Source: Candidatus Aenigmatarchaeota archaeon
GTDB taxonomy: Archaea; Aenigmatarchaeota; Aenigmatarchaeia; CG10238-14; SCSR01
DNA: 47,473 nt
Direction: 5' to 3'
Assembly (NCBI GenBank): GCA_016187405.1
Contig: JACPJS010000004.1
Coordinates: forward strand, 1 to 47,473
Positions 1 to 47,473 of the stretch are shown in pieces (positions within the stretch are counted from its first letter, which is position 1; the number at the start of each line of letters is the position of its first letter). The translations under genes and the position numbers were made by a program. The notes under the pieces are model-generated. The model worked only from the letters and a program-made list of their open reading frames with translations. It ran no database searches and was not told the origin of the DNA.

Positions 1-20
1 AGTAGTATTATCTCCAAATA

Positions 21-557
21 ATGATGAGAAGATTAATCATATTAGATCTATATGGAACTATTGTTAAAGCTGATAAAAGGGACGGAGTAGTTAGACCTGG
101 TCTACAGGAATTCTTGGATTACTATAGTGATTCTAAAAAAGTCATTTTTACTGATGGGGATATAGAAACAGTTGAAGCTGATTTGCGTCTTACTGGATTA
201 ACTGGGAAGTTTGATAGAATCTATGATCAAAGACATTGTATTGCTGAAGTTGCATATCACATGCAAAATGAAAAGTTTAGAAAAATTTTAACGAGCCGAG
301 GGAGAGGCGATATCAAAAATCTGGAACAAGCATGTAAAGATTTTTCTATTCCAAAATCTGATGCAGTATTTATCGGGGATAACTTCTATGGAAGAGATTG
401 CAAATCAGCAGAATTCCATGGAGTAAGATTTATCAGAGTACCACAGTATAGAACTAATCTCCCTGATTTGGATGAAAGAGACAAAACGGAAGGTTATGTC
501 GAATATGAAGACCCTACGAGTCCCTTTTCTTTTATGTCACTTATAGGGAAGATATGA
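21..557 (+). CDS. HAD-superfamily hydrolase-like protein
   Basis: DLYGT near N-terminus, IFTDGD and VFIGDNFYGRD motifs. Confidence 0.75.
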   Translation: MMRRLIILDLYGTIVKADKRDGVVRPGLQEFLDYYSDSKKVIFTDGDIETVEADLRLTGLTGKFDRIYDQRHCIAEVAYHMQNEKFRKILTSRGRGDIKNLEQACKDFSIPKSDAVFIGDNFYGRDCKSAEFHGVRFIRVPQYRTNLPDLDERDKTEGYVEYEDPTSPFSFMSLIGKI

Positions 558-582
558 GTAAAAAAATTACTTGTCATTAATT

Positions 583-747
583 TTACGCGACCAAAATTTT
601 GAGAAGTATCTCAACAGTAGCGAGACCAAGAACTATGAAGACAACATGCTTTGGTTTCAGTTTCAGGACTTCTTTTTCCTCTTCATTGTAACGGATCAAA
701 CCACCGATACCGCTAGGCATATACATCTTGTCTTTCTTAGACGACAT
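583..747 (-). CDS. Preprotein translocase subunit Sec61-beta/SecG-type (54 aa, below ORF-track cutoff)
   Basis: Minus-strand translation MSSKKDKMYMPSGIGGLIRYNEEE..VLKLKPKHVVFIVLGLATVEILLKILVA*: PSGIGGLIRY plus single C-terminal TM is the archaeal Sec61-beta pattern. The track ORF 571..765 (+) is its antisense. Confidence 0.88.
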   Translation of the reverse strand: MSSKKDKMYMPSGIGGLIRYNEEEKEVLKLKPKHVVFIVLGLATVEILLKILVA

Positions 748-777
748 AATAATCAATTCTCATAAAGGTTCTTAAAT

Positions 778-1947
778 CTAAGACCTTGTCCTTACAAATG
801 ACTTTAGATATCCTCTGCTCCACACCCACACTACAACAAGACCAATTCCCGACAATATGTAAGGCAAGTTTATTTGGTATGTTGCTATGGCTCCTCCTAT
901 TACAGGACCCAATACTCTTGCAAGCGATCCGAAAGATTGTGATATGCCCATTACTACACCCTGCTCATCCTTTTTGGATTCCAATGATATCAATGATTGC
1001 GTATTAGGATTGATGAAACTGAATCCCAATGAAAACAAGAAGCCAGCTGCAATGACATGATAAGCCGAAGTCGCGAATCCCAGCATCAGATAACCTACGC
1101 TGAACAAAACAAGACCGATTCTAATCAAAAGCGTTTCATTGACTTTTGTGAGAAGATATCTGATGCCAAATGCCTGACTGATGAAAGATACAACTCCAAT
1201 CATTGCGAAATAATATCCAATCTGTCCTTCTGTCCATGATAGAAGTTTGTTTGCAAATAACGGGAATACACCTAACGTAAGTGCGGAACAAAAGTTTACA
1301 AGGAAGAAAAGCACCAGCAAGAAACCCATGTTCTTCGGTTGCATTATTTCTCGGGTCAGCTTGTAGTTGAAAAACTGTATCTTGACATTTTTCTTCGGCA
1401 AATGAAGAGATTCCTTGAGCAATACGAGTATCAATAGCGAATTGACAAATGAAAATATGAATGTTATTAGAAATGGTGTCTGTATGGAAAATTGTGCAGC
1501 GAAGAATCCGCCGATGAATGGACCGATTATGAAGCCGATGCCGAATACTGCACCGAACAATGCCATCAGTCTTGTTCTTTCATGCGATTCGCTTAAATCT
1601 GCGATATACGCCTGAGCGACTCCGATATTCGAACCGCCGATTCCGGAAAGTGTTCTGGCTATAAACAAAATCCAAAGGTCGTGCGAAAAGAAAATTATAA
1701 CGTATGATAACGCATTCAGCATTGAACTGACGAACAGGACAGGTTTTCTCCCGTACTTGTCAGATAGTCTTCCTAGAACAGGGCCGAAAATGAACTGGAA
1801 TAGTGAATAAGTCGCGACCAGCAATCCAACTACCAGTGCGTTCCCGCCATAATTCTCTACAAGAAAAGGAAGGAGAGGTATTATGACACCAAACCCGACC
1901 AGATCCATGAACACTACGCCAAATAAAATCCAGAGTTTCTTATCCAT
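778..1947 (-). CDS. MFS transporter (TetA/Bmr-like)
   Basis: 12-TM pattern, GRLSDKYGRKPVLF motif, DLVGFGVIIPLLPF N-terminus. Confidence 0.88.
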   Translation of the reverse strand: MDKKLWILFGVVFMDLVGFGVIIPLLPFLVENYGGNALVVGLLVATYSLFQFIFGPVLGRLSDKYGRKPVLFVSSMLNALSYVIIFFSHDLWILFIARTLSGIGGSNIGVAQAYIADLSESHERTRLMALFGAVFGIGFIIGPFIGGFFAAQFSIQTPFLITFIFSFVNSLLILVLLKESLHLPKKNVKIQFFNYKLTREIMQPKNMGFLLVLFFLVNFCSALTLGVFPLFANKLLSWTEGQIGYYFAMIGVVSFISQAFGIRYLLTKVNETLLIRIGLVLFSVGYLMLGFATSAYHVIAAGFLFSLGFSFINPNTQSLISLESKKDEQGVVMGISQSFGSLARVLGPVIGGAIATYQINLPYILSGIGLVVVWVWSRGYLKSFVRTRS

Positions 1948-2030
1948 AGAAACAAAACTTTGTGCAAAAGAGTAGATAAAGTTTTATTTCTCAGTGTACC
2001 GCAATATATTCAATTCAGAAACGAAAACTA

Positions 2031-2441
2031 TTACTCCGGTCTCATATATTTTGTTAGTTCCATTCCAGATGTTCTAACAAATCCAAATTTTTCGTAGAAT
2101 GGAATGTTAGCAGGATTTTCTTCCCATGCGAATAGAGCAATAGAAGCATATCCTTTGTCCTTAACTCTGTTAATAAGCTCTTCAAGAATTTTTGCCCCTA
2201 CACCTTGACGCTGATAATCTGGATGTACTCCAATATCGTAAAACATGCACATTATCCCGTCTTCCACTATACGCCCTGTACCGATTAATCTTGTACCATC
2301 CCAACCAGTATAGAAAAAAGAAGATTTGGACAACACTTCATTCCATTTTTCCCATCCTCTTGGTTTCCAACCTATTGCAGCCCATAAATCATCTAATTGT
2401 TGGGTTTCTACATCTGTTCCTTCTTTGTATGTGACATCCAT
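2031..2441 (-). CDS. GNAT family N-acetyltransferase
   Basis: DIGVHPDYQRQGVGAKILEELI acetyl-CoA binding motif. Confidence 0.88.
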   Translation of the reverse strand: MDVTYKEGTDVETQQLDDLWAAIGWKPRGWEKWNEVLSKSSFFYTGWDGTRLIGTGRIVEDGIMCMFYDIGVHPDYQRQGVGAKILEELINRVKDKGYASIALFAWEENPANIPFYEKFGFVRTSGMELTKYMRPE

Positions 2442-2473
2442 ACAATGAAATAAAATAATAAATTTAAAAAGTT

Positions 2474-2701
2474 TTACTTCTTTCTTTGCCAGAATGTGAA
2501 CGAGTTATTGTTGTATCCTAGAACAGCCAGAGAAATTATCATCAACACGAATCCAATCACAACATGCGTTTCATGAGGAGTATCTCCCAATCCGATCAAT
2601 GCACCCAGTCCACTGTGAAGTGCATGCGGCAGGAACGCGAAGAACACACCGATTACCAATCCAATCGTCCCAAGGATGTTTACGATGTCATGTGATTTCA
2701 T
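2474..2701 (-). CDS. Small membrane protein
   Basis: Two hydrophobic segments, 75 aa. Confidence 0.5.
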   Translation of the reverse strand: MKSHDIVNILGTIGLVIGVFFAFLPHALHSGLGALIGLGDTPHETHVVIGFVLMIISLAVLGYNNNSFTFWQRKK

Positions 2702-2728
2702 AATTTTCCTGATAAGAAAGAAGAGGGC

Positions 2729-3157
2729 TTATCTCTTAAGCCCGTATGCAACACCCAGTGAAACTACTGCTATTGCCAAGTGTAAGTATGTGATTGTTGT
2801 ATTAATCGCAAATACACTGAACAATACAGCAAGTCCTTGTGGAACTAGACCGACAAGACCTACAACAGCGGCTCCGATTCCGAGACCCATGTTATATGAC
2901 TTGGCAGAACTTTTCATCCCGAACCAAAGACCCAATGCTCCTACTACGATGTGCAAAATGTTTTCGTAAGTGTTTGCTCCGAACAATGGACTAGTAGCCG
3001 AGCTTGATGCTGGCACACCAACCAATGGATTGGATACAAATCCTACAAGGCCGACCAGCACTAAAACAGCGCCGATGACCATAGCGTAAGTTTTTTGAAC
3101 TTCTATGCGTATCACCTGAATCGTAATTGTTGGGGACGGTATATAAACTTTCACCAA
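2729..3157 (-). CDS. Small multi-TM membrane protein (start may be internal, at MVIGAVLVLVG)
   Basis: Repeated hydrophobic Gly-rich helices. N-terminal ~25 aa look non-membrane and could be upstream sequence. Confidence 0.5.
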   Translation of the reverse strand: MVKVYIPSPTITIQVIRIEVQKTYAMVIGAVLVLVGLVGFVSNPLVGVPASSSATSPLFGANTYENILHIVVGALGLWFGMKSSAKSYNMGLGIGAAVVGLVGLVPQGLAVLFSVFAINTTITYLHLAIAVVSLGVAYGLKR

Positions 3158-3227
3158 ACTTGGAGATAACGAAGTTTTAATCTGATTTTATAAGTTTAGA
3201 AAACAATTTTGATTAGCGATAAAATTT

Positions 3228-4637
3228 ATGGATTTTTTTCAAGGAAACGGAGCCTATCAATTATCCGATGTTTATTTTGGAAGATACACGGATACTGACG
3301 AAGACCCGATTAAAGGTAAAAAAGCTACTTGGGGAAACGGTTTGGCAGCTTATCATTTACATGTACCTACAGCAACAGACATAACTTTCGGAGTTGTTTT
3401 TAACTTTGGTTCGTTAAATGAAGGCCGTTTACCTGTCGAGACTGCTCATGCATGGGAACATGCGGCATTCTCAGACCAGCAAATGTTGAAATTAGCTAGG
3501 AAGTACCATGCCAGAACACCACATGATGAAGGTAGTATTTGGACAGAGCTCCATCGTATAATAGGTAGGGTCAATTGCAGTAGTCAATGGTCGCTTTTCC
3601 CTGCATTAGAATCATTGTGCAGATCTGTCTATGGTATCACAGATGAAAAGTTAGCTAGTTTTGAACAAGAAAGAATTCCGATGGAAATAGAATCCCGTGC
3701 ACACCGCAATAACGCCGACGAGTTCTTTCCTTATAGCGTTCTTGCACCAGCTGTCTTTCATGATACTTCATTAAAAGGAAGAATCGCGTATGCACGTCAT
3801 TATGGACATTATCGTTCAGGACTACAGACAAGTCATGTTACAGCATACCATCATGCAAACTTCAGTCCCGATAAAATAGTAGTTGTCGTAACTAGTCCAA
3901 ATGAGGACGACGATACTACCAAAACATTCAAAGTAGTTGATAGGGCACTGGGAAAATTAGAAATGCGTCCTACAAGAGATAGAACCTTATCGGTGTCAAC
4001 TAGGGCACAGACACAAAAACTAACAGTCGACAAAAGATACGATGCACCTCGCGTTGGTATGGGATGCAGAATTCCGAACACTTTAGATGTGGTTGCCGCA
4101 GTAGACATACTCGATTCTATGCTTGCAGATGACGGTGCAAAAAGATATTTGGAAGTTGCTAGGTCCCAAACTGGAGGGTATCCTAAATTTTCCTACCATG
4201 TATATTCAAATCGCATGACTACCGGCACAGGTACAGACGCCTATCTTGTTTTTGGACCAACACTTCCAGGGCGACATAACGAATTACGAGATGCGATATT
4301 TGAAGCATGGGATATCGGAGGTCTCGTTAGGTACAAAGAGATATTTCGTAGCGGGAAAGAGCGAGCGCTTGCCCGTCATAACGAAAATTTGCAGACTGGA
4401 TCGCAAGTGTTTTTAATGGCTAGCGATCTACATTTCGATCCAAGAGATGTTAATAATCCTGACTCATACAGGGAAAAGGTAGAAGGTTTGACATTTGAAG
4501 AAGTTTTAGACGTCCAACAAAGATACATCAGTGGTGAAAATTGTGCAGCAATAGCTGTCGCACGTCCAATCAGAAAAGGCACAATCCGGGTCACACATCA
4601 ACCATCTCGACCACAATTGAGACTAGCCGCAAGATAA
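3228..4637 (+). CDS. M16-family (insulinase-like) metallopeptidase homologue
   Basis: ETAHAWEHAAF matches HxxEH; downstream acidic helix FEQERIPMEIESRAH; pitrilysin-like layout. Confidence 0.7.
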   Translation: MDFFQGNGAYQLSDVYFGRYTDTDEDPIKGKKATWGNGLAAYHLHVPTATDITFGVVFNFGSLNEGRLPVETAHAWEHAAFSDQQMLKLARKYHARTPHDEGSIWTELHRIIGRVNCSSQWSLFPALESLCRSVYGITDEKLASFEQERIPMEIESRAHRNNADEFFPYSVLAPAVFHDTSLKGRIAYARHYGHYRSGLQTSHVTAYHHANFSPDKIVVVVTSPNEDDDTTKTFKVVDRALGKLEMRPTRDRTLSVSTRAQTQKLTVDKRYDAPRVGMGCRIPNTLDVVAAVDILDSMLADDGAKRYLEVARSQTGGYPKFSYHVYSNRMTTGTGTDAYLVFGPTLPGRHNELRDAIFEAWDIGGLVRYKEIFRSGKERALARHNENLQTGSQVFLMASDLHFDPRDVNNPDSYREKVEGLTFEEVLDVQQRYISGENCAAIAVARPIRKGTIRVTHQPSRPQLRLAAR

Positions 4638-4719
4638 AGAATAAAGTGTGCACATCATATTTCTATACAAAAATTAAACCAAGCGGCATAATTTAATATC
4701 AGTCACTATAATACGTATT

Positions 4720-5583
4720 ATGAACAAACTCTTTACAATAGCCTTAGCCTTGATTTTAATTCTACCTACGCCCTACGCCCAAAATCTTACAAACTATTCA
4801 ATCCAAAGTCAAGAAATCAAGTTTGATATTCAAGCAGACAATTCAGTTAAACAAACCATGAAATTCACTTTCAACAACCCGATTAATACAGCTATTAACT
4901 ATACCGTGGACAACAAAGTCCACAACATCCAGGTATCAGACGGTAAGCAGTATATAGATTACAGACTGATACCTAACGCCGATTCGTATATTATCGAAAT
5001 TTTTCCGAAGGAACCTTCAACAACACTGATAATTTCATATAGAGCAGACGACGTTGTTTTTCACAGTGATTCTATCGAACACTTCTTCACAGAATTCTCA
5101 TTTGGTAATACTGTTCAAAATCTCAAAGTCCAGGTTATGCTTCCGGTAGGTTACGGTGTATATCAGAATTCATATCTCCCAATTGACGGCACGATAAATT
5201 CAGACGGCCAGAGAATAATTGTTACATGGGAAAAAACAAACGTGCAAGGGAATATTCTATTTTCAGTCAAGTTCGAAAATCTAAACTCATCGCCAAATAT
5301 TTTACCAATAGCAATCGTAATTTCAATCGGAGCCGTTGCTTACATCTATTTCCATTTCAGAAAAAAAACGAAAGAAGAATTCATCAAAGGATTCAGGGAA
5401 GATGAACAAAAAGTCATAGGTTATCTAGAACAACACAAGAAGACATTCCAGAATAGACTCCAAAAAGAATTCAATTTCTCCCGCGCGAAAGTAACAAGAA
5501 TAGTGATGGTGCTTGAGCAGAAGGGTCTGGTTAAAAAACAGAGATACGGAAGGACAAACAGACTAACCTGGTTGAAGAAATGA
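4720..5583 (+). CDS. Membrane-anchored protein with extracytoplasmic beta domain, TM, and C-terminal winged-helix domain
   Basis: Signal peptide, TM ILPIAIVISIGAVAYIYFHF, then EQKVIGYLEQHKKTFQNRLQKEFNFSRAKVTRIVMVLEQKGLVKKQRYGRTNRL wHTH. Confidence 0.7.
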   Translation: MNKLFTIALALILILPTPYAQNLTNYSIQSQEIKFDIQADNSVKQTMKFTFNNPINTAINYTVDNKVHNIQVSDGKQYIDYRLIPNADSYIIEIFPKEPSTTLIISYRADDVVFHSDSIEHFFTEFSFGNTVQNLKVQVMLPVGYGVYQNSYLPIDGTINSDGQRIIVTWEKTNVQGNILFSVKFENLNSSPNILPIAIVISIGAVAYIYFHFRKKTKEEFIKGFREDEQKVIGYLEQHKKTFQNRLQKEFNFSRAKVTRIVMVLEQKGLVKKQRYGRTNRLTWLKK

Positions 5584-5658
5584 ATGTTTCACGACTGTTT
5601 CACCACACTTACTAGCGCCTGAAACATACAAATAATTCATAATCAACGAGGTGGTTGA

Positions 5659-5877
5659 ATGCAGTTAAAAAGAACTCTTCTATTGGAATGGATTGAACCA
5701 AGTCCAAACAAAGTGGAGGATATCTACGAAGAACTAGTAAAACTTTACCGTAAGAAAACCGAACTGGCTTACGGTGCGTGCAGTAACTGTGAAAATCTAT
5801 CAACCGATCTCTCCCTAGCTGCCAACGGGTGGCTTTGCGAAGATTGTAGAGACGAAATAATGGAGGTGGACAAATGA
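5659..5877 (+). CDS. Small zinc-ribbon-like protein
   Basis: CSNCx(n)CEDC, SD GAGGTGG upstream, ATGA overlap with next ORF. Confidence 0.6.
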   Translation: MQLKRTLLLEWIEPSPNKVEDIYEELVKLYRKKTELAYGACSNCENLSTDLSLAANGWLCEDCRDEIMEVDK

Positions 5878-6674
5878 AGAAATGGTTTATAGCATTAGCA
5901 ACTTCTCTAGTATTGCTAATGCCTGTAGCAATGGCACAGCAAGCAACAACAAACGCAACATCTGTTTCATCGACAGATTTGCAATTCAAAAGATTTGGTG
6001 AATCGTTTCAGGACTTTGTCTTCAACGTCAGGCATATCCTAACTTTCAGTAATGACGCCAAACTAGAATTGCTCAAGGAAAGAAACGATGAAATGAAATC
6101 AAGGCAACAGGCTTGGTTGGACATCAAGGCTCAAGCCCTGCAAGAATTCAGATCAGGAAATCTGACTGCAGAAGAAAAACAAGCAATCGTGAGCGAACTT
6201 CAAGGTGAGCACAAAGCGATAATCAAGAATCATCTGGAAATGACATCAGAAACGAAAGATATCGAACTGAAAGCGAAAGCACACAGCAACACAGAGTTGG
6301 AGACAAAAAGCCATGAAGAAGCTGATATAGAGGAACAATCACAACTGTCATCCGGGTTGAACCTGACAGACTCAGATTTCTTCCTAGCAATTCACTCAAA
6401 TGGAAACACGACATTGACAGCTGACGAAGCTGCATCAATAGTGCAAAGAGACTTTGGTTTCAATGCGTCTCAAGTCAAAACAGAAACAAGAGGCAACACG
6501 ACATACTATGTTGTGACAGGTAACAGTACCGAATCGTCTGGTGCGTATTCACTCACAAAGAATTTCGAAGTGTGGGTTGAATCAGACACTGGTGTAGTAG
6601 CAGCTGTAAACTTGGGAACAAACATAGCTAGTAAAGTTCAAGGCCATACATTAGTTGGAGTAGGGGTGGAATAA
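5874..6674 (+). CDS. Secreted protein, DUF5667-like helical region plus PepSY-like C-terminal domain
   Basis: Signal peptide; VRHILTFSNDAKLELLKERNDEMKSR; LTADEAASIVQRDFGFNASQVKTETRGNTTYYVVTG. Confidence 0.6.
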   Translation: MKKWFIALATSLVLLMPVAMAQQATTNATSVSSTDLQFKRFGESFQDFVFNVRHILTFSNDAKLELLKERNDEMKSRQQAWLDIKAQALQEFRSGNLTAEEKQAIVSELQGEHKAIIKNHLEMTSETKDIELKAKAHSNTELETKSHEEADIEEQSQLSSGLNLTDSDFFLAIHSNGNTTLTADEAASIVQRDFGFNASQVKTETRGNTTYYVVTGNSTESSGAYSLTKNFEVWVESDTGVVAAVNLGTNIASKVQGHTLVGVGVE

Positions 6675-6718
6675 CCCCAAATTTTTTATTTATAAAATAC
6701 AAAATAGAAAGTGAAATA

Positions 6719-7534
6719 ATGAGAACATATCTGATAGTCGCATTGGCAGTTTTGGGAATTTTTGTTACACCTGTTTTCGCCCAATTGGGATCTCAGGCAT
6801 TCCCTGACGTGAATTTCAGTAACGAGAACATAACAGATGCAAAGATTACCGTGGCAGAGACGGCATTTTCCAATCCTGGATTACTACCTGACAGTCCTTT
6901 GTATTTTTTCAAGAGAGTGAAGGAAAACGCCCAATTATTCTTGACTTTCAACGAGGAACAAAAAGCAAAATTACATTTGGAACTGGCTAAAACAAGGTTG
7001 TCAGAAGCCAGAGCTTTGGTTGAGAAAAACAAAACAAGAGAAGTGGAAACTGCGGTTAATGAGTTTAGTGACGAAGTCGATAAGTTAGAAGCCTCTCAAG
7101 GTATTGGAAGAAATGTTTCAGCTTTTGTCAAGGATACGAACGAAACACTTGAAAAAAGCAGAATAGTATTGGCACTCGTTCTACAGAAAGTTCCTGATCA
7201 GGCCAAACCTGCTATTGAAAGAGCTCTCAACAATACTGTTGAAAAGAAAGTCAGGATAGAAATCAATTCTAATGAGACAGATTCTGAAAAGGCAAAAATC
7301 AGAATTGAAGAGAAAACAAAAAGAGAACTAGAAAAAAATAATGAAATCAAGGACACAGTAAGAAAGATCAAGGAAAGGTCCGAATCAGAAAAGCAAAACA
7401 TAACAAGGTCGGAAACAACTCGTACAAGTGAGATTATAGAAAAAACTAAAAGCGAAACAGAACGTACTGTAAGAGAAATCAGCACTCAAACTGCGAATAG
7501 GATAGGAAAATCATTGCCTTCTATTGAAAAATAA
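6719..7534 (+). CDS. DUF5667 domain secreted protein
   Basis: LLPDSPLYFFKRVKENAQLFLTFNEEQKAKLHLELAKTRLSEARALV matches the archaeal DUF5667 pattern. Confidence 0.75.
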   Translation: MRTYLIVALAVLGIFVTPVFAQLGSQAFPDVNFSNENITDAKITVAETAFSNPGLLPDSPLYFFKRVKENAQLFLTFNEEQKAKLHLELAKTRLSEARALVEKNKTREVETAVNEFSDEVDKLEASQGIGRNVSAFVKDTNETLEKSRIVLALVLQKVPDQAKPAIERALNNTVEKKVRIEINSNETDSEKAKIRIEEKTKRELEKNNEIKDTVRKIKERSESEKQNITRSETTRTSEIIEKTKSETERTVREISTQTANRIGKSLPSIEK

Positions 7535-7539
7535 AAAAA

Positions 7540-7793
7540 GGCGTGCTGGGCATAGCCCCTCTTCTGTTTTGGTAGCATTTATCTAAGCGCTAATGCTTGC
7601 ATCCAAGGTTATACCAGTCCGTTTCATTCTGTCACCGGCACTTCTTTTCATCATCATACTGCCGTCAACAGATTCGTTTCTGATTCTGGTTTCTGACTTC
7701 TCAGCCAGCTGCTTCCACAGCACCTTACCGGATGGAGGGAACTTCCTCAGTTTTCCTTTGACAGAAAACCGAAGCTACCTGACCAGCGTCGCC
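7540..7793 (-). ncRNA. rnpB: RNase P RNA (archaeal)
   Basis: 5' GGCGACGCTGG pairs with 3' CCAGCACGCC (P1); CR-I TGAGGAAGTTCCCTCCATC; CR-V-like ACAGAAGAGGGGCTATGCCC; P4 pairing AGTTCC/GGGGCT; internal CAGAAACGA. Confidence 0.87.
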
Positions 7794-7826
7794 TAATTAC
7801 TAAGTAACAGAACTAGTTTATAAACT

Positions 7827-8150
7827 TTATACAAGGTCAATGACTTTTTCAATTTCACCGTACCCAATTACCAAGCTCTCCGTTGACATAACACTAAAAA
7901 GTCCGTATGTGTCCCTTTCAATATGAGCATCTTCCCATCCGGCTTCCCGATATCTTCTTGCAACTTCATATGCAACTCTTCGACTAGTGCCGTAATGTAA
8001 CAAGAAATGAACTTCTTTATGTTCAACGTCATAACGTCCAATCACCTCATTTATTCTTCCTATCTGCCAGTCAACACTAGAAAGTTCTTCGTCAGAAAGT
8101 TGTCTTAATCCTTGATATGATCTTGCAGCTTGTACAGGGGTGGTAATCAT
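7827..8150 (-). CDS. Hypothetical protein
   Basis: 107-aa ORF with coding-like composition. Confidence 0.5.
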   Translation of the reverse strand: MITTPVQAARSYQGLRQLSDEELSSVDWQIGRINEVIGRYDVEHKEVHFLLHYGTSRRVAYEVARRYREAGWEDAHIERDTYGLFSVMSTESLVIGYGEIEKVIDLV

Positions 8151-8212
8151 TCAAATATTATTATAGCAAGTAAAGATTTAAGTAATTAAATTCTACGAAA
8201 CCAAATAATATT

Positions 8213-8716
8213 ATGAGACTTGTTAGGACGATTTTGGAAAGCCTTGGGAAAAATTGGAAGTGGATAGTGTTCGGAGCAGTACTTTATGTTCTACCTGCAT
8301 TATACAGATATTTCACAACAAATTCACTGGTTCCGATACTTGATTACACACTTTTCCTATATCAGCAAAATTCACAGATAATTCCAGTCAATCTAGAGAC
8401 TCTTGGAGCATTATTCCTGATACAAGGTTCGCTCGGTGCAATAGTAGGCAACAGTTTCTTTGAAATGATTCTGAAAAGAAAACTTGAAGGAACTGAAAAA
8501 TATCTTGCTTATGTCCTAGGATCTGTATCGTTTGCTTTGTTATGGACGGGAGTGCAATTTGTAGGTTACAATTTCCTGAATCCGGTTGGTCCTTGGGGTA
8601 ATTCTGTATTTCCAAGTTCGAATGTATACGGTAGAAATATACTGATTTCACTTACAGTCGCACCATTGTTGCCTTATTTGATAGAACTTCTTAACAGAAA
8701 AATTAAATTACATTAA
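8213..8716 (+). CDS. Multi-TM membrane protein
   Basis: Four or five hydrophobic segments. Confidence 0.55.
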   Translation: MRLVRTILESLGKNWKWIVFGAVLYVLPALYRYFTTNSLVPILDYTLFLYQQNSQIIPVNLETLGALFLIQGSLGAIVGNSFFEMILKRKLEGTEKYLAYVLGSVSFALLWTGVQFVGYNFLNPVGPWGNSVFPSSNVYGRNILISLTVAPLLPYLIELLNRKIKLH

Positions 8717-8719
8717 AAA

Positions 8720-9175
8720 TTATTTTTTCTCTGGATCTTCGCAGATTTTTTGGTATAACTCTGTTGCGAGTTGCTTTAAAGTTTCTTCAGTTTCGTTGCT
8801 TTCTCTAACAAATGACATACCATCTTTAGCTAAAGAGTTCGTGTAATCATGGAGTCCTTTTGGACCATCTTGATCAAAAACTCTTGCTGGATATCTGGCC
8901 AAAATTTTCCCCCCATTATCTTTAACTACGCTGCCGAAAGACCTTCCATACTTGTTCAATAAAGTTGCACATTCATTTATTCCATTTGAACTAACTACAA
9001 GCCTGTTAAGCTTTAACACCTGACCCTCAGCGTAACGTGTTACAGGTGTGACTGTTACATTGAGTTTTGGGCTTTCAGAAGCTGGTGAAGCTGGTGAAGA
9101 GGAACATGCTGATAACAATGCAGCAGCTAAAACGATGCCTCTCCCGAACCCGCTGGTTAAATAACCATTTGACAT
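8720..9175 (-). CDS. Putative lipoprotein
   Basis: N-terminal hydrophobic segment with lipobox LLSAC followed by Ser/Pro-rich linker. Confidence 0.6.
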   Translation of the reverse strand: MSNGYLTSGFGRGIVLAAALLSACSSSPASPASESPKLNVTVTPVTRYAEGQVLKLNRLVVSSNGINECATLLNKYGRSFGSVVKDNGGKILARYPARVFDQDGPKGLHDYTNSLAKDGMSFVRESNETEETLKQLATELYQKICEDPEKK

Positions 9176-9227
9176 AGTTTTTATATATTCAGATAACTTT
9201 ATAAGTTTAGTACTTTTTAGTAGTATA

Positions 9228-10082
9228 ATGTCATTTCGAATAGGTCAAGTACTTCAACTAAGTCTTTTTAGTCTTGTTTTATCTTGCACAACTGGGGTAG
9301 CGCAGGCACCAAATTCACCAATACCAACAGTGCCTCCTCAAAGAGAGATAGAAATACAAAATGCTACAAAATGCGAGACACAAAAGGTTGTTAGAGGTCA
9401 TTATCAATGGAACTGGTCCGATGGAACATGCTTTTTTGTACCTGCTGTGTCAATAGATTGCAAAAATTGCAGTAAGGAAAAATTAACTGAATTACAAAAA
9501 ATATTCGATGCAGGATACGATCAAGCTTTGAAAGGCTTTGGAATGGAACCTTACGAAAATCCTCGTTTTAGAGGACTTCATGTAAAAATTCACGAAAATC
9601 ATCTACAGTTTGGTCTAAACCATAGTCCATCAGATGCTTATCGAATCTATGAAGGACCTGGAGCAATCGCACATGAGATTACTCACGAATTCGATATCTA
9701 TTTACTGGGAGATCACGGTCAATCATGGTACGCAGAAGGCTTGGCCGACTACATCGATGATGGTGTAATAAGAAAGAATGCACAGAAAGTTATCAACGAT
9801 GTTAAAAAGGATCCAGAATTCTGGACAAAATATCCTGAATGGAAGGAAGTCCATGATACAGGTGCCCTTTACTTCGGTGAATTGATAAACAAAGGATTGA
9901 CGCCAGAGAAAAACAGATTGGCTCTTAAATATCTCCATGATACACGACCGTATCAAGGGTCTAGATGGGCATCCCCAAAAATCATAAATGCCGCTTACGA
10001 AAAAGCATTGGGATTGAATTCGGGTGAACTTGATTATCTTTTAGCGCTACTGAAACCAGGGTTAGACGCAAATAGACGTTAA
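9228..10082 (+). CDS. Putative lipoprotein metallopeptidase (gluzincin-like HEITHEF)
   Basis: Lipobox LVLSC; GAIAHEITHEFDIYLLGDHGQSWYAEGLADYI gives HExxH plus downstream Glu; N-terminal CETQKVVRGHYQWNWSDGTCFFVP module. Confidence 0.7.
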   Translation: MSFRIGQVLQLSLFSLVLSCTTGVAQAPNSPIPTVPPQREIEIQNATKCETQKVVRGHYQWNWSDGTCFFVPAVSIDCKNCSKEKLTELQKIFDAGYDQALKGFGMEPYENPRFRGLHVKIHENHLQFGLNHSPSDAYRIYEGPGAIAHEITHEFDIYLLGDHGQSWYAEGLADYIDDGVIRKNAQKVINDVKKDPEFWTKYPEWKEVHDTGALYFGELINKGLTPEKNRLALKYLHDTRPYQGSRWASPKIINAAYEKALGLNSGELDYLLALLKPGLDANRR

Positions 10083-10115
10083 CAACTGGAAATTTAACAG
10101 ATATAATTAAACAAG

Positions 10116-10186
10116 TGGGTCCGAGGAGAATTGAACTCCTGCCTCGTCCACGTCAAAGACACGTCCTACCACTAGACTACGGACCC
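10116..10186 (-). tRNA. tRNA-Val (anticodon GAC)
   Basis: GGGTCCG/CGGACCC acceptor; D-arm GTCT/GGAC; loop TTGACGT; AGGAG-TTCAATT-CTCCT T-arm; A73. Confidence 0.93.
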
Positions 10187-10190
10187 ATGC

Positions 10191-10685
10191 TTAAACTTTG
10201 TACAGATATGAATAAAAATGTCCTGTTCTTATTTTCCTAACCTCCTTCCAGCCTTCTATAGGATGACTGGTTGAAACAATTCTAGTTCCTTTCTTCAGTT
10301 TCAACAATTTCGGTTTCAATCTCTGTGTAAGTTTGTGCGAGAGATACATCACAACCACGGTAGCATCTGATATGTTCTGTTTGAATATGTCGTTGTGGAT
10401 TATTTTTTTTCCCGGATTCTTCATACGGGACAACCAGACCATGAATCGATTTTTTTCTATCCCAATTGACTTTGCGTTGAATTCTTTTGATGCGATACTA
10501 ACAATTCTACCGTCACCTGAGCCTAAATCATATACAACATCATTTTTCTTCACATTCGCAAGTCTCAACATCTTTCTTATCGTATCTTTTGGCAAAGGAA
10601 TTGGTGGCGCTTCGTTTCTGACAAGTTCCAACCACAACCAAACAAGAAATGGAATAGGAATTAATGTCAACCAATACAAATCCAT
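10191..10685 (-). CDS. Membrane-anchored class I SAM-dependent methyltransferase
   Basis: N-terminal TM; VVYDLGSGDGRIVSIASKEF motif I. Confidence 0.75.
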   Translation of the reverse strand: MDLYWLTLIPIPFLVWLWLELVRNEAPPIPLPKDTIRKMLRLANVKKNDVVYDLGSGDGRIVSIASKEFNAKSIGIEKNRFMVWLSRMKNPGKKIIHNDIFKQNISDATVVVMYLSHKLTQRLKPKLLKLKKGTRIVSTSHPIEGWKEVRKIRTGHFYSYLYKV

Positions 10686-10712
10686 AAATAGCTTTTCGTT
10701 TATTGTTTATTT

Positions 10713-11078
10713 ATGGCAAGAGGTACTTTCCAAGGAGACGATATAAATATTTACCTAACTCCGGATGAAATAACAAATTTAGGGTTTTTGGAGATCAGGC
10801 GTGTTGGTAGTCGTGGCAGATTGGCTCATCCTCCACTTGAAGTTGAACTGGTAACCGATGGAGGATTAGTAAAAGCGACGATAGAAGTTACAAAATTGCA
10901 ACAACCTGAAAGATACAGTGACCATATAAAAGTTGATAGACGTCCAGAAGGTTTCTATATTCAAATTGATGAAATAGCCCATGACAGAATGCATTATGAC
11001 AGGCCAGATGATAGAAGGCATCCGCTTGCTGAAACTAGATACAACGGTTCTGACAAAGTAAGTTTTTGGTTAGAGTAA
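10713..11078 (+). CDS. Hypothetical protein
   Basis: 121-aa ORF, no recognised motif. Confidence 0.5.
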   Translation: MARGTFQGDDINIYLTPDEITNLGFLEIRRVGSRGRLAHPPLEVELVTDGGLVKATIEVTKLQQPERYSDHIKVDRRPEGFYIQIDEIAHDRMHYDRPDDRRHPLAETRYNGSDKVSFWLE

Positions 11079-11080
11079 GG

Positions 11081-11198
11081 CGCTGAAGGCGAGATTTGAA
11101 CTCGCAAGCAGCAAGCTGCGCTGGTTTAGCAAACTTACACGATATAAGGCTTTTACACCTATACATCTCAGTGCCATACCAGGTTAGGCGACTTCAGC
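11081..11198 (-). tRNA. tRNA-Ser (anticodon GCT) with 34-nt intron at position 29/30 (intron 11135-11168)
   Basis: Acceptor GCTGAAG/CTTCAGC, G73, long variable arm GCAGC-TT-GCTGC, T-arm GCGAG-TTCAAAT-CTCGC. Removing the intron gives anticodon stem CTG|GT-TTGCTAA-ACCAG. BHB: bulge TG^A, 4-bp helix GCAC/GTGT, bulge AA^G. Confidence 0.9.
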
Positions 11199-11281
11199 AT
11201 ACATAAAAGATAACAGTTGAAATTTATAAAATGTTATTAGAATGCTTAAATCTTTAACTATCTTCTATTTGTTTAGATTAT

Positions 11282-11614
11282 ATGGTACAAAGGTATTTCC
11301 CTGAGAGTGCGATCGAACTTAGATCTCCCCTAAATGGTGAGAGAATTATTGCAGGAACAGGTGATATAATACAATTAAGAAATTCTCGAACTGGGGGTAG
11401 TGTTGCGGGTTATGTTAGAGAAATTCATGCACGCAGCGTTACTCTTTCACACGAAGATCCGTATTTTAGAACAAAATATCTATGGCATGTTGTTCTTGGA
11501 ATGCATGATTATCACAAGTTTTTTCCAGGGGATAGAAGTTATGATTTGAGAAAATTCGATGAATTTGAAGTGTTGAAAAAACATCCCAACAATGTAGCGC
11601 CTCATAATAAATAA
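11282..11614 (+). CDS. Hypothetical protein
   Basis: 110-aa ORF. Confidence 0.45.
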   Translation: MVQRYFPESAIELRSPLNGERIIAGTGDIIQLRNSRTGGSVAGYVREIHARSVTLSHEDPYFRTKYLWHVVLGMHDYHKFFPGDRSYDLRKFDEFEVLKKHPNNVAPHNK

Positions 11615-11723
11615 ATTCTATCTTTTTCGTTTTGAAAATTTTTTATTATTCAGAAATATAACCTCACCATGAAAAAACAAATATTTAAACTAGTTTTACC
11701 AAATAACATAAGGTGAATGAAAA

Positions 11724-12020
11724 ATGCCAGTATCTGTAAGAGAAGTTTCTGATATGTTATCAAAGGATGTTTTCACAAACAAGGGATTTTACGTAGGTAA
11801 GATCAGTGAAATGGAATTTGATTTGACAAAATTCAAGGTAAGAGCGCTAGTTATCGAGGCAGCAAAGAGTTCGACAGTAGGAAAGATGATTGGCGGAAAG
11901 AGAGGAGTAGTAGTTCCTTATTCCATGGTGCAGTCAGTCGGAGATGTCGTGATAATGAAGCACATCAACGAGAACCTTCCTGAAGGGGAAGAGTTGGAAG
12001 CAGCTCCTGTTGGAAGATAA
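11724..12020 (+). CDS. PRC-barrel domain protein
   Basis: SKDVFTNKGFYVGKISEMEFDLTKFKVRALVIE..VVPYSMVQSVGDVVIM; SD AAGGTGA upstream. Confidence 0.8.
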   Translation: MPVSVREVSDMLSKDVFTNKGFYVGKISEMEFDLTKFKVRALVIEAAKSSTVGKMIGGKRGVVVPYSMVQSVGDVVIMKHINENLPEGEELEAAPVGR

Positions 12021-12028
12021 ATTCTAAA

Positions 12029-12304
12029 TTAACTTCTAATTTGAACAGACTTTTCTAAAGCGTCAGCAGCATCTCTCAATCCAATCCAGTATCTTGCTTT
12101 ACCTTCGACTATATATTTGTCATTTGGTTTGTAGAATCTCCCACGAAACTCTCGCCATCTTCCTTGAACAAAATCATATCCTTCGTCATCAACGCCAGTG
12201 ATAAATCCCAATAATTCATGTGCAGGATCCAATCTTTGTAGTCTTCTATAATCTTGTATAATCAACGAAATTACAGCATCGTGATCACTTGCTATGTCAC
12301 TCAT
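12029..12304 (-). CDS. Hypothetical protein
   Basis: 91-aa ORF. Confidence 0.45.
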   Translation of the reverse strand: MSDIASDHDAVISLIIQDYRRLQRLDPAHELLGFITGVDDEGYDFVQGRWREFRGRFYKPNDKYIVEGKARYWIGLRDAADALEKSVQIRS

Positions 12305-12379
12305 AAAATTAATACTAACATTAAAGATTTAAGCATCTTAGAATTGCATAGAAAATTCTAAAAGGAAAAAGAGTAAAGG

Positions 12380-12397
12380 GGTGAAATAAATTTCACC
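12380..12397 (-). terminator. Hairpin GGTGAAA-TTTA-TTTCACC after the ftsZ/micropeptide unit
   Basis: Perfect 7-bp inverted repeat followed on the minus strand by a pyrimidine-rich tract. Confidence 0.5.
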
Positions 12398-12462
12398 TAC
12401 CCTTCTTCAAATATGTCCATTTCTTCTACTTCTTCAAACGGATCCCATATGTCGTCTTCCAT
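12397..12462 (-). CDS. 21-aa acidic micropeptide downstream of ftsZ
   Basis: MEDDIWDPFEEVEEMDIFEEG* preceded by strong SD-like AAAGGGGGCG; same strand as ftsZ, ends at the hairpin. Confidence 0.5.
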   Translation of the reverse strand: MEDDIWDPFEEVEEMDIFEEG

Positions 12463-12512
12463 TTTCTTCGCCCCCTTTCGGTTAGATTAAATGTAGTAAG
12501 AGAGGCTGGGCC

Positions 12513-13664
12513 TCATCTTATTACATCAATTCCTAGAGAGTGACTGATTTCCCTTACGACAGGTGCTTCTCTCATTACCGGACCTAGGATGTACGGTGAA
12601 CGGACGCCTGTTATGATGGCTATTACTTGAACCTTGCCTTCGAACTCTGGAAGAATTCTAGCCCCCCAGAATACTTGTGCTGTTGGGTCAAGATGTCTTG
12701 CGACAGTTTCACCAATCAAGTTGACTTCGTCTAACTTGAGATCTGGTCCACCTGCAATGTGAACTAGTGCTCCTGAAGCTCCAGTGTAGTCAACTTCCAA
12801 CAATGGGTTTTGCAATGCTTTTGTAATTGCATCCTCTGCCCTGTTGCTCGAGCTGCTTTCACCTACTCCAATTGCTGCTACTCCACCTGAGTGCATCAGA
12901 GCTCTAACGTCTGCGTAGTCAAGATTGACCAGGCTTGGTAGAGTTATAGTTTCTGTGATTCCCTTTACCATGCTTGCGATTAACTCGTCAGCCACACCAA
13001 ATGCTTGTTGTACAGACAGGTTGCCTGCATATTTCAACAGTTTGTCATTTTCTATGACGATTGCAGTGTCTGATACCTGTCTTACCGCAGCCAAACCCTC
13101 TTCGGCTTTGTTTATTCTTGCCCCTTCTAGTTTGAAAGGCATTGTAACTACTGCGATGACAATCGCACCAAGTGACTTGGCGATCTCACATGCAATGGAA
13201 ACGGATCCAGTACCAGTTCCCTTTCCTAATCCAGCGATTGCGAATACAAGATCTGAACCATCAAGTTGTGCCTTGATATCATTTCTAGATTCTTCTGCTG
13301 ATTTTCGTCCGATGTCAGGAATACCTCCTGCTCCGAGGCCTCTTGTCAGTTCTCTTCCGATCAAGATTTTCTTGTCAGCTTTACCGACTGCCAAGTGTTT
13401 AGCGTCAGTGTTGATCGATACTGTATTTGCACCCTCGACTCCCATTTCTGTCAATCGAGTAACTGCGTTCTGTCCAGCACCCCCACAACCAATGACTGTA
13501 ACTTTAGCTTTCTTGACGGAGAAACCGAATTCTTGTTCTGCCAGTTTGTAGTAATCTACATTGCTGTATGTCGCACCTGAGCTTGACTCAAGTTTGAATC
13601 TATTCTGTAGAGTCTCACCCTGACCCTGGGAATTTCCCAGTACTTTTCTTACGATGCTGTCCAT
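12513..13664 (-). CDS. ftsZ: Cell division protein FtsZ
   Basis: VIGCGGAGQNAVTRL, tubulin signature AGLGKGTGTGS, SD AGGAGG. Confidence 0.97.
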   Translation of the reverse strand: MDSIVRKVLGNSQGQGETLQNRFKLESSSGATYSNVDYYKLAEQEFGFSVKKAKVTVIGCGGAGQNAVTRLTEMGVEGANTVSINTDAKHLAVGKADKKILIGRELTRGLGAGGIPDIGRKSAEESRNDIKAQLDGSDLVFAIAGLGKGTGTGSVSIACEIAKSLGAIVIAVVTMPFKLEGARINKAEEGLAAVRQVSDTAIVIENDKLLKYAGNLSVQQAFGVADELIASMVKGITETITLPSLVNLDYADVRALMHSGGVAAIGVGESSSSNRAEDAITKALQNPLLEVDYTGASGALVHIAGGPDLKLDEVNLIGETVARHLDPTAQVFWGARILPEFEGKVQVIAIITGVRSPYILGPVMREAPVVREISHSLGIDVIR

Positions 13665-13678
13665 GTTTTTCTCCTCCT

Positions 13679-13732
13679 ATCTCTTGCAAAACATATTTTG
13701 CGTAATCGAAAACTCTTTATTAAGAGATTTTC
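13679..13732 (-). promoter_or_regulatory. ftsZ 5' leader with mutually exclusive hairpins next to the SD
   Basis: Minus: GAAAATCTCTT-AATA-AAGAGTTTTC, then GCAAAATATGTTTTGC, then AAGAGATAGGAGG. ATCTCTT can pair with AAGAGAT next to the SD. Confidence 0.4.
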
Positions 13733-14042
13733 AATTAATGTTACGAGAAATGGAATTGGAGAAATAGTTGTAACTTAGAATTAAACTATACGTCACACAC
13801 AAAACACACACGAGTAACAATTATTTCGTTCTGATTTATATATACTTATTGTAAATTCCATTCTATATTTTTCACAACATACATTTCAAATTTCGTCATT
13901 TTCTAGAATGTTGTAGGCTTTGTTTATTCGTCAATCAGATGCATTTTACGATTGTGCACAAAAAAAATTCATATACAACACGTTGTAATCACAATTTTTT
14001 CCTTCGAAAATGTTTAAGTTGTAGAAAAATCAAAATGATTTC

Positions 14043-14585
14043 ATGGTTTTAGATTTTTCCCCAATTCAAACTGAAATTTTATTCAAACTTTTGGTAGCCA
14101 CAGGTATAGGTGCTTTGATAGGATTGGAGAGGGAATTAAAATATAGTCCTGTTGGAATCAAGACTTATTCTATCATAGGTCTTGGTTCGTGCCTTTTCAC
14201 GATTTTATCAGGTTTGGCAAATCAGGATTTTGTCGGGGGTATCGTTACTGGTGTCGGTTTCCTTGGCGCAGGTGCAATTTTCAAGAGTGACAAGGGAGTA
14301 AGAGGTCTCACAACGGCAGCTTTGGTCTGGATATCGGCAGCCTTAGGCATGGCGATAGGTTTTGGCTACTTTACATTAGCGTTGTTCGGAACTGTGATAG
14401 TTTACGTAATTTTGATAATCATTGGTTACATCGAAAGGAAATATATTTCAAGGATAGCTCAGGAAGGCGGTCTCGATATAGAAAGGGCTAAAAGAACTAT
14501 TGACTCCCTTTCAAAGTACTTGGATGAGACTAAGAAACACATCAAAAGCCTTCATAAAAAACAAAAGAAACCATCAACCAAATGA
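14043..14585 (+). CDS. MgtC/SapB family membrane protein
   Basis: GIGALIGLERE.....GIKTYSIIGLGSCLFTILS, GFLGAGAIFKSDKGVRGLTTAALVWISAALGMAIG. Confidence 0.92.
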   Translation: MVLDFSPIQTEILFKLLVATGIGALIGLERELKYSPVGIKTYSIIGLGSCLFTILSGLANQDFVGGIVTGVGFLGAGAIFKSDKGVRGLTTAALVWISAALGMAIGFGYFTLALFGTVIVYVILIIIGYIERKYISRIAQEGGLDIERAKRTIDSLSKYLDETKKHIKSLHKKQKKPSTK

Positions 14586-15542
14586 TAATTCCATCTGATT
14601 CTCATCTGTCTTTACTCTTCTATGCCTGACAGTCTTGTATTTTTCGAACCAATCCTTCACTTCATCGCCGAAAATAGGATGCATTACCTGACCAATCACA
14701 CCTGAAGTGCCGTCTCTGCCAAAATCTTTCTGTCTGTAATAATCTAATGCAACAATGTCAGTTCCTCCAACAAATTCGGTCTCATCTATATCAACAGCTC
14801 TACCATCTCTTATCACATAACCCCTTATCGCACGTTCACCTTTCTTTTTTTCGTATTTTTGAGCGAATTTCACTTGTTCTCTTCCCAATGCAGGTGCCGA
14901 ATACTGATGCCATTCTTTACTCATCCTTTTTATTCCACATACCAAATCTTTTCGAGGAACATCTCCTGAAAGCAATCTATCAATCTCAGTCTGTGCAAAA
15001 TTTCTGGCTGAAGAGTAATCTCTCTGAACCAGTGTCCGATTTACAAGTTGTTCAACAAAATTTCTTTCATAATTAGTTCTGTCACGAAAATGCCAATCAT
15101 ATCCGGGAGTTTTAAGATTACCACCGACGTATGCAATTACCCTTCCATCTCCAACAAGTATACATTGTCCTGTTCCCAGTTCAATCATATTTGGATATTC
15201 AGTCCCATCATTGTCAACAAAGACAAAAATACCAGCTACTGTAACTATTTTTTCCTTTTGCAATTCTTGTACAAACCTTTCTTTCGTAGTTTCTATCCAT
15301 GAATTGACTTGTTCCTTCCAAAATCCATGAATACCGTAGAAAACATTATCGTCCTTTGATTCTAGATCTTCCATTATGACTGCAGAAGCCTTTTCCATCC
15401 TTCTTGCCCAAGTTACCCTTCCAGTATTATCTTGAGGAACGTGATTGAACGTTCTGTAGAATCTGGATTTCAAATAAGGAGCAAGAGCTGTAGGGAAGAA
15501 CGGTATATGAAGAACTTTAACGTCGTATACGCCTAGATTCAT
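14574..15542 (-). CDS. C-terminal (palm/thumb) half of a split, degenerate family-B DNA polymerase
   Basis: Order matches PolB: GVYDVKVLHIPFFPTAL (degraded motif A), NVFYG (motif B remnant), FVDNDGTEY (motif C-like), thumb DLVCGIKRMSKEWHQY....ALDYYRQKD. Confidence 0.65.
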   Translation of the reverse strand: MNLGVYDVKVLHIPFFPTALAPYLKSRFYRTFNHVPQDNTGRVTWARRMEKASAVIMEDLESKDDNVFYGIHGFWKEQVNSWIETTKERFVQELQKEKIVTVAGIFVFVDNDGTEYPNMIELGTGQCILVGDGRVIAYVGGNLKTPGYDWHFRDRTNYERNFVEQLVNRTLVQRDYSSARNFAQTEIDRLLSGDVPRKDLVCGIKRMSKEWHQYSAPALGREQVKFAQKYEKKKGERAIRGYVIRDGRAVDIDETEFVGGTDIVALDYYRQKDFGRDGTSGVIGQVMHPIFGDEVKDWFEKYKTVRHRRVKTDENQMELSFG

Positions 15543-16780
15543 CCTTTCATCCCCAAAATCACCAGTTTCTTATCGTTCATATCGATGGAAGGCTGTCTTC
15601 TTTCACCCAAAGTCAACAGACTTCTTTGAGTTCTCACAGAATAATAATTCGTCACAGAGTTACCAGTGAAACATACTGTAGTAGGATCTGTTTCAAAATC
15701 TATAGCCTCAATTACAATCTGTGGTAAATCTAGTTGTCCTATTCGAACAGTTGTTAATGTATCCCTTGCACAATATCGTGCAATCTTAAATGCAACACCC
15801 CTGTCGTACTTTGCCCTTTCACCAAGTACGTCGAATTCATCTCCTTTGATTTCCTTTTCCATAGGTATTCCATGGTTTTGGGCTACAGTTGGTAATGTGT
15901 TGTTTGGCAATCCGAGATTATTTCTGGACCATGCAAGTGTATCTATCACAAATCTACCATCCACAACTACCTTGTCTGTTTGATTCTTCTCTTTTCCTGC
16001 TCTGAATGAATGGAAACCTGGAATGCCACCTTCAATCCTAGGTTCTGTTCCACCTATTCCAATTCTAAAATCACCACTTCTTCTCAAATGCGGTAAATCA
16101 AAATCCATCAGGTTATGTCCATAAATCCACAAAGGATCCTTTTCTATTATATCCTGCTTGACCAATTCTACCAGTCCCGGAATCGAATCAGCTCTCTCAA
16201 CTCTGAAATGATGACCATCAATATCCATCCAATCCGTACCAGTATCATAAAGTGTGAAAATCGTGTTACCTTTGCCACTGACCCCAGCAACCATGTATAT
16301 TAGCGGATTGTCGGTGTTCATACCGGTCAATTCAATGTCTAGTCCATAGAACGTATCTTGCAGAAGATGTTCAGGTCTGACCTTGCGCATTGTTACAGTT
16401 CCATTTTTTATGGCAAGCAGAGGAGGATATCTCAATTTCAACGATACTTCTGGCTTTGAAACCATTCTATATACCTTAGTCGCCTTCTTGAATTCTAAAT
16501 CAGATTTGAGCTCTCTTGGACCGTAAAGTACAACAACATACATTGATCCCGAATTGAAAATTCTCGGATTATATTGCACCAATGAGGTGCCTCTCAGAGA
16601 TTTTTCCAGTTCGTCTGCCTCGATGAAAGAGAGTCTATCACTGACGAAATGATCATCCATATCACGTTCGACTACATGAGAATGTCCTTGATAATCCCTG
16701 ACATATAACAAAGTTTTTCTACCTGAATCAGGATTCTTCACTCTGATATCTAAAAGGAAACCGTCTTTGACTTCATCCAT
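15539..16780 (-). CDS. N-terminal plus 3'-5' exonuclease half of a split family-B DNA polymerase
   Basis: ExoI-like FYGLDIELTG, ExoII YGHNLMDFDLPHL, ExoIII YCARD; ATGA overlap with the downstream half. Confidence 0.8.
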   Translation of the reverse strand: MDEVKDGFLLDIRVKNPDSGRKTLLYVRDYQGHSHVVERDMDDHFVSDRLSFIEADELEKSLRGTSLVQYNPRIFNSGSMYVVVLYGPRELKSDLEFKKATKVYRMVSKPEVSLKLRYPPLLAIKNGTVTMRKVRPEHLLQDTFYGLDIELTGMNTDNPLIYMVAGVSGKGNTIFTLYDTGTDWMDIDGHHFRVERADSIPGLVELVKQDIIEKDPLWIYGHNLMDFDLPHLRRSGDFRIGIGGTEPRIEGGIPGFHSFRAGKEKNQTDKVVVDGRFVIDTLAWSRNNLGLPNNTLPTVAQNHGIPMEKEIKGDEFDVLGERAKYDRGVAFKIARYCARDTLTTVRIGQLDLPQIVIEAIDFETDPTTVCFTGNSVTNYYSVRTQRSLLTLGERRQPSIDMNDKKLVILGMKG

Positions 16781-16830
16781 AAAGATGAATCTCTGATAAG
16801 GAATTTAAGCCTTAGATTTGCTGTAGTTTT

Positions 16831-17808
16831 ATGCCACGTGTCATATCGTCGACAAGAACACTGACGAATCCAGTTTTGATAGACAGGTTGCTATTCGTAT
16901 TGTTGCCTTTGTTGGATGATAGACCATTCTTTCCATCAAGAGAAAATAAATATGCAGAAATGTTCAGGCAGTCTCAAGAAAGAGTCCAAGAAAAACCGAT
17001 AGGTGCATTGAAACTAGGACATGATTATCATGCACAGTTGAAAGACCATATTGGAGATCTTGTAGACAAAGTCGTCATTCATACGACAGGAGTTTCGGTA
17101 GATTACACACAGGGAAGATATCCTAGGCACTTGGGAATAGATCCGATGAGTGAAAGAAACAGGTTGTATGCCGAGATTCAGAGTTTGATGCACAAGATTG
17201 GTGTCGAATGGAAATATGACGGTGAATTTCCTAAAGAATTATTCGTTTGGATACCAGTTGCACATGAAGTTCATCCTCTTGTTGTAAGAAGAGATGATTC
17301 ATTACAACATGCGTTCCCAACCGCAGTGAAACATGCAAATTCTATAGCAGAAGGAGAAAACAGGAAAACTTTCGGAGATTTGAAAAGAGAACTAGGTGAC
17401 GAAGATTTCAAGAAAGGAAATTATTTATTTTCACCAGCGCTTTTCGATGTGGATGTAGCTAAAAGATTTTATCTTGATGTAGACGAGGGGCAACTTCAAA
17501 CCTCTCTAACTTTCAACAGATATCTTCTGGGAAACGCATTTGCAAAATTGATGTTGAAATATCTGGAACATGCTGATGGAATCAAAGGAATGATAAACAT
17601 CTATTCCGAACGTGGATCTTATGCATATGATGTTATGAAGATTGCTCAAACAGTTCTCAGAAGGAAATATGGTCAGATGTTTACAATAAACGATTTCGGA
17701 GGAATAATGAGGAATGCCGAGATGCCACAAGAAGCTGAAGCACACATATCTTCATTGAGAATATTGGAAGGTGCAATTAAGAGTTCAGCAAGGAAATATG
17801 CAAGGTGA
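16831..17808 (+). CDS. Hypothetical protein, cassette partner of nuclease and split PolB
   Basis: 325-aa ORF, 4 nt upstream of the PD-(D/E)XK gene, divergent from the split PolB genes. Confidence 0.65.
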   Translation: MPRVISSTRTLTNPVLIDRLLFVLLPLLDDRPFFPSRENKYAEMFRQSQERVQEKPIGALKLGHDYHAQLKDHIGDLVDKVVIHTTGVSVDYTQGRYPRHLGIDPMSERNRLYAEIQSLMHKIGVEWKYDGEFPKELFVWIPVAHEVHPLVVRRDDSLQHAFPTAVKHANSIAEGENRKTFGDLKRELGDEDFKKGNYLFSPALFDVDVAKRFYLDVDEGQLQTSLTFNRYLLGNAFAKLMLKYLEHADGIKGMINIYSERGSYAYDVMKIAQTVLRRKYGQMFTINDFGGIMRNAEMPQEAEAHISSLRILEGAIKSSARKYAR

Positions 17809-17812
17809 TTAA

Positions 17813-18814
17813 ATGGGAGATTGTCCGTTCAAACCATATATCAGCTGTTATTTTTCCGATAGATGCCCTGGCAACAAACCAGCTCATTGTACATATGATC
17901 TTCTGTTAGCACACGGAACATCAACACTCGATAAAGATGCGATAGAAAATAATTACAAAGTCAAGCCAATTGAACAGGTTATAGATGAACTCAACAAAGC
18001 TGATAATTATGTATTTGATGAAAGCGGTAATCATAGAGATTTCACAAAGTTGCGAGCCGGCAGAAAAATAGAACCCTATCCATTCCAACCAGTTTCAGGA
18101 GACATGTATCATATCAGAGGAAGTGAGTTTGTTTCACGATCACATTTGGGGAGATTGGTGGGAAAAATGCGTTTTCCAGTTTCCTTCCCAGATCATTATA
18201 GGGATGCTGGTATTGCCATAGACGCAGTCGTCACGCATCAAGACCACGATGATTATGTTCATAATCAAACTTTGTCCAATCCAATGAACAGAAACGAATA
18301 TTGCCAGAAGGAAGTCTTTGCAGATATAGGTGGTTTGGTGTTCATGGGTCACATAGACGTTTCATTGAGAATGGGCGATACACTTGTACTATTGGATGTC
18401 AAAAGAGCAGCACAGTCAAATCCAGGACACAAAAAACAATTGTTGTCATACGCTCTTGCAGTAGACAGAGCAGGCGAGTTTGATGATTATGTTCTGGTAA
18501 ATATGAATCACGTGAATAAAATAAGTTCACGCCCGATGAATCCGAGGTTTGAAGTATTACATATTGACAAGGGAACATCAAGAATGATACCGGCATTATC
18601 AGAAGAAGCGAGAAAATCATTTACGATACAACAAAGCATGATGGCCAATCCTGATATCATGCGTGCATTGTGGGAATTAGAAAGGCCTGATGGCAAGAAA
18701 TCTCTAATATACAGAGGACTAGTTCCGTATGTCCAATATCTTTTTGATCACATGGATGAAAGGTTCGATCTTCTAGATCCCAAGTTCAGAAGAGGATTGG
18801 AATTAGCAGCTTAA
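17813..18814 (+). CDS. PD-(D/E)XK (RecB/Cas4-like) nuclease with N-terminal Cys cluster
   Basis: GHIDVSLRMGDTLVLLDVKRAAQSNPGHKKQLLSYALAV matches D...DxK...QL..Y; N-terminal CPFKPYISCYFSDRCPGNKPAHC. Confidence 0.7.
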   Translation: MGDCPFKPYISCYFSDRCPGNKPAHCTYDLLLAHGTSTLDKDAIENNYKVKPIEQVIDELNKADNYVFDESGNHRDFTKLRAGRKIEPYPFQPVSGDMYHIRGSEFVSRSHLGRLVGKMRFPVSFPDHYRDAGIAIDAVVTHQDHDDYVHNQTLSNPMNRNEYCQKEVFADIGGLVFMGHIDVSLRMGDTLVLLDVKRAAQSNPGHKKQLLSYALAVDRAGEFDDYVLVNMNHVNKISSRPMNPRFEVLHIDKGTSRMIPALSEEARKSFTIQQSMMANPDIMRALWELERPDGKKSLIYRGLVPYVQYLFDHMDERFDLLDPKFRRGLELAA

Positions 18815-18851
18815 CTATTTTTATTTCAATCTACCAATTAGAAGAAGTGAT

Positions 18852-19145
18852 ATTATAACAGATTACCAGAAAGTTGACAGCGAACTGATAAAGAGAATCG
18901 CAAAGAATGCAAGACTGAATTTGTCAAGCGAAGAGATAGAAAAATTCACGAAAGAACTGAAAGATATTCTGCAAGCATTCAAAAGTCTGGACGAGATTAA
19001 TACCGATAAAGTTGAACCGTCATTTCATCCGCAAAAGATTTCTGATGTGTATAGGGAAGACAAACCTGAAAAATTCGAATGGAACCCATTAGGAAATGCA
19101 GAACATAAAGAGAAAAAATATTTCAAGGGACCGAAGATCATATGA
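18852..19145 (+). CDS. gatC: Glutamyl/aspartyl-tRNA amidotransferase subunit C (likely ATT or ATA start; track start 18921 is too late)
   Basis: ITDYQKVDSELIKRIAKNARLNLSSEEIEKFTKELKDILQAFKSL..DEINTDKVEPSFHP. Confidence 0.82.
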   Translation: MITDYQKVDSELIKRIAKNARLNLSSEEIEKFTKELKDILQAFKSLDEINTDKVEPSFHPQKISDVYREDKPEKFEWNPLGNAEHKEKKYFKGPKII

Positions 19146-19867
19146 AGCTGAACGACAAAGTAGCAATTGTAACAGGATCCAGTAGAGGTATAGGAAGAGC
19201 AACTGCTGTAAAATTGTCAAAGGAAGGTTATAGAGTTGTAATTAATTATAATGAAGATTTGGATGGAGCTAATAAAACAAAACAATTGTGTGAAAAAGAT
19301 TCTTTAATTATAAAGGCCGATGTTAGTAAAATTGCTGAATGTAAAAAACTTGTTGATGAGACTTTGAAAAAATTCGGTCGAATAGATGTTTTGGTTAATA
19401 ATGCAGGGGTTGCAAATAAATTACTAGTTGAAGATGTTACTGAAAAAGATTGGAATTACATAATCGAAACAAATTTGAAAGCCGTATTTTTCCTTAGTCA
19501 ACTAGTTTCAAAAAATATGAAAAGTGGAAGTATAGTTAACATAAGTTCGATACGTGCTTTTGATGGCAGACCTGGAAGAAGTGTATATGATATTTCAAAA
19601 GCTGGTATTGTGAGATTAACTAAAGACTTTGCGCTTGAACTAGGCGGTAGAAAAATAAGAGTAAACTCCATTGCACCAGGATATGTAGAAACCGACATTA
19701 ACAAATCCATGACAAAAGAAATTAGAGAACAGATGACACAACAAATTCCAATGAAGAGATTTGGTGAACCTGAAGAAATTGCAAATGTTATAGCATTTCT
19801 TGTTTCTGACGAAGCAAGCTACATAAATGGCGAAGTAATTGTTGTTGATGGTGGTTTTCTGTGCTAA
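19142..19867 (+). CDS. Short-chain dehydrogenase/reductase (FabG-like)
   Basis: VTGSSRGIGRATA, NNAG, YDISKAG, C-terminal SDEASYINGEVIVVDGGF. Confidence 0.93.
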   Translation: MKLNDKVAIVTGSSRGIGRATAVKLSKEGYRVVINYNEDLDGANKTKQLCEKDSLIIKADVSKIAECKKLVDETLKKFGRIDVLVNNAGVANKLLVEDVTEKDWNYIIETNLKAVFFLSQLVSKNMKSGSIVNISSIRAFDGRPGRSVYDISKAGIVRLTKDFALELGGRKIRVNSIAPGYVETDINKSMTKEIREQMTQQIPMKRFGEPEEIANVIAFLVSDEASYINGEVIVVDGGFLC

Positions 19868-20328
19868 ATCTGAAAAAAATAATTACAAAATATTTGAAAG
19901 AAGCTAAATTAATGCAGATAGCAACTTCTAAAAACAATAAACCATGGGTAGCAACAGTTTGGTATGTTCAAGATGAAAAATTGAATCTTTACTTTATTTC
20001 TAGAAGAAGTAGGAGACATTCGTCGGAATTAAAAGACAATCGTAATGTTGCTGGTGCGATAGTTAAACCACATACAAAAGGCAGTGGTGAAAAAGTTGTA
20101 GGACTTCAATTTGAAGGTACATCACATGATCTTACAGATGAACCAAATGAAATAAAAAAAGCTGATAGACTTTATCATAAAAAATATTCCTTAGCAGAGC
20201 ATATATCACTAAAGCAGTTAACTGATCCAAAGTGGGTAGCAACTTATTATGTAGTTCATCCAAAAGTTTTTGTTTTATGGGACGAGATTAATTTTCCCGA
20301 CAATCCACGGCAGGAGTTCAAGTTATGA
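19861..20328 (+). CDS. Pyridoxamine 5'-phosphate oxidase-like FMN-binding protein
   Basis: LMQIATSKNNKPWVATVWYVQDEKLNLYFISRRSRRHSSELKDNRNVAGAI. Confidence 0.82.
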   Translation: MLNLKKIITKYLKEAKLMQIATSKNNKPWVATVWYVQDEKLNLYFISRRSRRHSSELKDNRNVAGAIVKPHTKGSGEKVVGLQFEGTSHDLTDEPNEIKKADRLYHKKYSLAEHISLKQLTDPKWVATYYVVHPKVFVLWDEINFPDNPRQEFKL

Positions 20329-21716
20329 AGTTGGAAAAAATTTCTGTAAGGGATTTTGTAAGAGATGTTAAAGCTGGAAATATCGATTTGGAAGATTTCG
20401 CACAACATGTTGTTGAGAATTCAAAAACAATCCAGAAAAAATACAACCCGTTCATAACTCTTATCGACAAAATAAAAAAACCGAAATCATCTGGAAGACT
20501 TGCAGGATTGCCGATCACAGTAAAGGATAACATTTGTACGAATGGAATCCAAACAACCGCAGGTTCAAAAATATTGAAAGGATATATCCCGCCATTTGAT
20601 GCGACATCAGTATCAAATGTGAAAGAGGAAGGCGGATTTATTTTAGGAAAAACTGCAATGGATGAATTTGGTTTTGGTACATTCTGCACTAATTGTGCAT
20701 ATGGAGTTCCTAAAAATCCTCATGATGTAGAAAGAAGTTGCGGTGGTTCATCCGGTGGTGCGGGCTGCATAACAGCAGCAAGCGATTTTCCCACAATCGC
20801 ATTGTCAGAATCAACAGGAGGAAGCATATCAGCTCCGGCATCATTCACAGGAACAGTGGGATTGACACCTACATACGGATTGGTTTCACGATGGGGATTG
20901 ATTGATTTTGCAAACAGTCTGGATAAGATCGGGGTTATTGGAAAATCTGTCTACGATGTTGCATTGGGATTGTCTGTTATCGCCGGAAATGATAAGAAAG
21001 ATTCCACTTCACTAAATGTTCCTAAGAAAGATTATACGAAAACTCTAACAGGAAAAATAAAGGGAATGAAAATCGGAATACCAAAAGAATATTTTGATAA
21101 TGTCGATGATAAGATTTCTAAGATTGTTTGGGCTGCCATAAAGAAACTGGAAAAGGAAGGCGCAACATACAAAGAAGTTTCATTGTCACATACAAAATAT
21201 ACAATATCGTCTTACTACATAATTGCTGTATCAGAGGCTTCCACAAACCTTGCGAAATATTCTGGATTGAGATACGGATTGCAGAAGGAACTTCATGGCA
21301 ACTTTGATCAATACTTTTCTTCAGTCAGGACCGAAGGTTTCGGTGAAGAGGCAAAAAGAAGAATAATTCTTGGCACATTCGCACGTATGGCAGGTTATCG
21401 CGATGCATATTATTTGAAAGCACTAAAGGTAAGAACCAAGATAATAGAGGACTTCAAAAAAGCTTTCAAGAAGTTCGATGTATTGGCTGCACCGACTATG
21501 CCAATTGTTGCACCTAGATTTGACGAAATAGAAAAATTATCACCATTGCAGAATTATACAACTGATATTCTCACAGCCGCACCGAATCTCGCAGGTATAC
21601 CTATGATTTCTGTTCCTGTTGGTAAGATTGGGCACTTACCAGTTGGCTTCCATTTGATGGGCGATCATTTACAGGAGGAGAAGATTCTGCGTATTGCTGA
21701 TGCCATTGAGAATTGA
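20325..21716 (+). CDS. gatA: Glutamyl/aspartyl-tRNA amidotransferase subunit A
   Basis: Amidase signature SCGGSSGGAGCITAASDFPTIALSESTGGSISAPASFTG; GIPMISVP. Confidence 0.95.
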   Translation: MKLEKISVRDFVRDVKAGNIDLEDFAQHVVENSKTIQKKYNPFITLIDKIKKPKSSGRLAGLPITVKDNICTNGIQTTAGSKILKGYIPPFDATSVSNVKEEGGFILGKTAMDEFGFGTFCTNCAYGVPKNPHDVERSCGGSSGGAGCITAASDFPTIALSESTGGSISAPASFTGTVGLTPTYGLVSRWGLIDFANSLDKIGVIGKSVYDVALGLSVIAGNDKKDSTSLNVPKKDYTKTLTGKIKGMKIGIPKEYFDNVDDKISKIVWAAIKKLEKEGATYKEVSLSHTKYTISSYYIIAVSEASTNLAKYSGLRYGLQKELHGNFDQYFSSVRTEGFGEEAKRRIILGTFARMAGYRDAYYLKALKVRTKIIEDFKKAFKKFDVLAAPTMPIVAPRFDEIEKLSPLQNYTTDILTAAPNLAGIPMISVPVGKIGHLPVGFHLMGDHLQEEKILRIADAIEN

Positions 21717-21789
21717 CGCCATATCTTTCCATAATTCCCTTAACATAACCAGCTCTGTAGTATCTTTTATGCCCTTCAATAACATATTC

Positions 21790-22035
21790 TCAGTTGTCCC
21801 TTATCACAATTTGTCTTAGAGTATCCTCACTAATTTCAAGAATGAATGCAACTCTACTTAAACCAAGAAGCTCGTCATCGTTACGTAAATACGAATCTCT
21901 TTCATCTTGATCTGAAGGTTTTGCCTCTCCAATCCTAGTGAATATTATATGGCCATTGATACAATGATACTCCTCTTCATTTTTGCCAATAAGTTTACTA
22001 AAAATTTGTCCGCCACATTTAGTGCAAGTTTCCAT
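21790..22035 (-). CDS. Zn-ribbon plus MerR-like HTH protein, truncated by an in-frame TGA (open for 62 more codons to 21601)
   Basis: METCTKCGGQIFSKLIGKNEEEYHCINGH..LSRVAFILEISEDTLRQIVIRDN[TGA]EYVIEGHKRYYRAGYVKGIMERYG. Confidence 0.55.
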   Translation of the reverse strand: METCTKCGGQIFSKLIGKNEEEYHCINGHIIFTRIGEAKPSDQDERDSYLRNDDELLGLSRVAFILEISEDTLRQIVIRDN

Positions 22036-22058
22036 ATCTAAACACTTCCCAATTAACC

Positions 22059-23225
22059 TTAAGTTCTTATGAACTGGCTCAATTTTCTCTGTTGAATTGT
22101 TTCTCTTAATAAATTGCTCTGCTTTATCCATTCTTTCATAGGAGTCTTTACTCTTGTCCCAACATATTCAAGCACCGTATTTATAGAATCGAATTTCTTA
22201 GGCTGTTTCTTCATGGCTTCTCTGACATTCTCTCTAACATTCCAGACACCCAATGGGATATATCCGGGATACGCTTCCCTGAATATTATCACAGCAGCCT
22301 GTCTCTTTTCATTCTCAAGTAATTCATTCACAGCCAGTCTTGCAGAATAATACGCTCCTCCTATAGACGCATAACCTTTCTTACCATCGAACCTTTCATA
22401 ATCAGATCCAACCTCCAATTTGTCACCAATTATATTGGGGAACCAAACCTCCATGCTCTCATAAAACCATCTCATCGGAAGCAACATTATTACGAACTTG
22501 TTGTTGATATTTTCAGATTCGTAAACACGATACCCTTCTATCATTGGGTATGATTTTATTTTTTCCAAAAGATGCAGTGACAACATATCGTCTACTGCGG
22601 TTATGCTCCATTTTGTAGGTACGAGTTTTCTATTTTTCTCCAAACCGAATGCACCAACGCTCAAAGCCTTTTGAATCGCAGATACCACCAATCCATTATT
22701 GTATAAATTTACAACCGCTTCTTTTGATTTCAAGTCGGTGTCATAATAAAATTTTTCCATATGGCGTTCCATCTTGCCTGATGTTACTCTCATCTCCTTC
22801 AATTCTGCACTAGGACCAAACGGTTGGATATCCTCGTTGAAGAACACGCCTCTCGGTTTCTTTGTGAATTCAGCTTCAAGCTCCAGAGAATTTTTAGCAA
22901 GTGCGATCTCCTGTAATTTCAACGCAGTCTTGCTCTGGACGTCTTTTATATCCAAAGTCTCCTTTCCACGAACTAGTGACAGCCTGAAATTGATTACATC
23001 TTCCACTGTCTTGTTTGTCTTGAACCATTCCTCCGGCAAGTCCATCATCATCGTATCTCCATGAACGGGAGGAATCAACGGGCCTACAAAAACCTTAGGA
23101 TAACCTTCTTTACCAATGAAGACTGAAGGTGGCGATGCACCAGAAACACTCTCCCCTACCTCGATTGTTTTGAAATTAAATCTCGAATACAGGTGGTTAA
23201 GATAGGTAGCTTTACCTTTTATCAT
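22059..23225 (-). CDS. DNA repair protein NreA-like, with C-terminal PIP-like motif
   Basis: PSVFIGKEGYPKVFVGPLIPP, FNEDIQPFGPSAEL, IIFREAYPGYIPLGVWNVRENVREAM, C-terminal QRKLSQFI. Confidence 0.82.
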   Translation of the reverse strand: MIKGKATYLNHLYSRFNFKTIEVGESVSGASPPSVFIGKEGYPKVFVGPLIPPVHGDTMMMDLPEEWFKTNKTVEDVINFRLSLVRGKETLDIKDVQSKTALKLQEIALAKNSLELEAEFTKKPRGVFFNEDIQPFGPSAELKEMRVTSGKMERHMEKFYYDTDLKSKEAVVNLYNNGLVVSAIQKALSVGAFGLEKNRKLVPTKWSITAVDDMLSLHLLEKIKSYPMIEGYRVYESENINNKFVIMLLPMRWFYESMEVWFPNIIGDKLEVGSDYERFDGKKGYASIGGAYYSARLAVNELLENEKRQAAVIIFREAYPGYIPLGVWNVRENVREAMKKQPKKFDSINTVLEYVGTRVKTPMKEWIKQSNLLRETIQQRKLSQFIRT

Positions 23226-23321
23226 AATTTAATAGAATGATTAGTGTTAGAAATAGTTATTGGAGGTTCATTTCCCACATCTTTCAAAACGTTTAAGTTC
23301 TTTTCTATACTTTAATTAATC

Positions 23322-24095
23322 ATGGTGGTAGCAACTCAAGAGTTTCAATATCAAAAAGTTCCACAAATAGGACTATACGTAGCTGCAACCAAAGCTTTAG
23401 ATGAAACAGGAAGACCGCTTGAAACAGGAAAACCACTAGTTGGAATAAAATGGTATCCTACTAAAGAATGGGTTCAACATGCAGGATTAATTCTGCCAAC
23501 ATCAAACCAATGGTCTATATCAAGAGATTATTTTCAAATAGCCCACCCTGAAATAGCGGACGACATGAGTACTAGTCCAGCAGAATGGACTGATTCACTG
23601 CTTGCACATCCAAGAGATGGGAAATACGCATCAAATCTAAACAATTCAAGAATTCCAGCCAAATGTAAATACATACTATTGATTGAAGGATCGACTGTGA
23701 TCCTAGATAAAAAACGAGGTTACGTTGTTGACGGTGGAGAAGTGACAGAACTGCCAAACTTTCCAAAGAAATCAGATTATCCAGAACAACCTATTCCAGA
23801 ATTGGGACTGATTGAAGGAGTTTACTTGATAAATTCAGATTTCAGTTCTGAGGAAGGTCTAAGACCTGTCGTTCGTGGGCGTAACTGGGGTGGCCCCATT
23901 GAACATTTGGACGCGATTGCGCTCAGTAGACCTTCAGTTTCAGATCTGAATATTGGCTTCCGTCCGGCACACAGAAGACTGGTCGAAACAGAACCTGAAA
24001 ATGATCAAGACTTTGTTAGAGTTCCTCGAAGTGAATACGAAAGTTTGCTAGGAGACTCTGTAGCATTGAAAAAGGTTGGACAAACTTTAGGTTAA
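23322..24095 (+). CDS. Hypothetical protein
   Basis: 257-aa ORF with coding-like composition. Confidence 0.5.
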   Translation: MVVATQEFQYQKVPQIGLYVAATKALDETGRPLETGKPLVGIKWYPTKEWVQHAGLILPTSNQWSISRDYFQIAHPEIADDMSTSPAEWTDSLLAHPRDGKYASNLNNSRIPAKCKYILLIEGSTVILDKKRGYVVDGGEVTELPNFPKKSDYPEQPIPELGLIEGVYLINSDFSSEEGLRPVVRGRNWGGPIEHLDAIALSRPSVSDLNIGFRPAHRRLVETEPENDQDFVRVPRSEYESLLGDSVALKKVGQTLG

Positions 24096-24157
24096 ACAAT
24101 AATTATTTAGCGATGAAATACTACCCTATAAAAATTCCTGTGTACATAGTAAATATT

Positions 24158-25552
24158 ATGAAAGCTATAATGGGTTTGGAAATACACGTTCACCTACTAA
24201 GTGAGACCAAACTATTCTGCAGTACGTCTACCGATTATGAAAACAAGGAACCGAATGAGAACACTTGTCCGATATGTCTGGGATTCCCAGGTTCCAAGCC
24301 GCAGTTCAACAAGAAGATACTCGAATATGCATTGATGGTATCAAAAGCATTGAATTGTGAAATATCACCGGAGATGTTCTTCTCAAGGAAATCTTATTTC
24401 TATCCAGACATGCCGAAGAACTTTCAAATCACACAATATGAAATCCCAATCGCAAAGAACGGGCATTTGATAGTAGGCAACAAGAAAATCCGAATAAGGC
24501 GTGTGCAGATTGAGGAAGATCCTGCAAAGATTGTTCATGTCGGCGGTGGCATTACGAATGCACAATATACGTTGATAGATTACAATCGTTCTGGTGCGCC
24601 GATGGTGGAGATAGTTACAGAACCTGATTTTGAGAACACTCAACAAGTTAGAGAATATTTATCCAAACTACAATCTATACTGGAACATCTTGAGGTTTAC
24701 GATTCTGGTAAGGAAGCGTCATTGAGAGTCGATGCAAATGTTTCGATTGAAGGAAGCAAGAGGGTTGAAGTCAAGAACATTACAGGATTTGTGAATGTCG
24801 AAAAGGCGTTGAACTATGAAGTCATTCGACAGAAGAATCTTTTGCAGATGGGAATAAAAATTGAACAGGAAACAAGACATTTTGACGAGACTACAAAAAC
24901 AACCGCATCATTGAGAAAGAAAGAAACTGAAGATGACTATGGATATATTTTCGAACCTGACTTACCAAGATTTACAATTTCTTCCGCGACGATCAAATCA
25001 ATAGAAAAACTTATGCCAGAGCTTCCGGATGCGAGAGTTGCAAGATTCGTGAAGAAATACAAAATAGCAGAGAACCAAGCACAAGTTCTCGTTTATGGGG
25101 ACAAGGCACTAGCTGATTTCTTTGAAGACTGTGTTATGGATTTCAAGAAGCCAGAATTCGTCTCACGATGGATAATTACCGATTTGTTGAAGATATTGAA
25201 CTGGAATAGTCTGACGATAAGAAAATCCAAATTAACCCCAAAGAATTTTATAGAATTTCTGAGAGCAATGGGCAAAGGAGAAATAACAGAGAGATTAGGT
25301 AAAGAGTTAATAAAAGAATTAGTACCTACAGGAAAATCCGTAAAGGAATTAATGAAAGAGAAAAAGGTTCCACAGAAAATTGATTTGAAGTCCGTAGTGA
25401 ATGAAGTGATAAAAGAAAATAAGAAAGCTGTTGATGATTACAAATCTGGAAATGAGAAAGCATTACAATTCTTAATAGGACAAGTGTTGAGAAAAACGAA
25501 GTCTGCTGCAGATCCGAACAAGATTAAGGAACTATTGACGAAGATGCTATAA
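24158..25552 (+). CDS. gatB: Glutamyl/aspartyl-tRNA amidotransferase subunit B (track ORF starts at 24113)
   Basis: MGLEIHVHLLSETKLFCSTST, NTCPICLGFPGSKP, FSRKSYFYPDMPKNFQITQYE. Confidence 0.95.
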   Translation: MKAIMGLEIHVHLLSETKLFCSTSTDYENKEPNENTCPICLGFPGSKPQFNKKILEYALMVSKALNCEISPEMFFSRKSYFYPDMPKNFQITQYEIPIAKNGHLIVGNKKIRIRRVQIEEDPAKIVHVGGGITNAQYTLIDYNRSGAPMVEIVTEPDFENTQQVREYLSKLQSILEHLEVYDSGKEASLRVDANVSIEGSKRVEVKNITGFVNVEKALNYEVIRQKNLLQMGIKIEQETRHFDETTKTTASLRKKETEDDYGYIFEPDLPRFTISSATIKSIEKLMPELPDARVARFVKKYKIAENQAQVLVYGDKALADFFEDCVMDFKKPEFVSRWIITDLLKILNWNSLTIRKSKLTPKNFIEFLRAMGKGEITERLGKELIKELVPTGKSVKELMKEKKVPQKIDLKSVVNEVIKENKKAVDDYKSGNEKALQFLIGQVLRKTKSAADPNKIKELLTKML

Positions 25553-26449
25553 AAGTTTTGGCATGTAGTTCAAAAATTGTTCTAGATTTCTTAGAGTCAG
25601 TTGAACTTTGTCAGGGTCCGATAAAACTCCTGCAAGTCTATAAACTTCATGAGCTACAGTAGTAATTGTTGTCGCTACTACACCCACTTCTGCAATCCTT
25701 TCTCCTCTTCCGTTAGAAAACAAACGCCTAAGACCTTTCCCTATGCAGAATATACTTCCAATTAATGCAGCACCGATAAGTGCACCGTATAGTGCATAAT
25801 TGATATCGTAAGTTGTAACTTGCACAGGGTATGGAAAATGTTCAGTACCTGCAGGTACAGGTTTTGTACCTACAAGTTCCCTAACCAAATAAAATGGTTC
25901 CTTATCCGTAACAGGCACTCTCACACTTACAGTTTTTGGCACTTCTGGTAGAATCAAAGGCCTTCCAGGGTATATCTCATCACCCAATATACCATCTGGC
26001 GCATTTACAACCCTACCGTTTACGACAGATTTTGTGTCAAGTACAATTTCAGGATTTGCTTTAACGTTCGGGGTATAAGTTGCAATTACATTGACTTGTT
26101 TTGCAGTTTCCTGATCAGTCTTTAAATCAAGATAGCGTTCTTCCGTAATCCGCCAAAGAGTCTGATTTGGTCGTATTGTTATATTTTCATCTTTTTTTAC
26201 AGTTTGTGGAACAAAGATTTCTCCATGTTTATCCTCAAACTTATAACCAACAATTAATCCTGGGCCGGTATATTCCAAAGGTTTCACCACGGTCGTGTCG
26301 CTATATACAGATTCTTCTCTTGTCGTAGGTCTTTCACCGTCTCTAGTCTCAGTGCGATACCCTTCAGAAGCTGCATATCCTATTATACCACCGACTCCCG
26401 CACCAGCAGAAATACTAGCCACATTAACAGCAGCTTTAATCAGTTTCAT
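25547..26449 (-). CDS. Membrane protein with LysM-like domain
   Basis: Gly-zipper N-terminus; ITIRPNQTLWRITEERY....NVIATYTPNV...GDEIYPGRPLILPEVP; later TM ALYGALIGAALIGSIFCIG. Confidence 0.5.
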   Translation of the reverse strand: MKLIKAAVNVASISAGAGVGGIIGYAASEGYRTETRDGERPTTREESVYSDTTVVKPLEYTGPGLIVGYKFEDKHGEIFVPQTVKKDENITIRPNQTLWRITEERYLDLKTDQETAKQVNVIATYTPNVKANPEIVLDTKSVVNGRVVNAPDGILGDEIYPGRPLILPEVPKTVSVRVPVTDKEPFYLVRELVGTKPVPAGTEHFPYPVQVTTYDINYALYGALIGAALIGSIFCIGKGLRRLFSNGRGERIAEVGVVATTITTVAHEVYRLAGVLSDPDKVQLTLRNLEQFLNYMPKLL

Positions 26450-26575
26450 TAAAAATCAATGATAGTATAGTAATCCAGTAATTATTTATCCTTGAACAAG
26501 GTTTAGACAGTATTTAAACTTTTTTTAAAAGAATTTCCAAAAGCTATTTAAGTTTCTTTCAGATATTCTATTAAT

Positions 26576-26661
26576 GCCTCATTAGCTCAGTAGGTAGAGC
26601 AGCACGCTGTTAAGTTTCTGCAGATACGTGAAGGTCCGCGGTTCGAGTCCGCGATGGGGCG
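26576..26661 (+). tRNA. tRNA-Asn (anticodon GTT) with 13-nt intron at 37/38 (intron 26613-26625)
   Basis: GCCTCAT/ATGGGGC acceptor, GCTC/GAGC D-arm, loop CTGTTA^...^A, CGCGG-TTCGAGT-CCGCG T-arm; 4-bp BHB helix CTGT/GCAG; mature length 73. Confidence 0.9.
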
Positions 26662-27291
26662 CTATTTACTAATCACGTACAAGTCAACTTCAATCTCTTT
26701 CTTTGGCTTGTCATGGAACTTGAACATATGCTGAATAGGAAACTTGTACGGAATGATTTTTTCCACTTGTCCTCCACGATCCTCTATGAATTTCGTCAGG
26801 AACTGAACAGTTTTTTCATAACCATCCTTGTGCAACGAATAGATTTTATTTCCACATTCCAATGCCTTTTCTAAAAATATTCTATCGGCATGTTCTTTCT
26901 GTATTCCAAATGGCGGATTTTGTATTACAGTGTCACATTTACCAGAGAATTTCTTCAGATCAGATTTGATAAACTTGATTGAACCCTTCACAGCAATATT
27001 GTTCGTTATAATGAATTCCATGTTTTGTTCTGCGACATTAAGGACTTGATCGTCTATGTCAACTGCAATCACTTCCTTTGCCCCGAGTATTAGTGCACCT
27101 ATGGCAAGTCTACCACTGCCACATCCAAGATCGTACACAACCTTACCTTCAATGTCACCAGACATATATGCCTGATGCAGTATATCAGCAGCGAGTTCTC
27201 CTGGAATTGTATACTGTTCCAATGATGGCTTAGGAGTTTCTATTTGTTTCAGTTTAGAAAGAGTTATCTCGAGCTGTTTCTTGGAATGCAT
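26662..27291 (-). CDS. METTL5-like class I RNA/DNA methyltransferase
   Basis: VYDLGCGSGRLAIGALILGA, VIQNPPFGIQKEHADRIFLEKAL. Confidence 0.85.
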   Translation of the reverse strand: MHSKKQLEITLSKLKQIETPKPSLEQYTIPGELAADILHQAYMSGDIEGKVVYDLGCGSGRLAIGALILGAKEVIAVDIDDQVLNVAEQNMEFIITNNIAVKGSIKFIKSDLKKFSGKCDTVIQNPPFGIQKEHADRIFLEKALECGNKIYSLHKDGYEKTVQFLTKFIEDRGGQVEKIIPYKFPIQHMFKFHDKPKKEIEVDLYVISK

Positions 27292-27313
27292 AATTATTGA
27301 TTGGATTGGATAT

Positions 27314-28612
27314 TTATTTTCTTGAATTGATAGCCAGTCTCAATGAACTTTCCATAAACATTGCACCATCTCTCATAAAGTATACATTATGTTCATCAAC
27401 CACTTTACCATGTTCATCAACAACACCCTCTTTATAAAAAACTTCTTCCATCGTTATAATTTCTAATGGAATTCCATGCGAATACAAAATAGGATTGACG
27501 AACTCACCATGACGCAATAGAACTTGTAGAAGTGGAAAAGTCGCTGGTAAACTGAATAGATATGTGCTATTTCCATATGCTGTACTAAGTGTGCCGTTTG
27601 TCCCAGCCCTATAAGTCGGTGTTCCTGAGAAGAAATCCCCTACATTAGCCAAAGTCTCTACATAAGGTCCGCCATCAGAGAAAACCCTACGATAATCCAC
27701 ACTTGTTATTCTTGAAATAACCGATGAGTTTACCCCCATATCAAGAATTGCAGGAGGCAGAATTCTATTCTTGACTTGACTCAAATCTATATCTTTTATC
27801 TGACTCAGGTCTATATTTTTAATATTGTTTATGTCTATTTTTTTAGGATCGATTTTAATATTTTTTATCTGACTCAAATCCATATTTTTGATCTCGTACA
27901 GGTCTACACAAGGGTATACCTGACTTAGTACATCCTTCTCCCATTCAATTCCATGAACAGGACTGTTTATCGTGACTATACTGTGGATTCTACCTTTCAG
28001 CTCAGGATATTGTGCAAGCGCATAAAGCGCAACTATACCGCCTTGACTATGTGTAATTAGATCGACTGGAGTTTTTGATTTCAGAATGAAATTTCTCAGA
28101 TTCTCAGCGCTACCACCATTACCATCAATAGATTTCATTGTTTCTAGAACATCGTATCTGTCTCCAGATAATCCTCCTGCTTGATAGTTGAAATAATAGA
28201 AATCGGAGCTGGTGTATTTCAGGTCTCTGGAAAGCCAAGTTGTAATTTCACTAAATGTATTTCTAGGATTTCCATCACACATTCCAGAAACGTAAACTAT
28301 TGGATTTCTTGTTGGAGATTGTGTCTGTCTGACTGTAGGTGAAGGTTCTGGCTGTGGAGTCGGAGTGTTAGTTTTTAAAATTGTTGGAGAAGGTGATTGT
28401 GTTCTCTGCACTGGAGTAGGTGCTACTGTCGGCTCTGATGTGCTTAGAGTTGTCGGAGAAGACTGTACACTCGAAATTTCTGGTTTATGTGTCTCAGGAT
28501 TGTATGTGGCATTCGATATGTCAATTGGTTGCTGGCATGCAGTTAGTGCGAGTGTTAATCCAAGTTCAAACAATTTCCTACGAATCGACATTAATTTTAT
28601 TTTGTAGAACAA
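27314..28612 (-). CDS. Lipoprotein alpha/beta hydrolase (lipase-like) with repeat insert
   Basis: Lipobox LALTAC, PT-rich linker, nucleophile elbow THSQGG, IKNxDLSQ repeats. Confidence 0.7.
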   Translation of the reverse strand: MFYKIKLMSIRRKLFELGLTLALTACQQPIDISNATYNPETHKPEISSVQSSPTTLSTSEPTVAPTPVQRTQSPSPTILKTNTPTPQPEPSPTVRQTQSPTRNPIVYVSGMCDGNPRNTFSEITTWLSRDLKYTSSDFYYFNYQAGGLSGDRYDVLETMKSIDGNGGSAENLRNFILKSKTPVDLITHSQGGIVALYALAQYPELKGRIHSIVTINSPVHGIEWEKDVLSQVYPCVDLYEIKNMDLSQIKNIKIDPKKIDINNIKNIDLSQIKDIDLSQVKNRILPPAILDMGVNSSVISRITSVDYRRVFSDGGPYVETLANVGDFFSGTPTYRAGTNGTLSTAYGNSTYLFSLPATFPLLQVLLRHGEFVNPILYSHGIPLEIITMEEVFYKEGVVDEHGKVVDEHNVYFMRDGAMFMESSLRLAINSRK

Positions 28613-28615
28613 AGT

Positions 28616-29176
28616 TTAAACTCTAATTACTAATGTACCAGTAAGAGTTTCTGTTGTTTGTTGTGGCAACATATCTGAATTATCCACTACATTATCAAAA
28701 ACTGATTGGTCGTATATATCAATGCCATACAGCTTTTCGAATAATCCTCTAGATTCTTCATCTTTCATTTGAATTAATCTCATCATTTCTTCTACAGTAA
28801 ATGGTTTTTGCGTTCGCGAAGAATATGCAATTCTTGCTCTAGTTTCAAGCCTCGCTGCTAAATAAATTCTAAATAAATCAGCCCCTTCGTATAACCATGG
28901 TAAAGTCCACGAGTCAAAAATAACATTATCTCTACTCCTCGCTATTTCTAGAATCGTTTCATCAGTTCGTCTATCAATGGTCGGATCACGTACTCTTCTT
29001 CCTGTCAACTCTCTACCTGATCGTAACCAATAGTGGACTTCATCTTGAGGTGAAACTCCTGCATACCGCAATAAAACTTCAGAACCACTTATATAATCTA
29101 GACCGAACCTTTCAGCTAATTTCTTGGCTTGGTATGTCTTTCCACTGGCAGTTAATCCTGCTATAGCCAATTTCAT
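28616..29176 (-). CDS. P-loop nucleotide kinase-like protein
   Basis: MKLAIAGLTASGKTYQAKKLAERFGLDYISGSE Walker A. Confidence 0.78.
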   Translation of the reverse strand: MKLAIAGLTASGKTYQAKKLAERFGLDYISGSEVLLRYAGVSPQDEVHYWLRSGRELTGRRVRDPTIDRRTDETILEIARSRDNVIFDSWTLPWLYEGADLFRIYLAARLETRARIAYSSRTQKPFTVEEMMRLIQMKDEESRGLFEKLYGIDIYDQSVFDNVVDNSDMLPQQTTETLTGTLVIRV

Positions 29177-29222
29177 GATGAAAGGATAATAATAAAAGAA
29201 TAAATACAACTTTAGTTTTCAT

Positions 29223-30152
29223 TCACGCTCTAACAGCCTGGTCCCAGTTCAACATAGGAATCTCGTATCTTTCAGTATCGTCTGTCCCGACACGTGGACA
29301 TGTGGTGTTGATAAGAAAATCCAATTTCAATCCAAGTATTTTCTCTTGTGTTAGCTCATCACCAGCAAGGATGTAAGCCTCTTTACCCATCTTCTCAAGA
29401 TGTTTCTTTATCGTATAAGGCAAGACTAACTGTCCTTTCTTCCACGTTACCAATATACCAACCTTCCTTGCATCTTTGAATAACGATTTGTTCCACGCGA
29501 TTATTTTGTGTATTCTCTTCTTCTCGTCATCGACATTCGTCAATTTCTTAGCTTCCACATCAACAGTCAACATAGGCTTGTCTGTATTCAAAACCAATCC
29601 TACGCCATAAAATTTCGCAGCGGATACCACAAGGAAAACATCAACCTTGCCTTCAATAACTTTCCCAGCTTTCAATCTGCATCCTAGAATCTGTCCAGGA
29701 TATTTCACACCCTCTACTTCTGCGATGAAAACTTTCTTTCCCTTACTCTCAAGATATTTCTTCACTTCAGGCAATTTATCCATATACTGTATGGAACCAA
29801 CCAATCCGATTTTCTTGTATTTGCCTATCTTGCCTAATTCTTTTTCGATAATAGGAACAGGATCCGAACCTATGAAATATTCCCAGTAAACAACTGGAAT
29901 CTCAGGTTTCACGCCAAAATCAACATGGCCAACATGGAGTATGACATCACATTTCATCCTCTTAGCTTCCATATCCCTCACATCGCATGCGCCATAAGTC
30001 CTTTCAACACATAGAACACATTCAAACCCTTCTTTCTCTAGAGATTTTGCAATCTCTTGTATCTCTTTGCTCTTCAATCCTTCTGGGAACTGGATGAACA
30101 CACGCTTTCCAGCTTTCTTTAGTTCACCTATGATGTGTTTCGGTATTTCCAT
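29223..30152 (-). CDS. dph2: Diphthamide biosynthesis enzyme Dph2
   Basis: FIQFPEGLKSKEIQEIA, ERTYGACDVRDMEA, VGHVDFG, TTCPRVGTDD. Confidence 0.92.
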   Translation of the reverse strand: MEIPKHIIGELKKAGKRVFIQFPEGLKSKEIQEIAKSLEKEGFECVLCVERTYGACDVRDMEAKRMKCDVILHVGHVDFGVKPEIPVVYWEYFIGSDPVPIIEKELGKIGKYKKIGLVGSIQYMDKLPEVKKYLESKGKKVFIAEVEGVKYPGQILGCRLKAGKVIEGKVDVFLVVSAAKFYGVGLVLNTDKPMLTVDVEAKKLTNVDDEKKRIHKIIAWNKSLFKDARKVGILVTWKKGQLVLPYTIKKHLEKMGKEAYILAGDELTQEKILGLKLDFLINTTCPRVGTDDTERYEIPMLNWDQAVRA

Positions 30153-30186
30153 ATCAAAGTTAAGTTAGTGTCACGTATTTATAATT

Positions 30187-30426
30187 ATGGAAAAAGTTTC
30201 AAACGAAATCATGCGCAAAGCAAGAATGCTTTTAGAATTCGGCAAAGTGCAGAAAGACATCGATACCGAAAAGAGAACTTATTATACGGTTGAAGGAGAC
30301 TCCGAAACTCATTCAGTGATATACGACAAGATAAAAAAAGAATTCCTATGTGATTGCAAATGGTCTACACTGACGAATAAGAAATGCAGTCATATGTTTG
30401 CAGTAGAACTCAAAGGAATGGAGTAA
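30187..30426 (+). CDS. SWIM zinc-finger-like small protein
   Basis: CDCKWSTLTNKKCSHMFAVEL (CxCx(n)CxH). Confidence 0.7.
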   Translation: MEKVSNEIMRKARMLLEFGKVQKDIDTEKRTYYTVEGDSETHSVIYDKIKKEFLCDCKWSTLTNKKCSHMFAVELKGME

Positions 30427-30481
30427 AAATAAAATCAAAAATTAAAAAATCTAGATTTTGTTATTAGAAGAAATTTTTAAA

Positions 30482-30505
30482 TTATTTCTTCTTTTTCTTT
30501 GCCAC
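30482..30505 (-). CDS. Poly-lysine micro-ORF (V/M)AKKKKK
   Basis: GTG GCA AAG AAA AAG AAG AAA TAA, 8 nt after GGAGGTG. Confidence 0.3.
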   Translation of the reverse strand: MAKKKKK

Positions 30506-30607
30506 CTTAGTTACACCTCCATGGTATATACCATTTGTAATAATTATTTGTTTTTCAGTACATATATAATTAATTCTTTCAGAAAATTTTGTTTAAAATG
30601 AAAATTT

Positions 30608-31921
30608 TTATGGAATTATTCTCTGAGTGTCTCTTGGAAACAAAGTTGACTCTCTTACATTCTCCAAATCCAAAAGTTTCATCACAAATCTTTCTATTCC
30701 AAGCGAGAATCCACCCATCGTAGGCACACCATATCTGAAAACTTCTGTGAACCATTTTAGAAATTCCAGATTCATTCCCTTTTCTTTCGCCTGAGAAATT
30801 AATTTGTCATATCTGTGTTCCCTCTGCCCACCAGAAGACAATTCTGTACCTCTGAATATCATATCAATGCTTCTTGCGTATCTCGGTTCATCGTCCACTC
30901 TCATGACATAGAATGGTTTTACTGCAGATGGGAATCTGTTTACAAAAAAGAATTCGCTTTTGAATTTTTCCTTCACATAATTTCCAAGAGCTTCTTCTGC
31001 TTCTCTGTTCATATCCTCGTCTTTGCCTATAGGTTTCCCAATTTCCTTCAAGATATCATAAATTTTTGGAAATTGTAATTCTGGAAATGGTGTTTTAGGT
31101 ATTGTAATAGTTTTTCCAAGTGTCTCCAACTGCTCAGCGCAATCTTTCTTTACTTTTTCAAGAGCATGGACGACCATACCTTCTTCAACCCTCATCACCT
31201 CATGTTCGTCTTCGATAAATGCAAGCTCTGCCGCGATTGTCCTGTGTTCAGTCATGTGTCTTATTGTATGGCTCTTTTCAGCTCTCCAACTCGGTCCCAT
31301 TTCAAATATCTTTTCGAACCCACCAGCTACTAACAATTCTCGATGTAGTTGTGGGTCTTGCCTGAGGAACACTTGTCTGTCAAAATAAACAACAGAGAAA
31401 ACCTCCGAACCACCTTCTGATATACCTCCTATCAATGATGGCGTGAAAACTTTCATGAATTTCTCGCTTGATAGATATTCGTCCATTGCTGTCATTAATC
31501 TCGATTCTATTTTGAAAATTGCAAGATTTTCTGGTGAACGCAAGTCGATTGATCTCCAGTCAAGTCTCGTATCCAAATGACTCTTGGTTACTTTTCTCGG
31601 ATCTATAGGAAGAGAGGTCTCTGCTTCACTCAATCGTACTATCTCTTTAGGAATGATTTCTATCTTGCTTTTCGTCTTTGCAGTTTCTTGAACAGTTCCT
31701 TTAACTGCTATAACGTCTTCACTGTGTAAATTTTCAATCTGCTTCATTATCTTGTAAGTCGCTTTTCCTTTTTGCACCGTTATCTGAACAAGCCCTTCAA
31801 AGTCTCTCAACAAAAGGAAATTTATCCCACCTAGAAGTCTTATGTCATGAATCCAACCAGATACTATAACATCCTTCCCAACCATCTTTTTCAATTCGTT
31901 CGTATAGTGAGTTCTTTTCAT
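30608..31921 (-). CDS. aspS: Aspartyl/asparaginyl-tRNA synthetase (archaeal type, likely non-discriminating)
   Basis: GWIHDIRLLGGINFLLLRDFEGLVQIT, FLRQDPQLHRELLVAGGFEKIFEMGPSWRAEKSHTIRHMTE, GFSLGIERFVMKLL. Confidence 0.96.
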   Translation of the reverse strand: MKRTHYTNELKKMVGKDVIVSGWIHDIRLLGGINFLLLRDFEGLVQITVQKGKATYKIMKQIENLHSEDVIAVKGTVQETAKTKSKIEIIPKEIVRLSEAETSLPIDPRKVTKSHLDTRLDWRSIDLRSPENLAIFKIESRLMTAMDEYLSSEKFMKVFTPSLIGGISEGGSEVFSVVYFDRQVFLRQDPQLHRELLVAGGFEKIFEMGPSWRAEKSHTIRHMTEHRTIAAELAFIEDEHEVMRVEEGMVVHALEKVKKDCAEQLETLGKTITIPKTPFPELQFPKIYDILKEIGKPIGKDEDMNREAEEALGNYVKEKFKSEFFFVNRFPSAVKPFYVMRVDDEPRYARSIDMIFRGTELSSGGQREHRYDKLISQAKEKGMNLEFLKWFTEVFRYGVPTMGGFSLGIERFVMKLLDLENVRESTLFPRDTQRIIP

Positions 31922-31925
31922 ATCA

Positions 31926-32168
31926 TCACTTTAGATTGTACACTAGTATCCATGCCACCAACCATACCAAGAAATATGTCACCGCTGTTGTTGTGAGGAA
32001 TACAGATGTTTTCTTTACTTCGATGAATTTTCTAGTTACAAAATAAGAAATCCCGTACAAAACCAGTGCAAGTCCAACTTCAATCATCGTATCAATATAT
32101 ACTGACACCAATGCAACCAACACTCCTAGGATAAAATAAATTATCGTCAATTTTCTGTCGTTATCCAT
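31926..32168 (-). CDS. Small membrane protein
   Basis: 80 aa, three hydrophobic segments, packed between aspS and rnhB. Confidence 0.55.
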   Translation of the reverse strand: MDNDRKLTIIYFILGVLVALVSVYIDTMIEVGLALVLYGISYFVTRKFIEVKKTSVFLTTTAVTYFLVWLVAWILVYNLK

Positions 32169-32172
32169 GAAA

Positions 32173-32853
32173 TCACTTTCTAAGAACGAACTCCATTATC
32201 TTTTTCTGCCAGTTCTTCTCCTGCATCATTTCTGTAGTCACCCATGATTTTCTTATGTAATCCGGCAAGTTTTTACCGTTTGTTTCGGCAATGATTTTCT
32301 CCATGAATTGTATTGTCAACGGGTCATGAGGATACCCTACACCAAAATCCACGCCCAAAGTCTGTTTCAACTCTGCTATCTCTCTGTCTCTTTCGACTTT
32401 AGCAATTATAGATGCTGCACCAACGACTACAACCGACTCGTCCATGTAATTATCAACAACTAAATCAACATTCTTGGTTTTAAGAAACCCACTTATCACT
32501 TCCTTGAAGCGTTTTGGATTCTGTGTCAATGCATCGACATAGAACTTGGCGTCTGGTTTGAACTCTATTATCTCTGCCATCTTCATGGCTTCAATCTTGT
32601 CAAGGTTTATCCCCATCTTCCTGTACGAATCTATCCTACATGGAGCTACTTTAAAGACTATGATGTCTCTTGCAATTTTCTGTATGTGGTCGTATAATTG
32701 TTCACGCTTCTTCGGTTTGATATCCTTGGAGTCTTTCACACCAAGTGTCTTCAATTTCTTTTCAGACTTTGGGTCGATTGTCACACCGGCTACTACCATA
32801 GGACCTATTACAGCACCACGTCCAGCCTCGTCTATTCCACCGATTAATTTCAT
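32173..32853 (-). CDS. rnhB: Ribonuclease HII
   Basis: GGIDEAGRGAVIGPMVVAGV, VVGAASIIAKVERDREI, GVGYPHDPLT. Confidence 0.96.
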   Translation of the reverse strand: MKLIGGIDEAGRGAVIGPMVVAGVTIDPKSEKKLKTLGVKDSKDIKPKKREQLYDHIQKIARDIIVFKVAPCRIDSYRKMGINLDKIEAMKMAEIIEFKPDAKFYVDALTQNPKRFKEVISGFLKTKNVDLVVDNYMDESVVVVGAASIIAKVERDREIAELKQTLGVDFGVGYPHDPLTIQFMEKIIAETNGKNLPDYIRKSWVTTEMMQEKNWQKKIMEFVLRK

Positions 32854-32901
32854 GACTTCACTAGAATTGTTTTATGTTTTCACTTTTATTAGTTTATTCT
32901 A

Positions 32902-33363
32902 ATGGTAGACATCTCTTCTGTAGTCAAAGAACTGGAATCTGGCAAAGATTTAGACGACATACTGCAGAAATATGACTGGAAATCATTCGAGGAGTTCGTA
33001 TCAGATGTGTTCAAAGAGAACGAGTTCTCCACAAAACTGAACTTCCGTTTCAAAACAACCAGAAGATATGAGATAGACGTGGTTGCAATCAATGGAAATA
33101 AGATATTCTGCGTCGATTGCAAGTGGTGGGGTAGCGGACGGTATAAGAAATCTGGTCTGAAGAAAGCCGTTACGATGCAAGAGAATCGTATAAAAGAATT
33201 CAGAAAATTTCTGAGAAAAAATCCAATTAACGACGTGAAAATAAAATATGAGATATATCCATTATTGGTTACTTTGCACGATGAGGACATGATAAGATTC
33301 AAAAATACATTTTTGGTTCCAGTTTGGAAGTTGAACAAAGCTTTAAATGACAACTTGCTTTAA
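32902..33363 (+). CDS. Restriction-endonuclease-like (PD-(D/E)XK) protein
   Basis: FEEFVSDVFKENEFSTKLNFRFKTTRRYEIDVVAINGNKIFCVDCKWW. Confidence 0.75.
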   Translation: MVDISSVVKELESGKDLDDILQKYDWKSFEEFVSDVFKENEFSTKLNFRFKTTRRYEIDVVAINGNKIFCVDCKWWGSGRYKKSGLKKAVTMQENRIKEFRKFLRKNPINDVKIKYEIYPLLVTLHDEDMIRFKNTFLVPVWKLNKALNDNLL

Positions 33364-33428
33364 ATTGCTTTGCGACATCTTTATAAGCAACTATATAAAG
33401 ATATTGATATAATAAATATTTCTGTGGT

Positions 33429-33980
33429 TTGATGGTTAAAGATTTCAAAATAAGAATTGAAAATATCGTTGCTTCTGCGTCAATGAATGTCGTTATACCT
33501 CTTGAAAAAATTGTTAAAAAGATGGAAGGTATGGAGTATGAACCAGAGCAATTCCCCGGCCTTGTTTATAGAATGGAAAAACCAAAGGCAGCTGCATTAA
33601 TTTTCGGTTCGGGTAAGGTCGTATGTACAGGTGCCAGAAGCATCACGGATGTCAAAACAGTTTTCAAGAAAGTTGCAAAGATAGTCGAATCACTTCGCAT
33701 AAAGGTTCCTAGGCAATACAAGACACAGATTGAAAATATTGTAGCTAGTGCGAGGCTGGACGCGTTGTTGAATCTTGATGATATCGCATTTACGTTGGAA
33801 AATTCCGAATACGAACCAGAACAGTTCCCTGGATTGGTTTATAGGATGGAAAATCCAAAGGTTGCATTTTTGCTATTCGGATCCGGAAAGATAGTGTGTA
33901 CAGGCGGAAGAAGCATAGACGATGTGAAGATTGCGGTTGTAAAGCTACACAAGAAATTAAAATCAATCAAGGCAATGTAA
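33429..33980 (+). CDS. tbp: TATA-box-binding protein
   Basis: Two direct repeats each with YEPEQFPGLVYRME and FGSGK(V/I)VCTG. Confidence 0.97.
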   Translation: MMVKDFKIRIENIVASASMNVVIPLEKIVKKMEGMEYEPEQFPGLVYRMEKPKAAALIFGSGKVVCTGARSITDVKTVFKKVAKIVESLRIKVPRQYKTQIENIVASARLDALLNLDDIAFTLENSEYEPEQFPGLVYRMENPKVAFLLFGSGKIVCTGGRSIDDVKIAVVKLHKKLKSIKAM

Positions 33981-34072
33981 GTTGTTCTCGAATCGTAGTT
34001 ATAGATTACAAAATAGGTTTTGAAAGTTTTCAATAAAAAGAAGCATTTATATTTCTAAAAATATTCCTATAC

Positions 34073-36100
34073 ATGGATAATTCTAATCTTATTGAAAAGT
34101 TTGTAGATTTCCTAAACGAATATTACAAGGACGAACTGGTGCAGGCTGCGAATGAAGGAAAAAAATCAATTAATGTTGATTTTTCAAAGCTGGAGCAGTT
34201 TGATGTCGACATAGCAGATTATCTTTTGGAAAATCCTGCCGAGACTATACCAACTGCACAGAAGGCTGTCAAGCAAATCGATGTCGGATATCTTGATGAA
34301 GGATTCAGATTGAGATTTTTCAACCTGCCAGAGAATAGAAACATCAGAATCAGAAATGTAAGAGCGGAACATATAGGGAAATTGATTGTTGTCGACGGTA
34401 TTGTAAGACGTGCGAGTGAAGTAAGACCTGAAGTAAGCGAAGCCATATTCCAATGTGTTGAATGTGGGAGTAATATGACGATGATTCAGGTTGAAAGGAC
34501 GATTCGTCCTCCGATGGAATGCGAGAATCCTGCATGCAAGAACAGACGCGCATTCAGGCTTGTCGATCAGAGATTGTATGATGCAAGGTGGCTTGTTTTC
34601 GAAGAGCCATTCGAGATTGTTGAAAGTGAGAAACCTTCCACACTAAGGGTGTATCTGAAAGAGGATTTGACGGTTCCTAAGATGCAAAACAAGACTGATC
34701 CTGGAAACAGAATCAAGGTGACTGGAGTAATAAAACAACTTCCGGTAAGGATGAAAGGAACTGTTCAGAGACAGATGGATATTTTCTTGGATGCAAATTA
34801 TGTAGAATCTGTAGAGGCTGAATGGGATGAGGTTGAAATAAAACCTGAACAGGAGCAACAAATAATAGAACTAGCAAAAAGTCCAGATGTTTATGAAAAA
34901 CTTGTGAAGTCAATAGCGCCTACTATATACGGTCATGATCATATCAAACTTGCAATTGCATTACAGCTGTTTGGTGGAGAAAGACATATACAGACAGACA
35001 GGTCACGTGTGAGAGGAGACATACATCTTTTGTTGATTGGTGATCCATCGACTGCAAAAAGTGTATTGATGAAAGTCACATCGACATTGATTCCACGTGG
35101 AAGATACGTATCAGGCAAGGGTGTGACACAGGCTGGATTGACTGCGTCTGTTGTGAAGGATGAAGAATTTCTCGGCGGTTGGGTATTAGAAGCTGGTGCA
35201 CTTGTTCTTTCAAACAGATCAATGATTGCTATAGATGAGTTCGAAAAGATTGAAAAGACAGATCAAGTTGCATTGCACGAGGCTATGGAGCAACAGACAA
35301 TCAGCATTGCCAAGGCAACTATAGTGGCAACATTGCCTGCACAGACTGCGGTGTTGGGTGGTGGTAATCCAAAGTTGGGAAGGTTCGATCCTTATGTTCC
35401 TATCAAAGAACAGGTTGACATACCAGAAACTTTGTTGACAAGATTTGATTTGAAATTCGCATTGAGAGACATACCGAATGCCGAGCGTGACTTGAAGGTC
35501 GCAGAACATATTTTAAAGGCAAGACACTTTTCAGAAGATACTGAAGAAGTAAAACCTGAGATAGATCCAGAGTTCCTAAGAAAATATATTGCATATGCAA
35601 GAAAGAATTGCCATCCGAAATTGACACATGAATCTGCAGATGCTATAAAAAACTTTTATCTTGAATTGAGACAGAGATCCAGAGAAGATTCTCCGATTTC
35701 AATAACACCAAGACAGTACGAGGCTTTGATAAGAATGGCAGAGTCTTCGGCAAAGATACAGTTGCGCGATTTGGTTACTGTCGAGGATGCACTTCGAGGT
35801 ATCGATTTGATGAACGAGTCGCTGAGAGAGTTTGGTCTCGAGCTTGAAACAGGTGAAATAGATATAGACAAGGTTGAAGGTGCTAGTGCGACATCATTGC
35901 AAAGAAACAAGATAAGGCACATCCGTGACATAATAGATGATTTGGAAAAGAATTATGAGAAAGGCGAGATACCGAAAGATGAAATAATTCGTATATCAAT
36001 GGAACAGAATATTAAAGTTCCTGAAGAAATATTGGCAAAGATGCAATTAGAGGGGTATATTTTCTCACCAAGACCCGGAGTCATATCAAAGGTAAAGTAA
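34073..36100 (+). CDS. mcm: Replicative DNA helicase MCM
   Basis: LLIGDPSTAKSVLMK Walker A, IAIDEFEKI, ETLLTRFDLKF arginine finger. Confidence 0.97.
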   Translation: MDNSNLIEKFVDFLNEYYKDELVQAANEGKKSINVDFSKLEQFDVDIADYLLENPAETIPTAQKAVKQIDVGYLDEGFRLRFFNLPENRNIRIRNVRAEHIGKLIVVDGIVRRASEVRPEVSEAIFQCVECGSNMTMIQVERTIRPPMECENPACKNRRAFRLVDQRLYDARWLVFEEPFEIVESEKPSTLRVYLKEDLTVPKMQNKTDPGNRIKVTGVIKQLPVRMKGTVQRQMDIFLDANYVESVEAEWDEVEIKPEQEQQIIELAKSPDVYEKLVKSIAPTIYGHDHIKLAIALQLFGGERHIQTDRSRVRGDIHLLLIGDPSTAKSVLMKVTSTLIPRGRYVSGKGVTQAGLTASVVKDEEFLGGWVLEAGALVLSNRSMIAIDEFEKIEKTDQVALHEAMEQQTISIAKATIVATLPAQTAVLGGGNPKLGRFDPYVPIKEQVDIPETLLTRFDLKFALRDIPNAERDLKVAEHILKARHFSEDTEEVKPEIDPEFLRKYIAYARKNCHPKLTHESADAIKNFYLELRQRSREDSPISITPRQYEALIRMAESSAKIQLRDLVTVEDALRGIDLMNESLREFGLELETGEIDIDKVEGASATSLQRNKIRHIRDIIDDLEKNYEKGEIPKDEIIRISMEQNIKVPEEILAKMQLEGYIFSPRPGVISKVK

Positions 36101-36826
36101 ATGATAGCGAAGAGATTGCCTGCAATTAAAGTGAGAATATCCGATTTGGCGAATGGTAAATATTTTTACGGCAGCAAGGAAGAACTCAAAGCAGGATATG
36201 TTATCACACCATACGGGGAGAAAGTGACAAGGGTAAATGTTTTTGGGACGGTTGTTGAAAAGTTTGTGAGCGATGCTGGAAATTTCTCCTCGATAACTGT
36301 TGATGACGGGACAGACACGATAAAGGTAAAATCGTTTGAAGGTAGCACGTTTGAAAAAATAGATTTGGGTGATTTGGTACGCGTGGTAGGAAAACTGAAG
36401 GAATATAATGGTGAGTTGTATGTCAATTATGAGATTGTCAGGAAAGAGACCGATCCTAATTTTGAACTGCTTGCAAAGACAGAAGTCTTGAACAATCTGA
36501 TACAGAAGAAGAGAATCATAGACAACATAAGGGCAATGTCAGACCAGATGGATTCGGAGGAACTCAGAAATTATGTCCAAGATACTTATTCGATGGACGA
36601 AGACACATTGGGTGTGATACTGGAAGCCAAGAAGAAAGAGATCGATTACAAGCCTGTTGTTCTTGATGTAATAAAGAAACTTGATGAAGGAAACGGGGCT
36701 GAGATATCGAAGATTTTTCAAGTGATAAACTTGCCGGAGAATGTTACAGAAAGAACTGTAAATGAGCTGATAAATTCCGGTGACTTGTACGAGCCTAAGA
36801 TAGGATTTCTGAAAAAGGTTAATTAA
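36101..36826 (+). CDS. RPA32-like OB-fold ssDNA-binding protein
   Basis: FGTVVEKFVSDAGNFSSITVDDGTDTIKVKSFE, C-terminal wHTH-like region; abuts MCM. Confidence 0.8.
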   Translation: MIAKRLPAIKVRISDLANGKYFYGSKEELKAGYVITPYGEKVTRVNVFGTVVEKFVSDAGNFSSITVDDGTDTIKVKSFEGSTFEKIDLGDLVRVVGKLKEYNGELYVNYEIVRKETDPNFELLAKTEVLNNLIQKKRIIDNIRAMSDQMDSEELRNYVQDTYSMDEDTLGVILEAKKKEIDYKPVVLDVIKKLDEGNGAEISKIFQVINLPENVTERTVNELINSGDLYEPKIGFLKKVN

Positions 36827-36848
36827 GCTATCTGCTCAATCTATTGAC

Positions 36849-37088
36849 ATGGGTTACGAAGATTTGCTCGAATCAGCATTAGAGAAGATACCAAAGAGGG
36901 AAAGCACCAAAGACAGGTTTGAGATACCGCAGGCTCAGATAGAACCTCAGGGCAACAAGACTCTGATAAAAAATTTTGTAGATATTGCAAGCAAATTGCG
37001 AAGGGAACCAGCACACATTTCAAGATATTTGTTCAAGCAGCTTGTCAACATACAAACCCATTTAACTTGTACATATCATAAGGAGATT
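36849..37088 (+). pseudogene. Truncated translation initiation factor aIF2-beta (N-terminal part only)
   Basis: YEDLLESALEKIP..RFEIPQAQIEPQGNKTLIKNFVDIASKLRREPAHISRYLFKQL matches the aIF2-beta N-terminus; the core and Zn-ribbon are missing. Confidence 0.7.
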
Positions 37089-37487
37089 ATGCCTAAAAAC
37101 TATGTGGCTGTCAAGTCGTTGATAGTAAGGAATAATAGGATTTTAATAATTAAAAGAAATTCAAATGAAGATTTTTTTGCTAATGAATGGGATCTACCTG
37201 GAGGTAAAGTGTTATTTGGTGAAAATCCCTTAAATGCTCTCAAGCGTGAAGTGAAAGAAGAATGCAGGCTTGAAATTAAACCTATAAAACCTATTGATGT
37301 CTGGACATTTTTCAAAAACAATAAACAAACACAAGTTATAGGAATAACTTTTCTTTCTAAAATTATTTCCGGTAAATTGAAACTGGGTGATGAACATTCG
37401 GATTATAAATGGATAAGAATAACCGAAGTCAAGAATTATAAAATACATCATGGGATAAAAGAGACAATTAAAAAGTTCAAGGAATGA
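37089..37487 (+). CDS. NUDIX hydrolase
   Basis: Nudix box GGKVLFGENPLNALKREVKEECRLE; own SD AAGGAG just before ATG at 37089. Confidence 0.88.
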   Translation: MPKNYVAVKSLIVRNNRILIIKRNSNEDFFANEWDLPGGKVLFGENPLNALKREVKEECRLEIKPIKPIDVWTFFKNNKQTQVIGITFLSKIISGKLKLGDEHSDYKWIRITEVKNYKIHHGIKETIKKFKE

Positions 37488-37561
37488 TAATTTACTAGTA
37501 AGTTTACGGAACAAGATTCTGCTGATAAAGTAATAAACTCTCCCGACGAATTATAAATTAC

Positions 37562-38413
37562 ATGTTCAAGAAATATGGCTTATTGGGAATCTTACTGATA
37601 ATACTAGTCGAACTCAATTTTTTCTTCAAGATACAACCATTCGCCAATATTTATTTTCCGATAATATGGTTCGGATATATTCTCATAATTGACGCACTCG
37701 TTTACAAACTGAGAAAAAACTCACTGTTGAGCAACAGACTTACTTATTTCATTGGAATGGTGATAATCTCTTCTTTGATTTGGTGGGTTTTCGAATTTGT
37801 AAACCTAAGGACTGGAAACTGGAGCTATTCAGGTCTTAACGGTTTTGATACGACTGGTTTTAGTTCCAGTGTTGTGCGCAACCTGTTCGGCACATTAGCA
37901 TTTTCAACAGTCCTTCCGGCTTTGTTCGAGACAGTCGAACTCATACGCGCATTGCACCTCTTCGACAACAAGAAACTACACAAAAAATTCAGAATCTCAA
38001 AATTATTTTTACATTCGATGATAATATTAGGAGCACTGTGTTTCATTGCACCAATAGTTTTACCAGCTTTCACTTTTCCACTTGTATGGCTAAGTTTCTT
38101 TCTCATACTCGATCCGATCAACTATCTCCACGAACAACCTAGCATAATAGGCCATCTTAAAGACAGGAAGCTTGTCATACCTCTTTCATTGCTCCTTGCA
38201 GGAATTGTTCTTGGTTTCCTCTGGGAATTCTGGAACTATTGGGCCATACCTAAATGGACTTACAGCATACCTTTCGTCGGATTCTTCAAGATATTCGAGA
38301 TGCCTATACTCGGATACTTTGGATATTTCCCGTTCTCATTCGAGTTGTATGCGATGTACTGGTTCATCCGAAGTTTGTTTGTCCACAAGGAACATCTGTT
38401 GGCTGACAGTTGA
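37562..38413 (+). CDS. Multi-TM membrane protein with internal repeat
   Basis: IWWVFEFVNLRTGNWSYSG and LWEFWNYWAIPKWTYSIPF resemble each other in the two halves. Confidence 0.65.
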   Translation: MFKKYGLLGILLIILVELNFFFKIQPFANIYFPIIWFGYILIIDALVYKLRKNSLLSNRLTYFIGMVIISSLIWWVFEFVNLRTGNWSYSGLNGFDTTGFSSSVVRNLFGTLAFSTVLPALFETVELIRALHLFDNKKLHKKFRISKLFLHSMIILGALCFIAPIVLPAFTFPLVWLSFFLILDPINYLHEQPSIIGHLKDRKLVIPLSLLLAGIVLGFLWEFWNYWAIPKWTYSIPFVGFFKIFEMPILGYFGYFPFSFELYAMYWFIRSLFVHKEHLLADS

Positions 38414-38454
38414 ATAAGGATTTAAAGATAACGTGATAGTTAAAATTAGATACT

Positions 38455-38772
38455 ATGGCAAAACCAAAAATTCCACCACTGTATAGTTTGGTAGACACGC
38501 TTTATCATACGGTAGTCGATAATTTGTCTGAAGAAATTCAAAAAAGGGAAGTTGCAGCTGCGAATGTTTTTGGAATTGTCGGAACTTATGTTGTTACCAA
38601 AGGATTGCATCAATTCATAGACGAAAAATATTTGATTGCCGGATTAGTAGGCATACCTATTGCTTATGCAGCAGCACAGCCAAAACGTGTCATATCAATT
38701 ATAAAGAACTATCCTGTATACACATCTGGAATGGTCGGTTGTGTCGAGGGCGGTTTGTTATCTCTACTCTAA
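38455..38772 (+). CDS. Small membrane protein
   Basis: 105 aa with hydrophobic segments. Confidence 0.5.
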   Translation: MAKPKIPPLYSLVDTLYHTVVDNLSEEIQKREVAAANVFGIVGTYVVTKGLHQFIDEKYLIAGLVGIPIAYAAAQPKRVISIIKNYPVYTSGMVGCVEGGLLSLL

Positions 38773-38822
38773 GTCGCTTCTATAACTTTAAGATTTAAAC
38801 CCAATGAATATACAAGATTCAA

Positions 38823-39119
38823 ATGTACTGGGCGAAAGTTTACGGCGTAAAGGACGAGATAGTAGTTGCTATATGCGATGAAGATTTGCTAGACAAGACA
38901 CTTAATTTTAAAAATAAGGTTGAAGTGAAAGTCACTAAGGGATTCTATGGCGACAGGTATATCGACGATACGGTTGCATTGAGATTGTTGGACAAGTCTA
39001 CGATCGGAAACCTGATGGGGAAGAATATCGTCAAGCTTGCGATGAAAAACGGTTTTATATCAAAAGAAAACATTATCAATATTGATGGTACTCCTCACGC
39101 ACAATTTGCTAAAATCTAG
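38823..39119 (+). CDS. DUF424 family protein
   Basis: VVVAICDEDLLDKTL...FYGDRYIDD...TIGNLMGKNIVKLAMKNGFISKENIINIDGTPHAQ. Confidence 0.82.
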   Translation: MYWAKVYGVKDEIVVAICDEDLLDKTLNFKNKVEVKVTKGFYGDRYIDDTVALRLLDKSTIGNLMGKNIVKLAMKNGFISKENIINIDGTPHAQFAKI

Positions 39120-39489
39120 GAAAGGGCAGTTCTTCATACTTTCCGCAGTAGCTGTAGTTACGATACTGTTCTTCGTCAGCAGATGGATAGAACCGTTGCG
39201 TGTGACAGACACTTCTTCTGTAGTTTTGAGTGATGAAGCGTATGTTTTTGATAACATCAATGAAAAAACCACGAATGCAGTGAAAGGAAGTGAAAATTGT
39301 GATGAACTTGATTTCAATGTTCAGGAGTATAAGAATTTCGTAGAACGGTACGGTCTTGATCGTGGATATAAGATAACACTCGATTATTCAATTCCGTCAT
39401 GTACAGCAACAGCCACTGTCATATTTCATTTAAAATTACATTCGGATAAAGTGGATGCAGCAAGTGACTTTAGTATTGTATGGCCATGA
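39082..39489 (+). CDS. Pilin-like/secreted protein (start uncertain; TTG at 39106 plausible)
   Basis: SRKGQFFILSAVAVVTILFFVSRW: KGQ plus hydrophobic helix. Confidence 0.5.
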   Translation: MMVLLTHNLLKSRKGQFFILSAVAVVTILFFVSRWIEPLRVTDTSSVVLSDEAYVFDNINEKTTNAVKGSENCDELDFNVQEYKNFVERYGLDRGYKITLDYSIPSCTATATVIFHLKLHSDKVDAASDFSIVWP

Positions 39490-40029
39490 TCAAGTTTTAA
39501 TCATTTTGTTGGTTATTAAAAAGTAAATTACACCCACTGCCATCATTATAGTGAGGAATCCTTCAATTCCATATTCAGGCAGGCTAAACAGTCCGGATGT
39601 CACAGGTATGTTCACACTTTCAATCTCACACGTTGCACAATTAACAGAACTAACAGTTACAGTGATTTGACTGTCTATATCAACCAAAGAGGTGATGGAA
39701 AATTCTGTAAAAGCGATATCATCCGGGGCGACTGTTCCAGTTGTAACCTGATGCGGCACTATGTTCACAGTGTTGGGGTTTGATGATGTGATGCTCACGA
39801 TATAACTGTCCTCAGATTTTCCAATGTTTCCGACGTCTACACGAAAATAAACTGGTTTGCCTACATTAGATGTTATTGCCGCAGCAGTTCTAGTTGAAAA
39901 TTTGTAAGATGCGCTCGGGTCGACAACTTGGGACAATGCTATTTTTGAAAAAATAACCGCCCCTATCAAAACAGCCGCAAAGACAAATGCAATTTTATAT
40001 CGTGCATTAATTTCTATCATAAATCCCAC
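39490..40029 (-). CDS. Secreted protein with C-terminal LPEYGIEGFL-TM anchor
   Basis: Signal helix, beta-rich domain, C-terminal LPEYGIEGFLTIMMAVGVIYFLITNKMIKT. Confidence 0.7.
   Translation of the reverse strand: MGFMIEINARYKIAFVFAAVLIGAVIFSKIALSQVVDPSASYKFSTRTAAAITSNVGKPVYFRVDVGNIGKSEDSYIVSITSSNPNTVNIVPHQVTTGTVAPDDIAFTEFSITSLVDIDSQITVTVSSVNCATCEIESVNIPVTSGLFSLPEYGIEGFLTIMMAVGVIYFLITNKMIKT
39557..39583. repeat. Copy 1 of a 27-nt identical repeat encoding LPEYGIEGF
   Basis: aatccttcaattccatattcaggcagg. Confidence 0.85.
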
Positions 40030-40089
40030 CCCCTTTCGGTATTTCGCAAACTATCATTACCTTTGAGAATATAAAAAGAATTCAGAAAA

Positions 40090-42387
40090 TCAACGTCTTC
40101 TAAAGTTTTGTTTGGATATAGGATTATAAAATAAAAACACAGTTGCGATAAGAACGATCTGCAGAAATCCTTCAATTCCATATTCAGGCAGGTTGTAGGT
40201 TCCTGATCTTACAGGTATTGTAAATGTTTTCGGTGCGCATGTCGGGCAGTCCAACGAAGTAATAGTAAGTGAAATTGTATTGTCAACATCAACCAATGGC
40301 GTGACGGATATTATTACTGGGAATATTGCACGAGAGTTTACAGAATCTGTTGTTATGCTTGTTGAGGAAACGCTGACAAATTCAGGCGACGCGCTCGAAA
40401 TGCCAACATTGTATCTGTCGCTGAAAAGCCCATTGTTGATTATGTTCAATTCCAAAATGAATGGCTGTCCGACCGGCGTTGTTATTGTTCCTCCAGGAGC
40501 ATTTATATCAAAATCGTATGCATTGAAGTCGTGATTCACAACTGCTGTATACTGTCCTTTTCCTTGCTCAGGATCGTAAAACAAGCATTTTATTTTGTTA
40601 CCGTTCTGAGTGAAATCGTAAGCCGGATTCGTAACCGTGCAGCTTCCTTTTTTTAACGATTCAGTTCCTTGTTCGAACGGATACGGCGTACATGCTTTTC
40701 CTATTGCAGCACAGTCTTGAATCGTTGGATCACAGTTGAGCCCACATTCAACATTCATTTTATTCTCTGGAGCTGCTGTATAGTACGCGTTCCACCTCGC
40801 AGTAAATAGTTGATTGTTTCCAAAGTAATCAAATTCTGCAACGACAGGTGCTGATGGTGGCACTACAGAAAATCCAGGGTCCACCGACGTTCCGCTTGAC
40901 GATTTGATGTTGAAAGTAAGACTGCATGCTCCTCCGTTTGATTTGATATGGACTTTGAAAACATCCTGTACATTCTGCGGAGAACCTAAGCTAGTAGCAA
41001 ACGAGGATACCTTCCCTCCTGCTGTGTATGCGATTGTTCCAACTGGAAAGATTCCCGTGCTCGGATCACATTTGCCATAAGTGACGACATCAGTCAATAG
41101 ATATGTTGCAGGACATGTAACAGTAGACTCTTCTTTAGCTTTGATTATCCACGTATACTCACCGCTTTTTTTGTAAACCGCTGTCTTTGTAGGCAGATCG
41201 AAATTATCAGCTGCATTACCAGTCGGTTGAAGTGAAAATGATTGAACGCATGGAATTGGTTTACATGAGTATCCGGTTACACAGTTCTTCGAGTCAATGT
41301 TTGTTTTCAATTCTGTTCCGAACTGGCATTGAGGTTGCGTAGGTGGTGTAGGACAAGCACATGTATAACTCGTAGTACAACCGTTCGAATTTTTAATGGG
41401 TGTTGGATATCCTGTGCCGCATGTTGGTGCTGCCGGAGGAGCTGGGCAGCATGGTATCGATGGGACGCATGATCCACATGAACCGCTAGTGCATGTTTTC
41501 GTACATTGTCTGATTTGGCCATCAGGACATGTTATCGTGCCTGATCCGCATTGGTTCCCCGATATTGATTGGGCGTTTATGCACCCACGTGCATCATGAT
41601 AATCTGTCCCTGTGGGCGCGCATGCGTTTCCTGTAGGGCATGATGTTGGAGCATAACATAATGGTAGGTTTGGTCCAGGAGTGGGTACAGTTGTAACACA
41701 CGTGCTGTAGTCGACAATACAATTACTATTACATGATGGAGTTCCCGTTTTTCCCACAGATCCGCATGTATTGCCATTCAAATTGTTGCTGTCACATTGT
41801 TCACCAGGGTCTATTTGGCCGTTACCACATAATGAAGCTGGTGTTCTACCCTGGCATTGATAACTTGGTGAGCATTGATTGAAATTATTACAAACAGTTG
41901 TTTGACTACCATCTATACATGTTCCCGTTCCAGGTCCTCCAGAGCTTCCGCATGTTCCAAAACTGCCATCAGAAAAGCAGCATGTTTTATACCATTCACC
42001 TGTCGTACATTGGTCACTTCCGGTTGCGGGGCAAACACCTGGCTGAATTACATTACCCCCACCACATCTATCAAGGGCAGAGCATGATTTAATGTTCCAA
42101 TCACATGTTGCAGAACATCCTAATTCATCGAAATCCAATACAATGCCTATATAGGTATAACATGTCCACGTATTGTAATCAACGCTATTTTGAGGCTTTT
42201 CTCGGCATTGTGCTATAGCACCTACACATGATTCATCGATATTAGGTGCTTCATCCCCACGAACAACATAATTTACCGATTGGCCTGGATTATAGTTTCC
42301 GGGAACAGTAAACGATGTTGTAGTAGCTATCGAATTTTCAACAAATACGAACAAAATGAGTAAGGTTATTAATAATATATATCGCAT
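40090..42387 (-). CDS. Large Cys-rich secreted protein with C-terminal LPEYGIEGFL-TM anchor
   Basis: Signal peptide; CGNGQIDPGEQCDSNN Cys-rich repeats; C-terminal module paralogous to 39490..40029. Confidence 0.75.
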   Translation of the reverse strand: MRYILLITLLILFVFVENSIATTTSFTVPGNYNPGQSVNYVVRGDEAPNIDESCVGAIAQCREKPQNSVDYNTWTCYTYIGIVLDFDELGCSATCDWNIKSCSALDRCGGGNVIQPGVCPATGSDQCTTGEWYKTCCFSDGSFGTCGSSGGPGTGTCIDGSQTTVCNNFNQCSPSYQCQGRTPASLCGNGQIDPGEQCDSNNLNGNTCGSVGKTGTPSCNSNCIVDYSTCVTTVPTPGPNLPLCYAPTSCPTGNACAPTGTDYHDARGCINAQSISGNQCGSGTITCPDGQIRQCTKTCTSGSCGSCVPSIPCCPAPPAAPTCGTGYPTPIKNSNGCTTSYTCACPTPPTQPQCQFGTELKTNIDSKNCVTGYSCKPIPCVQSFSLQPTGNAADNFDLPTKTAVYKKSGEYTWIIKAKEESTVTCPATYLLTDVVTYGKCDPSTGIFPVGTIAYTAGGKVSSFATSLGSPQNVQDVFKVHIKSNGGACSLTFNIKSSSGTSVDPGFSVVPPSAPVVAEFDYFGNNQLFTARWNAYYTAAPENKMNVECGLNCDPTIQDCAAIGKACTPYPFEQGTESLKKGSCTVTNPAYDFTQNGNKIKCLFYDPEQGKGQYTAVVNHDFNAYDFDINAPGGTITTPVGQPFILELNIINNGLFSDRYNVGISSASPEFVSVSSTSITTDSVNSRAIFPVIISVTPLVDVDNTISLTITSLDCPTCAPKTFTIPVRSGTYNLPEYGIEGFLQIVLIATVFLFYNPISKQNFRRR
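40166..40192. repeat. Copy 2 of the 27-nt identical repeat encoding LPEYGIEGF
   Basis: aatccttcaattccatattcaggcagg. Confidence 0.85.
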
Positions 42388-42421
42388 GTATAATTATTTG
42401 TATTTTTAGTTAAATAATTCT

Positions 42422-43132
42422 TTATCTGAAATCTTCTACAAAAACATCTTTATAGGGTGTTTCAATATACGATTTTATTTCTTGAAAACCTCTGACTTTA
42501 TCAGGAAAATACTTTAATCTAACTGCCACATTAGAATCTCCACTTAATGTATCAATATGTTCACCGGCTATAGCCACTTTTTGACCTCTCTTAATTTCTA
42601 CCGGTCCTTGAGGCACTAAAATACTGCCTTTGCTCACTAGATAAGAAATAGCATATCCAGAATTATCAAATATTGTCAGTTCATCTGCTGTAGCACCAGA
42701 CCCGTATGATACATAATAACCATTTTCTCCAGAATAAATAATGTTTGATCCTCTAGAAAGAGTAATCTCAACTATGTTATACCCAGCTTGCAATTTACGG
42801 TTCGTCAAATTGCAGTTGACACAGGGTGAACTCAAATAAAAGCTTCCAAATCTCGATTGATATGGCGTTGGACTTGGAGATTGCGAAGCAACGACAGGTG
42901 CAGTTACTTGAATTGTTGGTGTAGGTATGGGAATGGGTGTTGGTGTAACAATCAAAGGTGTCGTTTGAATCGTCGGTGACACACTAGGAGCAACTGTTTG
43001 TGTTGCCACAGCATTTGTCTGAACTGGCTGTGTTGGTGTAGCACTATTGTTTCTATTACTAGCTATCCCAAAATAAAGTCCAAGAGTCAAGAGTGCAGAT
43101 GCCCCAACACCCACAATAGTACGTCTTCTCAT
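42422..43132 (-). CDS. Secreted degenerate LytM/M23-like domain protein with PT-rich linker
   Basis: N-terminal TM, PTPIPIPTPTIQ linker, GNGxxV..GPVEIKRGQKVAIAGE with catalytic His absent. Confidence 0.5.
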   Translation of the reverse strand: MRRRTIVGVGASALLTLGLYFGIASNRNNSATPTQPVQTNAVATQTVAPSVSPTIQTTPLIVTPTPIPIPTPTIQVTAPVVASQSPSPTPYQSRFGSFYLSSPCVNCNLTNRKLQAGYNIVEITLSRGSNIIYSGENGYYVSYGSGATADELTIFDNSGYAISYLVSKGSILVPQGPVEIKRGQKVAIAGEHIDTLSGDSNVAVRLKYFPDKVRGFQEIKSYIETPYKDVFVEDFR

Positions 43133-43178
43133 TTACCACACCTAAGTAACAAATATCTTAACTTACATATAAGCTTTT

Positions 43179-43796
43179 CTATACTGCAAAGTAGCTTGGC
43201 TTGTCGTTTGCCCAGTAATATGTATAACCAGAATGCTTTTCGAGATACAGTTGAACCGGAAACGGCGATGTAGACACGTTATCGAAAGCGCCGGCTACCT
43301 CCAATCTGAGCATTGCGTCAGTTCCATTTATAGAAAAAGGAATTTTCACTATTGCTACATTTTGGCCGCGATTAATTGAGTCATCCACCTTAACCAGCAG
43401 ATTGGAAGTATTGGCTACGACATAAACGGCGTAAATGTTGGCAGTGGGATGTTTAATGTAGATGTAAGTAATGTTATAATTCATCGAATTGTAGATATTC
43501 GTTACACGTCCAGGCGCTACCGCAGTCAGCATAGTGTTACTAGGTAAGTTAAAATCGACGTAAACGAAATTATTTGCAATCGGTGTCTCTTTTACGCTAT
43601 AGTTAATGCCATTTTCAAATGGAAGTGTAAATCCCTTGAACTCCTTAGCATCACCGTCCACACCGCCGAAATACTTGATTTCCAAGATGTTTTTTTCCGA
43701 TTCTGCTATCTTCTGGTTGCTGAGGATTAGATATGAAATCCATATTGCTACGGAAACCAAAAGCAAGATGATCAGAAACTGAACTTGACCTTTCAT
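43179..43796 (-). CDS. Pilin-like N-terminus plus degenerate LytM/M23-like domain
   Basis: MKGQVQFLIILLLVSVAIWIS; VDFNLPSNTMLTAVAPGRVTNIYNS..YIYIKHPTANIYAVYV...DSINRGQNVAIVKI..AMLRLEV. Confidence 0.6.
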   Translation of the reverse strand: MKGQVQFLIILLLVSVAIWISYLILSNQKIAESEKNILEIKYFGGVDGDAKEFKGFTLPFENGINYSVKETPIANNFVYVDFNLPSNTMLTAVAPGRVTNIYNSMNYNITYIYIKHPTANIYAVYVVANTSNLLVKVDDSINRGQNVAIVKIPFSINGTDAMLRLEVAGAFDNVSTSPFPVQLYLEKHSGYTYYWANDKPSYFAV

Positions 43797-43800
43797 CCTA

Positions 43801-44754
43801 TCACGGTGCTTTGCAGCAAGATGCTACACATGTAGTTCCCACTTGGACAAGTCTTCCATTGTCACATCGCCACGTTATTGACTGGCCAGTTCCAGGCTGG
43901 TTTTCACACCCAGACAGCGTGCCTAGACATGTGGTTTTAGTGCCCGCTCCCGATTGAAGCGTCGTAGTGCCATCGGTAGCCACACTCGGCAATGTGCACG
44001 TTGGCAGTGGAACAAAGAAGCATGTATGGTCGTTCCAATTCCATTGATAATATCCACCGGATACAGTCTGCGCTTCACAAGATTGAGCGCTTTGTGATTC
44101 CGAATTGGATCTGCATTGATTCAAGAACGATTTATATGATGTTCCAGAGCAACATTGCTGTGTGCCACTGGGTGTTTGGCCATTACCAGCGCATGTGGGG
44201 CATGCCGGACATGTACTCGAAATAGTATGCTGGCAGTTATCTTGGCATCCTACAATCTGTCCGCAAGTTGATGCTGTGCATTGTGAATTGCAGCTCGTTA
44301 TCGTAGGAGTGCATTGAAAAGTAGGGCATGGGGCGCATGTTCCGGGCTTGTTACGATTACCACAATTATCAACGCATGTAGTTGGTTGTCCGCACGTCAC
44401 AGCAGTGCATACAGGCTCGCAAGATACGGCTACACTAGGAACACAACCTCCTCCGCCAGACGATGCTGGTTGTTGCACAGGCTGTTGAACTGGGGGTCGC
44501 TGTTGTGGCTCTTGCGTCGGGGCATTAGTCGGGTTCTCTCTGGTCCCCGGTCTTTCTGCAACATGTGTAAAGCCGGATGTTACAAGCTCTTTTTGTGCAA
44601 GATTCTGATTGATGGTGTCCGCAGATGCACCAAATCGTATCATTTCCCTTATCATCATGTCGAATAATTCATTAGCAGTCAGCAGCGCATATGCAGGGAC
44701 AATCAACAATCCTACAACGACGATGGCGATTAACAGTGCAAATTTGCTACCCAT
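43801..44754 (-). CDS. Cys-rich secreted protein with tandem Cys repeats and YQWNW module
   Basis: Signal peptide; two C..C..CGQ..C.DNC..TC.ACP units; CEAQTVSGGYYQWNWNDHTCFFVP. Confidence 0.65.
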   Translation of the reverse strand: MGSKFALLIAIVVVGLLIVPAYALLTANELFDMMIREMIRFGASADTINQNLAQKELVTSGFTHVAERPGTRENPTNAPTQEPQQRPPVQQPVQQPASSGGGGCVPSVAVSCEPVCTAVTCGQPTTCVDNCGNRNKPGTCAPCPTFQCTPTITSCNSQCTASTCGQIVGCQDNCQHTISSTCPACPTCAGNGQTPSGTQQCCSGTSYKSFLNQCRSNSESQSAQSCEAQTVSGGYYQWNWNDHTCFFVPLPTCTLPSVATDGTTTLQSGAGTKTTCLGTLSGCENQPGTGQSITWRCDNGRLVQVGTTCVASCCKAP

Positions 44755-44790
44755 AAACTAAATTACCTCGCGATTGTAATAAACTCATAC

Positions 44791-45318
44791 TCAACACTGC
44801 TTGCTGTCTTTCGGTTCCTTGCATATTGTAAAACGTGTATAGTTTGAAATTACAACAGACCAGTAAGTCTTGCTGGAGATGTCATTATCGCTTCTTTGGC
44901 AAGTCAGATACCCACCTATGCTGTCCAGATACGCGCATTTCCAGTCTGTATTGTGCACATCCGCAGTAGTGAAGTAAACATCCAACAGTGCAAAACTCTC
45001 ATTGACGGAATTCGTCGGAGTTAGTACGAAAATTTGGTAAACTGGCTGTGTGCCGGGATTTGACAGATATGCACCGAAACGTGTTTGGTTAACCATACGG
45101 CTGTCGTTAACATCCCACTGTGCAAAATATAACGATGAATTAACTTTAGTCACGGTCATGTTTTGTGTGAACTCACTATTCAGATTCATTGATATGAAAT
45201 TCGCCAATTTCTCTTCTGGGGCTAGTTGATTGGACAAGAAATCATTTACAAGCAAATATGCAATCGCTACAGTTGCGATGAAAAGTACGATATAGGCGAA
45301 ATAGTTGGGCAATTCCAT
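44791..45318 (-). CDS. Single-TM secreted/anchored protein
   Basis: MELPNYFAYIVLFIATVAIAYLLVNDFL; track start at 45381 is probably too early. Confidence 0.6.
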   Translation of the reverse strand: MELPNYFAYIVLFIATVAIAYLLVNDFLSNQLAPEEKLANFISMNLNSEFTQNMTVTKVNSSLYFAQWDVNDSRMVNQTRFGAYLSNPGTQPVYQIFVLTPTNSVNESFALLDVYFTTADVHNTDWKCAYLDSIGGYLTCQRSDNDISSKTYWSVVISNYTRFTICKEPKDSKQC

Positions 45319-45386
45319 ATTGAATTTAATTTGTTTTTTGGGGAATATATAGATTTTAGAGACTCTTTTCAAGTGAGACAACTCTT

Positions 45387-45533
45387 TTATTTCAGCATTA
45401 TAAAAATAACTATCGGATATTGGTATCGTAATAATTTGCGATACATCTCCTTTTTAGAAACAGCAACAACCACGATTATGAATCCTAAAGATACACCAAT
45501 GCAGAACCCAATTCCATATAGGATATTGAGCAT
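45387..45533 (-). CDS. 48-aa ORF: TM segment fused to an RfcL-derived fragment
   Basis: MLNILYGIGFCIGVSLGFIIVVVAVSKKEMYRKLLRYQYPIVIFIMLK* vs RfcL VAVSKNEMYRKFSRYQYP. Confidence 0.5.
   Translation of the reverse strand: MLNILYGIGFCIGVSLGFIIVVVAVSKKEMYRKLLRYQYPIVIFIMLK
45412..45468. repeat. Diverged duplicate of rfcL segment 47119-47175
   Basis: Ungapped 57-nt alignment, 44/57 identical by hand count, same reading frame in both copies. Confidence 0.7.
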
Positions 45534-45549
45534 TTATTAATTATAGATT

Positions 45550-46611
45550 TTATTGCTGTTGCGCTCTCCAGCTCAGATTACCGTAAAATGAAGTTGGTTT
45601 TATCAATGCATTTGATGATGAATAAATATTTTTGAGCGAGTCAAAACCTGCAGTAAACTTTGCATAATCTTCTTCTGCCGATTTGACTTTAATGTCAACC
45701 CATGATGAAGGATCGTGTATCGTGGATATTAGTGATCTCAAATTGTCATAATTGCTCGATAATCTATCAGCATTGTTGATGTATACACCACGTTCATCTT
45801 TAGATAAAGAATCAAACCTAGTGACAGGATAGACAGTTTCAACAGGTTTTGTTATTCCGAACGAGTCTGACCCCAAATCTGTTGCGGGTGAAACCCTGAA
45901 ACTTATAGCAATTGGTATTGCATCTGGAAACGTTGAAGGTATTTTAGTCAAACTATCCTTGTCGATTCTCCACAATCCCCTTTCAGGATTGACAGTACTC
46001 AATTGTATTGTATAATGCAAAACAGCAACAGCTTCTTCTTTCCCCTGTGGCGACACCTGATATAAACGTACAGAATCTATGTTAGAGACTTTACTTCCGC
46101 TTAATTTGTATAAAAGTTGCAAGAGACTCGATCCAGTATTTATCAAATCACTTCTTCTGACGCCACTGTAAACTACCAAGTCACCATTGTAAACCGGCAC
46201 ACCATTTATGACTTCTATGTAACTTTGAGAGAACGTTCCATTGAGTTTATTGTCAAATACCCAACCATAGAATCGATTGTCTCTGCCACCTATTGTTTTA
46301 TCATCGGAACTAGCCAAGTTATATCTGACAATGCTTTGCTCTACAGATAATGGATCTATAGTTCCAGTTTTTAATACATTGATTGGTTCTGGTATGTTCG
46401 CACTGAAATTCAACGAGTTAGGTCCTGAACCGATACGATAAGTACAATTTGGAGACGATGCTGTTGTCTTACAATTTTTATCTGTGATCGTAAACGTTTC
46501 ACCAGGTTTAAACTGTCCTGAAATTACTGATATTCCGGATGCATCCCCTCCCGATAATTTAGCAATCTCAAGTGAGCCACAATTAACAGTATTGTTATCT
46601 TGCGGTTTCAC
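45550..46611 (-). CDS. Secreted protein, distal part (may be one gene with 46608..46943)
   Basis: Open reading continues upstream of the GTG as FIRIPISFETGKCTVKPQDNNTVNCGS; GTGA overlap with the upstream ORF. Confidence 0.55.
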   Translation of the reverse strand: MKPQDNNTVNCGSLEIAKLSGGDASGISVISGQFKPGETFTITDKNCKTTASSPNCTYRIGSGPNSLNFSANIPEPINVLKTGTIDPLSVEQSIVRYNLASSDDKTIGGRDNRFYGWVFDNKLNGTFSQSYIEVINGVPVYNGDLVVYSGVRRSDLINTGSSLLQLLYKLSGSKVSNIDSVRLYQVSPQGKEEAVAVLHYTIQLSTVNPERGLWRIDKDSLTKIPSTFPDAIPIAISFRVSPATDLGSDSFGITKPVETVYPVTRFDSLSKDERGVYINNADRLSSNYDNLRSLISTIHDPSSWVDIKVKSAEEDYAKFTAGFDSLKNIYSSSNALIKPTSFYGNLSWRAQQQ

Positions 46612-46943
46612 AGTACATTTTCCAGTTTCAAATGATATGGGGATACGGATGAATTTCTTACTCTGATACCAAGACTAAAATGACTTGTCAGCCCATAATC
46701 AACTAGACTAAATGTGAGATTTGCTGTAGGTGAAGGTATTGGCGATTGAGTGCGTGGTGCGATAATTAATGGTGTTGATGTAGGAGTAGGAGCAACAGTA
46801 CGTATTGGTGTAGGTGCAACTGTCGGTGCATTTGTTCTCACTGGAGTGTTTTGTGGTGAGGGAATTGACTGTGTAGGTGAGCATGCTACAGCACTTATTA
46901 ATACAATTTTTCCAACATCGAAAAGTCTGTCAACCAGTTTCAT
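46608..46943 (-). CDS. Lipoprotein N-terminal part with PT-rich linker
   Basis: Lipobox ISAVAC, PTVAPTPIRTVAPTPTSTP linker. Confidence 0.55.
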   Translation of the reverse strand: MKLVDRLFDVGKIVLISAVACSPTQSIPSPQNTPVRTNAPTVAPTPIRTVAPTPTSTPLIIAPRTQSPIPSPTANLTFSLVDYGLTSHFSLGIRVRNSSVSPYHLKLENVL

Positions 46944-46979
46944 AATCCAATTAAGACAATAAACTTTTTAAGGTTTATT

Positions 46980-47473
46980 TTATGCCGAGAATTTTATATA
47001 CGGCAGAAATTCCTTTCGAATTTTTCTAGTCGAACAGTGCAACTCTTTCGATAGTTCCAATAGTTTTTCTTTCTCTTCCTTCCTCTCAAACTTGCTTCCA
47101 CCAAGCACGATCATATTGTTCGGATATTGATATCTAGAAAATTTTCTGTACATCTCATTTTTGGATACAGCAACCCCGCCAGTCATCAAATCTATCATGT
47201 ATGCAAGGAACTTCCAGTTCTGTCTCGACCTTATCCTCTGTCTGAACATATCAGCCTTGCTCAATACATCATACGCGCGTGCAATCTCCTCTGGTTTCTC
47301 ATATTCATTCGGAATGTTGTTTTCAATCCACCAGAATATTTCCTCAGGATCCTTGTCAACGTTGTTTATCGCAAGTTTGGCTGCAAGCGCAGTTTTGGTT
47401 TTGAATATCATCATCAATGCATTGAAAATACTCTGCTCCTTCTCACGAGACGTTACAGAATCCAAGTCATTTT
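46980..47473 (-). CDS. rfcL: Replication factor C large subunit, C-terminal part (runs off window edge)
   Basis: SREKEQSIFNALMMIFK..NNVDKDPEEIFWWIENNIPNEYEKPEEIARAYDVLSKADMFRQRIRSRQNWKFLAYMIDLMTGGVAVSK; frame open to window end. Confidence 0.88.
   Translation of the reverse strand, partial: NDLDSVTSREKEQSIFNALMMIFKTKTALAAKLAINNVDKDPEEIFWWIENNIPNEYEKPEEIARAYDVLSKADMFRQRIRSRQNWKFLAYMIDLMTGGVAVSKNEMYRKFSRYQYPNNMIVLGGSKFERKEEKEKLLELSKELHCSTRKIRKEFLPYIKFSA

Follow-up and report, generated by a model that had tools for sequence, protein, structure and literature searches.

A rare accessory cassette of Aenigmatarchaeota linking a PolB-derived, predicted exonuclease-only protein with a RecB/Cas4-type nuclease

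The stretch of DNA analyzed here (the window, 47,473 nucleotides) comes from an Aenigmatarchaeota (DPANN) genome of 440 kb that is 73% complete. The original prediction had placed a divergent cassette of four open reading frames (ORFs) in it, and all four are there: two on the minus strand, 15539-16780 (413 amino acids [aa], the N-terminal, exonuclease part of a PolB-like protein) and 14574-15542 (322 aa, a remnant palm and thumb), and two on the plus strand, 16831-17808 (an orphan protein of 325 aa) and 17813-18814 (a PD-(D/E)XK nuclease of 333 aa). The packing is as tight as had been claimed, with an ATGA overlap between the PolB ORFs, a 4-nucleotide (nt) gap between the orphan and nuclease genes, and a divergent spacer of 50 nt. 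The genes beside the cassette are housekeeping genes.

The two minus-strand ORFs together do represent a B-family polymerase. The N-terminal part matches Pfam DNA_pol_B_exo1 (E = 4e-5), and an unbroken relative in the genome that we call G011 (Candidatus Aenigmatarchaeota archaeon Yes49-35, JASEGN010000004.1; same family as the window, other genus) matches the same Pfam family at 9e-12 and solved archaeal PolBs at 3e-12. The C-terminal part had no family match when searched by itself; we call it PolB on the basis of the unbroken relative and of a profile of the window and G011 proteins, which aligned with the B3-type PolBs of relatives over columns 132 to 681 (hhalign probability 98, E = 1e-14). 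The cassette PolB aligns much less well with the canonical PolB group of ~900 aa than with the B3-type group of ~800 aa. Its exonuclease, palm, and thumb follow one another as in PolB, and by these alignments it is a descendant of archaeal B3-type PolB.

The description of this PolB as degenerate applies to its polymerase half and fails for its exonuclease half. In alignments, the ExoI, ExoII, and ExoIII residues are all intact in the window and G011 proteins; the catalytic set in the window is D148, E150, D228, and D340, with Tyr336 in ExoIII, in keeping with a DEDD exonuclease of PolB type (DxE, Nx3-4D, and Yx3D motifs). The fingers and motif B are deleted from both proteins, DTD and KKxY are absent from both in alignments with B3 PolBs, the Asp of motif A differs between the two, and motif C is placed differently by two alignments, neither of which keeps DTD. 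Motifs A, B, and C of an active B-family polymerase (DxxSLYPS, KxxxNSxYG, and DTD) were not found, and Pfam gave no match to PF00136 in the cassette PolB-like proteins. With its exonuclease residues kept but fingers and DTD motif lost, the protein is predicted to be exonuclease-only. At its C terminus, QMELSF in the window (QMELSFG, 14577-14597, minus strand) and QLKLF in G011 align where B3 enzymes carry QxxLxxFF at the PCNA-binding motif position, and the tail is possibly clamp-binding. AlphaFold with an alignment of three rows returned no usable fold of the PolB-like protein (pLDDT 34.5).

The reading frame of the window PolB changes on the minus strand at 15539-15565, within GTGATTTTGGGGATGAAAGGATGA, which includes T_TTG_GGG and the ATGA overlap (15539-15542); the run TTTTGGGG lies at 15551-15558. 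Because the G011 counterpart is one unbroken ORF of 706 aa, we regard the break as a single one-base frame change and reject the split PolB of the original prediction as a natural gene arrangement. The simplest reading is a base missing from a homopolymer, through error or mutation; re-initiation or programmed -1 frameshifting would fit as well.

The plus-strand ORF at 17813-18814 encodes, as predicted, a PD-(D/E)XK protein of RecB/Cas4 type, whose core motifs and four N-terminal cysteines are kept in G011. The window and G011 nucleases have an HxD..DxK..QxxxY motif in common, and D182, D195, K197, Q209, and Y213, as well as Cys 4, 12, 18, and 26, are invariant between them. The D...DxK...QxxxY core and RecB- and Cas4-type profile matches place the protein in the RecB/Cas4 group, and its profile also matches the nuclease domain of a RecB-like helicase. 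The family matches are weak: TIGR00372 (Cas4) gave 9.8e-5 and 22 bits, below the curated cut-off of 65, so the protein does not qualify as a Cas4 of CRISPR adaptation. No cas1 or cas2 was recognized by eye among the adjoining ORFs of the window and G011. In Cas4, the cluster cysteines are divided between both protein ends, whereas the window nuclease carries all four N-terminally. Two further matches were dropped, one in G119 to an ordinary Cas4-like protein of 223 aa and a weak one in G253.

The orphan gene (16831-17808) lives up to that designation, as its product has a convincing match in none of Pfam, PHROGs, PADLOC, NCBIfam, and PDB. Among 392 relatives, no homologue was found outside G011, and a scan of genome contigs gave no match. 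AlphaFold with an alignment of two rows gave no reliable fold (pLDDT 41), and Foldseek with this low-confidence model found nothing significant.

The linkage of orphan, nuclease, and PolB recurs, clearly in G011 and in a distant version in G017, a genome from another family of the same order. G011 has the one close nuclease homologue among 57 relatives (locus L003, 8487-9494, minus strand); the orphan gene adjoins it (9481-10443, minus strand), and the single-ORF PolB-like gene faces both (10457-12577, plus strand). Identities between window and G011 are 35% for the nuclease, 37% for the orphan, 44% for the exonuclease half of PolB, and 29% for the rest of PolB. The G017 locus was found by the nuclease profile. 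There, the C-terminal half of a 643-aa protein is the nuclease (hhalign probability 95, E = 2.8e-8; score 65.6 versus 25.6 for the next unrelated ORF), and a 588-aa protein faces this fusion. The latter scored 32.9 against the cassette PolB (unrelated ORFs, at most 27.2; shuffles, at most 25.8) and 37 with a profile including B3 PolBs; its ExoIII reads HxxxD, and when 392 genomes were searched in six frames, the sole other match of this protein was to the exonuclease domain of a canonical PolB of B3 type. With moderate confidence, we consider it related to the cassette PolB. The orphan was not found in G017, and comparison with the N-terminal half of the fusion did not support that half as its homologue. 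A gene for a PLD-family protein (L008:10939-11568, plus strand; PLDc_2, 1.7e-18; DrmC-like matches; hydrophobic middle) follows the G017 PolB-like gene after 22 nt and is perhaps an extra component.

The divergent genes are separated, start to start, by 50 nt in the window (16781-16830), 52 nt in G011 (measured from Met14, which corresponds to the start of the window protein), and 52 nt in G017. In the middle of every spacer lies an AT-rich TTTAA box, ~25 nt away from either start (AATTTAA at 16802-16808 in the window; palindromic TTTAAA in G011). Such short spacers between divergent genes are not unusual here (the window contains a further one, also of 52 nt), so that spacing alone is weak evidence. 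With the TATA-like box in all three, the proposed shared bidirectional promoter is likely, and in an archaeon one TATA region driving leaderless transcripts in both directions would fit.

We investigated the distribution of the cassette in 392 relatives. It occurs in three, as two close members and one very distant one, and is absent from four congeners of the window genome. The nuclease was found only in the window, G011, and G017, apart from one RecB-like helicase domain, and a scan of genome contigs with the PolB-like protein found G011 only. Congener G003 has the gene order PRC-barrel, FtsZ, MgtC, 354-aa protein, GatC, SDR, oxidase-like, GatA, which matches the window except that the 354-aa gene sits where the cassette does. 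With a different gene in this syntenic slot, the cassette has been acquired, lost, or swapped in one piece, and on this synteny it is an accessory unit. The G003 slot protein (L033:4586-5650, minus strand) has no Pfam, NCBIfam, or PADLOC match, and its N terminus reads like a PIN domain. Two other genes in the window are unusual: gatC (18855-19146, plus strand) has an apparent ATA start, where G003 and G004 have ATG, with no in-frame ATG, GTG, or TTG just upstream (a rare start codon or a sequence error); and a tRNA gene (26576-26662, plus strand), on which Rfam agrees, was given an anticodon of only two bases by ARAGORN, perhaps because of an intron.

Of the 36 genomes of the order, 33 have canonical PolBs of ~900 and/or ~800 aa apart from the cassette; the window genome, 73% complete, showed none. 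Together with the recurrent linkage, this agrees with the original view of a module separate from the replicative polymerase. In four genomes of the window's family (G009, G010, G011, and G006; L051-L054), the canonical B3-type PolB is itself interrupted at one shared position, directly behind the DTDS motif (near residue 585), with ~80 to 550 nt in between and, in G009, a radical-SAM-like ORF in the gap. It forms two separate frames in three of the four, the G010 gene being also frame-shifted, and looks like a naturally split gene.

Comparison gives us homology, retention of the exonuclease and nuclease motifs, loss of the polymerase motifs, a conserved linkage, and gain or loss at the slot; from these we infer the enzymatic activities and substrate of the cassette, the assembly of its proteins into a complex, and a role, whether in repair, recombination, or defense as originally proposed. 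Our preferred reading, to which we give a probability of about 0.5, is a compact accessory two-nuclease module of some Aenigmatarchaeota that degrades DNA or processes its ends and leans toward defense. A B3-type PolB would have been reduced to its 3'-5' exonuclease, keeping the thumb that holds DNA and perhaps a tail that binds the clamp, and would be expressed with the RecB/Cas4-type nuclease and a partner protein from the shared bidirectional promoter. The two nucleases probably work on shared DNA ends: the PolB part would trim 3' ends, the PD-(D/E)XK part would cut or trim the other strand, and the orphan may be an adaptor or sensor. Because the distribution is patchy and slot-swapped, destruction of foreign DNA is somewhat more likely than housekeeping repair. 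Against the module stand the small number of members (two close and a distant one), the failure to find the orphan in G017, and the broken frame of the window PolB. No curated multi-gene anti-phage system matched, PADLOC giving single-protein resemblance to Cas4 and DEDDh only, and no other defense genes were recognized beside the cassette. More tentatively, and with the balance tipping against it, the cassette could be a new DPANN defense or end-processing system made of a possibly clamp-tethered, polymerase-derived 3'-5' exonuclease, a RecB/Cas4-type nuclease, and a dedicated adaptor.

The same nucleases could instead serve the host as an accessory module for repair, processing broken or damaged chromosomal ends while PCNA tethers the PolB remnant. 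The B3 ancestry, the remnant thumb, the C-terminal motif at the PCNA-binding position, and the housekeeping neighbors would suit such a role, which we nevertheless consider unlikely, given the absence of the cassette from four congeners and nearly all relatives and its replacement in G003. An integrated remnant of a virus or mobile-element replication module (polymerase plus Cas4-like nuclease) is less probable again. Archaeal viruses and casposons do carry PolB with Cas4-like nucleases (PMC5882107, PMC5704561, PMC4046053), and both the patchy distribution and weak matches to families of phage exonuclease subunits and of Cas4-like proteins point the same way. However, the cassette proteins have no relatives in the phage, plasmid, and viral-contig collections searched; none of the adjoining ORFs was read as an integrase, no tRNA or strong repeat lies beside the cassette (strong repeats being absent from 13600-19300), and the unit is conserved across genera although the polymerase is inactive by its motifs. 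The one-base break in the window PolB might suggest a cassette decaying into a pseudogene remnant without present function, but we give this little credence: no other break was seen, the remaining frames run their full length, the intact relative at ~40% identity testifies to purifying selection over a long time, and one-base homopolymer changes are typical assembly errors. A PolB2-type translesion mutasome, to which a derived archaeal PolB with partner genes might point, is hardly credible, as the intact exonuclease motifs and lost polymerase motifs are the reverse of PolB2 and the partners are not PPB2 or iRadA (PMC7544198, PMC11791011).

PolB2/Dpo2 is, like the cassette PolB of the preferred two-nuclease module, derived, patchy, non-replicative, and part of a conserved gene set. 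It has disrupted exonuclease motifs, one kept motif C Asp, translesion activity, and PPB2 and iRadA as partners (PMC2527604, PMC4104785, PMC7544198, PMC11791011). By the definition used, ExoI is not conserved and ExoIII is missing in PolB2 (PMC7544198), whereas the cassette PolB keeps both and has lost the polymerase motifs. Its neighbors are the 325-aa orphan and the nuclease instead of a PPB2 of ~90 aa and iRadA, neither of which adjoins the cassette in the window, G011, or G017. We therefore rejected PolB2 membership, and the likening to known inactivated archaeal PolB2 paralogues falls with it. With B3-type PolB (Pyrococcus/KOD-like), the cassette protein shares descent, exonuclease catalytic residues, thumb, and the C-terminal Q..L..F position, but it has no fingers, motifs A, B, and C, or KKxY, is ~706 instead of ~800 aa long, and is linked to a nuclease and an orphan. 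Polymerase-dead, exonuclease-retaining forms are known from bacterial PolX, likewise a polymerase kept for its exonuclease but of an unrelated family with a PHP exonuclease (PMC12926913).

Casposons and archaeal viruses also bring PolB and nuclease genes together (PMC4046053, PMC5882107); in the cassette, however, the polymerase is inactive by motifs, no Cas1 or integrase was recognized on reading the adjoining ORFs of the window and G011, and no terminal repeats were seen. Solo-Cas4 is common in DPANN, where unknown defense pathways have been suggested, and these solo-Cas4/RecB-type PD-(D/E)XK proteins share core motifs and occurrence in small DPANN genomes with the window nuclease (PMC5704561), which differs in its score below the Cas4 cut-off, its all-N-terminal cysteines, and its conserved PolB partner. 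In the literature searched, the coverage of which was incomplete, we found no published description of a PolB exonuclease paired with a Cas4/RecB-type nuclease. The sequence comparisons support the anatomy well: the cassette is rare, conserved, and accessory, and combines a PolB that is apparently exonuclease-only with a second nuclease. Where PolB2 lost its exonuclease, this lineage took the reverse course, the polymerase apparently being kept for its proofreading nuclease, and its conserved pairing, in tiny genomes that resemble those of symbionts, with a nuclease of Cas4/RecB type offers a testable candidate for the role of solo Cas4-like proteins in DPANN.
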